Source of the DNA: Herminiimonas sp.
GTDB taxonomy: Bacteria; Pseudomonadota; Gammaproteobacteria; Burkholderiales; Burkholderiaceae_D
NCBI GenBank assembly: GCA_028292665.1
Contig: JAQGLW010000063.1
Location: 1-64,000, forward strand
Direction of reading: 5' to 3'
Length of the DNA stretch: 64,000 nucleotides
Positions 1-64,000 of the stretch are shown here, piece by piece (within the stretch, counting starts at the first letter, position 1; each line of letters opens with the position of its first letter). The notes below the pieces were generated by a model that worked only from the letters and a program-made list of their open reading frames with translations, searched no databases and was not told the DNA's origin. Made by a program: the position numbers and the translations under genes.

Positions 1-84
1 CGCTTTCCAATCAGCGCATGAATGGTTCGGGCCTCATCTGCGAACCATGATGGCCGAAGCAGTGTCTCTTGGAGGTTTTTGAAG

Positions 85-864
85 TCAGGGCGCTGCGAAA
101 GTCGCGGCCATCGCTTCCGCCGCGCGCCTGAGCTTCGGCGCATGTTCCATCGCCCGTATCACCGTCAGGCGTGCCGTCGGCGCCTGAAGCGCCAGAGCGG
201 CAACGATTTTTTCGCCGGCGTCGAGAACAGGCACCGCGATGCACACCAGCCCCTTCAAATATTCTTCATTGTCGATTCCCATCCTGCTGGCGCGGATGCG
301 ATCGAGTTCGGCTTCAAGTAAATCAATGTCGGTGATGGTGTTGTCCGTATAGCGGTCGAGCACCAGGTTCTTCAGCAATGTGCGGCGCTTCGAGCGCGGT
401 ATCTGGCTGATCAGGAGCTTGCCGCTGGCGCTGCAATGCAACGGCACTCGGGTGCCCGGATGCAGATCGATTTTTAATTGCCATTGGGTTTCGACTCGGT
501 CGACGTACATGATCTCGTTGCCGACGAGCATGGTCATATTGCAAGTCTCGCCGATTTCCTTCGCGATCTGAGCCAGAATCGCATGCCGCATGGTGCGCAC
601 CGAATTGTTCATCATGACGTCAACGCCGAAGCGCGCCAGTCTGTTTCCCGCAATATAGTCCTTGCCGCTCAATTCCCGCAGCACCCATCCCGCGTTTTCC
701 AGCGTTTTGAGGAGACGGAATACCGTCGGTTTCGGCAGCGCCATCTGTCTGGCGATTTCAATCATCGAGATCGGTTGATCGGCCTTGACGATGACGTCCA
801 GCATCGCGAGCGAACGCAATGCCGCCGACGACGAATCAATATCTTTCTCAGTAGCCATATTCAT
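85..864 (-). CDS. IclR-family transcriptional regulator
   Basis: A 259-residue protein with a winged helix-turn-helix at about residues 15-75 (MLDVIVKADQPISMIEIARQ region) and an IclR effector-binding domain at about 85-250. It is divergent from xsc across a 187-base AT-rich gap, so it probably controls the sulfonate genes, as IclR regulators named SauR and IseR do in sulfoacetate and isethionate clusters. That role is inferred from position. The effector would be a C2 sulfonate or an intermediate. Two in-frame ATGs (864 and 858) are possible and neither has a clear ribosome binding site; the longer one is given. Length is normal for the family. Confidence 0.85.
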   Translation of the reverse strand: MNMATEKDIDSSSAALRSLAMLDVIVKADQPISMIEIARQMALPKPTVFRLLKTLENAGWVLRELSGKDYIAGNRLARFGVDVMMNNSVRTMRHAILAQIAKEIGETCNMTMLVGNEIMYVDRVETQWQLKIDLHPGTRVPLHCSASGKLLISQIPRSKRRTLLKNLVLDRYTDNTITDIDLLEAELDRIRASRMGIDNEEYLKGLVCIAVPVLDAGEKIVAALALQAPTARLTVIRAMEHAPKLRRAAEAMAATFAAP

Positions 865-935
865 TGCAAAACCATATTTTTCTTAAATAAGCCTATTAAA
901 CCATAATGCCGGCCTAGTTTGAAATATTAAAAAAC

Positions 936-950
936 GGAACTTTTAAATCC
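936..950. promoter_or_regulatory. Imperfect palindrome, candidate IclR operator
   Basis: GGAACTTTTAAATCC lies in the middle of the divergent iclR-xsc gap, just upstream of the proposed xsc -35 box. The GGA..TCC arms around an AT core resemble the short AT-rich dyads bound by IclR proteins. The match is imperfect and there is no second copy, so this is only a candidate. Confidence 0.22.
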
Positions 951-967
951 ATTAATCGAAATTATTG

Positions 968-997
968 TTGACGTTGTAGGACAAACAAACTTAATAT
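968..997 (+). promoter_or_regulatory. Candidate sigma-70 promoter of xsc
   Basis: TTGACG (968-973) is followed after 18 bases by TAATAT (992-997). This places the transcript start near 1004 and gives an untranslated leader of about 48 bases before xsc. The -35 matches consensus at five of six positions and the -10 at four of six. Confidence 0.4.
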
Positions 998-1051
998 CAA
1001 AACCTGCATAAACACATTCCGTTTCAATTCAAGTCGACCAAGGAGACAACA

Positions 1052-2839
1052 ATGGGCAAAAATTCCGACATCCAGCGCGCCCCGATCGCCGGTAAAACCA
1101 GGATGACACCGAGCGAAGCGTTCGTGGAGACGTTGGTTGCCAACGGGGTGACGAATGTTTTCGGCATCGTGGGTTCGGCAATCATGGATGCACTCGACAT
1201 CTTCCCCGCTTCCGGCATCCGTTATATCCCGACTGTGCATGAACAGGGCGCCGGCCACATGGCCGACGGCTATGCGCGCGTCAGCGGCAAGCATGGCGTG
1301 TGCATCGGCCAGAACGGCCCCGGCATCACCAACTTCGTGACCTCGACCGCCGCCGCTTACTGGGCGCATAGTCCGGTGGTGGTGGTCACGCCCGAAAGCG
1401 GCACCATGACCATGGGTCTGGGCGGTTTTCAGGAGACGGATCAGCTGCCGATCTTTTCCAAGATCACCAAATACCAGGGCCATGTCAACAATCCGAAGCG
1501 CATGGCCGAAATCACCGGCCGCTGTTTCGACCGCGCGATGCTCGAGATGGGGCCGACGCAGCTGAATATTCCGCGCGACTATTTCTACGGCGACCACGAG
1601 TTCGAGATTCCGCAGCCGATTCGCATCGAGCGCGGCGCGGGCGGCGAGAAGAGCCTGGATGAAGCGGCCGCGATGCTGGCTTCGGCGAAATTTCCGGTGA
1701 TCGTCTCCGGCGGCGGCGTGGTGATGTCGGCCGGACTCGATGCCTGCGTGGCGCTGGCCGACCTGCTGGGCGCCGCGGTCGTCAACAGCTATCTGCACAA
1801 CGATTCATTCCCGGCCAAGCATCCGTTGTGGTGCGGCCCGCTCGGCTACCAAGGTTCGAAAGCCGGCATGACGCTGATTTCGCAGGCCGATGTCGTGCTT
1901 GCATTGGGCACGCGCCTGGGGCCGTTCGGCACGCTGCCCCAGCATGGCATGGATTACTGGCCGAAGGATGCCAAGATCATCCAGGTCGATGCCGATCCGC
2001 GCATGCTGGGATTGGTGAAAAAGGTTTCGGTCGGTATCTGCGGCGACGCCAAGGCTGCCGCCGAAGCGCTGACGAAGCGCCTGAAGAACATGCAGCTTGC
2101 GGGAAGCGCAAACCGCGAGGAGCGCCTGACCAAAATCAAGAACGAGAAAAAGAAGTGGGAAGACGAACTGAACGAATGGACCCACGAGCGCGATCCGTGG
2201 AGCCTGTCCGTGATGAAGGACAGTCCGTACATGCACCCGCGCCAGATGCTGCGCGAGCTGGAAAAGGCGATGCCGGAAAATGCGATGGTCTCCACCGATA
2301 TCGGCAATATCTGTTCGGTATCCAACAGCTACCTGCGCTTCAATGCGCCGAACAGCATGTTCGCGGCAATGAGTTTCGGTAATTGCGGCTATGCATTCCC
2401 GACCATCATCGGCGCCAAGCTGGCCGCGCCCGATCGCCCCGCGGTGGCCTATGTAGGCGATGGCGCCTGGGGCATGAGCTTCGGCGAAATCCTGACCTGC
2501 GTGCGCGAAAACATCCCGGTTACCGCAGTGGTGTTTCACAACAAGCAGTGGGGCGCCGAGAAGAAGAACCAGGTCGATTTCTACAGCAACCGCTTCCTCG
2601 GCACCAATCTCGAGAACCCGAGCTTTGCCGCGATTGCGCGTTCGATGGGCGCGGAAGGCGTCGTCGTCGACAAGCTGGCGGATGTCGGTCCGGCGCTGCG
2701 CGCGGCTTGCGAAGCGCAGAAGAGCGGAAAAACCACTATCATCGAAGTGCTGGTTACGCAGGAGCTGGGCGATCCATTCCGTCGCGACGCATTGTCGATG
2801 CCGGTGCGCTTCCTTGACAAGAACAAGAAATACGTCTGA
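1052..2839 (+). CDS. xsc: Sulfoacetaldehyde acetyltransferase (Xsc)
   Basis: A 595-residue thiamine-diphosphate enzyme that converts sulfoacetaldehyde plus phosphate to acetyl phosphate and sulfite, the C-S bond-breaking step for taurine, isethionate and sulfoacetate. The N-terminal pyrimidine-binding domain has the conserved VHEQGAGHMADGYAR block with catalytic Glu64. The ThDP/Mg motif GDGAWGMSFGE starts near residue 468 and ends in FHN. Whole-length similarity to Xsc is clear by eye, including the AAYWAHSPVVVVTPE and QLNIPRDYFYG segments. The start is fixed by AAGGAGA at 1040; it adds about 17 residues ahead of the usual MTPSEAFVETL start. Enzymes feeding it (sauS, sauT, GMC dehydrogenase) and removing its products (pta, soeABC) follow downstream. 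Confidence 0.96.
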   Translation: MGKNSDIQRAPIAGKTRMTPSEAFVETLVANGVTNVFGIVGSAIMDALDIFPASGIRYIPTVHEQGAGHMADGYARVSGKHGVCIGQNGPGITNFVTSTAAAYWAHSPVVVVTPESGTMTMGLGGFQETDQLPIFSKITKYQGHVNNPKRMAEITGRCFDRAMLEMGPTQLNIPRDYFYGDHEFEIPQPIRIERGAGGEKSLDEAAAMLASAKFPVIVSGGGVVMSAGLDACVALADLLGAAVVNSYLHNDSFPAKHPLWCGPLGYQGSKAGMTLISQADVVLALGTRLGPFGTLPQHGMDYWPKDAKIIQVDADPRMLGLVKKVSVGICGDAKAAAEALTKRLKNMQLAGSANREERLTKIKNEKKKWEDELNEWTHERDPWSLSVMKDSPYMHPRQMLRELEKAMPENAMVSTDIGNICSVSNSYLRFNAPNSMFAAMSFGNCGYAFPTIIGAKLAAPDRPAVAYVGDGAWGMSFGEILTCVRENIPVTAVVFHNKQWGAEKKNQVDFYSNRFLGTNLENPSFAAIARSMGAEGVVVDKLADVGPALRAACEAQKSGKTTIIEVLVTQELGDPFRRDALSMPVRFLDKNKKYV

Positions 2840-2848
2840 TCCCCGACA

Positions 2849-2886
2849 TGCCCGGGGAACGTGGCTCCGGCCGTTTTCCCCAGGCA
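2849..2886 (+). terminator. Imperfect hairpin after xsc
   Basis: TGCCCGGGGAACG (2849-2861) pairs with CGTTTTCCCCAGGCA (2872-2886), with small mismatches. No uridine run follows, so it may be a weak terminator, a transcript-stability hairpin or an attenuator between xsc and the permease genes. Confidence 0.35.
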
Positions 2887-2984
2887 TGACCGGTTTGCAA
2901 TAGCCGGGCATAATCGCCTGACGCGTATCTGAATATATGAAGGAGCTATACAGACGGTAAAAGCTGCAAGGGGAGAGCGGGCTC

Positions 2985-3062
2985 ATGGCACCGGGTCTGC
3001 CGATCGAAATAATGCATATCACTTACGAAGATAAGGAATGCATATCGCTTACGACAATATAG
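2985..3062 (+). CDS. Possible 25-residue leader ORF upstream of the permease
   Basis: ATG at 2985 is preceded at a good distance by AAGGGGAG (2968-2975), a stronger ribosome binding site than that of the permease itself. The ORF reads MAPGLPIEIMHITYEDKECI and a few more residues, and stops at TAG 3060-3062. The stop runs directly into the GGTGGAG that serves the permease ATG at 3071. The arrangement would couple translation of the two. No homology is recognised, so it may be a leader peptide or a chance ORF. Confidence 0.33.
   Translation: MAPGLPIEIMHITYEDKECISLTTI
3011..3054 (+). repeat. 18-base direct repeat upstream of MFS permease gene
   Basis: AATGCATATCACTTACGA (3011-3028) recurs as AATGCATATCGCTTACGA (3037-3054), differing at one base, with starts 26 bases apart (about 2.5 helical turns). 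It lies inside the leader ORF and just before the permease start. It may be a regulator binding pair or a small duplication. Confidence 0.6.
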
Positions 3063-3070
3063 GTGGAGAC

Positions 3071-4375
3071 ATGAAGAGACTCATGAAGGTAAGGTACTTG
3101 ATCCTGGGGATCATGTGTCTGATGTACTTTATAGCGTATATAGATCGCGTCAATATTTCGATCATTGCTCCCTTGCTGAAAAAAGAAATGGGTCTTACGC
3201 CGACCGAGCTGGGCCTCATTTTTTCGGCTTTTGCATACCCATATGCAGCCATGCAGATTCTGGGCGGCTGGTTCGCGGACAAGTATGGTCCGCGGCTGGT
3301 GCTGGCGATACTCAGCATCATCTGGGCCGTTGCAACGATTCTTTGCGGTTTTTCATGGGGACTGTGGTCGCTGATCATGTTCCGCATTCTGCTGGGAATC
3401 GGCGAAGGCGGCGCATTTCCGGCGGCGACACGCTCTTTCACCTATTGGATGCCCGCCACGGAACGCGGCTTTGCCCAGGGCATCACGCACAGCTTCGCGC
3501 GTCTGGGCGGAGCCGTCACACCGCCTATCGTCCTGTTGATCGTCGCTGCGTACGGATGGCGCGAGTCGTTCATGGTGCTCGGCGTGCTGAGCCTGGTCTG
3601 GACTTTTTTCTATGTCTGGCTGTTTCGCAATACGCCGCTGGAACATAAATGGGTCACGCCTGAAGAGATCAAGGAGATCGGCGTCAATTCAGCCGAAATG
3701 AAGAAGGCAACGGCCGGAAAAACGCCTTGGGTGCAAATGATCAAACGGATGTGGCTGGTGACGTTCGTGGACTTTTGCTACGGATGGTCGTTGTGGGTGT
3801 TCCTGACCTGGCTGCCTTCCTATCTGAAGGACGCGCGCGGTTACGACCTGAAGCAGCTTGCGCTGTTCACATCGCTCCCGTTGCTCGCTGGCGTTGTCGG
3901 CGACACCCTCGGCGGCGTTGTCTCCGACTTTATCTACAGGCGGACCGGCAGCCTCAAGCTGGCGCGGCGCAGCGTGCTCGTTGTCGGACTTGGCGGCGCC
4001 TTGGCCTTCATTCTGCCGGCGATCTACACGCAGACTCCATTGACTGCGGTAATGCTGCTTGCCGCATCGTTTTTCTTCCTGGAACTGACCAACGCCGTAT
4101 TGTGGAGTTTGCCGATGGATATCGCCGGCAAGTATGCAGGGACAGCCGGCGGCATGATGAACACCGGATTCGGAGTCGCGGGAATGATTTCGCCCGCCGT
4201 ATTCGGTTTCATGATTCAGAAAACGGGAAGCTACGAAGTGCCGTTTCTGATTTCGGCCGGACTGCTGGGCGTCGCAGCGCTGTGCTCGCTATTGATTGAT
4301 CCGACCAACAAGGTCGCGGACAGTCCGTCGGATACACCGCTCGATGTACCCGGGCAAGCGGCCTTGTCCAAATAA
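3071..4375 (+). CDS. MFS transporter, anion:cation symporter type (candidate sulfonate uptake)
   Basis: A 434-residue major facilitator with 12 predicted membrane segments. The first segment (MKVRYLILGIMCLMYFIAYI) ends in the DR typical of the anion:cation symporter subfamily, and a GGWFADKYGPR loop follows helix 2. SauU of the sulfoacetate pathway is an MFS protein next to sauS and sauT, so this gene, directly upstream of sauS, is the best candidate for sulfoacetate uptake; the substrate is inferred from position. The start at 3071 was chosen because GGTGGAG precedes it. ATG 3038 in the same frame has its AAGGA abutting the codon and ATG 3083 is also possible. Confidence 0.85.
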   Translation: MKRLMKVRYLILGIMCLMYFIAYIDRVNISIIAPLLKKEMGLTPTELGLIFSAFAYPYAAMQILGGWFADKYGPRLVLAILSIIWAVATILCGFSWGLWSLIMFRILLGIGEGGAFPAATRSFTYWMPATERGFAQGITHSFARLGGAVTPPIVLLIVAAYGWRESFMVLGVLSLVWTFFYVWLFRNTPLEHKWVTPEEIKEIGVNSAEMKKATAGKTPWVQMIKRMWLVTFVDFCYGWSLWVFLTWLPSYLKDARGYDLKQLALFTSLPLLAGVVGDTLGGVVSDFIYRRTGSLKLARRSVLVVGLGGALAFILPAIYTQTPLTAVMLLAASFFFLELTNAVLWSLPMDIAGKYAGTAGGMMNTGFGVAGMISPAVFGFMIQKTGSYEVPFLISAGLLGVAALCSLLIDPTNKVADSPSDTPLDVPGQAALSK

Positions 4376-4381
4376 ACGGGC

Positions 4382-4413
4382 AATGTCTTCCGCCTCTTTG
4401 GGCGGAAGACATT
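4382..4413. other. Perfect 13-bp hairpin between permease and sauS
   Basis: AATGTCTTCCGCC (4382-4394) pairs perfectly with GGCGGAAGACATT (4401-4413) around a six-base loop. There is no following T run, so it is unlikely to be a simple intrinsic terminator. It may set differential mRNA stability between the permease and sauST, or act as an intercistronic processing site. Confidence 0.55.
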
Positions 4414-4459
4414 CCCTGCAAAGACAACGTAATGAATGGTAAAAATGAAGGAATGAAGA

Positions 4460-5887
4460 ATGTCAGTTGAAACGCATGCAAATGTGCCTCCGTCGCCGGC
4501 CGCAGAAATTGTCGCCGAACTAATCAGGAAGGCGCGCGCGGCACAGCGCCGCTATGAAGATTACTCGCAGGAGCAGGTCGACGAAGTCGTCACCGCAGCC
4601 GGCTGGGCCATCATGCATCCCGAGCGTAACCGCACTCTGGCCGAAATGGCGGTGCGCGATACCGGCCTGGGCAACGTGCCCGACAAGATCCAGAAAAACT
4701 ACCGCAAGACTCTCGGCTTGCTGCGCGACCTCAAGGGCGCCAAAACCGTCGGCATCATCGCCGAATACCCGGACCGCGGCCTGGTCGAAATCGCCCGCCC
4801 GGTCGGCGTGGTCGCTGCCATCACGCCCTCTACCAATCCGGCCGCGACACCGGCCAACAAGGTCATCAATGCATTGAAGGGCCGTAACGCCGTCATCATC
4901 GCCCCGTCGCCCAAGGGACTCACCAGCGCCATCGCGCTGGTCGGCTACATCCATGCCGAACTCGATAAAGTCGGCGCACCGCGCGACCTGGTGCAATACC
5001 TGCCCGATCCGATCACCAAGCAAGCCACCCAGGAATTGATGCGCCAGGCCGACTTGGTGGTGGCCACCGGTTCGCAAAGCAATATCCGGCTCGCGTATAC
5101 CAGCGGCACTCCGGCGTTCGGCGTAGGCGCCGGCAATGTCGCTTCGGTCATCGATGCGTCGGCCGATGTCGACCAGGCCGCCCGGAAAATCGCCAGCTCG
5201 AAAACCTTCGACAATGCCACCAGTTGTTCTTCCGAGAACAGCGTGATCATCGTCGATGCGGTGTATCAGCAGGCAGTGGCGGCGCTGACCGCGGCCGGCG
5301 GCGCGATGCTCGATGCGCAAGAGAAGGCTCGCTTGCAAAACACCATGTGGCCCAGAGGCAAGCTCGATTCCGCCGTCACCGCGCAAGCCGCCCCGAAGAT
5401 CGCCGCGCTGGCCGGGCTGACGCGGGAAGCGGTGACCCAGGCGCGCTTCCTGATGGTCGAGGAAGCCGGGGTCGGACCGGATTATCCGTACTCGGGTGAA
5501 AAGCTGTCGCCGGTACTGACGGTCTACCGGGCACGCGACTTCGGTCATGCATGCGAAATCATCGAGCGGATCTACGGCTATCAGGGCGCGGGCCATTCGG
5601 TGGGAATTCATACTGCGGACGACAGGCATGTGCTGCAAATGGGACTGGAGCTGCCGGTATGCCGGGTCATCGTCAACCAGGCGCATTGTTTCGCCACCGG
5701 CGGCAGCTTCGACAACGGTTTGCCGTTTTCGCTGTCGATGGGGTGCGGCACCTGGGGCGGCAACAATTTTTCGGACAACATGAATTACAAGCACTTTCTC
5801 AACATCACCCGCATCGTGCGCCCGATCCCGGAACGGATGCCGGCCGAAGAGGAAATATTCGGCGACTACCTGCGCAAGCACGGCTGA
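4460..5887 (+). CDS. sauS: Acylating aldehyde dehydrogenase, sulfoacetaldehyde dehydrogenase-like (SauS)
   Basis: A 475-residue CoA-acylating aldehyde dehydrogenase. In the sulfoacetate pathway SauS reduces sulfoacetyl-CoA with NAD(P)H to sulfoacetaldehyde plus CoA. The catalytic cysteine is Cys256 in NATSCSSENS, as in acylating enzymes, and the N-terminal cofactor region has GVVAAITPSTNPAATP. Length is right for the short acylating family (related to EutE and PduP). AAGGA upstream of 4460 supports the start. sauT follows after 66 bases, which with nearby xsc favours sulfoacetaldehyde over acetaldehyde or succinate semialdehyde as the product. The exact substrate cannot be read from sequence alone. 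Confidence 0.85.
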   Translation: MSVETHANVPPSPAAEIVAELIRKARAAQRRYEDYSQEQVDEVVTAAGWAIMHPERNRTLAEMAVRDTGLGNVPDKIQKNYRKTLGLLRDLKGAKTVGIIAEYPDRGLVEIARPVGVVAAITPSTNPAATPANKVINALKGRNAVIIAPSPKGLTSAIALVGYIHAELDKVGAPRDLVQYLPDPITKQATQELMRQADLVVATGSQSNIRLAYTSGTPAFGVGAGNVASVIDASADVDQAARKIASSKTFDNATSCSSENSVIIVDAVYQQAVAALTAAGGAMLDAQEKARLQNTMWPRGKLDSAVTAQAAPKIAALAGLTREAVTQARFLMVEEAGVGPDYPYSGEKLSPVLTVYRARDFGHACEIIERIYGYQGAGHSVGIHTADDRHVLQMGLELPVCRVIVNQAHCFATGGSFDNGLPFSLSMGCGTWGGNNFSDNMNYKHFLNITRIVRPIPERMPAEEEIFGDYLRKHG

Positions 5888-5953
5888 CCGGATCGGCCGC
5901 GGAAACCGGATGAAAATTTTGCACCGACTGGATTGACTGAAGGAACCCGTACC

Positions 5954-7483
5954 ATGTTGCGCACGATTCGAGAGTATGTGGATATGCAGGCCGCGCAGCG
6001 GCCCGACGATGTCTATCTGATTGCGCCGGAAGCGAACCGCAGCATGACGTTCGCCGGATTGCAGCAAGCGTCCCGGCTGCTTGGGCGCCATCTTGCGGAC
6101 CGGGGCATCAAACCGGGTGACAAAGTCGCGCTGCTGATGCACAACGGCTACCAGACCTGCCGCCTGTTCATCGGCGTCATGTACGGCGGTTTTTGCGTCA
6201 CCCCGCTGAATCTGCTGGCGCAGCCGTCGCAGCTCGAATATGTACTGGAGCATAGCGACGCCGGCATCGTATTCGTATCGTCCGATCAGGTCGAGCGGAT
6301 CAATGCCGCGCTGGCCGGGCTGAAGCGCGCGGTCCAGGTCGTGGTATGCGACGTCGATGCGGAAGAATTTCTTCCGGCGGTGCAAGGCATCAGCGCGCTG
6401 CCGCCGGTGGGCGAGGAGGACGATGCGCTGATGATGTACACCTCGGGCACCACCGGCAAGCCCAAAGGCGTCGTGCTGGCCAATCGCTCGGTGGTGTCGG
6501 GCGGGCAGTTCGTATCCGCCGCGCATGCGCTGGGTCCGGAGGACAGGGTGCTGGCTTCCCTGCCGCTTTACCATATCAATGCGCAGATCGTGACCGCAAC
6601 CGCGCCGCTGGTGCACGGCGGCAGCGTGGTGCTGCCGCATCGGTTCGGCGTCTCCGGTTTCTGGGACACCGTGGCAAAGTACCGGTGCACCTGGATCAAT
6701 GTGGTTCCGACCATCATTTCCTATTTGCTGAACGGCCCCGACCCGGCGGAAAAGAATCTGGATGTCAGCGCCGTCCGCTTCTGCCGTTCCGCTTCCGCTC
6801 CGCTGCCGCCGAACCAGCATCGCGCGTTCGAAGCGAAGTTCAGGATCGGCGTGATCGAAACGATGGGCCTGACCGAAACGGCCGCGCCGTGTTTCACCAA
6901 TCCGCTCGATCTCGCGCTGCGCAAGATCGGCAGCCCGGGACAGGGGTTCGGCAACGAGGCGATGATCGCCGATCTGGCGGGAAATCCGCTGCCGCCCGGC
7001 GAAACCGGCGAAATCATGGTGCGCGGACCGAACGTGATGAAAGGCTATTACAAGAATCCGGAAGAGACCGCCAAGGCATTTACGCCCGACGGCTGGCTGC
7101 ATACCGGCGATCTCGGCCACCTGGACCAGGACGGCTTCGTGTTCGTCACCGGCCGCATCAAGGAGCTGATCATCAAGGGCGGCGAGAACATCGCGCCGCG
7201 CGAAATCGACGAGGCGCTGCTCAAGCATCCGGCCGTGCTCGAGGGGGCTGCAGTAGGCATTCCCGACGAATTTTACGGCCAGGAATTGATGGTGTGCGTG
7301 GTGCTCAAGCCGGGCGCGCAATGCACGGAAAACCAGCTGAGGGAATTTTGCAAAATCGAGCTCGGCGCTTTCAAGACGCCCAAAGTGTATCGCTTCGTCG
7401 ATGAGCTGCCGAAGGGACCGTCCGGCAAGGTGCAGCGGCTCAAGCTGCTGGATGCGCCGGCCGGCGGAGACGGACGCCCATGA
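5954..7483 (+). CDS. sauT: Acyl-CoA synthetase, sulfoacetate-CoA ligase-like (SauT)
   Basis: A 509-residue AMP-forming ligase of the ANL superfamily. It carries the P-loop YTSGTTGKPKGV near residue 161, the A5 motif MGLTETAA, the hinge TGRIKELIIKGGENIAP and the C-terminal catalytic lysine region GPSGKVQRLKLL. SauT makes sulfoacetyl-CoA from sulfoacetate, ATP and CoA; the assignment here relies on adjacency to sauS and xsc. The ATG at 5954 has GAAGGA nine bases upstream and is preferred over a TTG at 5933. Its stop overlaps the next ATG by four bases (ATGA at 7480), showing translational coupling with the GMC dehydrogenase. Confidence 0.83.
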   Translation: MLRTIREYVDMQAAQRPDDVYLIAPEANRSMTFAGLQQASRLLGRHLADRGIKPGDKVALLMHNGYQTCRLFIGVMYGGFCVTPLNLLAQPSQLEYVLEHSDAGIVFVSSDQVERINAALAGLKRAVQVVVCDVDAEEFLPAVQGISALPPVGEEDDALMMYTSGTTGKPKGVVLANRSVVSGGQFVSAAHALGPEDRVLASLPLYHINAQIVTATAPLVHGGSVVLPHRFGVSGFWDTVAKYRCTWINVVPTIISYLLNGPDPAEKNLDVSAVRFCRSASAPLPPNQHRAFEAKFRIGVIETMGLTETAAPCFTNPLDLALRKIGSPGQGFGNEAMIADLAGNPLPPGETGEIMVRGPNVMKGYYKNPEETAKAFTPDGWLHTGDLGHLDQDGFVFVTGRIKELIIKGGENIAPREIDEALLKHPAVLEGAAVGIPDEFYGQELMVCVVLKPGAQCTENQLREFCKIELGAFKTPKVYRFVDELPKGPSGKVQRLKLLDAPAGGDGRP

Positions 7484-9114
7484 ACAATACGCATGACTTC
7501 ATCGTGGTCGGAGCCGGCTCGGCCGGCTGCGTACTTGCCAATCGATTGTCGGAAAACGGCAAGTACACGGTTTTGCTGCTGGAAGCCGGACCGAAGGACA
7601 ACTATCCGTGGATCCATATTCCGATCGGCTACGCCAAGACGATGTTTCATAAAGTGTACAACTGGGGGTTTTATACCGAGCCCGAAGCCGGCATGCACAA
7701 TAGGAAGCTGTACTGGCCGCGCGGGCGCTGCCTGGGCGGATCGAGTTCGATCAACGGCTTGATTTACGTGCGCGGCCAGGCCGAGGACTACGACCATTGG
7801 GCCGCGCTCGGAAACGACGGATGGTCATGGCGCGACGTGCTGCCGTATTTCATCAAGTCGGAGCACAACACGCGCGGCGCCGGCCCGTATCACGGCGCCG
7901 ACGGTCCGTTATGGAGCTCCGATATCGGCGGCAAGCATGAATTGATGGATGCGATCATCCGCGGCGGCCAGGAACTGGGCGTGCCGCGCAACGACGACTT
8001 CAACGGCGCGCAGCAAGAGGGCGTCGGCTACTACCAGCTTTTCACGCGGCGCGGCCGGCGTTGCAGCACGGCCGTCGCTTACCTGCGTCCGGCGGAAAAA
8101 CGGCCGAACCTGCGCATCGAAACCGGTGCGCAGGTCACTGAACTCGTTTTGCAGGGAACGCGGGTTCTCGGCGTCAAGTACGAGCAGCACGGCAAGGCGT
8201 GCGAGGCGCGCGCCGCGCGCGAAGTGATCCTGTCGGCCGGCGCGCTGCAAAGCCCGCAATTGCTGCAGCTGTCCGGCATCGGGCGCGCCTCGTTCCTGCG
8301 GCCGTTCGGCATACCTGTGGTGAAGGACTTGCCGGGCGTCGGCGAGAACCTGCAGGATCATCTGCAACTGCGCTTGATGTTCAAGGTCAGCAAACCGATC
8401 ACCACCAACGATCAGCTGGGCAGCCTGTTCGGGCAAATGCGGATGGGCGTCCAATATGCGTTCATGCGGAGCGGGCCGCTCGCCGTCGGCATCAACGAAG
8501 CCGGGCTTTTCACCCGGGTGCTGCCGGAGTCGAAGACACCCGATATCCAGTTTCATTTCGCGTCGCTGTCCGCCGACATGGCGGGTGCAAAGCCGCACGA
8601 CTGGTCCGGCTGCACCTTTTCGGTCTGCCAGCTGCGGCCCGAATCGCGCGGCACCGTCATGATCAAATCGCGCGACCCAAGGCAGGCGCCCGCGATGCGG
8701 CCCAATTATCTGTCGACCAAAGCCGACCGCCGCTGCGCGGTCGAGGGCATCAAGTTCGCACGCAGGCTGGCCGCCACGTCCGCGCTGCAGCCCTACATCT
8801 CGGGAGAATACCGGCCCGGCGCCGATGCGGTTACCGATCACGATATGCTCGAGTTCGCGCGCGAGTACGGCGCGACGATTTTTCATCCTTCCGGCACCTG
8901 CAAGATGGGGACGGACCCGATGGCGGTAGTGGACCAGCGCCTGCGCGTGCACGGCGTGCAGGGACTGCGGGTGGTCGACTGTTCGGTCATGCCGACGCTG
9001 GTGTCGGGCAACACGAATTCGCCGGTCGTGATGATGGCGGAGAAAGCCTCGGACATGATCCTGATGGATCAGGGTCTGAGCATACCTGTTCAAAAAGAGT
9101 TGAGCGTAGCCTGA
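7480..9114 (+). CDS. GMC-family FAD dehydrogenase, probable isethionate dehydrogenase (IseJ-like)
   Basis: A 544-residue glucose-methanol-choline oxidoreductase. The FAD-binding GAGSAGCVLANRL is at residues 9-21, the GMC signature GGSSSINGLIYVRGQ near 87, and the active-site His lies in HPSGTCKMG near 468, with an Asn in GNTNSP near 510. It resembles choline and alcohol dehydrogenases of this family. In isethionate-degrading relatives, IseJ is a GMC enzyme that oxidises isethionate to sulfoacetaldehyde and passes electrons to the respiratory chain. Position between sauT and a second permease supports that role here. No signal peptide is seen, so it probably sits at the inner face of the membrane. 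Choline or another alcohol remains possible. Confidence 0.8.
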   Translation: MNNTHDFIVVGAGSAGCVLANRLSENGKYTVLLLEAGPKDNYPWIHIPIGYAKTMFHKVYNWGFYTEPEAGMHNRKLYWPRGRCLGGSSSINGLIYVRGQAEDYDHWAALGNDGWSWRDVLPYFIKSEHNTRGAGPYHGADGPLWSSDIGGKHELMDAIIRGGQELGVPRNDDFNGAQQEGVGYYQLFTRRGRRCSTAVAYLRPAEKRPNLRIETGAQVTELVLQGTRVLGVKYEQHGKACEARAAREVILSAGALQSPQLLQLSGIGRASFLRPFGIPVVKDLPGVGENLQDHLQLRLMFKVSKPITTNDQLGSLFGQMRMGVQYAFMRSGPLAVGINEAGLFTRVLPESKTPDIQFHFASLSADMAGAKPHDWSGCTFSVCQLRPESRGTVMIKSRDPRQAPAMRPNYLSTKADRRCAVEGIKFARRLAATSALQPYISGEYRPGADAVTDHDMLEFAREYGATIFHPSGTCKMGTDPMAVVDQRLRVHGVQGLRVVDCSVMPTLVSGNTNSPVVMMAEKASDMILMDQGLSIPVQKELSVA

Positions 9115-9183
9115 CAACAAGAAAACAGAAAAGAAGCACTCGCAGCAACGAAGCTTCAACAACATCTTTACGGAGGAGACAAA

Positions 9184-10497
9184 ATGAACTCGCAAAACAA
9201 TACGCTAAAGCGGGTTGTCAGCGCCAGCCTCATCGGCGCCACAATCGAATGGTATGACTTTTTCCTGTACGGCGTAACGGCCGGCCTGGTCTTCAACAAG
9301 CTTTACTTTCCCAATAGCGATCCGCTGGTTTCGACGTTGCTGGCTTATGTCACCTTTGCGGTAGGTTTCCTGGCGCGGCCGCTCGGCGGCGTCATCTTCG
9401 GGCACTTCGGCGACAAGATCGGCCGCAAGAGCATGCTGGTCATGACGCTGATGATCATGGGCGTATCGACCTTCCTGATCGGCTTGATACCGACGTACGA
9501 TCAGATCGGCCTCTGGGCTCCGCTGATACTGCTGACCTTGCGCGTGCTGCAGGGCATCGGGCTGGGCGGCGAGTGGGGCGGCGCGGTGTTGATGGCGTAC
9601 GAATACGCGCCCAAGGAAAAGCGCGGCCTGTATGCGAGCATTCCGCAGATCGGCCTGTCGATCGGCTTGTGCCTGGCTTCCGGCGTCGTTGCGTTGCTCT
9701 CTTCGCTGCTGACCGAACAGCAGTTCCTGTCCTGGGGCTGGCGCGTCGCTTTCCTGCTGTCGGCCGCAATGGTCGCCGTCGGCATTTATATCCGCCTCAA
9801 CGTAATGGAAACGCCGGAATTTTCGAAGCTGAAAAGCAGCGGCAAGGAAGTGCAGATCCCGTTCATGGAGATGATCCGGAAATATCCGAAAAACGTGCTC
9901 GCCGGAATGGGCGCGCGTTACATCGACGGCGTATTTTTCAATATCTTCGGCGTGTTCTCGATCAGCTATCTGACTCAAACGCTGAAAATCAGCCGCACCC
10001 AGTCGCTGATCGGCGTGATGGCGGCGGCGGTCGTCATGTGCGCCTTCATTCCGTTCTTCGGTGCGCTCTCCGACAAAATGGGCCGCACCAGGGTCTATGC
10101 GTGGGGATCCATCATCACGGCGCTGTCGGCTTTTCCCGCATTCTGGCTGATGAGCAGCAACTCATCCAACATCATGGTGATCTGGCTCGCGATCATCATT
10201 CCGTTCGGCATTCTGTATGCGTCGATCTACGGTCCGGAAGCCGCACTGTTCGCCGAACTGTTCGATACGCGGGTGCGCTATACCGGCATCTCGTTCGTCT
10301 ATCAGTTCTCGGGCATTTTCGCCAGCGGCATCACGCCGATCATTGCAACCGCCTTGCTCAAGACCAGCGACGGCCAGCCGTGGACCATCTGTCTGTACGT
10401 CTTGTTCGCCGGCGTCGTCAGCGCATTGTCGGCATGGTGGATCGGCCGTTCCGGGGGCCGCCTTGTACAGGGCGCAGCGGCGGCGCAATCCTATTAA
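9184..10497 (+). CDS. MFS transporter, metabolite:H+ symporter family
   Basis: A 437-residue major facilitator of the MHS type (relatives of ProP, KgtP and ShiA). It shows the opening VVSASLIGATIEWYDFFLYG, the loop GHFGDKIGRKSMLVMTL and 12 predicted helices. GGAGGAG at 9172 gives a strong start. It follows the GMC dehydrogenase after 69 bases and so is the likely isethionate or other C2-sulfonate importer, parallel to IseU; the ligand is inferred from context. With the ACS-type permease at 3071 the island has two structurally different uptake systems, which fits two substrates. Confidence 0.85.
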   Translation: MNSQNNTLKRVVSASLIGATIEWYDFFLYGVTAGLVFNKLYFPNSDPLVSTLLAYVTFAVGFLARPLGGVIFGHFGDKIGRKSMLVMTLMIMGVSTFLIGLIPTYDQIGLWAPLILLTLRVLQGIGLGGEWGGAVLMAYEYAPKEKRGLYASIPQIGLSIGLCLASGVVALLSSLLTEQQFLSWGWRVAFLLSAAMVAVGIYIRLNVMETPEFSKLKSSGKEVQIPFMEMIRKYPKNVLAGMGARYIDGVFFNIFGVFSISYLTQTLKISRTQSLIGVMAAAVVMCAFIPFFGALSDKMGRTRVYAWGSIITALSAFPAFWLMSSNSSNIMVIWLAIIIPFGILYASIYGPEAALFAELFDTRVRYTGISFVYQFSGIFASGITPIIATALLKTSDGQPWTICLYVLFAGVVSALSAWWIGRSGGRLVQGAAAAQSY

Positions 10498-10515
10498 CAC
10501 GCATCAAAGGCAGGC

Positions 10516-11451
10516 ATGAGCACTCATCCGTATCTCGCTAAAATCATCGATACCGCGCTGGCGTTGGGACCGGCGCGGATTGCGGTCGCCTATCCCTGCA
10601 GCGCGACTTCGATCGAGGCGGCCGCGACTGCCCAGCATATGGGCCTGGTGCAAGCGATCATGGTCGGGCCGCGCCGCAGGATCGAATCGATCGCGCAGGA
10701 CAACGGGCTGGATCTGAGCCGGATGGAGTTCGTCGAAACGGCCGACGATCCGGTTGCCGCCGCACGCGCGTCGGTTCAGCTTTGCCAGGAAGAGCGGGCG
10801 CAGGGCATCATGAAAGGCAGCCTGCATACCGATGAATTGCTGGGCGTGGCGGTCGGAAAAGACAGCGGCTTGCGGACCGGACGCAGGATGAGCCATGCGT
10901 TCGTATTCGATCTGCCGAATTATCCGCAACCCTTGCTGATGGCGGATTGCGTCGTCAACATCAATCCCGGCCTGATGGAAAAGCGCGATATCATGCAAAA
11001 CGCAATCGATCTCGCGCATGCGCTGGATATAGCGCGTCCTTACGTTGCGGTATTGTCCGCAGTCGAAACGATCAACCCGGCCATCCCCGGCACGATCGAT
11101 GCTGCCGCGTTGAGCAAGATGGCGGAGCGGGGCCAGATAACGGGCGCGCAAGTGGATGGCCCGCTTTCGTTCGACGTCGCGATTTCAATCGAGGCCGCAA
11201 GCATCAAAGGCATCGATCTGGCCAATAAAACGCGTCCCGATATCTTGATCGTGCCGAATCTGGAGGCAGGCAATATGCTTTACAAACAACTGGTTTATCT
11301 TGCCGGCGGCGAGTGTGCCGGCATCGTCCTCGGCACCAGGGTTCCGATCATATTGACCAGCCGTGCCGATTCTCCGGAAAGCCGTGTCGCATCGTGTGCG
11401 CTGGCGGTCGTATATGCGCACAAGCATCCAGGATTCCGGCAAGGCGCATGA
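10516..11451 (+). CDS. pta: Phosphate acetyltransferase
   Basis: A 311-residue short-form phosphotransacetylase (PTA_PTB family) lacking the N-terminal regulatory half of E. coli Pta. Visible family features are the ARASVQLCQEERAQGIMKGSLHTDELL block, the VDGPLSFDVAIS motif and the C-terminal DILIVPNLEAGNMLYKQL with GTRVPIILTSRADS. It turns acetyl phosphate released by Xsc into acetyl-CoA, which conserves the energy of the cleavage. It starts only 18 bases after the second permease, so it is in the same operon. A phosphate butyryltransferase reading is possible by family but the xsc context strongly favours acetyl. Confidence 0.9.
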   Translation: MSTHPYLAKIIDTALALGPARIAVAYPCSATSIEAAATAQHMGLVQAIMVGPRRRIESIAQDNGLDLSRMEFVETADDPVAAARASVQLCQEERAQGIMKGSLHTDELLGVAVGKDSGLRTGRRMSHAFVFDLPNYPQPLLMADCVVNINPGLMEKRDIMQNAIDLAHALDIARPYVAVLSAVETINPAIPGTIDAAALSKMAERGQITGAQVDGPLSFDVAISIEAASIKGIDLANKTRPDILIVPNLEAGNMLYKQLVYLAGGECAGIVLGTRVPIILTSRADSPESRVASCALAVVYAHKHPGFRQGA

Positions 11452-11587
11452 CGATTCGGTCAAGGGCGGGTTTCCGGCAAGGATACCTGTCGACAACAGC
11501 ATGCCGAAAGCAATGGTTATAAAAAATTGCCGGTAAACAGAAACAGAAATTACGCCGTCATTTTTCAGGCTTCTCAGGAACATTTTC

Positions 11588-14485
11588 ATGACACAACCAA
11601 TAGTCCCGCAAGACAGAGCTGTCGACGAGCAGCTTGAAGTAAAGAAAACCACCTGCTACATGTGCGCCTGCCGCTGCGGCATCCGCGTGCACATGCGCGG
11701 CGGCGAAGTGCGCTATATCGACGGCAATCCCGACCATCCGCTGAACCAGGGCGTCATCTGCGCGAAGGGCGCGTCCGGCGCGATGAAGCAATACTCGCCG
11801 GCGCGCCTGACCAAGCCGCTGTTGCGCAAGCCGGGCAGCGAGCGCGGCGCCGCCGAATTTACCGAAATTTCATGGGAAGAAGCGTTTACGCTGCTGACCG
11901 AGCGGCTCGGAAAAATCCGCGCGACCGATCCCAAGAAGTTCGCGCTGTTTACCGGCCGCGACCAGATGCAGGCGCTGACCGGCTTGTTCGCCCGCCAGTT
12001 CGGCACGCCGAACTATGCGGCCCACGGCGGCTTCTGTTCGGTCAACATGGCGGCTGGCATGATCTACACGATCGGCGGTTCGTTCTGGGAATTCGGCGGG
12101 CCCGACCTCGATCGCGCCAAGCTGTTCGTCATGCTCGGCACGGCCGAAGACCATCACTCCAATCCGATGAAGATTGCGCTGTCCAAGTTCAAGCGCGGCG
12201 GCGGCAAATTCATTTCGATCAATCCGATCCGCACCGGCTACTCGGCGATCGCCGACGAATGGGTGCCGATCAAGCCCGGCACCGACGGCGCATTATTGCT
12301 CGCGCTGATCCATGAAATCATCGAGCAGGGATTGTACGACCGCGATTTCCTGGTGCGCTACACCAATGCCGGACAGCTGGTGAACCAGAACGAGAAGAGC
12401 GACGACTTCGGCCTGTTCGTCGAGGATCAGGACACTCCGGTGATCAATCCGATGTATCCGCAGAACAAGCTGTGGTGGGACCGTTTCACCGACAAGCCGG
12501 TCGCGACCCACACCGAGGGCGCCGATCCGTATTTGCTGGGCAGGTTTTCGCTGCCCGAAGGCGTCGACGTGGCGCCCGCATTCCAGCTGCTGAAGGAACG
12601 GGTCAAGCGCTACACGGCGGAATGGGCCGCCGGCATCACAGGCATTTCGGCCGAATGCATTCGCCGTCTCGCAAATGAAATGGGCGTGACCGCGCGCGAT
12701 CAGAAAATCGAGCTGCAGATTCCATGGACCGACAGCTGGGGACGCGAACATCAGACCGTCACCGGCAATCCGGTTGCATTCCACGCGATGCGCGGCCTGG
12801 CTGCCCATTCCAACGGCTTTCAGACCACCCGCGCGCTGGCGATCCTGATGTCGCTGCTCGGCACGATCGACCGGCCCGGCGGCTTTCGCCACAAGGCGCC
12901 GTTTCCGCGCGCGATTCCGCCCAGTGCCAAGCCGCCCAACAGTCCGGCGGCGGTGCAGCCGAATACGCCGCTGGGCGGCATGCCGCTCGGCTGGCCGGGC
13001 GATCCGAACGATCTGTTCGTCGAAGCCGACGGCACGCCGGTGCGCATCGACAAGGGATTCTCGTGGGAACATCCGCTGTCGGTGCACGGCCTGATGCACA
13101 ACGTCATCACCAACGCCTGGCGCGGCGATCCGTATCCGATCGATACGCTGATGATCTTCATGGCCAACATGGCATGGAACTCCAGCATGAATGTGGCCGA
13201 TGTGCGCCGGATGCTCAACGACAAGAACGAGAACGGCGAATACAAGATTCCGTTCCTGGTCGTGTGCGATGCGTTCCAGTCGGAGACCACGGCCTTCGCC
13301 GATCTGGTGCTGCCGGACACCACTTACCTGGAGCGGCACGATGTGATGTCGATGCTCGACCGGCCGATTTCCGAATACGACGGACCGATGGATTCGGTGC
13401 GCATTCCGGTCGTCGCGCCGACAGGCGATTGCAAGCCGTTCCAGGAAGTGCTGATCGAACTGGCGAGCCGGCTGAAATTTCCGGCCTTCGTCAAGCCGGA
13501 CGGCGAACGCAAATTCCGCGATTATCCCGATTTCATCGTCAACTATGAAACCGAACCCGGCTCCGGCATCGGCTTTCTGGCAGGCTGGCGCGGCGTCGGC
13601 GGCGAAAAATCGATGAAGGGCGAGCCCAATCCGCGCCAATGGGAAATGTATGCGAAGAACAACTGCGTGTTTCACCATAAGCTGCCGCCGTCCTACAGCT
13701 ACATGCGCAACTGGAACAAGGGTTACATGGAATGGGCGCAACGGGTGCGGGTGCGCCGCTTTGCCGACCCGATCCTGATTCATCTTTATTCCGACGTCTT
13801 GCAAAAATTCCGCCTCGCCGCGCAAGGCCGGCGCCCGGGCAAGCAGCCGCCGGATCATCTGCGGAAAAGGGTCGAAACCTATTTCGATCCGCTGCCTTTC
13901 TATTACGAACCTCTGGAAACGCAAAGCGCCGATACCGCGAAGTTCCCGCTCAACGCGGTGACCCAGCGCCCGATGGCGATGTACCATTCATGGGATTCGC
14001 AAAACGCGTGGCTGCGCCAGATCCACACCCACAACTATCTGTTCGTCAATCCGCTGGTGGCGCAGGCGGGCGGCATCAAGGACGGCGGCTGGATCTGGGT
14101 CGAGTCGATGTGGGGCAAGGTGCGCTGCATGTGCCGTTACAGCGAGGCGGTGGAACCGGGAACGGTGTGGACCTGGAATGCGATCGGCAAGGCATCCGGC
14201 GCCTGGCATCTGGAGCCCGGCGCAAACGAATCGCAAAAGGGCTTTTTGCTGAATCACCTGATTTCCGAGGAATTGCCGGAGGTGAACGGCAGGCGGCTGT
14301 CGAATTCCGATCCGGTCACCGGCCAGGCCGGATGGTACGACGTGCGGGTACGGATCTACAAGGCGGCCGAGGGCGAGCCCGAGCAGACCTGGCCGCAGTT
14401 CGAAACGATGCCGGCAGTGCCCGGCACCAGCAAAATAAAACGTATCTGGCTGGCGTATCGCGCCGGCCGAGGAGAGTTCAAATGA
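11588..14485 (+). CDS. soeA: Sulfite dehydrogenase molybdopterin subunit SoeA
   Basis: A 965-residue molybdopterin oxidoreductase of the DMSO-reductase superfamily. The N-terminal [4Fe-4S] motif is Cys23-x2-Cys26-x3-Cys30 with a fourth Cys near 58 (GVICAKG). There is no twin-arginine signal, so the enzyme is cytoplasmic. Size and gene order molybdoprotein, four-cluster ferredoxin, DmsC/NrfD membrane anchor match SoeABC, which oxidises sulfite to sulfate at the inner face of the membrane and feeds electrons to quinone. Xsc releases sulfite in the cytoplasm, so this is the expected detoxification step. AGGAAC upstream supports the ATG. Its stop overlaps the soeB start by four bases (ATGA). Confidence 0.88.
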   Translation: MTQPIVPQDRAVDEQLEVKKTTCYMCACRCGIRVHMRGGEVRYIDGNPDHPLNQGVICAKGASGAMKQYSPARLTKPLLRKPGSERGAAEFTEISWEEAFTLLTERLGKIRATDPKKFALFTGRDQMQALTGLFARQFGTPNYAAHGGFCSVNMAAGMIYTIGGSFWEFGGPDLDRAKLFVMLGTAEDHHSNPMKIALSKFKRGGGKFISINPIRTGYSAIADEWVPIKPGTDGALLLALIHEIIEQGLYDRDFLVRYTNAGQLVNQNEKSDDFGLFVEDQDTPVINPMYPQNKLWWDRFTDKPVATHTEGADPYLLGRFSLPEGVDVAPAFQLLKERVKRYTAEWAAGITGISAECIRRLANEMGVTARDQKIELQIPWTDSWGREHQTVTGNPVAFHAMRGLAAHSNGFQTTRALAILMSLLGTIDRPGGFRHKAPFPRAIPPSAKPPNSPAAVQPNTPLGGMPLGWPGDPNDLFVEADGTPVRIDKGFSWEHPLSVHGLMHNVITNAWRGDPYPIDTLMIFMANMAWNSSMNVADVRRMLNDKNENGEYKIPFLVVCDAFQSETTAFADLVLPDTTYLERHDVMSMLDRPISEYDGPMDSVRIPVVAPTGDCKPFQEVLIELASRLKFPAFVKPDGERKFRDYPDFIVNYETEPGSGIGFLAGWRGVGGEKSMKGEPNPRQWEMYAKNNCVFHHKLPPSYSYMRNWNKGYMEWAQRVRVRRFADPILIHLYSDVLQKFRLAAQGRRPGKQPPDHLRKRVETYFDPLPFYYEPLETQSADTAKFPLNAVTQRPMAMYHSWDSQNAWLRQIHTHNYLFVNPLVAQAGGIKDGGWIWVESMWGKVRCMCRYSEAVEPGTVWTWNAIGKASGAWHLEPGANESQKGFLLNHLISEELPEVNGRRLSNSDPVTGQAGWYDVRVRIYKAAEGEPEQTWPQFETMPAVPGTSKIKRIWLAYRAGRGEFK

Positions 14486-15213
14486 CGCAGTTGGCTTTAG
14501 TCATCGACTTGAACGTATGCGTCGGCTGTCATGCCTGCGTGACCAGTTGCAAGTCATGGAACACGTCCGGCGTGGCCGGTTCGCTGTCCGACGACAACCC
14601 GTACGGCAAGGATCCGACCGGCACCTTTTTCAACCGGGTGCAGACTTATGAAGTGGGCCAGTTTCCCAATACCGAAACGGTCCACTTTCCGAAGTCCTGC
14701 CTGCATTGCGAAGAGCCGCCGTGCGTGCCGGTGTGTCCGACCGGCGCCAGCTACAAGCGCAAGGAAGACGGCATCGTGCTGGTCGACTACGACAAGTGCA
14801 TCGGCTGCAACTACTGTGCATGGGCCTGCCCGTACGGCGCGCGCGAGCTCGACGAGCACCGCCAGGAAATGGGCAAATGCACATTGTGCGTCGACCGCAT
14901 CGACAATCCGCTGCTGCCGCCGGAAGATCGCCAGCCGGCCTGCGTGATGGCATGTCCGACCAGCGCCCGGCTGTTCGGCGACGTGCACGATCCGGAATCG
15001 GCGGTGTCGATCGCGATACGGGAACAGGGCGGCTACCAGCTGATGGCCGAATGGGGGACCAAGCCGTCGAACCATTACCTGCCGCGGCGCAAGGTCGAGA
15101 TCACGCTTCACACCGATCAGCTGACCCGCGCCGACAACCCGCTGAAGATCGACGGCAAGCTGCCGAAACCGTCGCTCAACGAGCCGTCGCTGGACGATGT
15201 GACGTCGTGGTGA
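14482..15213 (+). CDS. soeB: Sulfite dehydrogenase iron-sulfur subunit SoeB
   Basis: A 243-residue electron-transfer subunit with four cysteine groups for [4Fe-4S] clusters: CVGCHACVTSC at the N terminus, CLHCEEPPCVPVCPTGA, CIGCNYCAWACPYG, and CTLCVDR completed by ACVMACPTSAR. This is the DmsB/NrfC layout. It passes electrons from the SoeA molybdenum site to the SoeC membrane subunit. Translation starts inside the soeA stop (ATGA, 14482-14485), so the two proteins are made in a coupled way. An upstream in-frame extension seen from 13732 overlaps soeA in another frame and is not part of the gene. Confidence 0.9.
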   Translation: MTQLALVIDLNVCVGCHACVTSCKSWNTSGVAGSLSDDNPYGKDPTGTFFNRVQTYEVGQFPNTETVHFPKSCLHCEEPPCVPVCPTGASYKRKEDGIVLVDYDKCIGCNYCAWACPYGARELDEHRQEMGKCTLCVDRIDNPLLPPEDRQPACVMACPTSARLFGDVHDPESAVSIAIREQGGYQLMAEWGTKPSNHYLPRRKVEITLHTDQLTRADNPLKIDGKLPKPSLNEPSLDDVTSW

Positions 15214-15348
15214 TCGGCGGTGCCGACATTGCGCTTGACGCCGCATGCGAAGCAGAGGTAAAACTTCCTGTGCGCCGGAGGGAAACCATTTGAAGAAATT
15301 GCCTGCAGCGCCGTTTTGCCGACAAACCGAATCACATAACGAGTTTTT

Positions 15349-16305
15349 ATGAATCCTGCTTTTTCAGTTGTTTTTCTGACGACCCTGATCGGGGTCGGCC
15401 AGGGTCTTTTCCTGGCCTTGTATGCCGGCGAATTGCTGGCGTTGATCGGCGCCATCGCCATGCCGGACAGCCGCGCTTTCTTTGCGCTCGGCAGCGGCAT
15501 TTCGCTGCTGTTCCTGGGCAGCGGATTGCTTGCGTCGTTCTTCCATCTCGGCCATCCGGAACGAGCATGGCGTGCCGCCGCAATGTGGCGCACCTCCTGG
15601 CTGTCGCGCGAATGCATCGTGTTGCCCGCCTTCATGCTTGCGGTGTTCGCCTACGGCGCAACGCATTATTTCGGAATCGGCAGCGCTGCCGGCATGGCCG
15701 CCGTCGTCATCGGCGCTGCCGCCGTCGTCTTGTGCATCGCGCTTTTCGTCTGCACCGGGATGATCTATGCATGCATCAAATTTCTGCAGGAATGGGCCAG
15801 CCCGCTGACGCTGGTCAATTACATTTTGCTCGGCAGCGCATCGGGATTCACCCTCGCAACCGGCTTTGCCTTTTTCTCCGCGCCGGTTCTGGTCAGGGGC
15901 TACGGGATCGCCGCCATCGTTCTCACTGTTGCCGCGCTGATCACCCGCATCGCATCGCTATACCGCAATGCGCGGATCAAACCGACATCGACGCTCCAGA
16001 CGGCGACCGGCATCCGCCATCCGCACATCGTCCAGAAAGCGCAAGGGGCGATGGGCGGATCGTTCAACACGCGTCATTATTTTCATCACAAGACAGCGCA
16101 GTTCGTGCGGTCCGTGAAATGGATTTTCCTCGTGCTGGTGTTTCCGGTGCCGGTCCTGTTGCTGGGCAGCGGCCTGGCCGGCGCGTCGATGCTGCTGCTG
16201 GCGGCTGCGTTCGTCATCCAATACATCGGGCTGATCGCCGAACGCTGGTTCTTTTTCGCGCAAGCCAATCATCCGCAAAATTTGTATTATCAGCAGATTT
16301 CCTGA
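15349..16305 (+). CDS. soeC: Sulfite dehydrogenase membrane anchor SoeC
   Basis: A 318-residue hydrophobic protein with about eight predicted membrane helices, of the DmsC/NrfD anchor type. Recognisable pieces are the LFLGSGLLASFFHLGHPERAWRA helix-loop and the WLSRECIVLPAF segment, both typical of DmsC-like subunits. It anchors SoeAB to the inner membrane and would transfer electrons to the quinone pool. It follows soeB after 135 bases, longer than the other gaps in this operon, and its ribosome binding site is weak, so lower translation than soeAB is possible. Confidence 0.87.
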   Translation: MNPAFSVVFLTTLIGVGQGLFLALYAGELLALIGAIAMPDSRAFFALGSGISLLFLGSGLLASFFHLGHPERAWRAAAMWRTSWLSRECIVLPAFMLAVFAYGATHYFGIGSAAGMAAVVIGAAAVVLCIALFVCTGMIYACIKFLQEWASPLTLVNYILLGSASGFTLATGFAFFSAPVLVRGYGIAAIVLTVAALITRIASLYRNARIKPTSTLQTATGIRHPHIVQKAQGAMGGSFNTRHYFHHKTAQFVRSVKWIFLVLVFPVPVLLLGSGLAGASMLLLAAAFVIQYIGLIAERWFFFAQANHPQNLYYQQIS

Positions 16306-16451
16306 TTGGTACGCGCGGCGGATACGGCAGGCGGGGATGAACGCATCCAGGTGCTGCGAACGGTATTTTCAGCAAGAACAGTGTGCTTTCAATGAATATG
16401 CCATTTACTTACTTTGGCGGGCTGTTGGAAAACAGGACAAGCGGGATTCAG

Positions 16452-16585
16452 TCAACTAATGCCCGTTCGTCCTGAGTAGCCGCGGAGCGGCGTATCGAAG
16501 GATTCACACGCTACAAGATCCTTCGATACGCCCTGCAGGCTAGGAGCTGGCCTTGGGCCACTCAGGACGAACGGGCATTAATTGA
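16452..16585. repeat. Nested palindromic intergenic repeat (REP/MITE-like)
   Basis: An outer pair of 26-base arms (16452-16477 and 16560-16585) matches with one mismatch; the central 21 bases are perfect. An inner pair, GGCGTATCGAAGGAT (16489-16503) and ATCCTTCGATACGCC (16518-16532), is perfect over 15 bases. The core CGTTCGTCCTGAG with TCCTTCGATACGCC is the kind of dispersed palindromic repeat common in proteobacterial genomes. It can fold into a cruciform-like RNA and separates soeC from the SulP gene. The rest of the 340-base gap (16306-16645) shows nothing else supportable. Confidence 0.8.
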
Positions 16586-16645
16586 GTAATATTCTGCCAG
16601 CCGTATTTTTCAACAACCCGCTAACGCTCCAACGAGGATTTAGCC

Positions 16646-18334
16646 ATCAACATCAGACAGCTGTTTCCTTTCCTGAATTGGCCGCGCCCGACGGTGGTTT
16701 CGCTGAAGCGCGACGCCTGGGCAGGCATTACCGTGGGCCTGGTGCTGATTCCGCAAGCGGTGGCCTACGCAACCCTGGCCGGCATGCCTCCTCAAGCCGG
16801 CCTCTATGCCGCATTGCTGCCGAGCGTTGTCGGGATGTTGTGGGGATCGTCGGCGTTGCTGGCCGTCGGTCCGGTGGCGCTGACAAGCCTGCTGACATTC
16901 GGCTCGCTCTATCCGCTTGCTGCGCCGGGCACGCGCGAATGGGTAGCGCTGGCGATCTGGCTTTCGCTCTATGCAGGCGTGATTCAGCTTTTGCTGGGCG
17001 CCTTCAAACTCGGGCGAATCACCAATCTGGTATCGCAACCGGTGATTACCGGCTTTATCCATGCCGCAGCCATTCTCATCATCCTGTCGCAACTGCCCGC
17101 GCTGTTCGGCGTGACTGACATTTCGTTGAAGGATTTCACCGATCCGTCCCATCACTTTTTTGCAGATACGTCAGTGCTGCTCATGTCGAGCGGTTTCGGT
17201 TTCGGATCGTTGGTGCTGTTGCTCGCCCTGAAACGCATTTTCCCGAAATTTCCGGGGATGCTGCTGGTGGCCGTCATCGGCATCGCGTTGAGCTTCGTTC
17301 TCGATTACGCGGCAAGAGGAGGACAGATCGTCGGTGCGCTCTCTCCCGGTTTGCCATCCTTCATATGGCCGCCTGCGATTTCATTCGACCGTCATCGGGA
17401 ATTGTGGCCGGCGGCGTTGATCGTGGCATTGATCAGTTTTACCGAAGCAATGTCCAGTTGCCGCGTACTGGCCCGCAAGCAGCACGAGCGGTGGAATGAA
17501 AACCAGGAATTGATCGGCCAGGGATTGGCCAAGATAACCAGCGCCTTCAACGGCGCTTTTCCCGTCAGCGGATCGTTCTCGCGCTCGGCATTGAATCTGT
17601 ACGCAGGCGCGATGACCGGCTGGTCCACGTTGTTCTCTGCGCTATGCGTGATGCTGAGCCTGCTGTTTCTGACCGATCTCATTTCCTATCTGCCGCGATC
17701 GGTGCTGGCGGCAATGATCATGGTGCCGGTATTCGGACTCCTCGATTTTTCGACTTTCCGCCGCGTGTTTTCGCTTTCGCGCGACGATGGCGTTGTCGCG
17801 GTAGTGACGTTCATCGTTACCCTGGTGGCCACGCCGCGCCTGCATTGGGGCATCTTCGCCGGTATCGGCCTGACCACGGCATCTTATCTTTACCGGCGCA
17901 CCCGGCCTCGCATCATCGAAGTCGGCCAACACCGCGACGGGACGCTGCGCGACCGAAGCCGGTTCGGCCTGCCGTCGCTGGCCCCCGATCTGCTCGCGGT
18001 CCGGATGGACGCGGCGATGAACTTTCTGACGTCCGCTGCGCTGGAGCGCTTCATCGTGGACCGCTGTCGCAGCGATCCCTCGATCCGGCGCGTCCTGCTC
18101 AGCGCGGGCGGCATCAACGACATCGACGCGACCGGAATCGATACGCTGGAATCGTTGCAGACCACATTGAAAGGCGAGGGCATCCGCCTCTATTTATCCG
18201 CCGTCAAAAAGCAGGTGTGGGATGTATTCGATAAAGCCCGCATGGCGGAAGCGCTGGGAAGCGATTCCATCTTTGCGACCGATGCGGATGCAATCGCGGC
18301 ACTCAGCGTACCGAGGTTTTCAGATATTCTCTGA
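16646..18334 (+). CDS. SulP-family anion transporter with STAS domain
   Basis: About 560 residues. The N-terminal two thirds has 10-12 predicted membrane helices with the SulP signature VALIPQAVAYATLAGMPP-like block, and residues after about 440 form a cytoplasmic STAS domain (RVLLSAGGINDIDATGIDTLESL). SulP proteins carry sulfate, bicarbonate or other anions; near soeABC a role in sulfate or sulfite traffic is plausible. The start is unclear. The conserved N terminus INIRQLFPFLNWPRPT has no ATG, GTG or TTG before it after the stop at 16622. ACGAGGA at 16632 is ideally placed for ATC at 16646. The first usual start codon is GTG 16694, which would cut off 16 residues. Confidence 0.78.
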   Translation: MNIRQLFPFLNWPRPTVVSLKRDAWAGITVGLVLIPQAVAYATLAGMPPQAGLYAALLPSVVGMLWGSSALLAVGPVALTSLLTFGSLYPLAAPGTREWVALAIWLSLYAGVIQLLLGAFKLGRITNLVSQPVITGFIHAAAILIILSQLPALFGVTDISLKDFTDPSHHFFADTSVLLMSSGFGFGSLVLLLALKRIFPKFPGMLLVAVIGIALSFVLDYAARGGQIVGALSPGLPSFIWPPAISFDRHRELWPAALIVALISFTEAMSSCRVLARKQHERWNENQELIGQGLAKITSAFNGAFPVSGSFSRSALNLYAGAMTGWSTLFSALCVMLSLLFLTDLISYLPRSVLAAMIMVPVFGLLDFSTFRRVFSLSRDDGVVAVVTFIVTLVATPRLHWGIFAGIGLTTASYLYRRTRPRIIEVGQHRDGTLRDRSRFGLPSLAPDLLAVRMDAAMNFLTSAALERFIVDRCRSDPSIRRVLLSAGGINDIDATGIDTLESLQTTLKGEGIRLYLSAVKKQVWDVFDKARMAEALGSDSIFATDADAIAALSVPRFSDIL

Positions 18335-18396
18335 AACGCGTTCTCCCGCTCATTTTCTCTCCAGCAAGTCCAGGTAATATAATGGCGCACCGGAAC

Positions 18397-18410
18397 CCCG
18401 ATACATCGGG
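18397..18410. other. Small palindrome upstream of the hydroxyacid dehydrogenase gene
   Basis: CCCGATACATCGGG is a perfect dyad with a two-base centre. It lies just after a TATAAT at 18378-18383 that could be a -10 box of a promoter for the gene starting at 18480, so it is placed where a repressor could act. No good -35 is visible. Confidence 0.25.
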
Positions 18411-18479
18411 ATGCATGCGGTGTTGAAAGTGCCCGCATGGCATCGGCAAAAGAATTTACCAGATCTGGAGGATCGAAGA

Positions 18480-19373
18480 ATGGCAAAAGTAGCATTTATC
18501 GGATTGGGCGTCATGGGTTTTCCGATGGCGGGGCATCTGGCCGCGCACGGCCATGACGTCACTGTGTTCAATCGGACGCAGGCACGCGCCGATGCATGGC
18601 TGAAGCTGCATAAAGGCCGGGCGGCGCCGACCCCGGCGGCGGCCGCCGCCGGCGCGGAATTCGTTTTTACCTGCGTCGGAAACGACAACGATCTGTACCA
18701 GGTGACGCTGGAAGCCGAAGGCGCGCTTTCCAATATGAATTCCGGCAGCGTGCTGATCGATCACACCACATCTTCCGCCGATGCCGCACGCCGTTTAGGT
18801 GAAGCGGCCGGGGCGCGCGGCGTACAGTTTCTCGATGCGCCGGTATCCGGCGGCCAGGCCGGCGCCGAAAGCGGAAAATTGACCGTGATGGTCGGCGGCG
18901 ACGCGGCTGCCTACGGCCGCGCCGAACCCGTCATGGCCTTGTATGCGCGTGCCGTGACGCACATGGGGCCGGTGGGCGCGGGCCAGCTCACGAAAATGGT
19001 CAATCAGATTTGCATTGCGGGACTGGTTCAGGCATTGGCCGAAGGATTGGCGTTCGCCGAGAATGCGGGACTGGACGGCGAGCGCGTCATCGACGTGATT
19101 TCGAAAGGCGCCGCGCAATCGTGGCAGATGGAAAACAGGGGCAAGACAATGCTCGCGCGGAAGTTCGACTATGGCTTCGCCGTGGACTGGATGCGCAAGG
19201 ATCTGGGCATCTGCCTGGACGAGGCCAGCCGCAACGGCAGTTATCTGCCTGTCACCGCGCTGGTCGATCAATTCTATTCGCAGGTGCAAAAAAAGGGCGG
19301 CAGCAGATTCGATACCTCAAGCCTGATGATGCTGACAGGCGATCCCGAACATCAGGCCAAGCCGAAGTCCTGA
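18480..19373 (+). CDS. Beta-hydroxyacid dehydrogenase family oxidoreductase (3-hydroxyisobutyrate dehydrogenase-like)
   Basis: A 297-residue NAD(P)-dependent enzyme. The Rossmann start is [19 protein letters not shown], the substrate motif is [24 protein letters not shown] near 117, and the catalytic lysine lies in [12 protein letters not shown] near 165-175. GGAGGA at 18467 sets the start. Family members act on 3-hydroxyisobutyrate, tartronate semialdehyde or, in YihU, sulfolactaldehyde. Its place between sulfonate genes raises the possibility of a sulfonated hydroxyacid or aldehyde substrate, but that is inference. It could equally be an unrelated small-acid dehydrogenase. Confidence 0.85.
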
Positions 19374-19387
19374 TACGCCCGGGCGTA

Positions 19388-20494
19388 TCAGTGCAACAGC
19401 GCGGCGACGCCGTGATTGATCGCGGCGCCGCCGACAACGAGCCAGACGAACAGCAGCGTGGCCAGAATCAGCGGCTTGACGCCGGCCCGGCGAATGGCGG
19501 ACACATGCGTGGTCAATCCCAGCGCAGCCATCGCCATCGCCAGCAAAAACGTATCGACAGCGATCGCCCAGTTCACCGCCGGCGACGGCAGCACGGACAT
19601 CGAATTGAGTCCGGCCACTGCAATGAAAACGAATGCAAACCACGGAATTGCCAGACGGTTCGCCGGCCGCCGGAGCGCAGCCGCACCTTGATGCGCACCA
19701 GGTCCCTTCTTCGTTGAAAGATAGGCGGAGAGCGCAATCAGGAACGGCGCCAGCATCATCACCCGGACCATTTTCGCGATCACCGCCGTATTGGCAGCCT
19801 CCGGGTTGATTGCGTTGGCGGCCGCCACCACTTGCGCCACTTCATGGATAGTCGAGCCGGCGTAAATGCCGAATGCCGACGGCGAGATGCCGAGCAGATT
19901 GAGGCGATACAACAACGGATAGAGAAACATGCCGAGCGTGCCGAATACGACGACCGTCGACACTGCCACCGCCACCTGTTCGGACCGGCCGCGCACCACC
20001 GGTTCGGTCGCCATCACTGCGGCTGCGCCGCAAATCGAGCTGCCCGCGCCGATCAGGATCGCGCTGTCGCGGTCGAGCTTGAAGACCCTGGTGCCTAGCA
20101 GCATCGCCAGCGCAAAGGTTGACGTCAACACCAGCGCATCGATGGCCACGCCGGCGAAACCGACATGGCCGATATCCTGAAATGTGAGCCGGAAGCCGTA
20201 TAGAACGATGCCGATGCGCAGCAGCTTTTGCTTGGAAAAAGCGACGCCCGCATCGCAATCCGGAGCGATCCGCGCAAACAGGGTATTGCCAAGCACTATC
20301 CCGAGCATGATCGCAATCGTCAGCGGGCTCAAACCATGCGATTGAAGCCAATCGAACCTGCCTGACAGGATCGAAATGGCGGCAACCGTTGCGCTCAGCG
20401 CAAGACCGGGCAGCAATTTCATGGCGCGGTCTGCAAGTCCGATATCGGCGCAGCGGCGGGATTCGGCAAGGACGGCCGAGGGGGGCGTGAACAT
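19388..20494 (-). CDS. YeiH-family membrane protein, putative sulfate/sulfite exporter
   Basis: A 368-residue protein with about ten predicted membrane helices. Family landmarks are [15 protein letters not shown], the loop [21 protein letters not shown], and the [17 protein letters not shown] motif. The YeiH (UPF0324) family is annotated as putative sulfate exporters and recurs beside sulfonate degradation genes. Here it would discharge the sulfate or sulfite produced by Xsc and SoeABC. GGAGAAG precedes the ATG at 20494. It is divergent from a LysR gene, the same layout as yeiE-yeiH in enterobacteria. It converges with the dehydrogenase at 18480, leaving only 14 bases between the two stops. 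Confidence 0.88.
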
Positions 20495-20565
20495 TGTTTC
20501 TTCTCCGGATGAAAGGGCTGGCGAATCGATATGCTTCCAATTGTATGGGTTGGGAGTTAAAATAT

Positions 20566-20597
20566 AAAACGACTTGTTTTTGTATAATCAAGTTATA
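20566..20597. promoter_or_regulatory. Dyads in the LysR-YeiH divergent promoter, candidate LysR sites
   Basis: Two overlapping-scale dyads lie in the 120-base divergent gap, 18-49 bases before the LysR start: AAAAC-N5-GTTTT at 20566-20580 and TATAA-TCAAG-TTATA at 20583-20597. LysR proteins bind AT-rich T-N11-A dyads in such gaps and regulate both their own gene and the divergent one. The exact operator is inferred. Confidence 0.4.
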
Positions 20598-20614
20598 AAA
20601 CAGGTTATTAAATA

Positions 20615-21538
20615 ATGCGTCTCACACTCAGGCAATTGCAGATATTTCTGGCCGTGGCGGAGTCCGGCAGTACGGCGGCCGCTGCGGAAAAGGTGGCGTT
20701 GTCGCAGTCGGCGGCAAGCGCCGCACTGAACGAGATGGAAGGGTTGCTCGACATCAAGCTGTTCGACCGCGTCGGCAAGCGGCTGATACTCAACGACAGC
20801 GGCCGTCTGATGTTGCCGCAGGCGAGACAGATACTCGATGCGGCCGCCACCATCGAGCAGCAGTTCGCCGCATCGGATGGATCCGGCGCGTCCGCAGGAA
20901 GCGGTGTGCACATCGGCGCCAGCACGACGATCGGCATTTATCTGTTGCCGGGAATACTCGCCGCCGCCTATACGCGCGATGCCGAAGCTTATCCCCGCGT
21001 CACCATTGCCAATACCGCCGAGATCGCGGCGGCCGTCGCGAATTTCGATGTCGACGTCGGTCTGATAGAAGGGCCGTGCCATGAGCCGGATCTGAAAACG
21101 AAGCTCTGGATGCGCGACGAATTGATCATCGTATGTTCGCCGCATCATCCGATCCTGGGCGGCAAGCCGGACAGAAAAGTGCCGGTCAGCGCATTGCGCA
21201 AGGCCGGCTGGCTGCTGCGCGAACCGGGTTCAGGCACGCGGGAAGCGGTGGAGCATGCGCTGATGCCGCATTTGCACAGCCTGCGGCCCGCCGGCGAATT
21301 CAGCAATTCGGAAGCAATCAAGCATGCAGCGGCAGAAGGGCTCGGCATCACCTGCCTGTCGCGCTGCGTCGTCGCCGACCTGATTGCGATGGGCCGCCTG
21401 GCAGAGCCGAGGACAACGCTTCCGCCGCTTCGCCGGAACTTTTACCTGATTTACAACAGACATAAAATTCTGTCGGCGCGGCTGACTTATTTTCTGGATG
21501 CATGCCGCAAGCGGGCGAGCGAGTCTGCGGGACTGTAA
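20615..21538 (+). CDS. LysR-family transcriptional regulator, YeiE-like
   Basis: A 307-residue LTTR with an N-terminal winged helix (LRQLQIFLAVAESGSTAAAAEK ... LSQSAASAALNEME) and a periplasmic-binding-protein-like effector domain from about residue 90 (SGVHIGASTTIGIYLLPGIL). The LLREPGSGTREAVEHAL motif is shared with the CbbR/YeiE/CysL group, whose ligands include sulfite and related small molecules. Divergent orientation to the YeiH gene supports control of anion export in response to sulfite or sulfate. The ligand is inferred from the YeiE-YeiH pairing, not read from sequence. Confidence 0.88.
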   Translation: MRLTLRQLQIFLAVAESGSTAAAAEKVALSQSAASAALNEMEGLLDIKLFDRVGKRLILNDSGRLMLPQARQILDAAATIEQQFAASDGSGASAGSGVHIGASTTIGIYLLPGILAAAYTRDAEAYPRVTIANTAEIAAAVANFDVDVGLIEGPCHEPDLKTKLWMRDELIIVCSPHHPILGGKPDRKVPVSALRKAGWLLREPGSGTREAVEHALMPHLHSLRPAGEFSNSEAIKHAAAEGLGITCLSRCVVADLIAMGRLAEPRTTLPPLRRNFYLIYNRHKILSARLTYFLDACRKRASESAGL

Positions 21539-21658
21539 AACCACGCCAGGGCTTAATCCGCTTGTGCCAATTCGCAACGCGTTACGGAGGGTTATGGAAG
21601 TAGAATACCGATTATCCGTCACCGGATTTTTTTCAATTCTTAAAGACAGAGGCGAGCC

Positions 21659-21769
21659 ATGAGCAAAAGCCAAGACTCAAAAAAAGCAACCAAGAAGGAA
21701 CCGGCTAAAACAATGAAGGAAAAAAAGGCAGCGAAGAAGGTCAAGAAGGAGGAAAAAAAGCGCCAATAG
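21659..21769 (+). CDS. 36-residue lysine-rich basic protein
   Basis: ATG 21659 is preceded by GAGGCGA and the ORF ends with TAG at 21767-21769. The peptide begins MSKSQDSKKATKKEPAKTMK and contains 16 lysines in 36 residues. Similar tiny Lys-rich proteins are frequent in Burkholderiales, where their function is unknown; nucleic-acid binding is a reasonable guess from charge. A strong palindromic terminator follows immediately, which supports a real transcription unit. Confidence 0.6.
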   Translation: MSKSQDSKKATKKEPAKTMKEKKAAKKVKKEEKKRQ

Positions 21770-21786
21770 AACCGAGCCGGTCAAAT

Positions 21787-21837
21787 TGAAAAGGAAATAC
21801 CCCTGCGTGAATTTCACGCAGGGGTATTTCCTTTTCA
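21787..21837. terminator. 51-base perfect palindrome, bidirectional terminator
   Basis: Arms of 25 bases centred on 21812 are perfectly complementary. The stem core is CCCCTGCGTGAA with TTCACGCAGGGG. The left end carries GAAAAGG and the right end CCTTTTC, so RNA from either strand would have a GC-rich stem followed by a U-rich end. It ends the small basic gene. Confidence 0.85.
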
Positions 21838-22035
21838 GATATCGCGGTTGACGGTCGGCTCATGGGACGGCATCAATCCTGCCGTCAGGGAATGCAAAAA
21901 ATTGTACGTGCGGGGCGGCAAAAATGAAGGCGGCCATGCCGGTTCCGAAGGCTTCATTGCCGCCAAGGTATTTGTCGAATGGCCAATGAGATGACAGCTG
22001 ATTGACAGGATCGAACGCGTATATTGAATCGGTCT

Positions 22036-22096
22036 CATCATTACCCCTCCAAGCGATTGGACTTGGCCCGCAGCCGAAAGGCAGGCGGGCCTTTTT
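22036..22096 (+). ncRNA. Candidate short RNA with intrinsic terminator
   Basis: No convincing protein gene lies in 21838-22367. On the + strand TTGACA (22002-22007) is followed after 16 bases by TTGAAT (22024-22029), a modest promoter. About 35 bases after its expected start, GGCCCGC (22065-22071) pairs with GCGGGCC (22085-22091), with an inner GCC-GAAA-GGC, and TTTTT follows at 22092. This would give an RNA of roughly 60 bases. The terminator is clear; the promoter and the existence of the RNA are inferred. Confidence 0.3.
22065..22096 (+). terminator. Intrinsic terminator
   Basis: GGCCCGC (22065-22071) and GCGGGCC (22085-22091) form a stem with a nested GCC/GGC pair around GAAA, followed by TTTTT. 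No protein gene upstream on this strand obviously needs it, apart from the small basic gene that already has its own terminator. Confidence 0.5.
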
Positions 22097-22367
22097 ACGG
22101 GCAATACGGCGATTGCAGGAAGCCAAGACCGTCTATTCAGACCCGGTCCGCCGATACCTCTTTTATTCCATTCAGATTGCATCCAGCCATCGCGGGCCGG
22201 TTGCGTGCCGCTTGTTCCGGATCTGCAAAAAATACGGCGAATTTGTTGCGCAATAAGAACAAACGTTTCTTGTTGACAGCAAATTGACAGCACATGGTTT
22301 CTATAGTCTCCACTCTGATTCTTCAAATGATCAGTTAACTAAGATCCGATTTTTAACGGGAGACAAA

Positions 22368-23489
22368 ATGAAAAAATCAGTATTGACGCTTGCTGCAGTC
22401 GCTGCTCTGGGAAGTCATGCGACCGCGTTCGCCCAAGCCAACGTCACCGTATACGGCCTTATCGACATGACGCTGAGGACGGTCAATAACGCGACCGCCA
22501 CTGGAGGACGTCTGGTCGGTTTCCAGACGCCATGGTTCAGCGGCAGCCGCCTGGGATTCAGGGGCGCGGAAGATCTGGGCGGCGGCAACAAAGCCATCTT
22601 CAAGCTGGAAAGCGAATATGTTCTCGGCACAGGCGCGATGGACACGCCGGGCGTGCTTTTCAACCGCGATGCATGGGTCGGCTTCGACAGCTCAAGCCTG
22701 GGCAGAATCACGTTCGGCCGCCAGAACACACTGGCACGCGATTGGGCGCAGACATACGGCGACGCGTACGGCTCGGAAAAGCTGGGCCTGGAAGAAGGCG
22801 GCTTTACCAATACCAACAACTTCAAGCAACTGATTTACTATGCTGGCAGCGTAACCGCCACTCGCTACGACAACGGCATCGTTTATAAAAAGGCATTTGA
22901 CAACGGCATCGTCGCCGGTCTCGGTTACCAGTTGGGCGAAGTCCCCGGCGACACGTCCAGGAATACGACCAAGTCCGTGGCGCTCGGCTATAACGGTTCC
23001 AATTACCTGGTCGCCGGTTATTACAATCAAGCCAACGTCAACAACCTGACGCAGCGGTCTTACTCGATCGGCGGCAGCTACATGTTCCCGTTGGTGCGCC
23101 TGAATGCCGGCTATTTCCATTTCACGGCCGACCAGGCTGCCGCACTCGGGGAACGCAAGGACAATGCTTATACGGTCTCGGCCAAGCTTACTCCGGGCGG
23201 CGCGTTCGATTACGAACTCGGCTATGTGTCGATCAAGGCGAACAACGCCGCGTTCAATGCAGCCGGAACCAGCACGCTGAATCCTTTCGCGGACGCCAGC
23301 ACGGCTACCGCAGCAGGCACCGGTAAAAAATCAACGGTATACGGATCGGTCTTTTACCATCTGTCCAAGCGCACCGAAGTGTATGCCGTTGCAGACTACA
23401 TGAAACTCAATGACGGTTATCGTGTGAGCGGGACCAACGGCTTCGCAAATCAGACCGAATTTGGCGTCGGCATTCGCACCAGATTCTAA
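22368..23489 (+). CDS. Gram-negative porin
   Basis: A 373-residue outer-membrane porin of the Burkholderiales trimeric type. The signal peptide MKKSVLTLAAVAALGSHATAFA is probably cleaved before QANVTVYGLID. The chain then shows alternating beta strands with porin marks such as GSRLGFRGAEDLGGG, FNRDAWVGF and GRITFGRQN, and ends in Phe (GIRTRF), the terminal residue required for outer-membrane insertion. The start at 22368 has GGGAGA upstream. Tandem TTGACA boxes at 22273 and 22284 lie in the leader. It may let small anions in for the neighbouring catabolic genes, but its specificity cannot be told. Confidence 0.92.
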   Translation: MKKSVLTLAAVAALGSHATAFAQANVTVYGLIDMTLRTVNNATATGGRLVGFQTPWFSGSRLGFRGAEDLGGGNKAIFKLESEYVLGTGAMDTPGVLFNRDAWVGFDSSSLGRITFGRQNTLARDWAQTYGDAYGSEKLGLEEGGFTNTNNFKQLIYYAGSVTATRYDNGIVYKKAFDNGIVAGLGYQLGEVPGDTSRNTTKSVALGYNGSNYLVAGYYNQANVNNLTQRSYSIGGSYMFPLVRLNAGYFHFTADQAAALGERKDNAYTVSAKLTPGGAFDYELGYVSIKANNAAFNAAGTSTLNPFADASTATAAGTGKKSTVYGSVFYHLSKRTEVYAVADYMKLNDGYRVSGTNGFANQTEFGVGIRTRF

Positions 23490-23534
23490 CCGTCTGTCTA
23501 TTGCCTTGCCCGCGCCCGCGCGGCGCGGAATTGG

Positions 23535-23568
23535 CCGGCCGGCATCGAAGCAATTCGATGCCGGCCGG
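23535..23568. terminator. GC-rich hairpin after porin
   Basis: CCGGCCGGCATCGAA (23535-23549) and TTCGATGCCGGCCGG (23554-23568) form a perfect 15-bp stem with a GCAA tetraloop. No T run follows, so it may stabilise the porin mRNA 3' end or act with Rho rather than alone. Confidence 0.5.
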
Positions 23569-23780
23569 TGCCGATTTGCCGCATGCTGTCCGATTCATAT
23601 TGAATGCACTCGGGCGATTTTCGTTTGCGATGAATTCGCGCGATCGCTTGTTGCAACGTCAACGAGCGGATATGCAGTTCTCCGATCCCGTGCCGCAAAT
23701 TGAAAGCCCGGAAAGGAAGGAAAGCGGTATCCTGTAAATAATGCGGCTTCATTTTCTAAATACGGCGTTACATTTACACT

Positions 23781-24467
23781 ATGCGCATCCTTTTGGTGGA
23801 AGACGAATCGGAACTCGCGACCTGGCTGATCAAGGCGCTTGAACAAAGCGATTTTGTCGTCGAGTGGTCCAACGACGGATTGGTCGCCGAAAAAATGCTG
23901 GCGATCGAGGAATTCGACGCGGTAATACTCGATCTGGGTTTGCCGGGCAAAAGCGGACATGGCGTGTTGAGTCATCTGCGCGCGGCCGACAACAGGGTGC
24001 CGGTCATGATATTGACTGCGCGCGATACGCTTCACGAACGGGTCTCGAGCCTCAATGAAGGCGCGGACGATTTCCTGCCCAAACCGTTTGCACTGGCCGA
24101 ACTGGAAGCGCGCCTGCATGCGCTGATTCGGCGCAGCCGCGGACGCGAGCACTCGCGGCTGATCTGCGGATCGCTGGTGCTGGACGCCGGCACCAAATTA
24201 TTCAAGCTCGATAATATGCCGATCGCCTTGACTCCTCGTGAACATGCGATGCTGAGCACCCTGATCCATCGCGCGGGGGAGCCGATATCGAAGCAGCTGT
24301 TGCTCGACCGGATATTTACGCATCATGAAGAAGTCAACCTGGAAGCAATCGAAGTCCTGGTTTATCGGCTGCGTAAAAAGCTGGCCAACAGTGCGGTCAG
24401 GATAGTCACCATGCGTGGGTTCGGATATTGCCTGGAAGGCGGTGACGACAGCCGTGAATACGCTTAA
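23781..24467 (+). CDS. OmpR-family response regulator, TctD/QseB-like
   Basis: A 228-residue response regulator. The receiver domain has the acidic pair in LVEDESELA, the phosphoacceptor Asp in AVILDLGLPGKSGHGVL near residue 51, Thr in MILTARD and Lys in FLPKPF. A winged-helix DNA-binding domain follows from about 130 (LTPREHAMLSTLIHRAGEPISKQLL). It is the partner of the overlapping histidine kinase. No clear Shine-Dalgarno precedes the ATG, so initiation may be weak or nearly leaderless. Control of tricarboxylate or other organic-acid uptake is inferred from the kinase type and the following TctC-like gene. Confidence 0.93.
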   Translation: MRILLVEDESELATWLIKALEQSDFVVEWSNDGLVAEKMLAIEEFDAVILDLGLPGKSGHGVLSHLRAADNRVPVMILTARDTLHERVSSLNEGADDFLPKPFALAELEARLHALIRRSRGREHSRLICGSLVLDAGTKLFKLDNMPIALTPREHAMLSTLIHRAGEPISKQLLLDRIFTHHEEVNLEAIEVLVYRLRKKLANSAVRIVTMRGFGYCLEGGDDSREYA

Positions 24468-25860
24468 ACAAAAACTGCTTGTTTTATTGCTGCCTCCCCT
24501 CACGGTTTTACTTTGCGGCGAACTGTGGTTGAGCTATCGCGAATTGCTGATCGCAGCCAATTCCGCATATGACCGTTCCCTTGGGGGCGCCATCAAGGCG
24601 ATCGACGCCGGTATTTCCACCGCCAGCGGCGGCCTCGGCATGGACCTGCCCTATACCGTTCTGGAATTCTTCGAGCTTACTGCCAGCGGCCGGGTCTTTT
24701 ATCGGATCAGCACTGAAGACGGACTGGTTTCGCTCGGCAATGCCGATCTGCCGGCGCCGCCGGTTGAACTGAAGTTGAATATCCCCAGTTTTTATGATGC
24801 GCAATACTTCGGAGAATCCGTTCGGGTCGGCGCCTATACCCGTCTGCTCGACAAGCCGTTATATGGCGTTCAAGCGCAACGGGTAATCATTCTGGTGGCG
24901 GAAACCAGGGAATCGCGCACGACCTTTGCCAATGGCTTGTTGAAGCAGGCGGTATTGATGGACGGACTGCTGGTCCTGATGATTGCGTTGTTGATGGCGG
25001 CAGGCGTGGTGCTGGCGCTGAGGCCGCTGCATCGATTGCGGCATGAAATCGTCAACCGCGCGCAGGATGATTTGACCCCTATCGATCCGGCCCGGGTTCC
25101 GCTCGAGGTGCGCCCGCTGGTCGATGCGATCAACCAGCATATCGAACGCTACGATTTTCTGGCGCGGGATCAACGGCAGTTCCTGGACGATGCATCGCAT
25201 CAATTGCGTACCCCGCTCTCCGTATTGCGGACCCAGGTCGACTACGCACTGCGCGAACCCGAGCATGCCAAAGTAGTTGAAGCGCTGGGCGCGATGCAGC
25301 GAGGAGTCGATCGTGCGGTACGCCTGGTCAACCAGCTGCTTGCGCTGGCCCGGGTAAACAGCATGGTTGCATTGATCGAAACGAATGAGAAAATAGATAT
25401 CAACAGCCTTGCCGAGGACGTCGCCCGCACCCAGCTGCCTGAAGCGCGCCGCAAAGGCCAGGATTTCGGATTCGCGACTGCGGGAAGAATCATCATGGTA
25501 TCGGGTATCGAAACCTTGCTGCGGGAAGCGCTCACCAATTTGCTGGAGAATGCAATCCGCTATGTTCCGGGCGGCGGGCATATCACGCTGTCGATCGATG
25601 CCGATGCAAGCGTCGCGCAAGTGACGATCAGCGATAACGGGCCAGGCATGCCGGACGACGAAAAAGGCCGCATCGGCGAACGGTTCCGGCGCGGCAAGGC
25701 TGCAACGGGGGCCGGCGCAGGACTTGGCTTGGCGATTGCCAAAACGATTATCGAACAGCATCAGGGCAAACTGGAAGTCACCGACGGACCGGATGGCGTC
25801 GGCTTGAAAGTGTGTTTGTTTCTGCCTTTGCATATCGAACAAAACCGAACGCCGTATTAG
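24454..25860 (+). CDS. Sensor histidine kinase, TctE-like
   Basis: About 468 residues. A first membrane helix (QKLLVLLLPPLTVLL) is followed by a periplasmic 2CSK_N-type sensor region to about residue 165 and a second helix (LLVLMIALLMAAGVVLALRPL). The H-box is FLDDASHQLRTPLSVLRTQ, the N-box LLENAIRYVPG, and the G boxes DNGPGMPD and GAGLGLAIAKTI. This sensor type is shared with TctE, which detects tricarboxylates. The gene overlaps the regulator gene; starts at GTG 24454, 24442 or 24415 are possible. GTG 24454 is given because it leaves a normal short N terminus. Confidence 0.9.
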   Translation: MNTLKQKLLVLLLPPLTVLLCGELWLSYRELLIAANSAYDRSLGGAIKAIDAGISTASGGLGMDLPYTVLEFFELTASGRVFYRISTEDGLVSLGNADLPAPPVELKLNIPSFYDAQYFGESVRVGAYTRLLDKPLYGVQAQRVIILVAETRESRTTFANGLLKQAVLMDGLLVLMIALLMAAGVVLALRPLHRLRHEIVNRAQDDLTPIDPARVPLEVRPLVDAINQHIERYDFLARDQRQFLDDASHQLRTPLSVLRTQVDYALREPEHAKVVEALGAMQRGVDRAVRLVNQLLALARVNSMVALIETNEKIDINSLAEDVARTQLPEARRKGQDFGFATAGRIIMVSGIETLLREALTNLLENAIRYVPGGGHITLSIDADASVAQVTISDNGPGMPDDEKGRIGERFRRGKAATGAGAGLGLAIAKTIIEQHQGKLEVTDGPDGVGLKVCLFLPLHIEQNRTPY

Positions 25861-25882
25861 ACGAGAGACGATAAAAATACCG

Positions 25883-26869
25883 ATGACCGCGATCAATTCA
25901 CGAGTGCGTCTTGCAGCGCTGATGCTGGCGTTTCATGTCGGCGCCGCCGCTGCCGCAGGCAGTCCGGAATGCATAGCGCCTGCCAGGCCGAAAGGAGGCT
26001 TCGATCTGACCTGCGAGCTGATAAGGGCAGGGCTGCGGCACACGCAGCCGTCGATCGGGCCGCTTCGCAGCAGCTATATGCCCGGCGGGGTCGGCGCAAT
26101 CACCTATAACGCAATCATCAGTCAGCGCAATGCGGAACCCAACACTTTTGTCGCATTTTCCGGAGGATCGCTGTTCAGCATCGCACAAGGAAAATTCGGC
26201 AGATACACCGAAAAAGATGTGCGATGGCTGGCGGCTCTCGGCACCGATTACGGCGTCCTGATCGTCAATCAGGATTCGCCGTTCAAATCGCTCAAGGATC
26301 TGGCGCTGGCGTTGAAAAAGCAGCCGAATAAAATCGTATTCGGCGGCAGCGGCACGATCGGCAGCCAGGACTGGATGAAAGCGGCGCTTGTCGCCGATGC
26401 GAGCGGCGCAGGCCACAAGGCGATGCGCTTTGTCGGATTCGAAGGCGGCGGCGAAGCGAATACCGCATTACAGCACGGACATGTCGATGTGGTCTCCGGC
26501 GATGCGTCGGAAGCCATCGGATTGATGCGCGCCGGTGCGCCGCTGCGGGTATTGACCGTTTTTTCCGGCAAGCGATTGCCCGGCATTTTAAAAGACGTCG
26601 CAACCGCCGGGGAAGACGGCTACGACATCGAATGGCAAAATATCCGCGGCGTATACATGGGGCCGCAGGTAGCGGAAGCCGACTACCAGCGCTGGGTCGC
26701 CGTCTTCAACAAGATGCTTGTGCAGCCCGAGTTCATCCGTCTTCGCGAAGAGCAGGGTTTGCTGCCGTTTGCCAGAACGGGCGCGGCCCTGGAAGCGTAT
26801 GTTCATGACATGGTCGATGAATATAAACGGATGGCCATCCAGTCAAGACTATTGATTAAATCTCCGTAG
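25883..26869 (+). CDS. Tripartite tricarboxylate transporter receptor-like protein (TctC/Bug family)
   Basis: A 328-residue periplasmic binding protein. The signal peptide LAALMLAFHVGAAAAAG precedes the ligand-binding fold with Bug-family marks: PARPKGGFDLTCELI, SYMPGGVGAITYNAI, GGSGTIGSQDWM and the second-lobe GHVDVVSGDASEAIG. It follows the TctE-like kinase by 22 bases and is probably co-transcribed. No TctA or TctB membrane genes are next to it. It may deliver ligand to a remote transporter or act as the sensor kinase's ligand-presenting partner, as reported for BctC with BctDE in Bordetella. The ligand is unknown. Confidence 0.88.
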   Translation: MTAINSRVRLAALMLAFHVGAAAAAGSPECIAPARPKGGFDLTCELIRAGLRHTQPSIGPLRSSYMPGGVGAITYNAIISQRNAEPNTFVAFSGGSLFSIAQGKFGRYTEKDVRWLAALGTDYGVLIVNQDSPFKSLKDLALALKKQPNKIVFGGSGTIGSQDWMKAALVADASGAGHKAMRFVGFEGGGEANTALQHGHVDVVSGDASEAIGLMRAGAPLRVLTVFSGKRLPGILKDVATAGEDGYDIEWQNIRGVYMGPQVAEADYQRWVAVFNKMLVQPEFIRLREEQGLLPFARTGAALEAYVHDMVDEYKRMAIQSRLLIKSP

Positions 26870-27052
26870 GCAAGCCGATCGCCTTCCTTCGGCGATGTGC
26901 AGGTCGACGCCTTGCCGGCGGTGCGCCGATAGCCGCGCCCTGCGCCGCACGCGCCCGCTTTGGCTGCGAATTGGATTCCGATCTGCCTTCAAGCGACCAG
27001 TTGCCGAATTTCAGGCACAATGTCCCATTTTGATATCGCGAAAGGATGAAAA

Positions 27053-27520
27053 ATGTCAGTCACCCCGTCCGCCCTCGAAACAAAAAACTCCGGCATGCAT
27101 TGGTTCGTCGCATTCATCGCGGGGTTCCTTGCGGTCCTTATTTTTCATCAGCTTGCCTTGTGGGCGCTCACCGCTGCCGGCATAACGCAGGGCGCGCCTT
27201 ATTCGATCCGGCCGGTCGGCCCGTTCGCCGTGCCGCGGGTTCTGTCAGCTGCATTCTGGGGCGGCGTCTGGGGGATTGTTTTTTATTTCTTCAGCAGGCG
27301 CTGGAGATTCGACTCCGCCTATTGGCTGAAAGCGCTGGCCTTCGGCATGATTTTTCCGACGCTGGTCGCATGGTTCGTGGTTGCGCCGCTCAAAGGGCTG
27401 CCGGTCGTCGCCGGGGGAAAACTCAACGGTATCGTGACCGGGTTGTGCGTCAATGCGGCCTGGGGACTCGGTACCGGAATACTGTTGCGGCTTTTCAGCC
27501 GGTGGCGTGGAAATTCCTGA
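27053..27520 (+). CDS. Conserved-looking inner-membrane protein of unknown function
   Basis: A 155-residue protein with about four predicted membrane helices (for example WFVAFIAGFLAVLIFHQLAL and VLSAAFWGGVWGIVFYFF), basic residues after the second helix and a C-terminal LLRLFSRWRG. AAGGATG lies before the ATG. Similar small membrane proteins are annotated as hypothetical in Burkholderiales. It is not recognised as part of the tct system, though it lies 183 bases downstream on the same strand. It ends 28 bases from the convergent lactate permease stop. Confidence 0.75.
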   Translation: MSVTPSALETKNSGMHWFVAFIAGFLAVLIFHQLALWALTAAGITQGAPYSIRPVGPFAVPRVLSAAFWGGVWGIVFYFFSRRWRFDSAYWLKALAFGMIFPTLVAWFVVAPLKGLPVVAGGKLNGIVTGLCVNAAWGLGTGILLRLFSRWRGNS

Positions 27521-27548
27521 TTGAAAATTCAGGCGCCGTTTGCAGGCA

Positions 27549-29195
27549 TCATTTCACCATCGACGTGAAAGGATAGACATATGCCTGCAATGTCACAAGT
27601 ATGCCGACCAGGCATGCCAATGCAATCGAGTGGAAGAACACATAACGCAATATCTCGCCTTCATGTCCATACCATTTGGTTGCAGTCGATGCGACCACGA
27701 TCGATTGCGCATCGATCATTTTGCCCATTACACCGCCGGACGAGTTGGCCGCCGCCATCAGCAGCGGGCTCAAGCCAAGTTGTTCGGCCGAGGTTTTCTG
27801 CAATCCGCCGAACAGCACGTTGGATGCCGTATCCGAACCGGTCAGCGCAACCCCCAGCCAGCCGAGCAGCGTGCCGAAGAAAGGGTAGAACACGCCGGTA
27901 TGCGCAAACGCCAGGCCCAGAGTGGAATCGAGGCCGGAGTAGCGCGTGGTGTAGCCGATCGCCAGCATGGCGGCGATGGTGAGCAGAGAATAGCGCAGCA
28001 ACTTCAGCGTGTCCCAATAGACGGCGAATATCTCGCGTATCTTGTAGCCCATCGCCAGAGCTGAAATCAGCGCGGCGATCAGGATGCCGCTGCCGGTCGC
28101 GGACAGCCAGTTCAGCGTGTAGACGGCGGCTTCCGGCACCGGCTTGCTTACCACCGGCGGCATTCTTTGCGTCAACCTGTGCAGGCCGGGCCAGTCGTAT
28201 TTGAATACGGAAATACCATCGAGCAGCTTTTTCCATTCGGGGACGCCCCAGATGAATACCAGCAGCGACAGGATCAGCCACGGCATCCATGCGCGTATCA
28301 CTTCCTTGCGTGAATAATTGTGCACCACCGAAGCGACGTCGTCGCCGCCGTCCTTGAATTTGCCGGCGGCGGAAGTCCAGATTTCCGCCGGTTGCCATAC
28401 CTTCAGGAACAAGGACAGGAAAACCATCGATGAGATCGCTGCGCCGACGTCGACCAGCCACGGACCGTGAAAGTTCGAAATCAGGTACTGCGGAATCGCG
28501 AAGGCCGCACCGGCCACCAGCACCGCCGGCCAGATGGCTGCCATGCCGCGGAAACCGCAGAATGCCCAGATCAGCCAGAACGGCACGAGAATGGAAAATA
28601 CCGGTAGCTGATGACCGACCATGCCCGACAATTGCAGCACGTCCAGTCCGGTCACGCCCGCCAGCGCAATGATCGGCGTGCCCAATGCGCCGAAAGCAAC
28701 CGGTGCGGTATTGGCGATCAGCGACAGGCCGGACGCGGCCAGCGGCGCGAATCCCAGTCCGATCAGCATCGCGCCGGTCACCGCGACCGGCGTACCGAAA
28801 CCGCCCGCACCCTCGAAGAATGCGCCAAACGAAAATGCGACCAGGAGCAATTGCAAGCGCCGGTCGGTCGTAATGCCGGTGATGCTTTCCCGTAAAACCC
28901 TGAAGTAGCCTTTTCGTTCGGTGAGCTGGTACAGGAAGATTACGTTCAGGATGATCCAGCCGATCGGCAACAGACCGTTGGCAACGCCGAACAGCGCGGA
29001 AGAGATCGCCGTGGCGGCAGGCATCGAAAAGCCGACGATGGCGACAACCAGAGCGGACAACAGGCCGAGCAGGGCGGCGATGTGCGCCTTGATATGGAAG
29101 AATGCCAGCGCTGCCAGCAACACAACGACAGGAATTGCCGCTGCCAATGTGGACAGGACGGCATTATTGAACGGATTGTAGATTTGCGACCACAT
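27549..29195 (-). CDS. lctP: L-lactate permease
   Basis: A 548-residue LctP-family permease with about 13 predicted helices. It shows the family blocks GAFFEGAGGFGTPVAVTGAMLIGLGF, NTAPVAFGALGTPI and LGWLGVALTGSDTASNVLFGGLQ, and SSGGVMGKMIDAQSIVVA near the C terminus. It imports L-lactate, D-lactate or glycolate with protons. AGGAGC sits seven bases before the ATG at 29195; an upstream extension to 29279 has no ribosome binding site. No lactate dehydrogenase gene is adjacent, so it is likely to be a single-gene unit. Confidence 0.93.
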   Translation of the reverse strand: MWSQIYNPFNNAVLSTLAAAIPVVVLLAALAFFHIKAHIAALLGLLSALVVAIVGFSMPAATAISSALFGVANGLLPIGWIILNVIFLYQLTERKGYFRVLRESITGITTDRRLQLLLVAFSFGAFFEGAGGFGTPVAVTGAMLIGLGFAPLAASGLSLIANTAPVAFGALGTPIIALAGVTGLDVLQLSGMVGHQLPVFSILVPFWLIWAFCGFRGMAAIWPAVLVAGAAFAIPQYLISNFHGPWLVDVGAAISSMVFLSLFLKVWQPAEIWTSAAGKFKDGGDDVASVVHNYSRKEVIRAWMPWLILSLLVFIWGVPEWKKLLDGISVFKYDWPGLHRLTQRMPPVVSKPVPEAAVYTLNWLSATGSGILIAALISALAMGYKIREIFAVYWDTLKLLRYSLLTIAAMLAIGYTTRYSGLDSTLGLAFAHTGVFYPFFGTLLGWLGVALTGSDTASNVLFGGLQKTSAEQLGLSPLLMAAANSSGGVMGKMIDAQSIVVASTATKWYGHEGEILRYVFFHSIALACLVGILVTLQAYVYPFTSMVK

Positions 29196-29223
29196 GATTT
29201 TGCTCCTGCGATCATTGCTGCTG

Positions 29224-29235
29224 TTATGCGCATAA
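29224..29235. promoter_or_regulatory. Palindrome upstream of lctP, candidate operator
   Basis: TTATGCGCATAA is a perfect 12-base palindrome 29 bases before the lctP start, where a GntR- or LysR-type repressor could cover the transcript start. No promoter boxes are certain. Confidence 0.35.
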
Positions 29236-29388
29236 TATTGGAGCCGGCTCGATCCTGTTTCTTGTTTTTCGTCAATCAAACTTCAAATATGTCCGGCTGT
29301 ACGGTGTCCGGCCGCAGTCGATGTATTTTCAGCGTTCAGGAAAATGCCATGCGCGGCAACAATCACGGTCCGTCCGCCCTGTTGCATT

Positions 29389-31134
29389 TCATTCTTTCAG
29401 GGGCCTTGGCGATTTTCTTCGAAGCGCATCAAAAGGATTCTGCGCCGTGTCGTGATGACGGTTCTGATTCGCCAGCCATGCCGTCATCTGTTCCGCCGGC
29501 AGCGGCTTGCTGAAGAAAAATCCTTGCAGCGCTTCGCAGTTCTCGCGCTGGAAAAACTCGACTTGCTCGGCCGACTCCACACCTTCCGCCGTAACCTCGA
29601 GATGGATCGCATGAGCCAGGCCGATCACTGCCTTTGCAATCGCACAGCTCAACGGATCATGAGGAATCTTTTTCAGGAAGGTCTGATCGAGCTTCAGCAT
29701 GTCGACCGGCAGATAGCACAGATAACTCAGGCTCGAATAGCCGGTGCCGAAATCGTCGAGCGTGATCGAAATGCCGCGCGAGTGCAGGCTGTTCAGTATT
29801 GCGATGCCTTGCTCGCTGTTGTCGAACAGCTGATGCTCGGTGATTTCGATTATCAGATCGCCCGCATGCAAACCTGAGCGATCGAGAATGGCGTCGATGT
29901 TTTCAAGGATGCCCGGATCCATCAGTTCGCGCGAACCGAGATTGACGCATATTTTCAGATCCGGCATTCCGGCATCGTGCCACTTCCGGCTCTGGGCGCA
30001 TGCTTCGCATAAAACCCAGAAGCCGATTCTGGGCATCAGTCCGGCCTCCGTCGCGAGCGCTATCACATCTTCGATCGGATAACCGGAAAGGGCCGGATTG
30101 GTACAACGCAAAAGCGCTTCCATCGCAATGGCCAGCCTGCTTCCGGTATCCACCTTCGGCTGATATTCCAGACGGAAAGAATTTTCCTCCACGGAGCGCC
30201 TCAGCTCGGCCAGATCACGGTTCCGCTTGTGCGCTTCGGCGTCCAGATGCATGGTGAAGTAACTAAAGCCGTTGCGCCCTTCGTTTTTGGCCCGGTAAAG
30301 AGCGAGATCGGCCTTTTTCATCAGTTCATCGGGTTCTCTCGCATCCTGCGGGTACACCGCTATGCCGATGCTGGCGCTGCCAAACACATCATGCTCATCT
30401 ATGCGGAATGGCCCGGACAGCGTTTCGAGCAATTTTTCCGCCAGCGAACCGCCCGCATCGGGCGAATGGGCATTGGGCTGAAGCACGGCAAATTCATCGC
30501 CGCCGATCCGCGCGACGAGATCGGTATCCCGCGTCACACTGCGTATCCGTTGCGCGACCTGCTTCAGCAACATATCGCCGGCATGATGTCCCAGGCTGTC
30601 GTTGACTTGTTTGAAGTAATCGAGATCGACCAATTGCAGAATGAGCAGTTCATTGCTGCGCAGCGTTGCTGCGGCCATTTCCGTCAGCCGCGTATCGAAG
30701 CAGGCGCGATTCGCCAATCCGGTCAGCACATCGGCATTGGCAAGCCGAAAAATCTCCATCTCGGCGTGCTTTCTGTCAGTGATGTCGCGCATGATCTTGA
30801 GGAAGCCGATTCGTGCTCCCGTCACATCGAGAATCGGCGTCATCACGCCATCCGCCCAAAAGCGGGAGCCGTCCTTGCGCATGTGCCATCTGCAATCGGC
30901 AACGTGGCCGGTACGCTGCGCAGTTTCGAGCTCTTGTTCCGGCACTTTCTGTACGCAATCCTCCGGAGTGAAAATAATGCTGCTGCTTTTGCCAATGACT
31001 TCGGCTTGATGCAAACCAGTAATCAGTGCTGCACCGGCATTCCAGGCCGTAACATTTCCGGCGTTGTCGAGCGTGATGATGGCATAGTCGGTTGCACTGT
31101 CGAAAATCGCTTTCAATAAAGCCGATTCATTCAT
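29389..31134 (-). CDS. PAS-GGDEF-EAL dual-domain cyclic-di-GMP protein
   Basis: A 581-residue soluble protein. A PAS domain with a PAC tail occupies about residues 5-125 (ATDYAIITLDNAGNVTAWN ... FLKIMRDITDRKHAE). The diguanylate cyclase domain is at about 135-295 with an intact GGDEF (RIGGDEFAVL), and the phosphodiesterase domain at about 310-565 with EALLR, NLGSRE, IEITEH, DDFGTGYSSL, KLDQTF and AEGVES. Both catalytic signatures look complete, so synthesis, hydrolysis or both are possible. The unusual Gly in VNLGS replaces the common Ser. No membrane segment and no clear ribosome binding site. Confidence 0.92.
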   Translation of the reverse strand: MNESALLKAIFDSATDYAIITLDNAGNVTAWNAGAALITGLHQAEVIGKSSSIIFTPEDCVQKVPEQELETAQRTGHVADCRWHMRKDGSRFWADGVMTPILDVTGARIGFLKIMRDITDRKHAEMEIFRLANADVLTGLANRACFDTRLTEMAAATLRSNELLILQLVDLDYFKQVNDSLGHHAGDMLLKQVAQRIRSVTRDTDLVARIGGDEFAVLQPNAHSPDAGGSLAEKLLETLSGPFRIDEHDVFGSASIGIAVYPQDAREPDELMKKADLALYRAKNEGRNGFSYFTMHLDAEAHKRNRDLAELRRSVEENSFRLEYQPKVDTGSRLAIAMEALLRCTNPALSGYPIEDVIALATEAGLMPRIGFWVLCEACAQSRKWHDAGMPDLKICVNLGSRELMDPGILENIDAILDRSGLHAGDLIIEITEHQLFDNSEQGIAILNSLHSRGISITLDDFGTGYSSLSYLCYLPVDMLKLDQTFLKKIPHDPLSCAIAKAVIGLAHAIHLEVTAEGVESAEQVEFFQRENCEALQGFFFSKPLPAEQMTAWLANQNRHHDTAQNPFDALRRKSPRPLKE

Positions 31135-31228
31135 TTGTCTGGTCGCCGTCGGTATATGACGTCCGACAGTAAAGTAAAAAGGAAGTTTTGCAACATCTGC
31201 TTATTATTTCCCGGGCAAGCCGGGTTTT

Positions 31229-31513
31229 GACTGGCCGAGGCAGATCGGCACACTGCAACCGACGACATTGGTCAATCCGGACGGACTGGAAAGCAAAGGC
31301 TGTCACTGCATGTCTGGATGACTGCTCCCGGCGCCGATAACGCCAATGCACCGGACATCAATGGCGCAGTTTGTTAACGCGGCCATGGTGAACATCCGGA
31401 ATGCGGGAGCGGCCGGCTGGATGTCCGGCATGACCCGGACGCAGCGCGCATATGAGATCAACACCAAGCAATTACGGCGAGACCGGATGCCGCAGCGCCG
31501 GCAGTTCAGGCAC
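31229..31513 (+). pseudogene. flgG: Decayed 3' remnant of flgG (flagellar distal rod protein)
   Basis: Fragments in different frames read QIGTLQPTTLVNPDGLESKG (from 31241), then APGADNANAPDING (about 31324-31365), then TQRAYEINTK (31438-31467) followed after a frameshift by ITA and, in the previous frame, DRMPQRRQF. These match in order the C-terminal half of FlgG: QIG.LQLA.FVNP.GL, the NTTTPG.NG loop, and the hallmark TQRAYEINSK..TSDQMLQ.L. Several indels separate the pieces. No other flagellar gene is present in the window, so this is a relic of a lost or rearranged flagellar locus. The remainder of the 535-base gap (31135-31669) shows only a weak hairpin at 31210-31228. Confidence 0.6.
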
Positions 31514-31669
31514 TCTTATTGCTCATGATATTGGACGTTACGGCATAACGCGTATCCGCTGTTCAAGCGCGGAGTACACGTACTTGCCGGTTCAACGGAA
31601 CGGGCCGAAATCGCTTGAGTCATTGCGAAGTCGGGCCTATTTGCATGTTTTGAATGAAAGGATAGTGTG

Positions 31670-32116
31670 ATGCAACGAATTTCTGAAATCATGACCCGTG
31701 ATGTAATGAGTATTTCGCCGCAGGAAAATATCCGCCGCGCGGCGCAGATGATGGACGAATTGAATGTCGGCGCAATTCCGGTATGCGACGGAGCGAATCT
31801 GGTGGGCATGATTACCGACCGCGATATCACGGTGCGAGTCACGTCTGCCGGCGAATCTCCGGAAAAGACGCAGGTGAAGGACGTGATGAGCAGCGAAGTA
31901 AGAACATGTTTCGATGATCAGCTCGTGGATGAAGTAATGGAACAAATGAGGGATGTGCAGATTCGGCGCGTACCTGTGATCGATCATGAGACGCAAAATC
32001 TTGTCGGGATCGTTTCCCTGGGCGACATGGCGACGAAACATTCGGCCGAGGTGGACAGGACACTGGAAAAAATATCCACTCCTTCGGAGCCGGACCGTCC
32101 GCAGTTCAATTCCTGA
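31670..32116 (+). CDS. Two-CBS-domain protein
   Basis: A 148-residue cytoplasmic protein with two CBS motifs (about residues 5-60, ISEIMTRDVMSISPQENIRRAAQMM, and 70-128, VKDVMSSEVRTCFDDQLVDEVMEQM), forming one Bateman module and nothing else. Such modules bind adenine nucleotides or related ligands and regulate partner proteins. The partner is unknown. AAGGA at 31658 favours the ATG at 31670 over the adjoining GTG at 31667. Confidence 0.9.
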   Translation: MQRISEIMTRDVMSISPQENIRRAAQMMDELNVGAIPVCDGANLVGMITDRDITVRVTSAGESPEKTQVKDVMSSEVRTCFDDQLVDEVMEQMRDVQIRRVPVIDHETQNLVGIVSLGDMATKHSAEVDRTLEKISTPSEPDRPQFNS

Positions 32117-32339
32117 ATCGGACGAAGAACAACGGACCGACGAAGTGGCGAGCCGTTACCGGCAATAAAGCCATTCCATTATCGGCAGCAGCCGATGGTA
32201 TCGGACTCCGGTAAAGTTACATGGAATGGCAAACGCCGGACCGACAATGCGTTGCTTCTCGTTGTGATTTTCTTGCATTCGCAACTGGAAGCGCCGGCCC
32301 GGATGACGCCGATGCTCAAGCTGTTTTTCAACGCATCGT

Positions 32340-32646
32340 ATGTATATATGGCTGATTGTCTTCGCTGGCGCTTTTGCGGACATGACTCCGAAAAATAATG
32401 TCATGTTCATTCCGAATCTGCTCAAGATCACCGGCTGTTTGATGATGCTTGCCAGTTTGCATCCGGTCATTGTCTATGCGATGACCGGGTTCGGCGCAGC
32501 AGCTTGTTCCTCCTCGAAGGTTTATTCGCACAACAGTTCCGGCGCAATGAAACTGATACGCATTGGGCGGGCGGCATGTTGCTTGCAGTCCTCGCTGCAC
32601 TGTGGCAGACATCGACAACGGACGTCATGAATCCGCTTTCGTTATG
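32340..32646 (+). pseudogene. Frameshifted small membrane-protein gene
   Basis: From ATG 32340 one frame reads a membrane-like chain (MYIWLIVFAGAFADM ... LLKITGCLMMLASLHPVIVY) up to about 32495. A second frame then continues with SLFLLEGLFAQQFRRNETD and WAGGMLLAVLAALWQTSTTD to a stop at 32644-32646. Joined by a shift near 32500, the two halves look like one protein of about 100 residues with two or three membrane helices. The family is not recognised. The surrounding gap (32117-32780) shows no other supportable feature. Confidence 0.4.
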
Positions 32647-32780
32647 AACGTCTGTAAATGCATCTGTAAATTGTCAAGAATTGAAAAATCAATCCTGCGC
32701 TTGAAAAACTTTGTTTAAAGACAAGTTCATCAATATCGTACTGCCTAAGATAAAAGCTGACTATTTGCGATATAAAACCG

Positions 32781-35552
32781 ATGCAGCCGTGCGGAATATC
32801 CATTCTTGAACAGGCTTTCCTCTTTGCTTCTTACCTTACCGGAAAAATATCAGTAATGCCCGACTTCCTGAGCGGCAGCCGCTTATCAGGCTTGAAAAAC
32901 AGATATGCATTCCTTAGGGAAAGCATGTTGTTTATCATCATCTGGCTGCTGTTGTGTCTATTGGCGCTACTCATTCTGTGGCGTCTGACAAATGCAAAAA
33001 TCACCGAAGACACGAACGAGCTTTACAACATGGCTTTTGCCGACGCGACGCGCATTGCGCAGACCTATGCGCAGCATCTGACACGCGAGGTAGAGCAGGT
33101 CGATCAGATTACCCAGTTCATCGAATATCAGTGGCGTCAGGAAGGGGGAAAACTAAAGCTTGAAGACCTTTTGAAGGTAAGTATTTTTCCGCCATCGCTA
33201 CTCAATTTCGTCGCCATCTTCGACCGCGACGGTTTGCCGGTTACCAGCACTATTTCGATACGCGGGCTCTCTTCGGCTGCGGATGCCGATTATTTCAAAT
33301 TCCACAAGACCAGAGACTCGCCGGATTTTCGCATCGGCACGCCGACATCGGGTCAAAATGGGGGAAGACCCGTTATTCACTTTACACGCAGGCTGGATAG
33401 CGCAGACGGTTCGTTTGACGGAGTTGTGCTGGTTTCAGTTGAAACAGACGCACTATCGGCTTTATATGGCAGCGCCAGCATGGGCAATTACGGATTGCTC
33501 GCCGCCGCAGGCACCGACGGTTTGCTGCGCATTGCAAAACTCGGCAACGGCGCCGTACCGGCACTGCGTAGAATTCCCGGATTCAACTCTCCCGAAGGCA
33601 TGGCCCTGTTGAAAGGCACCGAATGGTTTGACGACGGGCGGGAACGATTCGTCGCATGGAAAGCGTTGACCGGCTATCCGCTGATTCCATATGCCGGACT
33701 TGATAAAGATGAAATGCTGATGCAGCATCAGGCTGCGTGGCGAAATTATCGGCAGGGAGCGATTGCAGGCAGTATTTTTTTCCTCCTGTTCGCGTTCACC
33801 GGGAGCGTGCTGTCGATGCAGCTTGCATGGAGAAAGCATCAGACAAACGAGATCAGGGATTCTTACCGTCTCGCGACCGAAAGCGGGGAAGAAGGATTTT
33901 TCAGGTTCGGTGCGGTATATGACGCGCACGACCGCAGTCGCATCGTGGATTTCATTGTGGAAGACTGCAATGAACGAGGCGCCGCCTTTTACGGGATGAC
34001 AAGAATGGAGCTTATCGGCTACAGATTTTCGCGGCTGCTATCGGGCGAAAAGAAAGAGGCGACCATGGATGTTTACCGGAGCGCAATGGAGACCGGCTTC
34101 CATGACGGGGATTTTTCCGTTTCGCCCAATAGCCGGCTGCAAGGCACATGGATACATAGAAGACTGGTCCGTTCCGGATCGGGACTCGCTGTCGCATTGC
34201 GCGACATTTCGCATAGCAAGGCGCATGAGCGCGAATTGTCGCGCATGGCCAATGAAGATGCATTGACCAATCTTCCCAATCGCCACTGGTTGATGGATTC
34301 TCTCCCGGCCGCTCTGCGGCGCGCAGTCGAAAACAATACCATGCTCGCTCTGCTGTTCATGGATCTGAACAAGTTCAAAAACATCAACGATACTTTTGGC
34401 CATGCGGTCGGCGACGAACTGTTGCATGCGGTTGCGCTGCGGCTGAAATCCGCATTACGTCCGACCGATAATGTGGTGCGCATGGGCGGCGATGAATTTG
34501 TGGTGGTGCTCGAACCCGTTGTCAGCAAAGACGATGCGGCGGAGGTCGCCGAGCGCATCGCCGATGCATTCCTCGAACCTTTCAAGCTGTCGCCGGGGAA
34601 GAGATCGGTCAGTGCATCGATCGGCATTTGCCTGTTCCCCAAAGACGGAGACAATGTCGAAGCATTGTTGAAAAACGCCGATATGGCAATGTATGCATCC
34701 AAGGCCGGCAATCATGCGCGGTATTGTTTTTATGAAACCGAATTGAGTCACAAGATCAAAGTGAAGCGCGAGATCGAACAAGCGCTGGTGCAGGCGGTAG
34801 AACAGGATCAATTCGTTCTTTACTACCAGCCTCGCGTCGATGCCTATACCGGGCAGATGCGCAGCATGGAAGCATTGGTCCGGTGGATGCATCCCGAACG
34901 CGGGCTGGTGCAGCCGCTCGATTTCATTTTCCTTGCCGAAGACACCGGCATCATTATCAAACTGGGCGAACTGGTAATGGAAAAAGCCTGTGCGCAAATC
35001 GCGCAATGGATGGAACAGGAGCTGCATGTCGTTCCTGTCTCCATCAATGTGTCGGCGCGCCAGTTCAATCATGGCGATTTGAGACAGCAGTTCCTGTCCG
35101 CCGTCAGGCGTTTCCATATCGATCCGGCGCTGGTCGAGCTCGAAATCACCGAATCGTCGATGATGGGAGAACAGGCTTCGGTGGACGCGCAATTGACGGC
35201 ATTTCGGGATTGCGGGATAAAATTGCTGATCGATGATTTCGGCACAGGTTATTCGTCGCTGTCGCAATTGCAGCGGCTGGACATGGACGTGCTCAAGGTG
35301 GACCAGGCTTTCACCGCCGAACTGGGAGAGACGAAAAAAAGCCAGGTTTTTTACAAAGCGATCGTTTCCATGGCGCATGCGCTCGGCATGAGCGTAGTCG
35401 CTGAAGGCGTGGAAACGCAACAGCAATTTAAAATACTGCAGACGCTTTCATGCGATGAAATTCAGGGATTCTTTATTTCGCATCCGGTGCCGGCCAGCGA
35501 AATGTCGGTCTTGATGCGCAAGAGCTCCTTGCTGCCGGTTTCAGCCGGCTGA
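32781..35552 (+). CDS. Membrane-bound sensor GGDEF-EAL protein
   Basis: About 923 residues. Membrane helices at roughly 50-70 (MLFIIIWLLLCLLALLILW) and 325-347 flank a periplasmic Cache-like sensor region (VAIFDRDGLPVTSTISIRG, YFKFHKTRDSPDFRIGTP). A PAS-like region follows to about 480, then GGDEF (MGGDEFVVVL) at about 490-645 and EAL at about 660-910 with EALVRW, NVSARQ, LEITES, DDFGTGYSS, KVDQAF and AEGVET, all complete. It probably couples an extracellular ligand to cyclic-di-GMP turnover. The start is uncertain: ATG 32781 has no clear ribosome binding site, and ATG 32856 is an alternative that keeps the first helix. Confidence 0.92.
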   Translation: MQPCGISILEQAFLFASYLTGKISVMPDFLSGSRLSGLKNRYAFLRESMLFIIIWLLLCLLALLILWRLTNAKITEDTNELYNMAFADATRIAQTYAQHLTREVEQVDQITQFIEYQWRQEGGKLKLEDLLKVSIFPPSLLNFVAIFDRDGLPVTSTISIRGLSSAADADYFKFHKTRDSPDFRIGTPTSGQNGGRPVIHFTRRLDSADGSFDGVVLVSVETDALSALYGSASMGNYGLLAAAGTDGLLRIAKLGNGAVPALRRIPGFNSPEGMALLKGTEWFDDGRERFVAWKALTGYPLIPYAGLDKDEMLMQHQAAWRNYRQGAIAGSIFFLLFAFTGSVLSMQLAWRKHQTNEIRDSYRLATESGEEGFFRFGAVYDAHDRSRIVDFIVEDCNERGAAFYGMTRMELIGYRFSRLLSGEKKEATMDVYRSAMETGFHDGDFSVSPNSRLQGTWIHRRLVRSGSGLAVALRDISHSKAHERELSRMANEDALTNLPNRHWLMDSLPAALRRAVENNTMLALLFMDLNKFKNINDTFGHAVGDELLHAVALRLKSALRPTDNVVRMGGDEFVVVLEPVVSKDDAAEVAERIADAFLEPFKLSPGKRSVSASIGICLFPKDGDNVEALLKNADMAMYASKAGNHARYCFYETELSHKIKVKREIEQALVQAVEQDQFVLYYQPRVDAYTGQMRSMEALVRWMHPERGLVQPLDFIFLAEDTGIIIKLGELVMEKACAQIAQWMEQELHVVPVSINVSARQFNHGDLRQQFLSAVRRFHIDPALVELEITESSMMGEQASVDAQLTAFRDCGIKLLIDDFGTGYSSLSQLQRLDMDVLKVDQAFTAELGETKKSQVFYKAIVSMAHALGMSVVAEGVETQQQFKILQTLSCDEIQGFFISHPVPASEMSVLMRKSSLLPVSAG

Positions 35553-35683
35553 TCGGCCATGCAAACATGATCACGCCAGCATTCGAATAAATAATGAAAT
35601 TCAATTCGGGTCGGCAGTCCGGCATGAGCGGCCCGCAGCGCATATCGAAGGCCGGATATCGGTTGAGGCTCTCTTCGATGCGC

Positions 35684-37264
35684 TCACTGCAGACCGAATG
35701 TGCGCATCATTTTCACGGTGATGCGTTGCTTCAACTGAAAATATTCAGCCCACGGATCCCGTTTCAGGCTGTCGAGCCTCGCTCGGATATTGGCGACCGT
35801 AAACGTATCGGACTGGATATTCTCCGTCATCTCGTCCCATGCAAGCGGCGTGGAAACGGGAGCGCCGGGCCGCGCCCGCGTCGAATATGCGGCGATCGCA
35901 GTTGCTTCCGCGGCATTGCGCATGTAATCGATAAAAATCCTGCCGGTTCTTTTTGTCTTCGTCATCTTCGACGTGAATCGTTCGGGCAGCGTTCGTTCCA
36001 GGTGCTCGGCGATTGCGCGCGAAAATGCCTTGATGTCGTCCCACGGTCTTTCCGGTTTCAGCGGAATGACGACATGGAGTCCCTTGCCGCCGGTCGTCTT
36101 CACGAAACTGGCCAGGCAGATTTGATCCAGCAGTTCCTTGATCAATTGCGCGGCCTCGATAACCTGTATCCATTGCAGGTCCGGCGCCGGGTCAAGATCG
36201 AATATGATGCGGTCCGGCTTGTCGAGACGGCTGCCCCTGGCGCCCCAGGTATGCAATTCCAGCACGCCCATTTGCACCATGCTGATCAATGCGGCAACGG
36301 AATTGACCATCATGTAGGTCGCAGTCGCTGCGCCGCTCGGAACTTCGATTCGTGCGATGTCGGCAGCGGTGGAGTCGTTTGCATGCTTCTGGAAAAAACA
36401 TTGCTGCCTGTCGTGCGGGCATCGCACCAGCATCAGCGGCCGCTGAAATAAATGCGGCAGGATCCAGTCGGCGGTCTGTTCGTAGTATTGCGCCAGTTCA
36501 AGCTTGGTCAATCCGATTTCCGGAAACAGTACACGCGATGGATGCGATAGCCTGACGCCTGCCACGGATGCGCTGTCGTGCGTTGCAATTTCAGGACGGG
36601 TTTTTCCGGATCGTTTTCGACCGCTGTTCTTTGCGGCCGTCGCAGCCGGCTCCAATGCGTCCGCAACCGCGGCAACTTGGTTGAGCGGCTGCGGTTCTTC
36701 GCGGCGGGTGTCGCGCGCGGGCTTGCCGCGGCCCATCACGCTGTCCGGCTGCAATGCAGTGACATTTGCGGCGCCGCCTGTTTTGGCATGGCTGTCCGGC
36801 TCCTTGATCAGCAGCCAGTTTTCCTTGTCGTTTTTCGGCGGACCCATCCGCACCAGCGTCCAGCCGCCGGATAATTTGCCGCCTTTCAGCTGAAATTTTA
36901 GTCGCCCCTTGCGCAAGCCTTCGATCGGGTCGCCATCCGGAATCCAGCATCCCTTGTCCCATACCAGAACGCTGCCGGCGCCGTATTCATGTGCGGGGAT
37001 TTCTCCTTCAAACGTTCCATACGCAAGCGGATGGTCTTCGACATGAACGGCAAGCCGCTTGTCGCTCGGGTCGAGACTCGGCCCTTTCGGTATCGCCCAG
37101 CTTTTCAATGTGCCGCCGAGTTCCAGGCGGAAGTCGTAGTGCAGGTTGCGCGCATCATGTTTCTGGATAAAGAAGGATAAATTCTTCCCCGCTTTCACGA
37201 CTTTGCCGCGTGGCTCCGGCGTGACGCCGAAGTCGCGTTTTTGCCAATATCTGTGCAGCGTCAT
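35684..37264 (-). CDS. LigD-like phosphoesterase-polymerase protein lacking the ligase domain
   Basis: A 526-residue protein related to bacterial NHEJ protein LigD. Residues about 10-165 are the 3'-phosphoesterase domain (FFIQKHDARNLHYDFRLELGG, VEDHPLAYGTFEG) with its metal-binding His, Asp, Arg and His. After a linker rich in Ala, Arg and Pro (about 165-240) comes the primase/polymerase domain, with IIFDLDPAPD, KTTGGKGLHVV and FIDYMRN carrying the catalytic acidic residues. The ATP-dependent ligase domain that LigD proteins place between these two is absent; no KxDG nucleotidylation motif is seen. ATG 37264 matches the usual LigD beginning (LHRYWQKRDFGVTPEP) and overlaps the stop of a small upstream ORF. 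No ku gene is in the window. Confidence 0.88.
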   Translation of the reverse strand: MTLHRYWQKRDFGVTPEPRGKVVKAGKNLSFFIQKHDARNLHYDFRLELGGTLKSWAIPKGPSLDPSDKRLAVHVEDHPLAYGTFEGEIPAHEYGAGSVLVWDKGCWIPDGDPIEGLRKGRLKFQLKGGKLSGGWTLVRMGPPKNDKENWLLIKEPDSHAKTGGAANVTALQPDSVMGRGKPARDTRREEPQPLNQVAAVADALEPAATAAKNSGRKRSGKTRPEIATHDSASVAGVRLSHPSRVLFPEIGLTKLELAQYYEQTADWILPHLFQRPLMLVRCPHDRQQCFFQKHANDSTAADIARIEVPSGAATATYMMVNSVAALISMVQMGVLELHTWGARGSRLDKPDRIIFDLDPAPDLQWIQVIEAAQLIKELLDQICLASFVKTTGGKGLHVVIPLKPERPWDDIKAFSRAIAEHLERTLPERFTSKMTKTKRTGRIFIDYMRNAAEATAIAAYSTRARPGAPVSTPLAWDEMTENIQSDTFTVANIRARLDSLKRDPWAEYFQLKQRITVKMMRTFGLQ

Positions 37265-37398
37265 GCCCGAGCCCGGCGCAGCGCCGCCGCTTTTTTGGCG
37301 ACCTTCGCATTGTGCGAAGCGGCTGCAATCCTGCTGTTCGGTTTGGCTGCGGTTTTCAGCTGTTTTTTGGCCGCATCTTTCCAAAGCTTTCTTTGCAT
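37261..37398 (-). CDS. 45-residue Lys/Ala/Arg-rich ORF coupled to the LigD-like gene
   Basis: ATG 37398 has GGGAG six bases upstream. The peptide starts MQRKLWKDAAKKQLKTAAKP, is strongly basic and histone-H1-like in composition, and ends in RRARA. Its TGA overlaps the ATG of the LigD-like gene (ATGA at 37264-37261). The overlap suggests translational coupling. It might bind DNA and help recruit the repair enzyme, or it may be an N-terminal extension detached by a frameshift; some LigD relatives carry Lys/Ala-rich tails. Confidence 0.5.
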   Translation of the reverse strand: MQRKLWKDAAKKQLKTAAKPNSRIAAASHNAKVAKKAAALRRARA

Positions 37399-37761
37399 CC
37401 TGGTCTCCCGGCGAAGACACATGACAGAACCAGCGCCTGCCTTCCATTGAAGGCGATTCGGGCGCTTCTGCGCTTCTTGAATTTACCCGAACAGAAGCGG
37501 AATATCGATAGGACAATTACCCGATTCAATGTAGGAATCATTGAAATGGCGGAAGGCCGGATAGTGGCAGGAAATTTTTGCCGCGCGCCCGTGTACAGCG
37601 CACGGCGGGTGAGGAACCGGGAGGCAATGCTGAGCAAGCAATTGCAGATGATGAGTCTGAATAAAAGTATCGTGACGGCCAGTCGTCACTCGCTGAAGAA
37701 TCGCTTTTTCAGCGGGAGGAAAAATTGTTTGGCGTCGGTTGCGGTATTTGGAAGAGTTGGT
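37399..37761. other. Intergenic region without a supportable gene
   Basis: No ORF with a ribosome binding site and protein-like composition was found on either strand. Small dyads are present: CGCTTCTG...CAGAAGCG around 37465-37500, GTGAC...GTCAC around 37671-37688, and GCTGAA...TTCAGC around 37692-37711, the last possibly ending the small gene at 37762-37935. Confidence 0.4.
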
Positions 37762-37935
37762 TCAAAAAAGATTGTTGCTATCGGTTTTACGCTCTTTCGC
37801 TTCTTCGATCATCCTGCGATCCTTGATGCGTTTTCGGGTAATCGCTGCATGCTGTTCGGCTGTCATCGGCGGCGCGGTCATCAATTCCTTCAACTGCGCC
37901 ATATTGCTGTAATTGCTTTTAGTATGCGTATCCAA
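37762..37935 (-). CDS. 57-residue hypothetical protein with TTG start
   Basis: A perfect GGAGG (37948-37944) lies eight bases before TTG 37935, and the frame runs open to TGA at 37762. The product begins MDTHTKSNYSNMAQLKELMT, then APPMTAEQHAAITRKRIKDR, and ends DSNNLF. It is hydrophilic, rich in charged residues and predicted helical in its second half. No family is recognised. An ATT three bases upstream could also initiate. The strong ribosome binding site and coherent composition argue that it is real. Confidence 0.6.
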   Translation of the reverse strand: MDTHTKSNYSNMAQLKELMTAPPMTAEQHAAITRKRIKDRRMIEEAKERKTDSNNLF

Positions 37936-38159
37936 AATGCTTACCTCCGTGATTAATCTTCATCTTCAGCCATTCACTATACAGTGATGCCGTATTCGCC
38001 ACGCAACCTGAAAGTCAGCATGACCGGAATCGAATGCCGGTACAACCGGGCCTATTTCGGAATCATGCCATAGTTCCATTTTGCACTGGATTTGCGTCTT
38101 GACTATGATGCAACGCAAATTACGCCTTGCACCATTCTCGCATCATTCATCTGTGTTGT

Positions 38160-38221
38160 CTTGTGGAATGTATTTAATTTTTTTGACGGATATTAAAATG
38201 CGTTGCGTTACATTCCACAAG
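38160..38221. repeat. 13-base inverted repeat in intergenic region
   Basis: CTTGTGGAATGTA (38160-38172) is repeated inverted as TACATTCCACAAG (38209-38221), a perfect match separated by 36 AT-rich bases that include TTGACGG at 38184-38190. It lies about 150 bases upstream of the hypothetical gene at 38375 and may be a paired operator or a hairpin. The remainder of 37936-38374 holds no supportable gene. Confidence 0.55.
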
Positions 38222-38374
38222 ATGCGCACTGGTATGCGTTCCGAGTGCCGAAGCCTTTATTTAATGCGGGTTTGCGGGATATTCAGGCGTACCAGTCTGT
38301 CCAAGACTGATGGTTCCCGATGGCATGGCGAACAAACCGACAATCTGTCCGGGTTCTAATTTCTGGAGCTGCCC

Positions 38375-39094
38375 ATGGAAAATGAATTCAGCCATAAAAC
38401 AAGTTCCGATCTTGAGGAAATGAATGAAAAGCTGCGCAAGGATGTTATTCACTCCCTTGAGCCGCATGGTGCAAGACCGGTATCCGATCTATCCGACATG
38501 ACCGAAGGCGAGAGAGTCAAATGGCTGTTCTGGAATCTGCACGAAAACCTTGACGAGGTCAGGAAGATGGAGCCGACCCTGGTCGGCCATGTAATGAGCA
38601 CGCAATTGACCGTGTGTGACGGACAGTCGATGTGGACGGATAAAAAAGATATGGAGAAAAGACTGGAATTGAATTGCAACTGGCAACTGCTTCTTACTTA
38701 TTCAACCTATCAAAATGAAAGAAGCTATGAAATAGGCGAAGGCTGGGTCAATCTTTGCATTGGAGATCAGCCGCCGAAACATCCGACGCTGCAGGAAAAC
38801 CAGAAGGGTTATCTCGATGCGGATCATTCCTTGTACCCCAATCAGTTATTCCTCAACGGCTGGATCAGCGAAGGCCTATGGCAGGAGATCAAGCCGCAGC
38901 TCTACAGCCCGAGCCCTGCTTCCCGGACCGATATTCTGCTGCTGGATAATTTCATGTTTCCTGTAAAAAAAGGATTTGATTTCGTGACCGGCCCGGCTGG
39001 TGCCATCGGGGTCACCAATGCGGAATTCCGCGCTTTTTCCCATCCCACCGATCGCAGGATGACCAGGCGCGGCGAGCCGCGTCAACGGACCTGA
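38375..39094 (+). CDS. Hypothetical protein, 239 residues
   Basis: A soluble, mixed-charge protein with no signal peptide, no membrane segment and no motif recognised. Notable segments are MTEGERVKWLFWNLHENLDE, the tryptophan- and tyrosine-rich CNWQLLLTYSTYQNERSYEI, and GWISEGLWQEIKPQLYSPSP near the middle. CTGGAG six bases before the ATG supports the start. It converges with the bufferin operon, with six bases between the stops, and is not obviously part of it. A function cannot be assigned. Confidence 0.72.
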   Translation: MENEFSHKTSSDLEEMNEKLRKDVIHSLEPHGARPVSDLSDMTEGERVKWLFWNLHENLDEVRKMEPTLVGHVMSTQLTVCDGQSMWTDKKDMEKRLELNCNWQLLLTYSTYQNERSYEIGEGWVNLCIGDQPPKHPTLQENQKGYLDADHSLYPNQLFLNGWISEGLWQEIKPQLYSPSPASRTDILLLDNFMFPVKKGFDFVTGPAGAIGVTNAEFRAFSHPTDRRMTRRGEPRQRT

Positions 39095-39100
39095 GCAGTT

Positions 39101-40741
39101 CTAATCTGGTTTACGAGCAAGGTCGATCCCGACCAGCACTGCGTGTTGAAGCCATTGCTGCAAATGAAAGCCGAAGTCGAATTCGGGATCGACTTCCAGC
39201 GCCGCATCGAGCGCCGAGCCGAGCGGCTGCCTCTGCTGCAAAGCCGATAACGCGACATAAGCGCCGCGCGTCAGCGGCAGCACGGCAGCCTTCCATCGAG
39301 GACGCACCACCAGGCTGTAATCGGGATGGTCGATCTGTTCGGGAAACGTATTTTCATTACCCTGTTGGTGTGCCTGCCATAGTTCGCCAATCGCCCATTC
39401 GGATGCAATCAGCCGGCATGCCGGATGCAATGAAAATTGCGCATGACCGAGCTGCTCCGGCGTCAGTTGCGCAATGTCGGATGCAGCAAGCGGCACTCGA
39501 TGGGCGACATAATGGGCACGATGGTGCGCCCACTCCAGCATCGCGATATCGGAAAAATAAGGATAGGGCGCGGCATGCGGACAGTGCTGCAGAAAGACGG
39601 AAAAATGTGCGCCGAAATGATTCAGGTCGCCGCTCTCCGACGGATATGCTTTGCCGTATTCGCGCGCCAGGCCGCTGAAAAAATCCGTTCCGGCGAGCGC
39701 CTGCAATACCGGATAGGCGGCCGCCAGCGTCTTCTCCCATCTGCTGCTCAAGTTGCCGCGATACAGGGAAAGACGTTGCTCGGCAAGTTGCGCGTCGCCT
39801 TTGAAAAGCGGGAACGCCCGCGGCGCGCTCTGCGCATCGAATAACGCGTCGGAAAAAATCGACTGGACATTTTCCAGCGAAACGGCATCGACAGACTGCT
39901 GCGCCCGGTTCGCAATCTTGCGCGCCTGTTGCACTTCGCTCAACAGTACTTCGAGCGCGGGAATGTCGGTATCCCATTCGATCAGCGTCGACACGGGACC
40001 GAAGCGCCGCAGCGCATCTTCATACAGAGCCCACACGGGCTCCGCCACACGATCGCCGTGATGATCGATCACCGCATCAGGCGTTGCCAGGTGCCCGGCC
40101 AGATGCATTTCGCCGACGCTGTGCGGCGCGATCGCCCGCAGTGCCGCCAGGGCATCTTCCTGATGATTGCACTGGTTGACGAAGAGATTGTTGATATCGA
40201 GCAGCACGCCGCAACCGGTGCGTGCGGCGACAGAATCCAGAAATTCCGCTTCGCTCATTGCATCGTCGCGATAACGCAAATAGGCCGAACCGTTTTCAAG
40301 CAGGATCGGCCGGCCGAGCAATTCCTGTATCCGGTCGACGCGCCGGCATACAAGCGCCAGCGCTTCCTGCGTCAATGGCAGCGGCAGCAGATCGTTCAAC
40401 CGGCGATCATGCACTGCGTTCCAGCATAGATGCTCGGAGATCAGTGCAGGCTCGATGCGATTGACGGCTTCGCGCAAGCGCTGAAGATGCCGTTCGGAAA
40501 AGCCGCGTGCGGAACCGATTCCCAGTCCGACGCCATGCAGGCTGATCGGATAATCCCGGCGCAAACGCTCCAATACATGTGCGTCCCAACCGCCCGGGTC
40601 GAAATAATTTTCGGTATGGATTTCAAGCCAGTCGACCGCCGGCCGATGTTCGAGAAAATCACGATAGTGGGGAGCCCGCAGTCCGACTCCAAAACCCAGT
40701 CCGGGAAATCCCGATGCGCCGTGATCGCGGATGGATGGCAT
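39101..40741 (-). CDS. bufBC: Fused bufferin maturation protein: DUF692 iron enzyme plus DUF2063 partner (BufB-BufC)
   Basis: A 546-residue protein. Residues about 10-285 are a DUF692 multinuclear non-heme iron oxidase (MNIO) domain, a TIM barrel with candidate metal ligands in [42 protein letters not shown] and EWDTDIP. Residues about 290-546 are a DUF2063 domain, the partner usually encoded by a separate gene (BufC, MbnC-like), which recognises the precursor. In bufferin systems these two modify cysteines of a DUF2282 precursor into copper-binding heterocycles. The precursor gene ends 32 bases upstream. The start at 40741 begins [12 protein letters not shown]; the open frame continues upstream into bufA but without a good start. 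Confidence 0.9.
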
Positions 40742-40773
40742 GGCTCCGCTCGATGGATGGCCGGAAGCGCCGG

Positions 40774-41034
40774 TTATTTTTTGATAAAGGCCGATTTTCC
40801 GCCGATTTTTTCGCAAGTCCCTTTCGCGACATATTTCCATTCGGCCGGATCCATGTCCTTTTTGCTCTGACCGGCGCAGGAATGGGCTCCGATCACGCTG
40901 GAGCAACTATTCTGACCTGCCTTGGCTACGCCAAAACATTTTTGCTTTTCGGATCCGGACGGGTGGGCAGTGCCTGCATCGGCGATGGAAACAGTAGCGA
41001 GGGCGGCAACAAGCAGGGCGTGACGGTTATTCAT
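40774..41034 (-). CDS. bufA1: Bufferin-like precursor peptide, DUF2282 (BufA1)
   Basis: An 86-residue precursor. A signal peptide of about 20 residues ([18 protein letters not shown]) exports it. The mature part carries exactly four cysteines in the family pattern [22 protein letters not shown] and GTCEKIGG. Related DUF2282 peptides are ribosomally made, modified by DUF692 and DUF2063 enzymes, and bind copper in the periplasm. AAGGAAA precedes the ATG at 41034. The DUF692-DUF2063 fusion follows directly, making a minimal two-gene operon without the DoxX-type protein often seen in such loci. Confidence 0.9.
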
Positions 41035-41257
41035 GACAATTTCCTTGAATAGAAGCTGGTTGATGCAAAACTGCATGATGTTGCTGCCAGGAATCTATCT
41101 CAGTAGAAACCGCAAATCAGGCCGCTCCCTGCCGAGATAGGTTCTTAGTGGCTGGAACGGTAAATTGGTTGCTTCAAAGATACTGAAATTTTATTTTCTT
41201 TTTTCTTTGGCTTCGAGCATCGAATAACCCGGCTTGCGTGTTGTCCGCAAGCCGACG

Positions 41258-41292
41258 AAAAAAAACCGGAATGGCCGTATTGGCGATTCCGG
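41258..41292 (-). terminator. Intrinsic terminator of the lysine-rich secreted protein gene
   Basis: On the minus strand CCGGAAT and ATTCCGG (41292-41286 with 41272-41266) form a stem, followed by a run of eight T (41265-41258). A second hairpin, GCTTGCG with CGCAAGC, lies just beyond at about 41232-41252. Confidence 0.7.
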
Positions 41293-41334
41293 TTTGTGCG
41301 CGACTGGGTCGCGCTGTACCGCTGATGCTTGTTA

Positions 41335-41553
41335 TTAAACAGCTGCTTTCTTGGTTTTTTTTGCATGCTTGGCGTGTTTGGCTTTTTTGACATGCTTGGT
41401 TTTCTTGGCCATCTTGATTTTTTTTGCAGGCTTGATCGGCGCAGCGGACTTGGCCGGAGCTTCAGGAGCGGGTGACGGCTGAGCCGGTGTTTGAGCGATT
41501 GCGGCACCCATTGCGAAAGTGGCGGCGACGAGAGCAGCGATTAATTTTTTCAT
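41335..41553 (-). CDS. Secreted lysine/alanine-rich small protein
   Basis: A 72-residue protein. The signal peptide MKKLIAALVAATFAMGAAIA is followed by a Pro/Ala segment (QTPAQPSPAPEAPAKSAAP) and a tail of repeated KKTKH, KKAKH and AKHAK units. It is highly basic with histidines, reminiscent of acid-shock or PsiF-like small periplasmic proteins, but no function is known. AAGGAAA before ATG 41553 and a clean terminator mark it as an independent gene upstream of the bufferin operon on the same strand. Metal or nucleic-acid binding is only a suggestion from composition. Confidence 0.75.
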   Translation of the reverse strand: MKKLIAALVAATFAMGAAIAQTPAQPSPAPEAPAKSAAPIKPAKKIKMAKKTKHVKKAKHAKHAKKTKKAAV

Positions 41554-41761
41554 GGTGGATTTCCTTTTAGGTTGTCCGTAGACAATCTCTACGTACATCC
41601 GTAACGCAGTTCCGTTGCCATCTGTTGACGCCGGGATTGCATTTATTTTTGCAGGAAAGAATTGCATGAAATCATTGAATCCAACGGCATGATAAAAATA
41701 TCAACGCTTGTTGCAACATGTTCAAGCTATTTAATCAGGCCGTTCCATCACTGACATAAAA

Positions 41762-41811
41762 ACAATGGCGTCAACAACCTCCGCTCGCGCGGAGGTTGTT
41801 GACGCCATTGT
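41762..41811 (-). terminator. Very strong terminator of phaB
   Basis: A perfect 23-bp stem (41762-41784 with 41789-41811) closes on a four-base loop. Read on the minus strand it is followed by TTTTTAT. It starts 23 bases after the phaB stop. Confidence 0.88.
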
Positions 41812-41833
41812 CGATGACAGCAGTCGGCAGCGA

Positions 41834-42574
41834 TCAACACATATGCTGGCCGCCATTGATGGCGATATTGGCGCCGGTCAAAAATGCGGCTTCATCCGAC
41901 GACAGATAAGCGACCAGGCCCGCAACTTCTTCCGGCTTGCCCAAACGTGCCATCGGAATCTGCGGGATGATTTTGCTGTCCAGCACTTCCTGCGGAATCG
42001 ACATCACCATTTTCGTACCGATGTAGCCCGGCGAAATCGTGTTGACCGTTACACCCTTGCGCGCCACTTCCAGCGCGAGCGCTTTGGTGAAACCGTGCAT
42101 GCCGGCCTTGGCTGCGGAATAATTGGTCTGGCCGAATGCGCCTTTCTGGCCGTTGACCGATGAGATATTGATGATGCGGCCCCAGCCGCGCTCGGTCATG
42201 CCGTCGCAGACCGGTTTGGTCATGTTGAAAACGGAGTCCAGGTTGGTCCTTATCACCGCATCCCAATTGGTCTTGTCCATTTTCTTGAAGGTCATGTCGC
42301 GCGTGATGCCGGCATTGTTGACCAGCACGTCGATCGGGCCGACTTCCTTCTCGATGTCGGCCACGCACTGTTGCGCCGAATCGTAATCCGACACATCGCA
42401 CGGAAAGGCGCGGAATTTATATCCCTGCTCTTCCATCGCGGCCAGCCATTCCTTTGCTTTGGTATTGCCCGGTGAATAGGTGGTGACCACTTGATAATTC
42501 AGTGCGGCGAGCTTGATGCACACCGCTTCGCCCAATCCGCCCATACCGCCGGTGACTAATGCAACTCGTGTCAT
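41834..42574 (-). CDS. phaB: Acetoacetyl-CoA reductase (PhaB)
   Basis: A 246-residue short-chain dehydrogenase that reduces acetoacetyl-CoA to (R)-3-hydroxybutyryl-CoA with NADPH for PHB synthesis. The cofactor motif is TGGMGGLGEA (residues 8-17), the structural motif NNAG at about 88, and the catalytic Ser, Tyr and Lys are in NISSVNGQ and TNYSAAKAG. The FDCDVSD-like turn (AFPCDVSDYDSA) and the QTNYSAAKAGMHGF block are those of PhaB rather than FabG. AGGAGGG precedes ATG 42574. phaA lies 49 bases upstream on the same strand, so the two form an operon. Confidence 0.95.
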   Translation of the reverse strand: MTRVALVTGGMGGLGEAVCIKLAALNYQVVTTYSPGNTKAKEWLAAMEEQGYKFRAFPCDVSDYDSAQQCVADIEKEVGPIDVLVNNAGITRDMTFKKMDKTNWDAVIRTNLDSVFNMTKPVCDGMTERGWGRIINISSVNGQKGAFGQTNYSAAKAGMHGFTKALALEVARKGVTVNTISPGYIGTKMVMSIPQEVLDSKIIPQIPMARLGKPEEVAGLVAYLSSDEAAFLTGANIAINGGQHMC

Positions 42575-42623
42575 GGTGTCCCTCCTGTTATTTGAACTCG
42601 ATGAAAAGGATGCGACGCATGGA

Positions 42624-43799
42624 TCAGCGTTCCACCGCCAGCGCGACTCCCATGCCGCCGCCGATGCACAAACTGGCCAGTCCTCGCTTGGCATCGCGCC
42701 GGACCATTTCGTGCAGCAGCGTGACCAGAATGCGGCAACCCGATGCGCCGATCGGGTGGCCCAGCGCAATGGCGCCGCCGTTAACGTTGATCTTGCTGGT
42801 GTCCCAGCCCATTTCCCTGTTGACGGCGATCGCCTGCGCAGCGAATGCTTCGTTGATTTCCATCAGGTCGAGATCCTGATGGGTCCAGCCTGCTTTTTTC
42901 AGGCACAATTGCGTCGCCGGGACCGGTCCCATGCCCATGATGCTCGGGTCGACACCGGCCGACGAATAAGCCTTGATTCTGGCCAGCGGCGTCAGACCCA
43001 GTTCCTTGGCCATTTTGCCCGACATCATCACCACCGCAGCCGCACCGTCATTGATGCCGGACGCATTGCCGGCAGTGACCGTGCCATCCTTGGAAAAAGC
43101 GGGGCGCAAGGCCGACAGGGATTCGACCGTGGTGCCGCTCTTGATATATTCGTCGCTGTCGAAGACGATCGTGCCTTTTTTCTGCGGAATTTCCAGCGGC
43201 AGGATTTCATCCTTGAACTTGCCGGCTTTCTGTGCGGCTTCAGCCTTGTTTTGCGATGCAGCTGCAAACTCATCCTGCTCCTGGCGCGAAATGCCGAATT
43301 TCTTGGCGACGTTTTCGGCGGTGACGCCCATGTGATACTGATTGTAAACATCCCACAGGCCATCGACGATCATCGTATCGATCAATTTGGCATCGCCCAT
43401 GCGGAATCCTTCGCGCGAATTATTCAGCACATGGGGGGACGCGCTCATGTTTTCCTGGCCGCCGGCGATGATGATATCGGCATCGCCGCATTTGATCGCC
43501 TGGGCTGCCAGATGCGTGGCTTTCAAACCGCTGCCGCACACCTTGCCGACGGTGAAGGCCGGCACCATGTCGGGCAAGCCGGCCTTGATGATCGCCTGGC
43601 GCGCAGGATTCTGGCCGACGCCGGCGGTCAGCACCTGGCCCAGAATCGCTTCATTGATCATGTCCGGCCGGATGCCGGTTTTGGCGAGCAGGCCCTTGAT
43701 CACATGCGCGCCCAGATCCGCGGCGGGAATCTTTGTCAGCGATCCGCCAAACTTGCCTACCGCTGTTCTCAGTGCTGCAACAATTACGACATCGTCCAT
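42624..43799 (-). CDS. phaA: Acetyl-CoA acetyltransferase (PhaA)
   Basis: A 391-residue thiolase that condenses two acetyl-CoA to acetoacetyl-CoA. The active-site cysteine is in [14 protein letters not shown] near residue 89, the catalytic His in [19 protein letters not shown] near 348, and the second Cys in [12 protein letters not shown] near 379. GGAGAG precedes the ATG at 43799. With phaB it makes the PHB monomer; acetyl-CoA from sulfonate breakdown could feed it. No phaC synthase gene lies in this window. Confidence 0.95.
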
Positions 43800-44293
43800 T
43801 TTTGCTCTCCGTTAAAACTGTAGAAAAAATCCACTGTTGATTTGATCGGTCCGGTATTCGAGCGGTTCGATTCGATTGATAAAACATTGCTTCGATGCAT
43901 TTCAATTCATCATGGCGCCTGGCAAATATACATTTTTGCAGATGCCTGAACCGGGAGGTAATGTGTTGATTTTCGTCCTTGCCGCCCGCAGTATCGTTAG
44001 CGCGTCCGGCATTGTTTGCGAATGAACTGATATTGAAAATATTATGCTCTACTCCAGACGTATGTTGTATAAAAATCTTCATAACTTGGCAATCGGTGAA
44101 CCGCCCTTTGTGGGATGGCGTGCGATTTTTTCGCAAGGCATCGTCGCTTGCTGTCTTGATGGAATTTTTTCGGAAAACGATAAACATTGCCGTTTGAACC
44201 GCATTGCATTTCTTGCAGCGCTAAAAAATTGTCGAGCCGGTAAAACAAGAATCGGCGCAGCGAAAAAGCCATGAAAATATATTCATGCATCGC
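43800..44293. other. AT-rich divergent gap between phaA and phaP
   Basis: No convincing gene is present. Short ORFs here lack ribosome binding sites and protein-like composition. The region must contain the phaA promoter on the minus strand; no unambiguous -35/-10 pair was identified. The phaP promoter and palindromes lie at its right end. Confidence 0.4.
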
Positions 44294-44362
44294 ACAAATT
44301 TGTCATTGAAATTCATCAATTCTATCTCTACAATAATTAATGTTGCGACGCGCAAATTTGCG
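44294..44362 (+). promoter_or_regulatory. phaP promoter with flanking palindromes (candidate PhaR operators)
   Basis: TTGAAA (44306-44311), a 17-base spacer and TACAAT (44329-44334) form a good sigma-70 promoter. ACAAATTTGT (44294-44303) lies just upstream of the -35 and CGCAAATTTGCG (44351-44362) lies just after the expected start at about 44341. Both are perfect palindromes sharing the CAAATTTG core, 58 bases apart between centres. The phasin gene is normally repressed by PhaR until PHB granules form, and two-site binding around the promoter would fit. The identity of the regulator is inferred. Confidence 0.6.
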
Positions 44363-44415
44363 GCGCCATTTCCGTTGCCTTCATGGCTCATCGATTGCCC
44401 CTTATGGAGAAGTAC

Positions 44416-44973
44416 ATGTTCCCGATTCAAGATCAGATTTCAATCGTCACCAGAACCAGTCTGGAAAATCAGCTTGCAGCGTTTGCCGCACTGACTAACA
44501 AAACTTTTGAAGGTATGGAAAAGCTGTTCGACTTGAACATCAATGTCGTCAGGGCATCGCTGGAAGAATCGTCCGTCATCATGAATCAATTGATGAGCGC
44601 CAAGGATCCTCAGGAATTTTTTTCGCTCGTCGCCGCGCAGGCGCGGCCGACCGCCGAAAAGGCACTTTCATATAGCCGTCATCTGACTAACATTGCGTCC
44701 GGCACGCAGGCAGAATTCAGCAAAGCGGCGGAAGCGCAATTTGAAGAGACCAGCCGCAAAGTAACCAGGCTGGTGGAAGACGCGGCCAAGAATGCGCCGG
44801 CCGGTTCCGAAAACGTGGTGGCGCTCGTGAAGTCCGCCATCGACAATGCCAGCGCCGGCTACGAGCAGTTGAGCAAGACTACCAAACAGGCTGCCGAAGC
44901 AATCGAGGCCAACCTGAATGCTGCGGTAACCCAGCTTGCGCAAGCGACTGAAAAAACACCCGCTGCAGGCTGA
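44416..44973 (+). CDS. phaP: Phasin (PHB granule-associated protein)
   Basis: A 185-residue, helix-rich amphipathic protein of the phasin_2 family. The N terminus reads MFPIQDQISIVTRTSLENQL, followed by TFEGMEKLFDLNINVVRASLEES, typical of proteobacterial phasins, and an Ala-rich C-terminal coil (EAIEANLNAAVTQLAQATEK). It coats PHB granules and controls their size. GGAGAAG at 44406 sets the start. It is divergent from phaAB and has its own promoter, so it can be induced separately. Confidence 0.93.
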   Translation: MFPIQDQISIVTRTSLENQLAAFAALTNKTFEGMEKLFDLNINVVRASLEESSVIMNQLMSAKDPQEFFSLVAAQARPTAEKALSYSRHLTNIASGTQAEFSKAAEAQFEETSRKVTRLVEDAAKNAPAGSENVVALVKSAIDNASAGYEQLSKTTKQAAEAIEANLNAAVTQLAQATEKTPAAG

Positions 44974-44995
44974 CAAACTGAAAAAATAGTGCTTT

Positions 44996-45018
44996 TACGG
45001 GCCGCATTGCGGCCCGTA
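44996..45018. terminator. Hairpin terminator after phaP
   Basis: TACGGGCCGCA (44996-45006) pairs perfectly with TGCGGCCCGTA (45008-45018). CTTTT precedes and AATTT follows, so it may stop transcription from both sides, from phaP and from the convergent nuclease gene. Confidence 0.65.
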
Positions 45019-45105
45019 ATTTCGGGAAGCGCAACAGCAAACAGCATGCGTACGCCTTCGGGCGCATTTTGCATGACTGATGCGGATGGCACGTTCCCGG
45101 CTGAA

Positions 45106-46539
45106 TCACGCCGGATCGGCGGCAAGCATATCCGACTCGGTCAATACCCGCACCTTGACCTGGCGCCGCGCCAATGCACGGATCAAGATCCTGTAAGTGT
45201 CCATATCAAATGCCGGCCGGGACGGCGCTTCGTTGAACAGCGCCCGCAAATCCTGTTCCGAACGCGCGGTGCCGAGACAGCACCAGTTGTGAATCACATG
45301 CATGTCCTGCCGGCCATCGGCGCCGGTTTCGATCAATCCCACCGCTGCCGCATACGGCCAGGTCTTTATCCTGAGGCCGGTCAGCGCCGCTTCCAGCCGC
45401 GCCTGATGCAATGCAATCGCCTCGTCGCCGACACAGGCCCCATGGCACCGATGCAGCTGATACGCAAAACACGGCTTGTGCGATTGCGTGCGGCTCTCCA
45501 GTCCAAGCGTCACCAGACATAGTTGATGGCTTTCGGCCAACTCGCGCAACGCGCTTTCCGCCTTCCGTCTCGAACTGAACAAGCCATATAGGCGATCCGC
45601 CCGTCCGAAATCCTGTTCGCTCGCATACGTCAGCACCGGTTGCAGATGGCCCGCTCCGGTGACTCGCAATTGCCATGCGCATAATTCGCGCTGGCGGCGC
45701 AATACGCGATTGTGGATCGGCTGCAGGTCCTTGATCAGTTGCGCTTCCAGCAGCAGTGCGCCTGTTTCGCCTGCCGTTTCGCGCCACTCCAGGCGATGGA
45801 TCTGGTGCGACAGGCGCATGTCTTTATACAACCGGTGATCGGCATTGAAATGGGACAGTACGCGCTGTCGCAGATGAATGCTTTTGCCGACATACAGCGG
45901 AATGTCTTTTTCTCCATAAAAAAGATAAACGCCGGGTCTGTCGGGTATGTCATCGAGCGCGTCCGGCGCCAAGTGGGCCGGCATACTGGGTCGTTGCAAT
46001 AACAGTTGAACCGCCTGATTGAAAGTCTCAGGCGGTATGCCGGCAGTCAGCCGGTTCCACAACTGCCACAGCAGATCGGCATCGGCCAGTGCACGGTGCC
46101 GTCCGTCAGGCGCCAGGTTATGGCGGGTGATCAGCGTGTCGAGATTGTGCCTGGCCTCATCCGGAAACAATTTGCGCGACAGCTTCACCGTACACAACAC
46201 CTGACAGCGCAGCGAATGACCGGTCTGCTTGAACGCGTTGCGTAAAAAGCCATAATCGAATCGGGCATTGTGCGCAATGAACAGGCCGCCTTCAAGCCGC
46301 GCCAGCAAACCTTCGGCCAGCATATCGAAGGTAGGCGCCTGCTGCACCATCGCATTGGTGATGCCGGTCAGGCTTTGAATGAAAGACGGAATCGGCATTT
46401 CCGGATTGACCAGCGTCGACCAGCGCGTTACCTGTCCTGCGTCGACTTCGACAATGCCGATTTCGGTGATGCGGTCAAAGGTTGGATTGGCCCCGGTGGT
46501 TTCCAGGTCGATGAAAACAAGTTTGCCGTAATGTGCCAT
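45106..46539 (-). CDS. DnaQ-type 3'-5' exonuclease fused to a UvrC-like GIY-YIG nuclease
   Basis: A 477-residue protein. Residues about 5-170 are a DEDDh exonuclease with FIDLETTGA, AHNARFDYGFL and HRALADADLL. Residues about 200-280 are a GIY-YIG domain (GVYLFYGEKDIPLYVGKSIHLRQRV ... LLLEAQLIKDLQPIHN) like the N terminus of UvrC and like Cho. The C-terminal third continues as in this exonuclease/Cho-like family, with a Cys-rich CFAYQLHRCHGAC segment. It probably acts in DNA repair, making a 3' incision and trimming. ATG 46539 is used; a TTG at 46572 would add 11 residues. Confidence 0.9.
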   Translation of the reverse strand: MAHYGKLVFIDLETTGANPTFDRITEIGIVEVDAGQVTRWSTLVNPEMPIPSFIQSLTGITNAMVQQAPTFDMLAEGLLARLEGGLFIAHNARFDYGFLRNAFKQTGHSLRCQVLCTVKLSRKLFPDEARHNLDTLITRHNLAPDGRHRALADADLLWQLWNRLTAGIPPETFNQAVQLLLQRPSMPAHLAPDALDDIPDRPGVYLFYGEKDIPLYVGKSIHLRQRVLSHFNADHRLYKDMRLSHQIHRLEWRETAGETGALLLEAQLIKDLQPIHNRVLRRQRELCAWQLRVTGAGHLQPVLTYASEQDFGRADRLYGLFSSRRKAESALRELAESHQLCLVTLGLESRTQSHKPCFAYQLHRCHGACVGDEAIALHQARLEAALTGLRIKTWPYAAAVGLIETGADGRQDMHVIHNWCCLGTARSEQDLRALFNEAPSRPAFDMDTYRILIRALARRQVKVRVLTESDMLAADPA

Positions 46540-46558
46540 GTAGCTGTTGTTCGATACG

Positions 46559-46575
46559 TAGTTGCGCCGCAACTA
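46559..46575. promoter_or_regulatory. 17-base palindrome upstream of the nuclease gene
   Basis: TAGTTGCGCCGCAACTA is a perfect dyad 19-36 bases before the nuclease start codon and could be an operator. It does not resemble the usual LexA box. No promoter elements are certain. Confidence 0.35.
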
Positions 46576-46704
46576 TGGCAACAGCTTTCGATGCGAGTTC
46601 AGGAATTCGAAAAATATTTGACGATGCGGAAGCCGGACAAGCCGGGGCGCCATGACATCGAGTCAACGTCTTTTGAAAGAATCGCAACGCGGACAAGGGC
46701 GTCG

Positions 46705-46742
46705 CAGGCAATCGGCGGAAAGCGGTTATCTCCGATTGCCTG
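46705..46742. terminator. Hairpin downstream of the YpfJ gene
   Basis: CAGGCAATCGG (46705-46715) and CCGATTGCCTG (46732-46742) form a perfect 11-bp stem with a 16-base loop. No T run follows on the minus strand. It lies between the ypfJ stop and the nuclease gene. Confidence 0.4.
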
Positions 46743-46797
46743 TGTGGACAGGCAGAAGGCTGCGTTAAAACCGGCAGCGTCAAAGCGTTGCGCCGAT

Positions 46798-47676
46798 CTA
46801 TAACGTGCGGGCCGCGAACGTATTGCAGGCGCTGACTTCACCGCTGTCAATGCCGCGCTTGAACCATCGCACCCGTTGTGCCGACGATCCATGCGTAAAC
46901 GAATCCGGCACCACATAACCTTGCGCCTGCCGCTGCAATGCATCGTCGCCGATTGCCGTGGCGGCATTGAGCGCGCCCTCGATGTCGCCCGATTCCAGAA
47001 TGCTGCGCGCCTGGTTTGCATGATTGGCCCATACGCCCGCAAAACAATCGGCCTGCAATTCCAGCCGCACCGATAATGCATTGGCCTGCGTTTCCGATCC
47101 GCGCCGCCGCGCGCTGTCCACCTTGTTCGTGATGCCCATCAAATTCTGCACATGATGACCGACCTCGTGCGCAATCACATAGGCTTGCGCGAATTCGCCG
47201 GTGACATGGAAACGCTGCTGCATCAGGCGATAAAAACTCAGGTCGATATATACTTTTTGATCGCCGGGACAATAGAACGGACCGGTTGCGGTTTGGCCGG
47301 TGCCGCAGGCAGTCGGCGTCCGGCCGGAAAACAATACCAGTTTCGGCTTGACGTAGTTCGCTCCGCGAGCGCGAAATATTTCAGTCCAGGTATCTTCGGT
47401 ATCGGCCAGCACTGTGGCAACAAACTTGGCCGTCCGGTCGTCGGCAGGCGGATGTTTTGCCGGCGCCTGCTGCACGTGCGCGGTCTGTCCGGATCCGCCG
47501 CTGAGCAGGCTGAGCACCGTGCCGGGGTCGATGCCGAAGAAATACGAAGCGACCAGCGCGATGGCGATCGAGCCGATTCCGATCGAACGTCCGCCGAATC
47601 CGAATCCGCCGCCACCGCCGCCATCGTCACGCCGGTCTTCCACATTATCGCTCTCGCGATTGCCTTCCCATTTCAT
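46798..47676 (-). CDS. ypfJ: Putative zinc metallopeptidase, YpfJ family
   Basis: A 292-residue protein. After a charged start and a glycine stretch (DDGGGGGGFGFGG) there is one membrane helix (SIGIGSIAIALVASYFFGI). The periplasmic part carries the metallopeptidase motif AHEVGHHVQNLMG near residue 165, with downstream Glu in RLELQADCFAGVWA. The CGTGQTATGPFYCPGDQKVYIDL segment is characteristic of the YpfJ family. Its substrate is unknown. AAGGA before ATG 47676 supports the start, and the length is normal. Confidence 0.93.
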   Translation of the reverse strand: MKWEGNRESDNVEDRRDDGGGGGGFGFGGRSIGIGSIAIALVASYFFGIDPGTVLSLLSGGSGQTAHVQQAPAKHPPADDRTAKFVATVLADTEDTWTEIFRARGANYVKPKLVLFSGRTPTACGTGQTATGPFYCPGDQKVYIDLSFYRLMQQRFHVTGEFAQAYVIAHEVGHHVQNLMGITNKVDSARRRGSETQANALSVRLELQADCFAGVWANHANQARSILESGDIEGALNAATAIGDDALQRQAQGYVVPDSFTHGSSAQRVRWFKRGIDSGEVSACNTFAARTL

Positions 47677-47928
47677 GTCGATTCCTTTTACCGGATGGCG
47701 TTCAAAATTTCAAATAGTGTAGCCGGAATACAGTACATAAATTGCATGCAGTTGATCTTGCATATTGTCAACGATCGATTGCCGAATGCTGCCTGATCAG
47801 CAGGCTGTTCGAAGCTGCGACGAGGCATTATGCGCGATGCGCGCAGCAAACCGGCCGGCTGTCGTGTCGTTCATGCGAGCGCTCTTTGGAAAAGATTTGT
47901 TGAAAGCAGGGCGGACATCGATTCTGAA

Positions 47929-48147
47929 TCAGCCGGCCTTCACGTTGATGCGGACATCGCCCAGCTTCACCACTTGGCCCGCACGGATTTTGCAAGTCTT
48001 GCGCAGCTCCACTTGGCCATCGACCGAGACGTTGCCGGACGCCACCAGCGCTTTACCGGCGCCGCCGCTGTCGCATATGCCGGTCAGTTTCAGCAATTGG
48101 TTTAATTCGACATACTCGCCGTTCAGGCTGAATTCAAGCTGTTGCAT
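47929..48147 (-). CDS. S4-domain RNA-binding protein (YbcJ-like)
   Basis: A 72-residue protein consisting of a single S4 fold: EFSLNGEYVELNQLLKLTGI, then SGGAGKALVASGNVSVDG and a basic VELRKTCKIRAGQVVKLGD. This is the YbcJ/RNA-binding S4 family, small stand-alone proteins thought to bind structured RNA. AGGAT lies before ATG 48147. It is followed downstream by a 250-base gap with no gene before ypfJ. Confidence 0.9.
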   Translation of the reverse strand: MQQLEFSLNGEYVELNQLLKLTGICDSGGAGKALVASGNVSVDGQVELRKTCKIRAGQVVKLGDVRINVKAG

Positions 48148-48235
48148 GTAATCCTGGTTTTATAAAAAGAGGCGCCGGCATTCTGCCGTACGGCACAGAC
48201 GTGTTTCATCTGAGATTGCATTTTCTTGAAATGGT

Positions 48236-49357
48236 TTATTTGAAATCCCATTTCATTTGTTCGGCAATCGAAATATCGCGCGCGGAATCGACGCACCGCG
48301 CAAGATAATCGGTCAGTGGAGGAGAAGGCGCAATCCCTTCGGCCAACAGATTGTCGTTTCGGAATACATAGCTCAGTCCTGCAAAGCCGCCATAAAGTTT
48401 CAATGCTCTCAGCAGCAGACGGTCGTTGCAGCCGGGGATGCATTCGCGCATCTGCGGCAGCAGCTTCCCGAGAGATTCGATAGCGACTTGCTCATAGGCT
48501 GCACCAACCGGACTGACGCCTCTGGCCGCCGCCAGCGCGATATCGACTTCCCGGAATGACACGCTCGATCGATCGCCGGCGGACAGATGATAAACCCGGC
48601 TGGAAAGTTTATCCCTCAGCGCCAGATCGACAATCGCGCCTGCGCACCAGTCGACCGGGATGACATCGATTTTCTGGTCCAGTGCAATGGTAAATGCGCC
48701 AAGCATCTGGGCAACCATGAATACCCAGAAGATGCTCTGCGACGGCGCGCAACCCAGTCGGGTATGTCCGACGATAATCGATGGCCGCGCCATCACCAGC
48801 GGCAAATCCGGAAACTCGCTGCGCAGCATCGCTTCGGCCAGTGCTTTCGAGCGCGTATAAGGCACCAGATGCTGTTGAGCGTCGAGCGGCAAATCCAGTC
48901 TTTCAGCAATGCTTCCGGCATCGCCCGCATGCTCGCCGCATGCCATGGCAGTGCCGATATAGATGAAGCGCGCAAGAGAAGGGCGTTTATATAATAGTTT
49001 CGCGAGGGCGACGGTGCCGTCGACATTGATCTTTTCGAGAGACGGATGATTCGAAAATGTCGCAAGCGCCGCCGAATGAATCACCGTCGATACGCGATCC
49101 AGCCGGGCGTCATGCGCCACGAGATCGAGTCCGGAAAGGTCGGCGCAGATAATCTGGTCGACGGCGATCCGGCAAATCTCCGCATCGGTCGCACCCAGGA
49201 TTTTCAGATTGACTGCCACACGGAGCAGGGCCGCCTCGGCGGTATCCGCGCGCGACAAAAACAAAAGCCTGTCGCCGAGTCCGCGTTTCAATGCTTCCAC
49301 TGCAGTTGCGCCGCCCAGGAATCCGGTTGCCCCGGTGATCAATATGAGATTATTCAT
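48236..49357 (-). CDS. NAD(P)-dependent reductase, thioester-reductase-like extended SDR
   Basis: A 373-residue extended short-chain dehydrogenase. The N-terminal dinucleotide motif is ITGATGFLGGATAVEALKRG. It has VIHSAALATFSNHPSLEKINVDGT and the catalytic Tyr/Lys in PYTRSKALAEAML. The layout matches the thioester-reductase/Male-sterility group (NAD_binding_4), which reduces acyl thioesters or related substrates. It is alone here, with no carrier protein or adenylation domain nearby, so the substrate is unknown. No good ribosome binding site precedes ATG 49357. Confidence 0.8.
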   Translation of the reverse strand: MNNLILITGATGFLGGATAVEALKRGLGDRLLFLSRADTAEAALLRVAVNLKILGATDAEICRIAVDQIICADLSGLDLVAHDARLDRVSTVIHSAALATFSNHPSLEKINVDGTVALAKLLYKRPSLARFIYIGTAMACGEHAGDAGSIAERLDLPLDAQQHLVPYTRSKALAEAMLRSEFPDLPLVMARPSIIVGHTRLGCAPSQSIFWVFMVAQMLGAFTIALDQKIDVIPVDWCAGAIVDLALRDKLSSRVYHLSAGDRSSVSFREVDIALAAARGVSPVGAAYEQVAIESLGKLLPQMRECIPGCNDRLLLRALKLYGGFAGLSYVFRNDNLLAEGIAPSPPLTDYLARCVDSARDISIAEQMKWDFK

Positions 49358-49451
49358 TCGCTGGTTGCCTAGTGCTGGTGCATCGATATGGAGGGAATGG
49401 CAGACGCAATTTTCACGCGCGCCGGAAAGTTTTGAACAGATGCAACAAAGC

Positions 49452-49730
49452 TTACACCAGTCGTGTCTGCTGCTGGGCTTTTTCCAGCCATACTTTTAAA
49501 TGCGTGTGCAAATCTTCCTGGCTGAAGGAGCAGCTTTCCTCGGTGAACAGGCTGCCTGCTTCGAGCCGCCCCAGCAAATCTTCCATCACTTGTCCATAAC
49601 GTTGCGGCAGAGCCGTCAGCAGGCCGGTTTGCGCCCGCCATGTCCGGCAAAAAGCGGCAACGTCAATTTCCTGCCGCTGCAATGCAGTGAGCGCATCCTG
49701 CAGAATTTGAATACTGTGGTCGTGTTGCAT
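49452..49730 (-). CDS. Hypothetical protein, 92 residues
   Basis: A small soluble, mainly helical protein (MQHDHSIQILQDALTALQRQ ... DVAAFCRTWRAQTGLLTALP ... EDLLGRLEAGSLFTEESCSF). Charge pattern and composition look like a genuine protein, but no family is recognised. The ribosome binding site is weak; a TTG at 49766 would extend it by 12 residues. It lies 94 bases upstream of the reductase gene on the same strand and could be co-transcribed. Confidence 0.62.
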   Translation of the reverse strand: MQHDHSIQILQDALTALQRQEIDVAAFCRTWRAQTGLLTALPQRYGQVMEDLLGRLEAGSLFTEESCSFSQEDLHTHLKVWLEKAQQQTRLV

Positions 49731-49968
49731 GGCGAGATTACATTTTCCGGAATTCAGTCGAGACAAGGCAGGTTATAGCCATGCTTTGCCGGTCGCCGTC
49801 GATTCGGCGGGAATCGTCCGAATGGAGATTCTCTCTAAAGTTTTAATACGCGAACGGCATTGTAATGAAGAAAGCATCGAAATTATACAAAACATCAAAT
49901 TTTAAATGAGACAGGAAGGCCATATTATTTTGTAAACGCAATTCATTGCCGCAACCGAAAGGAACACC

Positions 49969-50076
49969 ATGAGCGGCAACCGTCCAACCCTTACTGCGCG
50001 CCAAGGTCACCCCGTCAGCGATAACCAGTCGCTGCGCTCCGTTGGAGCGCGCGGCCCGGCGACACTTGAGAACTAA
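49969..50076 (+). pseudogene. katA: Catalase (KatA-type) 5' remnant
   Basis: AAAGGAACACC precedes ATG 49969. The 35-residue frame reads [20 protein letters not shown] then [15 protein letters not shown] and stops at TAA 50074. This follows the conserved N terminus of monofunctional catalases, which run LTTA.GAPV.DNQNSLTAGPRGP.LLQD. Everything after the RGP motif, including the haem and active-site regions, is missing; the GIY-YIG-like gene begins 52 bases later. The ribosome binding site is intact, so a short peptide might still be made. The rest of the gap 49767-50128 shows no other gene. Confidence 0.65.
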
Positions 50077-50128
50077 TGCAGGAAGACGCCTGCTATGCTT
50101 GCAATGCAAATACTTATCCAATTCAGCC

Positions 50129-50455
50129 ATGCCGCGCCGCTATCACCATTACGTCTATGTCGTCGAATTGTCGCCGGATGTTCTATACGAACCGCGCTTC
50201 AAGAAGGCCAATCCGGATTACGTTGCCGGCAAGCCGTGCGTCTATGTCGGCATGACAGGACTGGATCCGGATGTACGCTTCGACAAACACAAGGCCGGCA
50301 TTCAGTCGAACAGATTTGTCCAGGCGTTCGGTTTGCGGCTGTTGCCTGAACTTTACGAGATGTATAACCCGATGCCTTATGACGGCGCACGCGACATGGA
50401 GGTTGAATTGGCTATCGGGCTGCGTGAGGCGGGATACGGCGTATGGCAAGCATGA
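50129..50455 (+). CDS. Small GIY-YIG-like domain protein
   Basis: A 108-residue protein. HHYVYVVELSPDVLY and KPCVYVGMTGLDPDVRFDKH correspond to the two strands and loop of a GIY-YIG-like fold, followed by GLRLLPELYEMYNPMPYDGA and a terminal Glu-containing helix (MEVELAIGLREAGYGVW). Key Tyr, Tyr, Arg and Glu positions appear present, so nuclease activity is possible but untested. The ATG at 50129 was chosen as the first in the region of good composition; an open frame continues upstream to 50042 without a suitable start. Confidence 0.72.
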   Translation: MPRRYHHYVYVVELSPDVLYEPRFKKANPDYVAGKPCVYVGMTGLDPDVRFDKHKAGIQSNRFVQAFGLRLLPELYEMYNPMPYDGARDMEVELAIGLREAGYGVWQA

Positions 50456-50493
50456 AATGACGAACGATTATCCGCTTGGTCGATTTCACCAGC

Positions 50494-51150
50494 TTACGAT
50501 CCGACAAGGCCGGCCGCTATATTGATCGACAAACCGAGGATGGCGACATTGAATAAAAAACTGAGAATCGACTGCGCCAGCACAGCCTTGCGCATCGACC
50601 TCGACGTGACAATCACGTCCGATGTTTGTGCGGCAACCGCGATCGTGAATGAGAAGTAAAGGAAATCCCAATAATCCGGCTGCATTTCTTTTTCCGGAAA
50701 GGCGAGAGGCCGCCGATCGGCGGGCGAACGGTAAAACATGTGAGCATAATGAAACGTGAAAAGCACGCCGACCAATAGCCACGAACATAATACCGTCGAA
50801 CCGGTGAATGCATAATGGCCGAGGCGGTGGCTCAGAGACAACTGCCTTGATGTCACCAGTTCAAAAATGATGGCGCCAATACTGGCCACTGCTGCGATCG
50901 ATAAAACCGCCAGCACGGCGGCTGCGCTGTTATCTTCCTCCTCCGCACTCTCGCGTACTTTGGCAGCACTGGTATGCATTACCAGCCAGCCGGCCGATAG
51001 CAGATAAAACCAGACGCCGGCATTCCATGCCGTCAATGCGCGCGTAACCAGTTGCCACTGCGGAGGAAGAAGCATCCCGATGGAGATTCCGATGATAATC
51101 GCAATGGCCAGGCGAGGGCGATGTCGGACAAAACGATGAACAGGATGCAT
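50494..51150 (-). CDS. DUF1345 membrane protein
   Basis: A 218-residue integral membrane protein with five to six predicted helices, beginning MHPVHRFVRHRPRLAIAIII. Family marks are HYAHMFYRSP and the PDYWDFLYFSFTIAVAAQTSDVIVTSRSMRK block near 155-185, shared by DUF1345 proteins. Function is unknown. ATG 51150 is used; ATG 51204 would add 18 residues but neither start has a strong ribosome binding site. Confidence 0.85.
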   Translation of the reverse strand: MHPVHRFVRHRPRLAIAIIIGISIGMLLPPQWQLVTRALTAWNAGVWFYLLSAGWLVMHTSAAKVRESAEEEDNSAAAVLAVLSIAAVASIGAIIFELVTSRQLSLSHRLGHYAFTGSTVLCSWLLVGVLFTFHYAHMFYRSPADRRPLAFPEKEMQPDYWDFLYFSFTIAVAAQTSDVIVTSRSMRKAVLAQSILSFLFNVAILGLSINIAAGLVGS

Positions 51151-51224
51151 GACGGATGGAAAGTTTGGCAATGAAGAATCATCGCATGTTTTCGGGCGAT
51201 ACATATACTGTCATGACAGCGTGA

Positions 51225-51467
51225 CTAGGCCTTGCAGAAAACCTGCATCGACCGGGTGCCGTCGCTGATTTCTTTTGTTTGAGTTATTTCGTAGCCGGAC
51301 GCGCCGCATATGTTGCGGGCTTGTTCGTAGCACGAACCGATCCCGTAGGCAGTGTCAACGCATTTGACGCTGTAGCCTTGCTTTCCATCCGATGTGAATG
51401 TGATCTGAGGCTGCAACTGGGCGCAACCGGCTAGTAGAAATGCTGGCAAAGCGATCAATATCTTCAT
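51225..51467 (-). CDS. Small lipoprotein
   Basis: An 80-residue protein with a lipoprotein signal, MKILIALPAFLLAGCAQ, where LLAGC is the lipobox and Cys15 the lipidated residue. The mature part has four further cysteines (VKCVDTAYGIGSCYEQ, NICGASGYEI, VFCKA) and may be disulfide-bonded. AAGGGGAAG precedes the ATG. Function is unknown. Confidence 0.8.
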   Translation of the reverse strand: MKILIALPAFLLAGCAQLQPQITFTSDGKQGYSVKCVDTAYGIGSCYEQARNICGASGYEITQTKEISDGTRSMQVFCKA

Positions 51468-51621
51468 GGCTTCCCCTTATTGGTCCGGACTCGACAATAT
51501 CATCCTTCCGTCCAAACGCATCAACTGGGTATTTACTGGCGCATAAGCATAACCAGCCACGATAAAATTCGACCCGGTGCCCGGTTACGCATGATAAGAG
51601 ATCTTCTGCAATAGGCGTACG

Positions 51622-51846
51622 CTACTCGATCATCGTAATCGCAATCTTGCGCGCCTCTGCCGCTGCGGCTTCCTCGCTTGGAAAAACAGTTTCGACAGCG
51701 ACGCGCTGGTCAGGAAAAATATTATTTCTGTGCATCGGGTTCGAAGAGGGTCCATAGATTGTCAGATGGGCCGTCCAGTTTTCGCTGTCAGGAAGTTGGA
51801 CTCCGGAATACTCGATTTCATATTCACCAATTGTCTCGGTCGGCAT
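51622..51846 (-). CDS. Hypothetical protein, 74 residues
   Basis: A soluble acidic protein (MPTETIGEYEIEYSGVQLPD ... SEEAAAAEARKIAITMIE). GGGAG ahead of ATG 51846 is a good ribosome binding site. The C-terminal helix rich in Ala and Glu is typical of small conserved hypothetical proteins, but no family is recognised. Confidence 0.68.
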   Translation of the reverse strand: MPTETIGEYEIEYSGVQLPDSENWTAHLTIYGPSSNPMHRNNIFPDQRVAVETVFPSEEAAAAEARKIAITMIE

Positions 51847-52054
51847 GGCAGTCTCCCAATTGCGGCAACAAGCGTACCATGCAAGTATGCGCAAACTCGT
51901 TCAATGACGCCATACTAATTTGATATTAGTACCGGCAGGCAGCAAATTGATCGAGGGAGGTCAGTCAGGATTTTCCTCTAATGCGTAACTGTGGCCATGG
52001 AAATGTCATTGGCTGAGAGAATGGAAATTCCAGAAAATTTACATGGAGGAAGAA

Positions 52055-52270
52055 GTGCCAGTTATCGAATACACGCGGACCAAAGGCCGACGCCTGACTT
52101 ATACCATTGCATACGATGACGGAGAGTACTTCATCGAACGGGATGGCCAGCTGAAGAAATCCGTTCCTGACCCGATGACGGCAACCGTTTCTCCCCACGA
52201 AGCAACAGCGCTTCTCATGCTGCGCATGGCGATCGCAGATATTGAGGCGCTCATCGGCATGGATGAATAG
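52055..52270 (+). CDS. Hypothetical protein, about 71 residues
   Basis: A small soluble protein (VIEYTRTKGRRLTYTIAYDD ... EATALLMLRMAIADIEALIG) with a predicted beta-rich first half and a C-terminal helix. GGAGGA at 52045-52050 is placed for GTG 52055. ATG 52043, in the same frame, would overlap that site and has none of its own, so the GTG is preferred; the ATG would add four residues. Function is unknown. Confidence 0.66.
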   Translation: MPVIEYTRTKGRRLTYTIAYDDGEYFIERDGQLKKSVPDPMTATVSPHEATALLMLRMAIADIEALIGMDE

Positions 52271-52294
52271 GCTGCAACGCGCCGGCTTTCCCGG

Positions 52295-52720
52295 CTATTG
52301 CGGCAGATTGTTCGGTACCACCTGCAACCATCCGTTCGGACACTCTTGAATGGATGGATAGTAGCCGCGCGGATCAGGACAGTAATACCAGTAATTTGCG
52401 GCCGGTTCAATCGAGACAGGCGGGCTTTGATCAATGAAAAGAGGAGGAGGATAATTAATCGGCGGCGCCCAGAAAGGAACGCCGACGATGACGCCGGAAT
52501 GTCCGTGAAAGCGATGATGTCCTTCAAAACGCCGATGCTCGAATTCGTGCTGTCTGAACCCGCGGTGTTCGATTCCCGGGTGCTGATGGCGGGAACTTGA
52601 TTCGTGGCCCTGACGGAATTGTCCATGACCGCTGCCCGTTCCGTGCGCCGCCGCATGATGTGAACCGGCCCCCATTATCAGCAAGACTGCTGCGAATGAT
52701 GCGGAAGCAAGCCTTTTCAT
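52295..52720 (-). CDS. Secreted histidine-rich protein
   Basis: A 141-residue protein. The signal peptide RLASASFAAVLLIMGAGSHHAAA is followed by a segment with many His, Arg, Phe and Gly (HPGIEHRGFRQHEFEHRRFE, GHHRFHGHSG) and then a Pro/Tyr-rich part ending in YWYYCPDPRGYYPSIQECP, GWLQVVP. The latter motif is common in small secreted Burkholderiales proteins of unknown function. Metal binding through the histidines is plausible. AGGTGG precedes the ATG at 52720. Confidence 0.78.
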   Translation of the reverse strand: MKRLASASFAAVLLIMGAGSHHAAAHGTGSGHGQFRQGHESSSRHQHPGIEHRGFRQHEFEHRRFEGHHRFHGHSGVIVGVPFWAPPINYPPPLFIDQSPPVSIEPAANYWYYCPDPRGYYPSIQECPNGWLQVVPNNLPQ

Positions 52721-53043
52721 TATTCCACCTCAATCTGCCGCCCGCCATTCTTTCTGATGTCTTGGCTTTCCCTCTTCTTTTTATATTAAAGGTCACATTT
52801 TCATGGGGCGCTAACCATTATCTGTAACACATTGAAACAATGTGTATCGGTTGTCCGGATTTTCCATCGTCTCGGCGTCTGTTGCCGAAGAGCGCCATTA
52901 TCCAAAGGCGTGGGCAACCGCGGAATAAAGGTTTTCATATGGAGCAGCGTCGCTGAGCACTACCGACTCACCGAGTGGACGACCGGCGCGGCGAACCGGC
53001 ATAAGCGGAACGCTTCTCTGATACCGGGTTTGCGCGAAAACTG
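52721..53043. other. Intergenic region with one perfect hairpin
   Basis: No supportable gene. ACACATTG (52827-52834) and CAATGTGT (52838-52845) form a perfect 8-bp dyad around AAA, possibly an operator for the histidine-rich protein gene to its left. Confidence 0.4.
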
Positions 53044-53691
53044 CTATGCGCTCGGGCTGCGCTTGACAAAAAACAGTGCTGTTCCGACCGCTATCAATAC
53101 GCCCCCAAAAAAACGGTTTTGTTTTTTCATTGCGCGTGCATCGCGGAAATAACGTTGCATCGAAGACGCGGCAAACGCATAACTGTGCATCACGACCAGG
53201 TCGATCGTGCACATGGTCGCAGCCAGGATCAGCAACTGTGGCAACAGCGGAGCATTGTGGGTGATGAATTGCGGCAGCACGGCAACCATGAAGATAATGC
53301 CCTTCGGATTGGTGGCATTGGTCAGAAAGCCGATCAGGAAACGCTTGCCTAATGTCGGCACCGCGGTGTGTGGCGCAGTCTGCTCCGGCACATCATGACG
53401 CACGTCGATCTTGGCGCGCCATTGACTGAAACCAAGATAAATCAGATACAGCGCCCCAATGACCTTGACGATGCTGAATGCGACTTCGGATGCCAGCAGG
53501 ATCGAGCCGACACCGGCGCCGGCGATGAACAGAACCAGCATCAAGCCGGCCTGCAGACCGAGGATGGTGCCGGTGGTTTTCTTCACGCCGTAAGACAATC
53601 CGTGCGACATCGACAGCACGGCGCCGGAGCCGGGAGACACCGCGATGATGCAGGCGGCGACGAAGAAGGTGATCCATGTAGTGAAAGTCAT
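53044..53691 (-). CDS. LysE/RhtB-family amino-acid exporter
   Basis: A 215-residue inner-membrane protein with six predicted helices. Family marks are WITFFVAACIIAVSPGSGAVLSMSHGLSYG at the N terminus, YLIYLGFSQWRA near 75, and FLIGFLTNATNPKGIIFMVAVLPQF near 120-145. RhtB-type exporters remove amino acids such as homoserine, threonine or leucine; the substrate here is unknown. AGGAAA precedes ATG 53691; an in-frame extension to 53772 is not used. Confidence 0.9.
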   Translation of the reverse strand: MTFTTWITFFVAACIIAVSPGSGAVLSMSHGLSYGVKKTTGTILGLQAGLMLVLFIAGAGVGSILLASEVAFSIVKVIGALYLIYLGFSQWRAKIDVRHDVPEQTAPHTAVPTLGKRFLIGFLTNATNPKGIIFMVAVLPQFITHNAPLLPQLLILAATMCTIDLVVMHSYAFAASSMQRYFRDARAMKKQNRFFGGVLIAVGTALFFVKRSPSA

Positions 53692-53835
53692 TTTATTTCC
53701 TGGCAAGACTCTAGTGAGGCAATTTTTTCGTTCAAAGAGAATTACCGGATCGCGTCGTTTGACGATCGCCATCTTTCATACTCATCTTTTATATTCATGA
53801 TGGCGCATTGCCTTGCAGGCATCCGACATTTATTG

Positions 53836-55584
53836 CTATTTTGCCTGCCAACCATCCTTTAACGTCACCACCCGATTGAATACCGGCCTTCCCGGCTTCG
53901 AATCCACTCGGTCCGCAACAAAATACCCATGCCGCTCAAACTGGAACTTGTCATCCGGCAAAGCTCTTGCCAAACCATGTTCCAGATACGCCGTCACTAC
54001 TTTCTTCGAATCCGGATTCAATCCCAGCTTGAAATCCTTTCCGCCCGCATCCGGATTCGGATCGGTGAACAAACGATCGTATAGCCGTACTTCCGCTTCC
54101 AGCGCATGCTTTGCACTGACCCAGTGAATGTTGCCTTTGACCTTGTAATTGGCCGAGCCTTCAGTGCCGCTCTTGCTGTCGGCGAAGTAGCTGCAGTGCA
54201 CTGCGATGACGTTGCCGGCGGCATCCTTGTCGCAGCCAGTGCATTCGACCACATAGCCGTAGCGCAGCCGCACCTTGTTGCCGGGGAAGAGGCGGAAATA
54301 GCCTTTGCTCGGCACTTCCATGAAGTCATCGGCTTCGATCCACAACTCCTTGCTGATCGGGAAGGTACGCACGCCGCGTTCAGCATGATGCGGATGAATC
54401 GGTGCGCTGCATTCGGCGATCAGGTCTTCCGGAAAATTGTCGATGATCAGTTTCAACGGCTTCAGCACGGCAGTCGCACGCGGCGCTTTCGGATCCAGGT
54501 CATCGCGCAATGCGCCTTCGAGCGTGCTCATGTCGATCCAGCTGTCGGCCTTGGCGACGCCGATACGTTCGGCAAACAACTGGATCGCTTCCGGCGTGTA
54601 GCCTCGGCGACGAATGCCGACGATGGTGGGCATGCGCGGGTCGTCCCAGCCTTCGACGACTTTTTCTTCGACCAGTTGCAGGAGCTTTCTCTTGCTGGTG
54701 ATCGCGTATGTCAGATTCAGGCGTGCGAATTCATATTGCTGCGGCAGCGGTTTTTTGAAGAAGCCGCCTTCAGCCAGCCGCTCCAGTGTCCAGTCGTAGA
54801 ACGGGCGGTGATCCTGGAACTCGAGCGTGCACAGCGAATGCGTGACGTTCTCGATCGCGTCCTCGATCGGGTGCGCATAGTCGTACATCGGATAGATGCA
54901 CCACTGGTCGCCGGTGCGATGATGATGCGCGTGGCGGATGCGGTAGATCGCCGGGTCGCGCATGTTCATGTTGGGCGAGGCCATATCGATCTTCGCACGC
55001 AGGATGTGTTCGCCGTCCTTGAATTCGCCGGCTTTCATGCGGCGGAACAGGTCGAGCGATTCGGCGGCGGGGCGGTCGCGATACGGCGAGTTTTTGCCCG
55101 GCTCGGCGAAGTTGCCGCGATTGGCAGCCATTTGATCGGCACTCTGGCTATCGACATATGCGTGTCCCGCGCTGATCAGGTATTCGGCCATCGCATACAA
55201 CTGGCCGAAATAATCGCTCGCGTAATACAGGTGTACGGCGTCGTCGTCGTGCCAGTCGAAGCCGAGCCATTTGACGCTGTCGATGATGGTGTCGACGTAT
55301 TCCTGCTCTTCCTTGGTCGGGTTGGTGTCGTCGAAGCGCAGATGGCAGCGGCCGTCATAGTCTCGCGCGAGACCGAAATTCAGGCAGATCGATTTCGCAT
55401 GGCCGATGTGCAGATAACCATTGGGTTCCGGCGGAAAGCGCGTGACGACCGGCGGCTGCGGATGGCCGTTGATGTCCGTGCGGTTCGCGTATTTGCCGGC
55501 TGCAATGTCGGTCTCGATAATGCCGCGCAGAAAATTGGAAGTGGCAGGGGGATTCGTCGTTGTGCTTTTAGGATCGGTGCTCAT
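53836..55584 (-). CDS. glnS: Glutaminyl-tRNA synthetase
   Basis: A 582-residue class I synthetase that charges tRNA-Gln. The ATP-binding HIGH motif is in [18 protein letters not shown] near residue 60, and the KMSKS equivalent is ITSKRKLL near 270. [16 protein letters not shown] and [24 protein letters not shown] are standard GlnRS blocks, followed by a C-terminal anticodon-binding beta-barrel ending in the [17 protein letters not shown] segment. ATG 55584 (MSTDPKST) is preferred; its ribosome binding site is weak. Length is typical. Confidence 0.97.
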
Positions 55585-55998
55585 GAATGCGTTTCTTGAA
55601 AATACTCTTGCAGGATGGAAGGTTGCCGACATTTTACCGTAGCGGATTGCATCGCTTGTTCTCGCTGCCGTAACGCTGTCGTAATACTTGATTTTTCTCT
55701 AGATACCAAATGAAGAAAGTCGTTTAAATACTGGTTATAGACGATATGGCAATACCGTGAAGGATGCCGCAAATCCTGTATCTCTCCTTTCGTCGCTCCC
55801 AATCCCTGTCCCGAAGGGAACTGGGATGCAGCCTCGAAGTGATGCTTCGAAGGGCGGCGATCCGGCTATTCATTTTATTGGATTTTTGCCAGAGCTCGCT
55901 CACAAGTTGGTAATCAAGCGGGAATGACAATTCGCCGTTTATAGAGGTTGCGCCGATCCATCGGGCTGACATGAAAATAAGGACGAAGGAGCGATAAA
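55585..55998. other. Intergenic region without a supportable gene
   Basis: The 414 bases between glnS and the membrane-protein gene must hold both divergent promoters. Imperfect dyads are seen near 55797-55832 and 55833-55853 (CCTCGAAG with CTTCGAAGG), but no ORF with a ribosome binding site. Confidence 0.4.
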
Positions 55999-56418
55999 AT
56001 GACCGTCAAACGCGAAGACTTGTTAGCCGCTGCTGCTGTGGGCGTACTGCAGTATACGCAGGTCGATCCGGTATTGATCTTTCTGCTGCAGCGTGATGTG
56101 AATTTACAGCGCGAAGCAATGCTGCGCAAGAAAAAAACGACTCGCATGAGCGGCAAGCATGCACTGCTTTACATGGCCGCGATACTGGCAATCGGTATGG
56201 CGACGTCGCTGATCGCACTCTATACCAAACTGGCATTCGACGCGCTCGGAGCAGGTGGGCTATTGTGGTTCACCGGTGTATACGCGTTGTTCACGGTTGC
56301 AATGGCGGCATGGTTCGAACGTCGGCAGCTCGGCGTATCGGTCCGGATCTTTTCCACATCGGTAATCGCACTGCTGCCGTTGGCGGTGTTCGCGTCGCAA
56401 CAGATAAACATCCTGTGA
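55999..56418 (+). CDS. Small inner-membrane protein of unknown function
   Basis: A 139-residue protein. A cytoplasmic N-terminal part (MTVKREDLLAAAAVGVLQYT ... LIFLLQRDVNLQREAML) is followed by a basic stretch and three predicted helices (LLYMAAILAIGMATSLIALY, LLWFTGVYALFTVAMAAWF, VIALLPLAVFASQQI). AAGGAG before ATG 55999 is a strong site. The start resembles proteins that begin with a soluble regulatory segment before membrane helices, but no family is certain. Confidence 0.75.
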   Translation: MTVKREDLLAAAAVGVLQYTQVDPVLIFLLQRDVNLQREAMLRKKKTTRMSGKHALLYMAAILAIGMATSLIALYTKLAFDALGAGGLLWFTGVYALFTVAMAAWFERRQLGVSVRIFSTSVIALLPLAVFASQQINIL

Positions 56419-56516
56419 TGCCGGCATCGTTTATCCGGCGGGAGTTGTAAGGTTCAGGCTGCTCCATTGACCAACGGATATTGATTCATCCGAATCAAAC
56501 CTGCAATGGAGTCGCC

Positions 56517-57305
56517 ATGGATAAATCGCTTGTTGCCTTCGCTCTTTCCGCCACGCTGCTGCTTGCGCCGTTTTCAGCGGCCATCGCGCAGACCTGCAGC
56601 AGGCAAAGTCCGCCGTATACCATCGCATTGCTGGAACTGTATACCTCGGAAGGCTGCGACAGCTGTCCGCCGGCCAACAAATTCGTCAGTACTCTGCGTC
56701 ATCAATCCCTCGCGTCCGGCCTGACCGCCGGGCAGGTAGTGCCGCTGGCGCTGCATGTCGATTATTGGGATTATATCGGCTGGAAAGACCTCTTCGGCAA
56801 GCATGCATTCACCGAACGCCAGCACTGGTTATCCGACCTTGCCAATACCCGCACGGTTTACACGCCCGAGATTTTTATCGCCGGCCGGGAACTGCGCAAC
56901 TGGAGCGACGGCGTGCCTGCTGCGGTCAAACGCATCAATGCGCGTCCGGCACAGGCCGACATCGCTATTGCCCTGGGCAAGATAAGCAACGGCAGCCTGC
57001 CGGTCGAGGTCAATGCCAAAGCGGCCGGTGGCAAGCTGTTTATTGCGTTATATGAGAATGGCCTTGTAACCGATATCAAGGCAGGGGAGAACCGCGGCGT
57101 CACTCTGAAAGAAGATTACGTGGTGCGCGACTGGATCGGGCCGATTGCATTGCCGGCGGATGCGAAAGGCGGCAAGGCAGCATTGCCGCGCGCATTGACA
57201 GTGCCGGCCGATTCGGTAACAAAAAATCTGGGGGTCGCCGCGTTTGTGCAAACCGATAAGGGAGAAGTGCTGCAAACGCTGTCTTTGCCGTTGTGCGAGG
57301 AGTAA
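56517..57305 (+). CDS. DUF1223 thioredoxin-like secreted protein
   Basis: A 262-residue protein. The signal peptide is SLVAFALSATLLLAPFSAAIA. The mature part begins with LLELYTSEGCDSCPPANKF, a CxxC motif (Cys, Asp, Ser, Cys) in a thioredoxin-like fold characteristic of DUF1223, then LHVDYWDYIGWKDLF and RTVYTPEIFIAGRE. The role is unknown, possibly thiol or redox chemistry in the periplasm. TGGAG precedes ATG 56517. Confidence 0.9.
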   Translation: MDKSLVAFALSATLLLAPFSAAIAQTCSRQSPPYTIALLELYTSEGCDSCPPANKFVSTLRHQSLASGLTAGQVVPLALHVDYWDYIGWKDLFGKHAFTERQHWLSDLANTRTVYTPEIFIAGRELRNWSDGVPAAVKRINARPAQADIAIALGKISNGSLPVEVNAKAAGGKLFIALYENGLVTDIKAGENRGVTLKEDYVVRDWIGPIALPADAKGGKAALPRALTVPADSVTKNLGVAAFVQTDKGEVLQTLSLPLCEE

Positions 57306-57950
57306 GGTAGCGGCCGGCAGTACATGTAAAACTCTTTCAGAACAATGAGAGTTGTTATATTTGCATCATTTTGATTTTCTGTCCGGTTATAGTCATTTCA
57401 ATGTGTATTCAATATCAAGGAGCGCGGGTCGCCGCTTTTGATAATTCCACCTTTATTCATTCAGCACGATGAATAATCTTCCCATGGCAAAAAAGCCAAT
57501 CTAATTAATTTCCTGAATTGCAATTTTCTAGCGCTGTACGTAATTCATGTGCATAAAAACAACACCTGGCGTTTCATGCAAAATACGACATAAATCATTT
57601 TAAAACCCTCGATTTCTCGAATGAAAACGCTTATTTTCGCTAAATTTTGCCAATGGAACGCCTGTCTTTTGCATGTTAAATGTTTAAAGACTACTGATGC
57701 ATTCCGATTCCCGATTTACAATACTGCTCATGCTTGCAACTTAAGGCGATGAACAACGGTTTATGCAGTTTGAAGCTTGGTTTCGTCGAATTAAATTAAA
57801 GCAGCAAAAGTAATACCTTCGTATGCCAAATCAAGGCTGATGGTTGAGAAATGACGGAATCGCAGGAAGGTTTTTCCCCTGATGTCTCAATCGACAGGCT
57901 TGCTGGAAGCATCGAAAATCTTGGCAATAACAACCATCTGGGGAAAATAA
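57306..57950. other. Long AT-rich leader region of porin gene
   Basis: No supportable gene in 645 bases. AT content is much higher than in neighbouring genes. TACAAT at 57717-57722 is a plausible -10 without a good -35. The length suggests a complex porin promoter with several regulator sites or a small RNA target region. Confidence 0.4.
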
Positions 57951-58955
57951 ATGAAAAAATCGCTTCTCGCGCTTGCAGTGCTGGGTACTTTGGCCGGTGT
58001 CGCATCGGCTCAAAGCAATGTCACCATCTACGGTATCGCCGACGTTTCAGTCGCTCAATCACGTGGTGGTTTTGGAGGTAACACGACCGGTCTGGTCAGC
58101 GGCGTCAAGAACGGCAGCCGTTTGGGCTTCAAAGGCAAGGAAGATCTGGGCGGTGGCCTGGCTGCAAACTTTGTGCTGGAAAACGGTTTCAATATCGACG
58201 ACGGCTCATTGGGTCAAGGCGGTCTTCTGTTCGGTCGCCGTGCGACTGTCGGCCTGTCCGGTGGTTTCGGCGCAATTGATTTTGGCCGCAGAAACAATCC
58301 GTTCTTTAATGCACTCGATGCATTCGAGCCAATGTCAACCGGTTACGCAGGCGCTGCCAATAACCTGGTCAACGTTTACGGCATCCGTCAAAACAACAGC
58401 GTTTTCTACACCACGCCGGATTTCGCCGGCCTCACCGGTGAAGTTTCGTACGGCTTTGGCGAAGTTGCAGGCAATACCTCTGCAGGCCGTCAAATCGGCG
58501 GTTCGCTGACTTACGCAAACGGCCCGATCGGCGTTGCCTTGGCTCACCACAATGCCAACGACGTTGGTTCGAATTCGCGCAAGAGCACGATCCTGATCGG
58601 CAAGTACGATTTCGGCGTGGCTGCAGTTCATCTGGGTTATGTGAAAGAAACCGGTAATGTTGCCAGCACTACGGCGGTTGCCGGTGCAGCTGTCGACAGC
58701 AACGATGCATTGGCTGGCGTATCGATTCCATTCGGTGCAAGCACAGTACTTGTCTCTTACATCCGCAAAGACGACAAGACTACGGCAAACGTCGATGCTA
58801 ACCAGGCATCGATTGCATACAAATATGATTTGTCCAAGCGCACAACCTTGTACACATCGTATGCTCGCATCAATAACAAGACCGCTCTGGTATATAAGAC
58901 CGAAGCCGGTGTCAACGAGAAAGAATTCAACGTTGGTATCCAGCACCGCTTCTAA
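57951..58955 (+). CDS. Gram-negative porin
   Basis: A 334-residue outer-membrane porin of the Burkholderiales trimeric type. The signal peptide MKKSLLALAVLGTLAGVASA is probably cleaved before QSNVTIYGIADV. Beta-strand marks include GSRLGFKGKEDLGGGL, FGRRATVGLSGGFGAIDFGR and the C-terminal FNVGIQHRF, ending in Phe. It is a paralogue of the porin at 22368 with shorter loops. GGGGAAAA sits before the ATG. Frequent GGT and GTC codons and the strong terminator point to high expression. Confidence 0.94.
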   Translation: MKKSLLALAVLGTLAGVASAQSNVTIYGIADVSVAQSRGGFGGNTTGLVSGVKNGSRLGFKGKEDLGGGLAANFVLENGFNIDDGSLGQGGLLFGRRATVGLSGGFGAIDFGRRNNPFFNALDAFEPMSTGYAGAANNLVNVYGIRQNNSVFYTTPDFAGLTGEVSYGFGEVAGNTSAGRQIGGSLTYANGPIGVALAHHNANDVGSNSRKSTILIGKYDFGVAAVHLGYVKETGNVASTTAVAGAAVDSNDALAGVSIPFGASTVLVSYIRKDDKTTANVDANQASIAYKYDLSKRTTLYTSYARINNKTALVYKTEAGVNEKEFNVGIQHRF

Positions 58956-59005
58956 TCGTCACGAGCGGGCATCCGCCTGCTTTGAAGCGATTGCTTGAGC
59001 AAGAC

Positions 59006-59033
59006 AAAAGGCACCCTCGGGTGCCTTTTTTTT
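59006..59033 (+). terminator. Intrinsic terminator of porin gene
   Basis: AAAAGGCACCC (59006-59016) pairs with GGGTGCCTTTT (59019-59029), and the T run continues to 59033. A textbook stem followed by eight T. Confidence 0.9.
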
Positions 59034-59100
59034 ATAGGATAAATTCTTGTCCGATTCGTTATCGGATTCCTTGCAGGGCGTTCAACCGGGCGCGTTTGAA

Positions 59101-59586
59101 TCAACGGCTGAATAGCGTACGAACGGTCTCCAGCCTGGCGCGATTGACGCCGAAATCCCTCCGTCCCAAGCGCGATGCCGAACGCATATGGATCACGCCG
59201 GCCGGCTCATCCAGTACAAATTCGACATCGTCGATGAATTTCAGCCACTTGGTCTGGAATTCGGCATAAAGATAATCCGGCTGTGCGGTGATGACAGTTG
59301 CGCCGTTCATGCCGCGCACAATCGACGTCAATCTGGAAAAAGCGGCTTTCCCGTCGCCGCTGAATTTGAGCGGTGCGATAACGTGATAATCGGTGTGCGG
59401 GTGCTGTGCGGCCTGGCTTGAAACGTCGTTCCATGAGTTCTCGCGCGGCGGTTTCAGTATGCCGTTTTTGGCGCCGATATCTGTCGGACGCTTGCCGCTT
59501 AATAAGCTGAGTTGCCCGGCAATCAGAGCGGCACCCGGCAGAATCATGAATAAAACAATCGCGATGGTGCCAAGGGTTTTTAACAT
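59101..59586 (-). CDS. DUF1499 protein
   Basis: A 161-residue protein with one N-terminal membrane helix or uncleaved signal (TLGTIAIVLFMILPGAALIAG). The rest is the DUF1499 domain: RPTDIGAKNGILKPP, SWNDVSSQAAQ, FLT-like SIVRGMNGATVITAQPDYLYAEFQT and the terminal HMRSASRLGRRDFGVNRARLE. Function of the family is unknown. GGAGG lies a few bases before ATG 59586. Confidence 0.9.
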   Translation of the reverse strand: MLKTLGTIAIVLFMILPGAALIAGQLSLLSGKRPTDIGAKNGILKPPRENSWNDVSSQAAQHPHTDYHVIAPLKFSGDGKAAFSRLTSIVRGMNGATVITAQPDYLYAEFQTKWLKFIDDVEFVLDEPAGVIHMRSASRLGRRDFGVNRARLETVRTLFSR

Positions 59587-59722
59587 GAGGCCTCCGTCAA
59601 TCGATATGGCTGTACGTTGATCTTAACAGAACGGGATAAGGCGGAAGGCAATGATGGGCAAGGATCGGAGCGGCTGAAATCAGGAATGAATTTGTATGGA
59701 TGATATTCATACAACGCTACGG

Positions 59723-60967
59723 TCAAATAACGCCATTTTTCCGCAACGCGGCGATCTGTGCAGGAGTATGGCCCAGCACCTCGCGCAGCACTGCTTCCGT
59801 ATGCTGCCCCAATAACGGCGGCGGCATGTCGTATTGCGGCGGCGTGGCGGACAGTTTCATCGGGCTGCCTACCAGCCTGACTGTGCCGCCGGTCGAATGC
59901 GGCAGGTCGATCCGCAAACCACGCGCGCCGACCTGCGGATTTTCGAACACCTCGTCGAGATTATTGATCGGACCGCATGGCACGCCGGCCGCTTCCAGCA
60001 GATCGATCCATTCCTGCCTGGTCTTGCTTTTGACCATTTCGGCCAGCAGCGGCACCAGAATATCGCGGTGCCGCACCCGCACCGGATTAGTCGCAAAACG
60101 TGGATCGCTACCAAGCTCCGGACGTCCGCCGGCTTCGATGAATTTCCGATACTGGTTGTCATTCCCGACCGCGACGATGATATGTCCATCGGAAGTCGCG
60201 AAGGTTTGATACGGCACGATATTCGGATGCGCGTTGCCCCAGCGCCTGGGCGGCTTGCCGCTAGCCAGGTAATTGGTGCTCATGTTGGCCAGCATTGCCA
60301 CCTGCACATCGAGCAGCGCCAGGTCGATATACTGACCCTCGCCGGTGCGGTCGCGATGCGTCAGTGCCGCCATCACGGCGATGGTCGCATACATGCCGGT
60401 CATTAAATCGGAGATCGCAATGCCGGCTTTTTGCGGTCCGCCGCCGGGCAGATCGTCCCGCTCTCCGGTGATCGACATGAATCCGCCCATGCCCTGCACG
60501 ATGAAGTCATAACCGGCGCGCTGCGCGTAAGGGCCATCCTGGCCGAATCCGGTGATCGAACAATAGATCAAATCCGGCTTCTCGCGGCGCAACGACTCGT
60601 AATCCAGACCGTATTTCTTCAGTTGCCCGACCTTGTAATTCTCCAGCACGACATCGCAGTGCTTGACCAGATCGTGCACGATTGCCTGTCCCTCCGGACT
60701 GGCGATGTCGAGCGTCACCGACCGTTTGCCTCGATTGGCGGCCAGGTAATAAGCGGCTTCCGTCGTGTCGCGTCCATCCGCATCCTGCAGGTAGGGAGGT
60801 CCCCATGAACGAGTGTCATCGCCGACGCCGGGACGCTCGATCTTGATTACATCGGCGCCCAGATCCGCCAGATTCTGCGTGCACCACGGCCCTGCCAATA
60901 CGCGCGTCAAGTCCAATACACGAATATGTCCAAGCGCTTTTTGTGTGTTAACCAGTGTGTCGGCCAT
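59723..60967 (-). CDS. Family III CoA-transferase (CaiB/BaiF)
   Basis: A 414-residue class III CoA-transferase. Family marks are RVLDLTRVLAGPWCTQNLADLGADVIKIERPGVGDDTR at the N terminus, NRGKRSVTLDIASPEG, YDFIVQGMGGFMSITG, and the catalytic Asp in YIDLALLDVQVAMLANMS near 225. The fold is an interlocked dimer that moves CoA between carboxylic acids. The acceptor is not evident; relatives include succinate-hydroxymethylglutarate and formyl-CoA transferases. No neighbouring dehydrogenase or hydratase gives a clue. Confidence 0.92.
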   Translation of the reverse strand: MADTLVNTQKALGHIRVLDLTRVLAGPWCTQNLADLGADVIKIERPGVGDDTRSWGPPYLQDADGRDTTEAAYYLAANRGKRSVTLDIASPEGQAIVHDLVKHCDVVLENYKVGQLKKYGLDYESLRREKPDLIYCSITGFGQDGPYAQRAGYDFIVQGMGGFMSITGERDDLPGGGPQKAGIAISDLMTGMYATIAVMAALTHRDRTGEGQYIDLALLDVQVAMLANMSTNYLASGKPPRRWGNAHPNIVPYQTFATSDGHIIVAVGNDNQYRKFIEAGGRPELGSDPRFATNPVRVRHRDILVPLLAEMVKSKTRQEWIDLLEAAGVPCGPINNLDEVFENPQVGARGLRIDLPHSTGGTVRLVGSPMKLSATPPQYDMPPPLLGQHTEAVLREVLGHTPAQIAALRKNGVI

Positions 60968-61139
60968 GTTTCAAATTGTCCCGGACTGAACGGTTGGCTG
61001 AAATGGCAATCCTGCCCGCATTTGCCAAAACGGTGGAATTTGAAGGCAGTGTAGGGCAAGTTCAGTATAGATGCAGCATGAGTTTAAAACCCATTACACT
61101 GTGGTGTCGGTTCAATTCCATTGACTACTTGTTTTGCTC

Positions 61140-61907
61140 ATGTGGCCTTATCCAAAGATAATTGCGCACCGCGGAGGTGGCGCGCTTGCGCCTGAAAATA
61201 CGCTGGCGGCAATGCGTTGCGGCCTGTCGCATGGATTTCATGCGGTCGAGTTCGACGTGATGCTGTCAAAGGATGGGATACCGGTCGTCATGCATGATCC
61301 GGACTTCGGAAGAACTGTGGCTGGCAGCGGCAGGGTCTTCGATTTCACCGCGCATGAGTTGGCATCAGTGGATGCCGGAAGTTGGTTCGGAGCGGCATTT
61401 ACAGGCGAGCCTGTTCCAACTTACGAGCAAGTCCATCGTTTTTGCTCGGAAAACCGGATGTGGATGAATGTGGAAATGAAACCGGCGCCGGGTTTTGCCA
61501 GGCAGACCGGAAGAGCGGTAGCCGAGTTGACCAGACGTCTATCCGCTGCTGAAATCGCATCGCATGGCCCCGGCGTCAATGGCCGCCATGCATTGCCGCT
61601 GCTTTCATCATTTTCGTTCGATGCGCTGCTGGAGGCGAAAGCCGTGGCGCCGGAAATTCCGCGTGGTTATCTGGTCAGTGCAATTCCGGCCGATTGGCAA
61701 GATCGGCTCGATGAACTCGGCGCGGTTGCGTTGCATACCAATCAAAAAAATCTTTCCGCGAAGCAGGCGCAAGTTGTGAAAAAGGCAGGCTATGGACTGT
61801 TTTGCTACACGGTCAATGAGCCAATGCGCGCCAGGGAAATCTTGTTGTGGGGTGTCGATGCGTTTTGCACCGACCGAATTGACTTGATCGGTCCCGATTT
61901 TTTCTAG
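61140..61907 (+). CDS. ugpQ: Glycerophosphodiester phosphodiesterase
   Basis: A 255-residue cytoplasmic GDPD enzyme that hydrolyses glycerophosphodiesters to glycerol 3-phosphate and an alcohol. Catalytic residues lie in IIAHRGGGALAPENTLAA (His near 11, Glu), VEFDVMLSKDGIPVVMHD (Glu, Asp, His), and MNVEMKPAPG; the C-terminal GVDAFCTDRIDLI is also typical. No signal peptide, in line with UgpQ rather than the periplasmic GlpQ. ATG 61140 follows a TTG at 61134 in the same frame; no strong ribosome binding site is seen for either. Confidence 0.93.
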   Translation: MWPYPKIIAHRGGGALAPENTLAAMRCGLSHGFHAVEFDVMLSKDGIPVVMHDPDFGRTVAGSGRVFDFTAHELASVDAGSWFGAAFTGEPVPTYEQVHRFCSENRMWMNVEMKPAPGFARQTGRAVAELTRRLSAAEIASHGPGVNGRHALPLLSSFSFDALLEAKAVAPEIPRGYLVSAIPADWQDRLDELGAVALHTNQKNLSAKQAQVVKKAGYGLFCYTVNEPMRAREILLWGVDAFCTDRIDLIGPDFF

Positions 61908-62036
61908 GCTTGGCCACATCGTTCGGGCTTACTTTTCCTTACATCCATTACAGTAATCCGGTCATCGGAATCATGCGCCTTTCGTTTAATGCGACATGGG
62001 CAAGACGCTCATTTCCAACCACTGAAAGGATTGATA

Positions 62037-62624
62037 ATGAAAACAGCAAAACTGATTCCCGCCATCATGCTTTCTTGCCTGGTGTTGCCGGTATTTGCAC
62101 AATCGGTTTCCAGCGAGATGCAACGCGACGTCAAGCAGCAGCAACGAATTGAAAGCGGTTTGAAATCCGGCCAGCTTACCACCCGCGAAGCTGGAAAACT
62201 GGAACATGAGGAAGCGCAGATCAATCGCACAGAAGCAAACGCACTCAAGGACGGAAAATTGAGTGATGCCGAAAAGAACCGCATTCAGAAAATGCAGAAC
62301 AAGGTGAGCCGCGATATTCATGCTCAAAAGCACGATGCGCAAATCGGCAATCATGATTCCGCATCGAGCAAACGAATGCAGGCTGACGTGCAGCGCAATA
62401 TCAATCAGGGAAAGCGCATTAAAGCCGGTGTCAGCAACGGATCGCTGACTAATCATGAAGCAGGCAAACTCGAGCGGGGACAGGCAAAAGATGATCGGAA
62501 GGAAGCTCGCGTTGGCCATGATGGATTTGTCAGCGCACGAGAACAGCGTCAGGTTCAACGCTCTGAAAACCGCCAGTCGCGTCGCATACATCGCGAAAAG
62601 ACTGATGGCCAGAACCGCAGCTGA
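62037..62624 (+). CDS. Periplasmic protein with two internal repeats
   Basis: A 195-residue protein with signal peptide KTAKLIPAIMLSCLVLPVFA. The mature part contains two homologous units of about 60 residues. The first begins MQRDVKQQQRIESGLKSGQL and the second MQADVQRNINQGKRIKAGVS; each continues with a T.EAGKLE (REAGKLEHEE, NHEAGKLERG), then a run of charged residues and a D..LS.AE or DGFVSAREQ segment. It is highly charged and helical. Similar two-unit secreted proteins occur in Burkholderiales without known function. GAAAGGA precedes the ATG. Confidence 0.82.
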   Translation: MKTAKLIPAIMLSCLVLPVFAQSVSSEMQRDVKQQQRIESGLKSGQLTTREAGKLEHEEAQINRTEANALKDGKLSDAEKNRIQKMQNKVSRDIHAQKHDAQIGNHDSASSKRMQADVQRNINQGKRIKAGVSNGSLTNHEAGKLERGQAKDDRKEARVGHDGFVSAREQRQVQRSENRQSRRIHREKTDGQNRS

Positions 62625-62690
62625 TGGATTGACGCCGCAATGGCGGCGTTGCCGGTAATCGCGCCGTACAGTAATTCCGCCATCCTTTAA

Positions 62691-62725
62691 AAGTCCGCCG
62701 CAGGCAGTTCGCGGCGGGCTTTTTC
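62691..62725 (+). terminator. Terminator upstream of alaS
   Basis: AAGTCCGCCGC (62691-62701) and GCGGCGGGCTT (62711-62721) pair with one G-T wobble, followed by TTTTCTTT. A smaller hairpin, ACGCCGC with GCGGCGT, precedes it at 62632-62649. Together they end the repeat-protein transcript. Confidence 0.75.
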
Positions 62726-62810
62726 TTTGCTGTTTGCCACTCTGAATCGGACAGGGTTATCACGTATAATCGAAAGTTTGCAATGCCTGCCAATCCTTTT
62801 GCTCAAGAAT

Positions 62811-64000
62811 ATGAACTCGTCAGAAATCCGTGATAAATTCCTCAAGTTTTTCGAATCCAAAGGCCACACGATCGTGCGTTCATCGAGCCTCGTGCCCGGC
62901 AACGATCCGACCTTGTTGTTCACCAACTCCGGCATGGTGCAGTTCAAGGATGTGTTTCTCGGCATCGATAAGCGCAGCTATGTGCGCGCAACGTCTGTGC
63001 AGCGTTGCCTGCGCGCGGGAGGCAAGCATAACGACCTCGAAAATGTTGGCTACACCGCACGGCATCACACCTTTTTCGAGATGCTCGGCAACTGGTCGTT
63101 CGGCGATTATTTCAAGCATGATTCACTGATCTGGGCCTGGGAGCTGCTGACCAAGGTTTACGGTTTGCCTGCGGAAAAACTATGGGCCACGGTCTATGAG
63201 ACCGACGACGAAGCTTACGATATCTGGGTCAATGTCATCGGTCTGCCGAAAGAGCGCGTGGTGCGCATCGGCGATAACAAAGGCGCACCGTACGCGTCGG
63301 ACAATTTCTGGCAGATGGCGGATACCGGCCCTTGCGGTCCGTGTTCGGAAATATTCTACGACCATGGCCCCGATGTCTGGGGCGGCCCGCCTGGCAGCGC
63401 CGAGCAGGACGGCGACCGCTACATCGAAATATGGAACAATGTGTTCATGCAATTCGATCGCCAGATCGATCTGAAAACAGGCGAAGCCACGTTGACGCCA
63501 TTGCCGAAACCCTGTGTCGATACCGGCATGGGTCTGGAACGTCTGGCGGCCATTTTGCAGCATGTCCATAGCAATTATGAAATCGATTTGTTCGACAGAT
63601 TGATCAAGGCGGCGGCACGTGAAACCGGCATGCAGGATTTGACCAATAATTCGTTGCGAGTGATCGCAGACCATATCCGTGCATGCTCGTTCCTGATCGT
63701 CGATGGCGTGATTCCCGGCAGCGAAGGACGCGGCTATGTGTTGCGCCGTATCATTCGCCGCGCGCTGCGGCATGGCAATAAACTGGGTCAGAAGCAACCG
63801 TTTTTTTACAAACTGGTAAAAGACCTGGTGAAGGAGATGGGCAGCGCATATCCCGAGTTGCCGGAAGCTGCATCGCGTGTCGAACAGGTATTGAAGCAGG
63901 AAGAAGAACGCTTCGGCGAGACGCTGGAAAACGGCATGAAAATCCTGGAAGCCGCGCTGGCGAAGGATCCTGCCAACCTGGATGGCAAGACTGCATTCAC
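62811..64000 (+). CDS. alaS: Alanyl-tRNA synthetase, 5' part
   Basis: An open frame of 396 codons running off the window end. It encodes the catalytic core of a class II synthetase: [43 protein letters not shown] (motif 1 region), [19 protein letters not shown] (motif 2) and [11 protein letters not shown] with [13 protein letters not shown] (motif 3 region). AlaRS is about 870 residues, so a little under half is present. TATAAT at 62765-62770 is a likely -10 box. No clear ribosome binding site precedes the ATG. Confidence 0.96.

Follow-up and report, generated by a model that had tools for sequence, protein, structure and literature searches.

Does a bufferin operon whose iron enzyme and partner protein are encoded as one polypeptide represent a genuine and conserved arrangement, and what could such a joined protein do for the cell? 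The question is raised by positions 39101-41034 of the window, i.e. the 64,000-nucleotide stretch of a Herminiimonas sp. contig (JAQGLW010000063.1) analysed here as a whole. A first-pass annotation, made from the letters alone, had placed a minimal bufferin operon there, and both its coordinates and its description of the genes proved right. The operon comprises bufA followed by bufBC, both on the minus strand. The first gene (40774..41034, -) encodes an 86-aa precursor of the Buf1/DUF2282 type (PF10048 DUF2282, E 9.9e-23, above the cut-off) that carries the announced four-cysteine bufferin pattern, with Cys33, Cys44, Cys53 and Cys74 spaced 10-8-20. Its N-terminus consists of a charged start and then a hydrophobic stretch, and reads, as judged by eye only, as a Sec signal peptide. 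The bufA stop codon is separated by 32 nt from the ATG of bufBC (39101..40741, -), an uninterrupted frame of 546 aa in which the MNIO enzyme BufB and its partner BufC are fused. Searches of the source genome (4.33 Mb in 199 contigs) returned a single DUF2282 match, which is bufA, as well as a single MNIO match and a single DUF2063 match, both located in bufBC. Judged by the BufBC protein, the closest named relatives of this organism are Oxalobacteraceae.

The fused chain begins with the BufB domain, a TIM-barrel MNIO (residues 17-277; 39911..40693, -) matched by PF05114 at E 1.7e-102, above the Pfam cut-off, and the protein scored 366 bits for a cut-off of 310 against the NCBIfam model NF050167 MNIO_BufB. 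The junction between the two Pfam domains (residues 278-291; 39869..39910, -) appears in the structural models as the end of a long helix (263-286), a brief break and the start of the next helix (289-301). It leads to the DUF2063 domain of BufC (residues 292-384; 39590..39868, -), matched by PF09836 at E 3.5e-18 and 66.1 bits for a cut-off of 27.2, and finally to the C-terminal part of BufC (residues 434-541; 39119..39442, -), a putative RRE-like part for which two AlphaFold2 models predict strands and then three helices, as an RRE should show. The HvfC model NF050145 matched residues 317-505 at 37.5 bits, far under its cut-off of 142. Frame 39101-40741 holds no stop codon between the MNIO and DUF2063 domains, and the proposed 546-residue fusion of BufB and BufC is thereby borne out, both domains exceeding their cut-offs within one frame. 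PF05114 and PF09836 were likewise both present in each of the 33 fused proteins scanned. This PF05114-PF09836 architecture is probably listed in Pfam.

Eleven positions, namely H69, H104, E149, N150, D182, N184, N185, H213, D226, H228 and E255, were invariant in an alignment of 60 fused proteins, made up of the window's protein and 59 of the 73 other listed ones. These residues sit in motifs common to the MNIO structure 3bww and are candidate iron-site residues, the metal roles being suggested by motif position. The LDxNN and DxHG motifs are where we would expect the counterparts of N175, D242 and H244, the essential residues of HvfB in the available excerpts of PMC13419390, as judged by motif and not by alignment with HvfB. 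Structural comparison of the BufB half with VIA-align gave TglH (8hi7_B, Z 29.8), 3bww (Z 28.1) and MbnB (7dz9_A, Z 27.8) as closest matches, the best non-MNIO row, from which unrelated barrels extend downwards, reaching Z 19.1; all these rows span residues 13-285 only, i.e. not the C-terminal half. Searched by sequence against solved structures, the BufC half returned nothing of note, and the profile of the whole chain returned MNIO chains only. AlphaFold2 models including the window's protein reached a mean pLDDT of 92.6 with a pTM of 0.65 when built from 33 fused sequences, and 93.1 with a pTM of 0.59 when built from 60, which indicates that each half is well predicted but that their mutual placement is not.

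The fusion is real and common among relatives, being neither an error nor unique to the window. The sample of the window's family comprised 294 genomes; 183 of them matched the fused protein at E 1e-30, and at least 102 of these carry a fused gene. A single alignment reached both halves in at least 85 genomes, the table having been read by hand. Thirteen of these 85 alignments count one stop; four of the corresponding genes (G189, G091, G218 and G090) were fetched and are single frames over both domains, so that the stop lies at the end, and the nine others (G236, G220, G135, G272, G145, G278, G047, G167 and G249) were counted unfetched. Fifteen further genomes, with an alignment over the first half only, proved fused when fetched, with longer junctions or divergent second halves, and two more (G217 and G246) carry fusions of a Buf2-like type. 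Two genomes were left out of the 102, one with the gene at a contig end (G008) and one with a broken frame in an assembly 48% complete (G237). At the order level (200 genomes, 95 with a DUF2063 match), open frames of at least 430 residues occurred in 11 rows, namely 8 fused loci, 2 split ones and 1 devoid of BufB. Across the phylum the fusion is rare: among 299 genomes, 97 were DUF2063-positive and only 2 of the 97 are fused, the window's genome and G017, both belonging to the window's family; this count rests on nine long-frame rows read, of which just two were fused. A few cases may have escaped these prevalence counts where a contig end truncates the gene. The earlier statement that most loci encode the two proteins separately is thus valid for the phylum sample and fails in the family sample (at least 102 of 183 matching genomes fused), and rarity among relatives does not hold, the fusion being widespread in the family and recurrent in the order.

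A long frame alone is no test of fusion, since several long-frame loci turned out to be split when read by domain. This was the case for 2 of 55 long-frame candidates (L053 and L058) and for nine more loci (L132, L137 and L140-L146), and another one, L139 (G397), is without BufB. Loci were therefore counted as fused only if both domains share one frame.

Seventy-four distinct fused loci, the window's included, were read as one frame, a number which, together with the E-values, rules out chance resemblance. The first-pass annotation had proposed counting how many such fusions adjoin DUF2282 genes, and the association is strong: immediately upstream in 68 of the 74 loci is a DUF2282-type precursor gene, the end of which lies 10-116 nt from the BufB domain. 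The cysteine spacing of these 68 precursors is 10-8-20 in 49 cases and 10-6-20 in 19. In L225, a DUF2282-type gene lies about 400 nt away, and in five fused loci the precursor is of a six-cysteine, Buf2-like type, to judge by its cysteine pattern.

The phylogenetic distribution of the fusion was reconstructed with a FastTree phylogeny of 172 BufB domains (64 fused and 108 split), omitting L003, L004 and L005 as duplicates, L020 as broken, and L139, L157 and L192 as devoid of BufB. Fifty-six of the 64 fused rows form one clade (support 98) whose sister group consists of 8 split Undibacterium-type rows (support 98), the two being joined at 93; that so many fused rows group in one clade beside split ones implies that the fusion was kept through much divergence. 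The other eight fused rows lie elsewhere in the tree, as L051, L136, L138 and the group L056/L057/L131/L134/L135, the last being a separate MNIO-DUF2063 fusion group with the six-cysteine Buf2-like precursor. The fused or split label changes five times on this tree, and at least four times when only starred branches are counted. A second tree, inferred from both domains of 61 hand-chosen loci (37 fused), displays seven changes, at least five of them forced, gains and losses taken together. An AU test on this tree rejected the grouping of all 37 fused rows as one clade (p-AU 6e-58) but not a clade of the 31 main fused rows from which the split L211 and L218 are excluded (p 0.28), both groups having been named after seeing a tree. 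The fusion seems to have arisen several times: these phylogenies make more than one origin well supported, but not their exact number, for which the long branch of L136 and the shifting of L051 between trees are caveats.

Two split loci occupy the main fused clade or its base in the second tree, which indicates that the fusion is not indispensable. L218 (G006) is unresolved near the base of the clade, and L211 (G061) falls inside a starred fused group. In the latter (2649-4728, -), a close relative with a BufB 74% identical, bufB and bufC are separate and overlapping genes. Read by eye, the start of its bufC is a GTG that follows AAGAGGAG, and the gene overlaps the bufB end; this arrangement is only suggestive of an apparent re-splitting, possibly a fission.

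The window's operon is pared down relative to those of its nearest relatives. As first described, it is without an adjacent doxX: downstream of bufBC lies a convergent gene (38375-39094, +), and all three PF07681 matches in the genome fall on other contigs. Among 40 fused genomes examined, doxX (PF07681) directly follows the fused gene on the same strand in 12. In the window's subclade (11 FastTree rows, ten of them tested, G214 being left out), it does so in 8 of 10, being absent in the window and G020. The region upstream of bufA (41035..41334, -) is in addition devoid of a GTAA-N16-20-CGAC, ECF-sigma-like element that occurs in the 311 nt upstream of bufA at 26 of 68 fused and 26 of 54 split loci (52/122), its stricter form, GTAAG[GT] with CGAC[TA], being found at 20 fused and 14 split loci. 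The same pattern appears 97 times in 1.81 Mb elsewhere in these loci, which predicts about 2 occurrences in 122 upstream regions; the observed frequency is about 25 times this background, an excess somewhat flattered because the pattern had been drawn beforehand from 18 of the counted upstream regions. The element, mostly GTAAGG or GTAAGT (e.g. in L063, L055, L059 and L094), resembles an ECF sigma promoter, and this resemblance agrees with reports of sigma-factor genes within Buf1 clusters (PMC12452194, available excerpts). It is present in all ten other members of the subclade, as defined by FastTree, and absent in the window, where the stricter form was absent throughout with up to 2 mismatches allowed; the strict element showed no excess in the source genome either, with 2 matches against 10 for a reversed control. 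The nearest relatives mostly have the ECF-like element and the adjacent doxX, and the window's operon has neither, which leaves some doubt over its expression under copper. A sigma-70 promoter scan of 38900-41700 returned none, and terminator-like sites in the same interval numbered 7 for 3.5 expected.

Other features of the locus were recorded along the way. The convergent gene at 38375-39094 (+) encodes a 239-residue protein with no Pfam match at E 0.1; nine other distinct loci have homologues of it (54-79% identity) close to the operon. On the opposite side, the operon is adjoined by genes at 41834-43799 (-) and 44383-44973 (+), which we take to be polyhydroxybutyrate genes encoding an acetoacetyl-CoA reductase, a thiolase and a phasin. 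The phaB-like neighbour upstream of bufA is kept in nine distinct relatives (86-94% identity). Between phaB and bufA sits a 72-residue, Lys-rich frame with a signal-peptide-like start (41335-41553, -), weakly similar to the acid-shock protein Asr (E 0.0074, below the cut-off) and found in the window alone among the loci searched (blastp, E 1e-6). An Rfam search gave just two sub-threshold matches, both to eukaryotic families, and a structured RNA reading was dropped. A plasmid origin was also rejected: 68 plasmid records match distantly, 49 of them from Burkholderia. The 20 of these 68 that were listed are all B. glumae records in which the match falls on two annotated features, and no match among them extends over 80% of the query.

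Beyond the observed genes, domains, iron-site motifs, single frame, spread, recurrence and linkage to a precursor, the best explanation, which we consider quite probable, is a Buf1 bufferin operon with fused maturase subunits, whose chemistry, export, copper binding and benefit from the tether are read across from relatives. By this analogy, BufBC would most likely be a tethered 1:1 maturase making thiooxazoles on the two central cysteines of BufA, itself probably a copper-binding peptide. BufA would be made with a Sec signal peptide doubling as a leader; in the cytoplasm, the BufC half, with its DUF2063 and RRE-like parts, would recognise BufA and present it to the BufB half, whose multi-iron site would oxidise Cys44 and Cys53 to 5-thiooxazoles. 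Cys33 and Cys74 would form a disulphide later, and the product would be exported and then bind copper in the periplasm. The fusion would hold enzyme and partner 1:1 and side by side, and the tether may also keep the enzyme switched on, since in a relative the partner HvfC is needed for the active mixed-valent Fe(II)/Fe(III) diiron state (PMC13419390, available excerpts).

Published work on related systems, as far as the excerpts available to us extend, gives these steps their outline. In Buf1 maturation, the central cysteines become thiooxazoles and a disulphide links the outermost two (PMC12452194); the four cysteines named as targets in the first-pass annotation are in this respect probably wrong, two of them being the modified ones. 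In the Hvf system, the interaction between HvfB and HvfC is weak, a precursor that still carries its signal peptide is favoured, and an artificial, linker-free HvfB-HvfC fusion yields markedly more product than the co-expressed pair (PMC13419390). The natural fusion fits this HvfABC picture, and the artificial one offers an experimental parallel that supports the idea of a single-protein maturase.

With the same chemistry, the fusion might nonetheless be selectively neutral, overlapping genes having been joined by chance indels and the joined form tolerated, a reading which departs from the best explanation only on the tether benefit and which we regard as somewhat improbable, though far from negligible. 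Joining the genes would indeed be easy: split bufB and bufC overlap out of frame in 12 of the 12 junctions printed (of 109 split loci), by 4-17 nt (five of 4 nt, e.g. ATGA; five of 8 nt, e.g. ATGgcTGA; one of 11 and one of 17), with start codons assigned by eye, so that a small indel is enough to fuse them. The geometry of the joined form also appears loosely constrained, 10-92 residues separating the HMM envelopes of the two domains in the 74 fused loci (10 in the window), and the split L211 and L218 branch within the main fused clade or at its base. Neutrality accords less well with a main clade that is otherwise fused throughout (31 fused versus 2 split loci in the second tree; 56 of 56 fused in FastTree, which lacked L211 and L218), with the recurrence of the fusion, and with the gain of activity of the artificial HvfBC fusion (PMC13419390, available excerpts).

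Alternatively, the chains could pair as a domain-swapped homodimer, the BufC half of one docking on the BufB half of the other, the junction being short. This we find unlikely: the domain envelopes are only about 10 residues apart in the window and in seven other loci, and the pTM is low though each half is well predicted, but longer junctions are the rule, with a median of 24 residues over the 74 loci. Finally, an error of sequencing or assembly, in which the stop separating two genes was lost, can practically be set aside, for although the source assembly is in 199 contigs, 73 other distinct loci show the same architecture and are homologous across the junction, and such fused homologues refute a sequencing artefact.

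Read as a Buf1 operon with a tethered maturase, the system is of a known kind, a bufferin, of which the natural fusion is a real, conserved and recurrent variant. As described in the available excerpts of PMC12452194, Buf1 clusters of the bufABC type, including the 'gig' operons, share with it the four-cysteine DUF2282 precursor, the MNIO, the partner with DUF2063 and an RRE (putative in the window), and the A-B-C order. The window's B and C, however, form one chain, a separate partner gene being usual and not a strict requirement, and its operon is without an adjacent doxX (common, not universal) or ECF-like element. The engineered HvfBC (PMC13419390, a preprint of July 2026, available excerpts) shares the order of enzyme then DUF2063/RRE-like partner in one chain, and may be likened to the window's system in its thiooxazole chemistry and signal-peptide precursor, but it is artificial, linker-free and derived from the Haemophilus oxazolin system, whereas the window's is natural and of the Buf1 type. 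MovX (PMC13419390 and PMC12452194, excerpts) is another natural single-chain MNIO without need of a separate partner; it adds only its own C-terminal RRE/winged-helix domain and acts with another precursor family, whereas the window's enzyme adds a whole DUF2063 and RRE-like partner. In the ChrH family (PMC12636315, excerpts), the C-terminal domain is fused, yet is a separate polypeptide in Cyanobacteriota, so that here too a single subfamily contains both joined and separate forms of an MNIO and its accessory domain, the accessory domain and the chemistry being different.

The fusions described in the available excerpts of PMC12452194 are precursor fusions and an MNIO-nitroreductase fusion, MNIO-DUF2063 not being among them. 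No mention of a natural MNIO-DUF2063 fusion was found in the excerpts covered from this paper or from PMC13419390, PMC13097082, PMC12538549, PMC12710340, PMC10214503, PMC12141560, PMC12636315 and PMC12257519, a mention in the first bufferin paper being possible, and in the same excerpts no biochemical result on a natural fusion was found.

Because enzyme and partner bind weakly in the Hvf system, the active complex was hard to study, and one group therefore built the artificial fusion (PMC13419390, available excerpts). Natural fusions represent ready-made stoichiometric maturases and a natural experiment on the role of the partner, with their split relatives (Undibacterium and G061) as matched controls, and they are relevant to the question of how modification precedes export for a precursor that has a signal peptide. 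We tentatively propose, with a confidence slightly short of an even chance, that Burkholderiales have repeatedly evolved a pre-assembled MNIO maturase, for both Buf1 and Buf2-like precursors, in which the tether keeps the iron cluster active and modification outruns Sec export. If this is true, the fused form would be the natural counterpart of the engineered HvfBC, and the most suitable protein with which to solve structures of enzyme, partner and substrate together.
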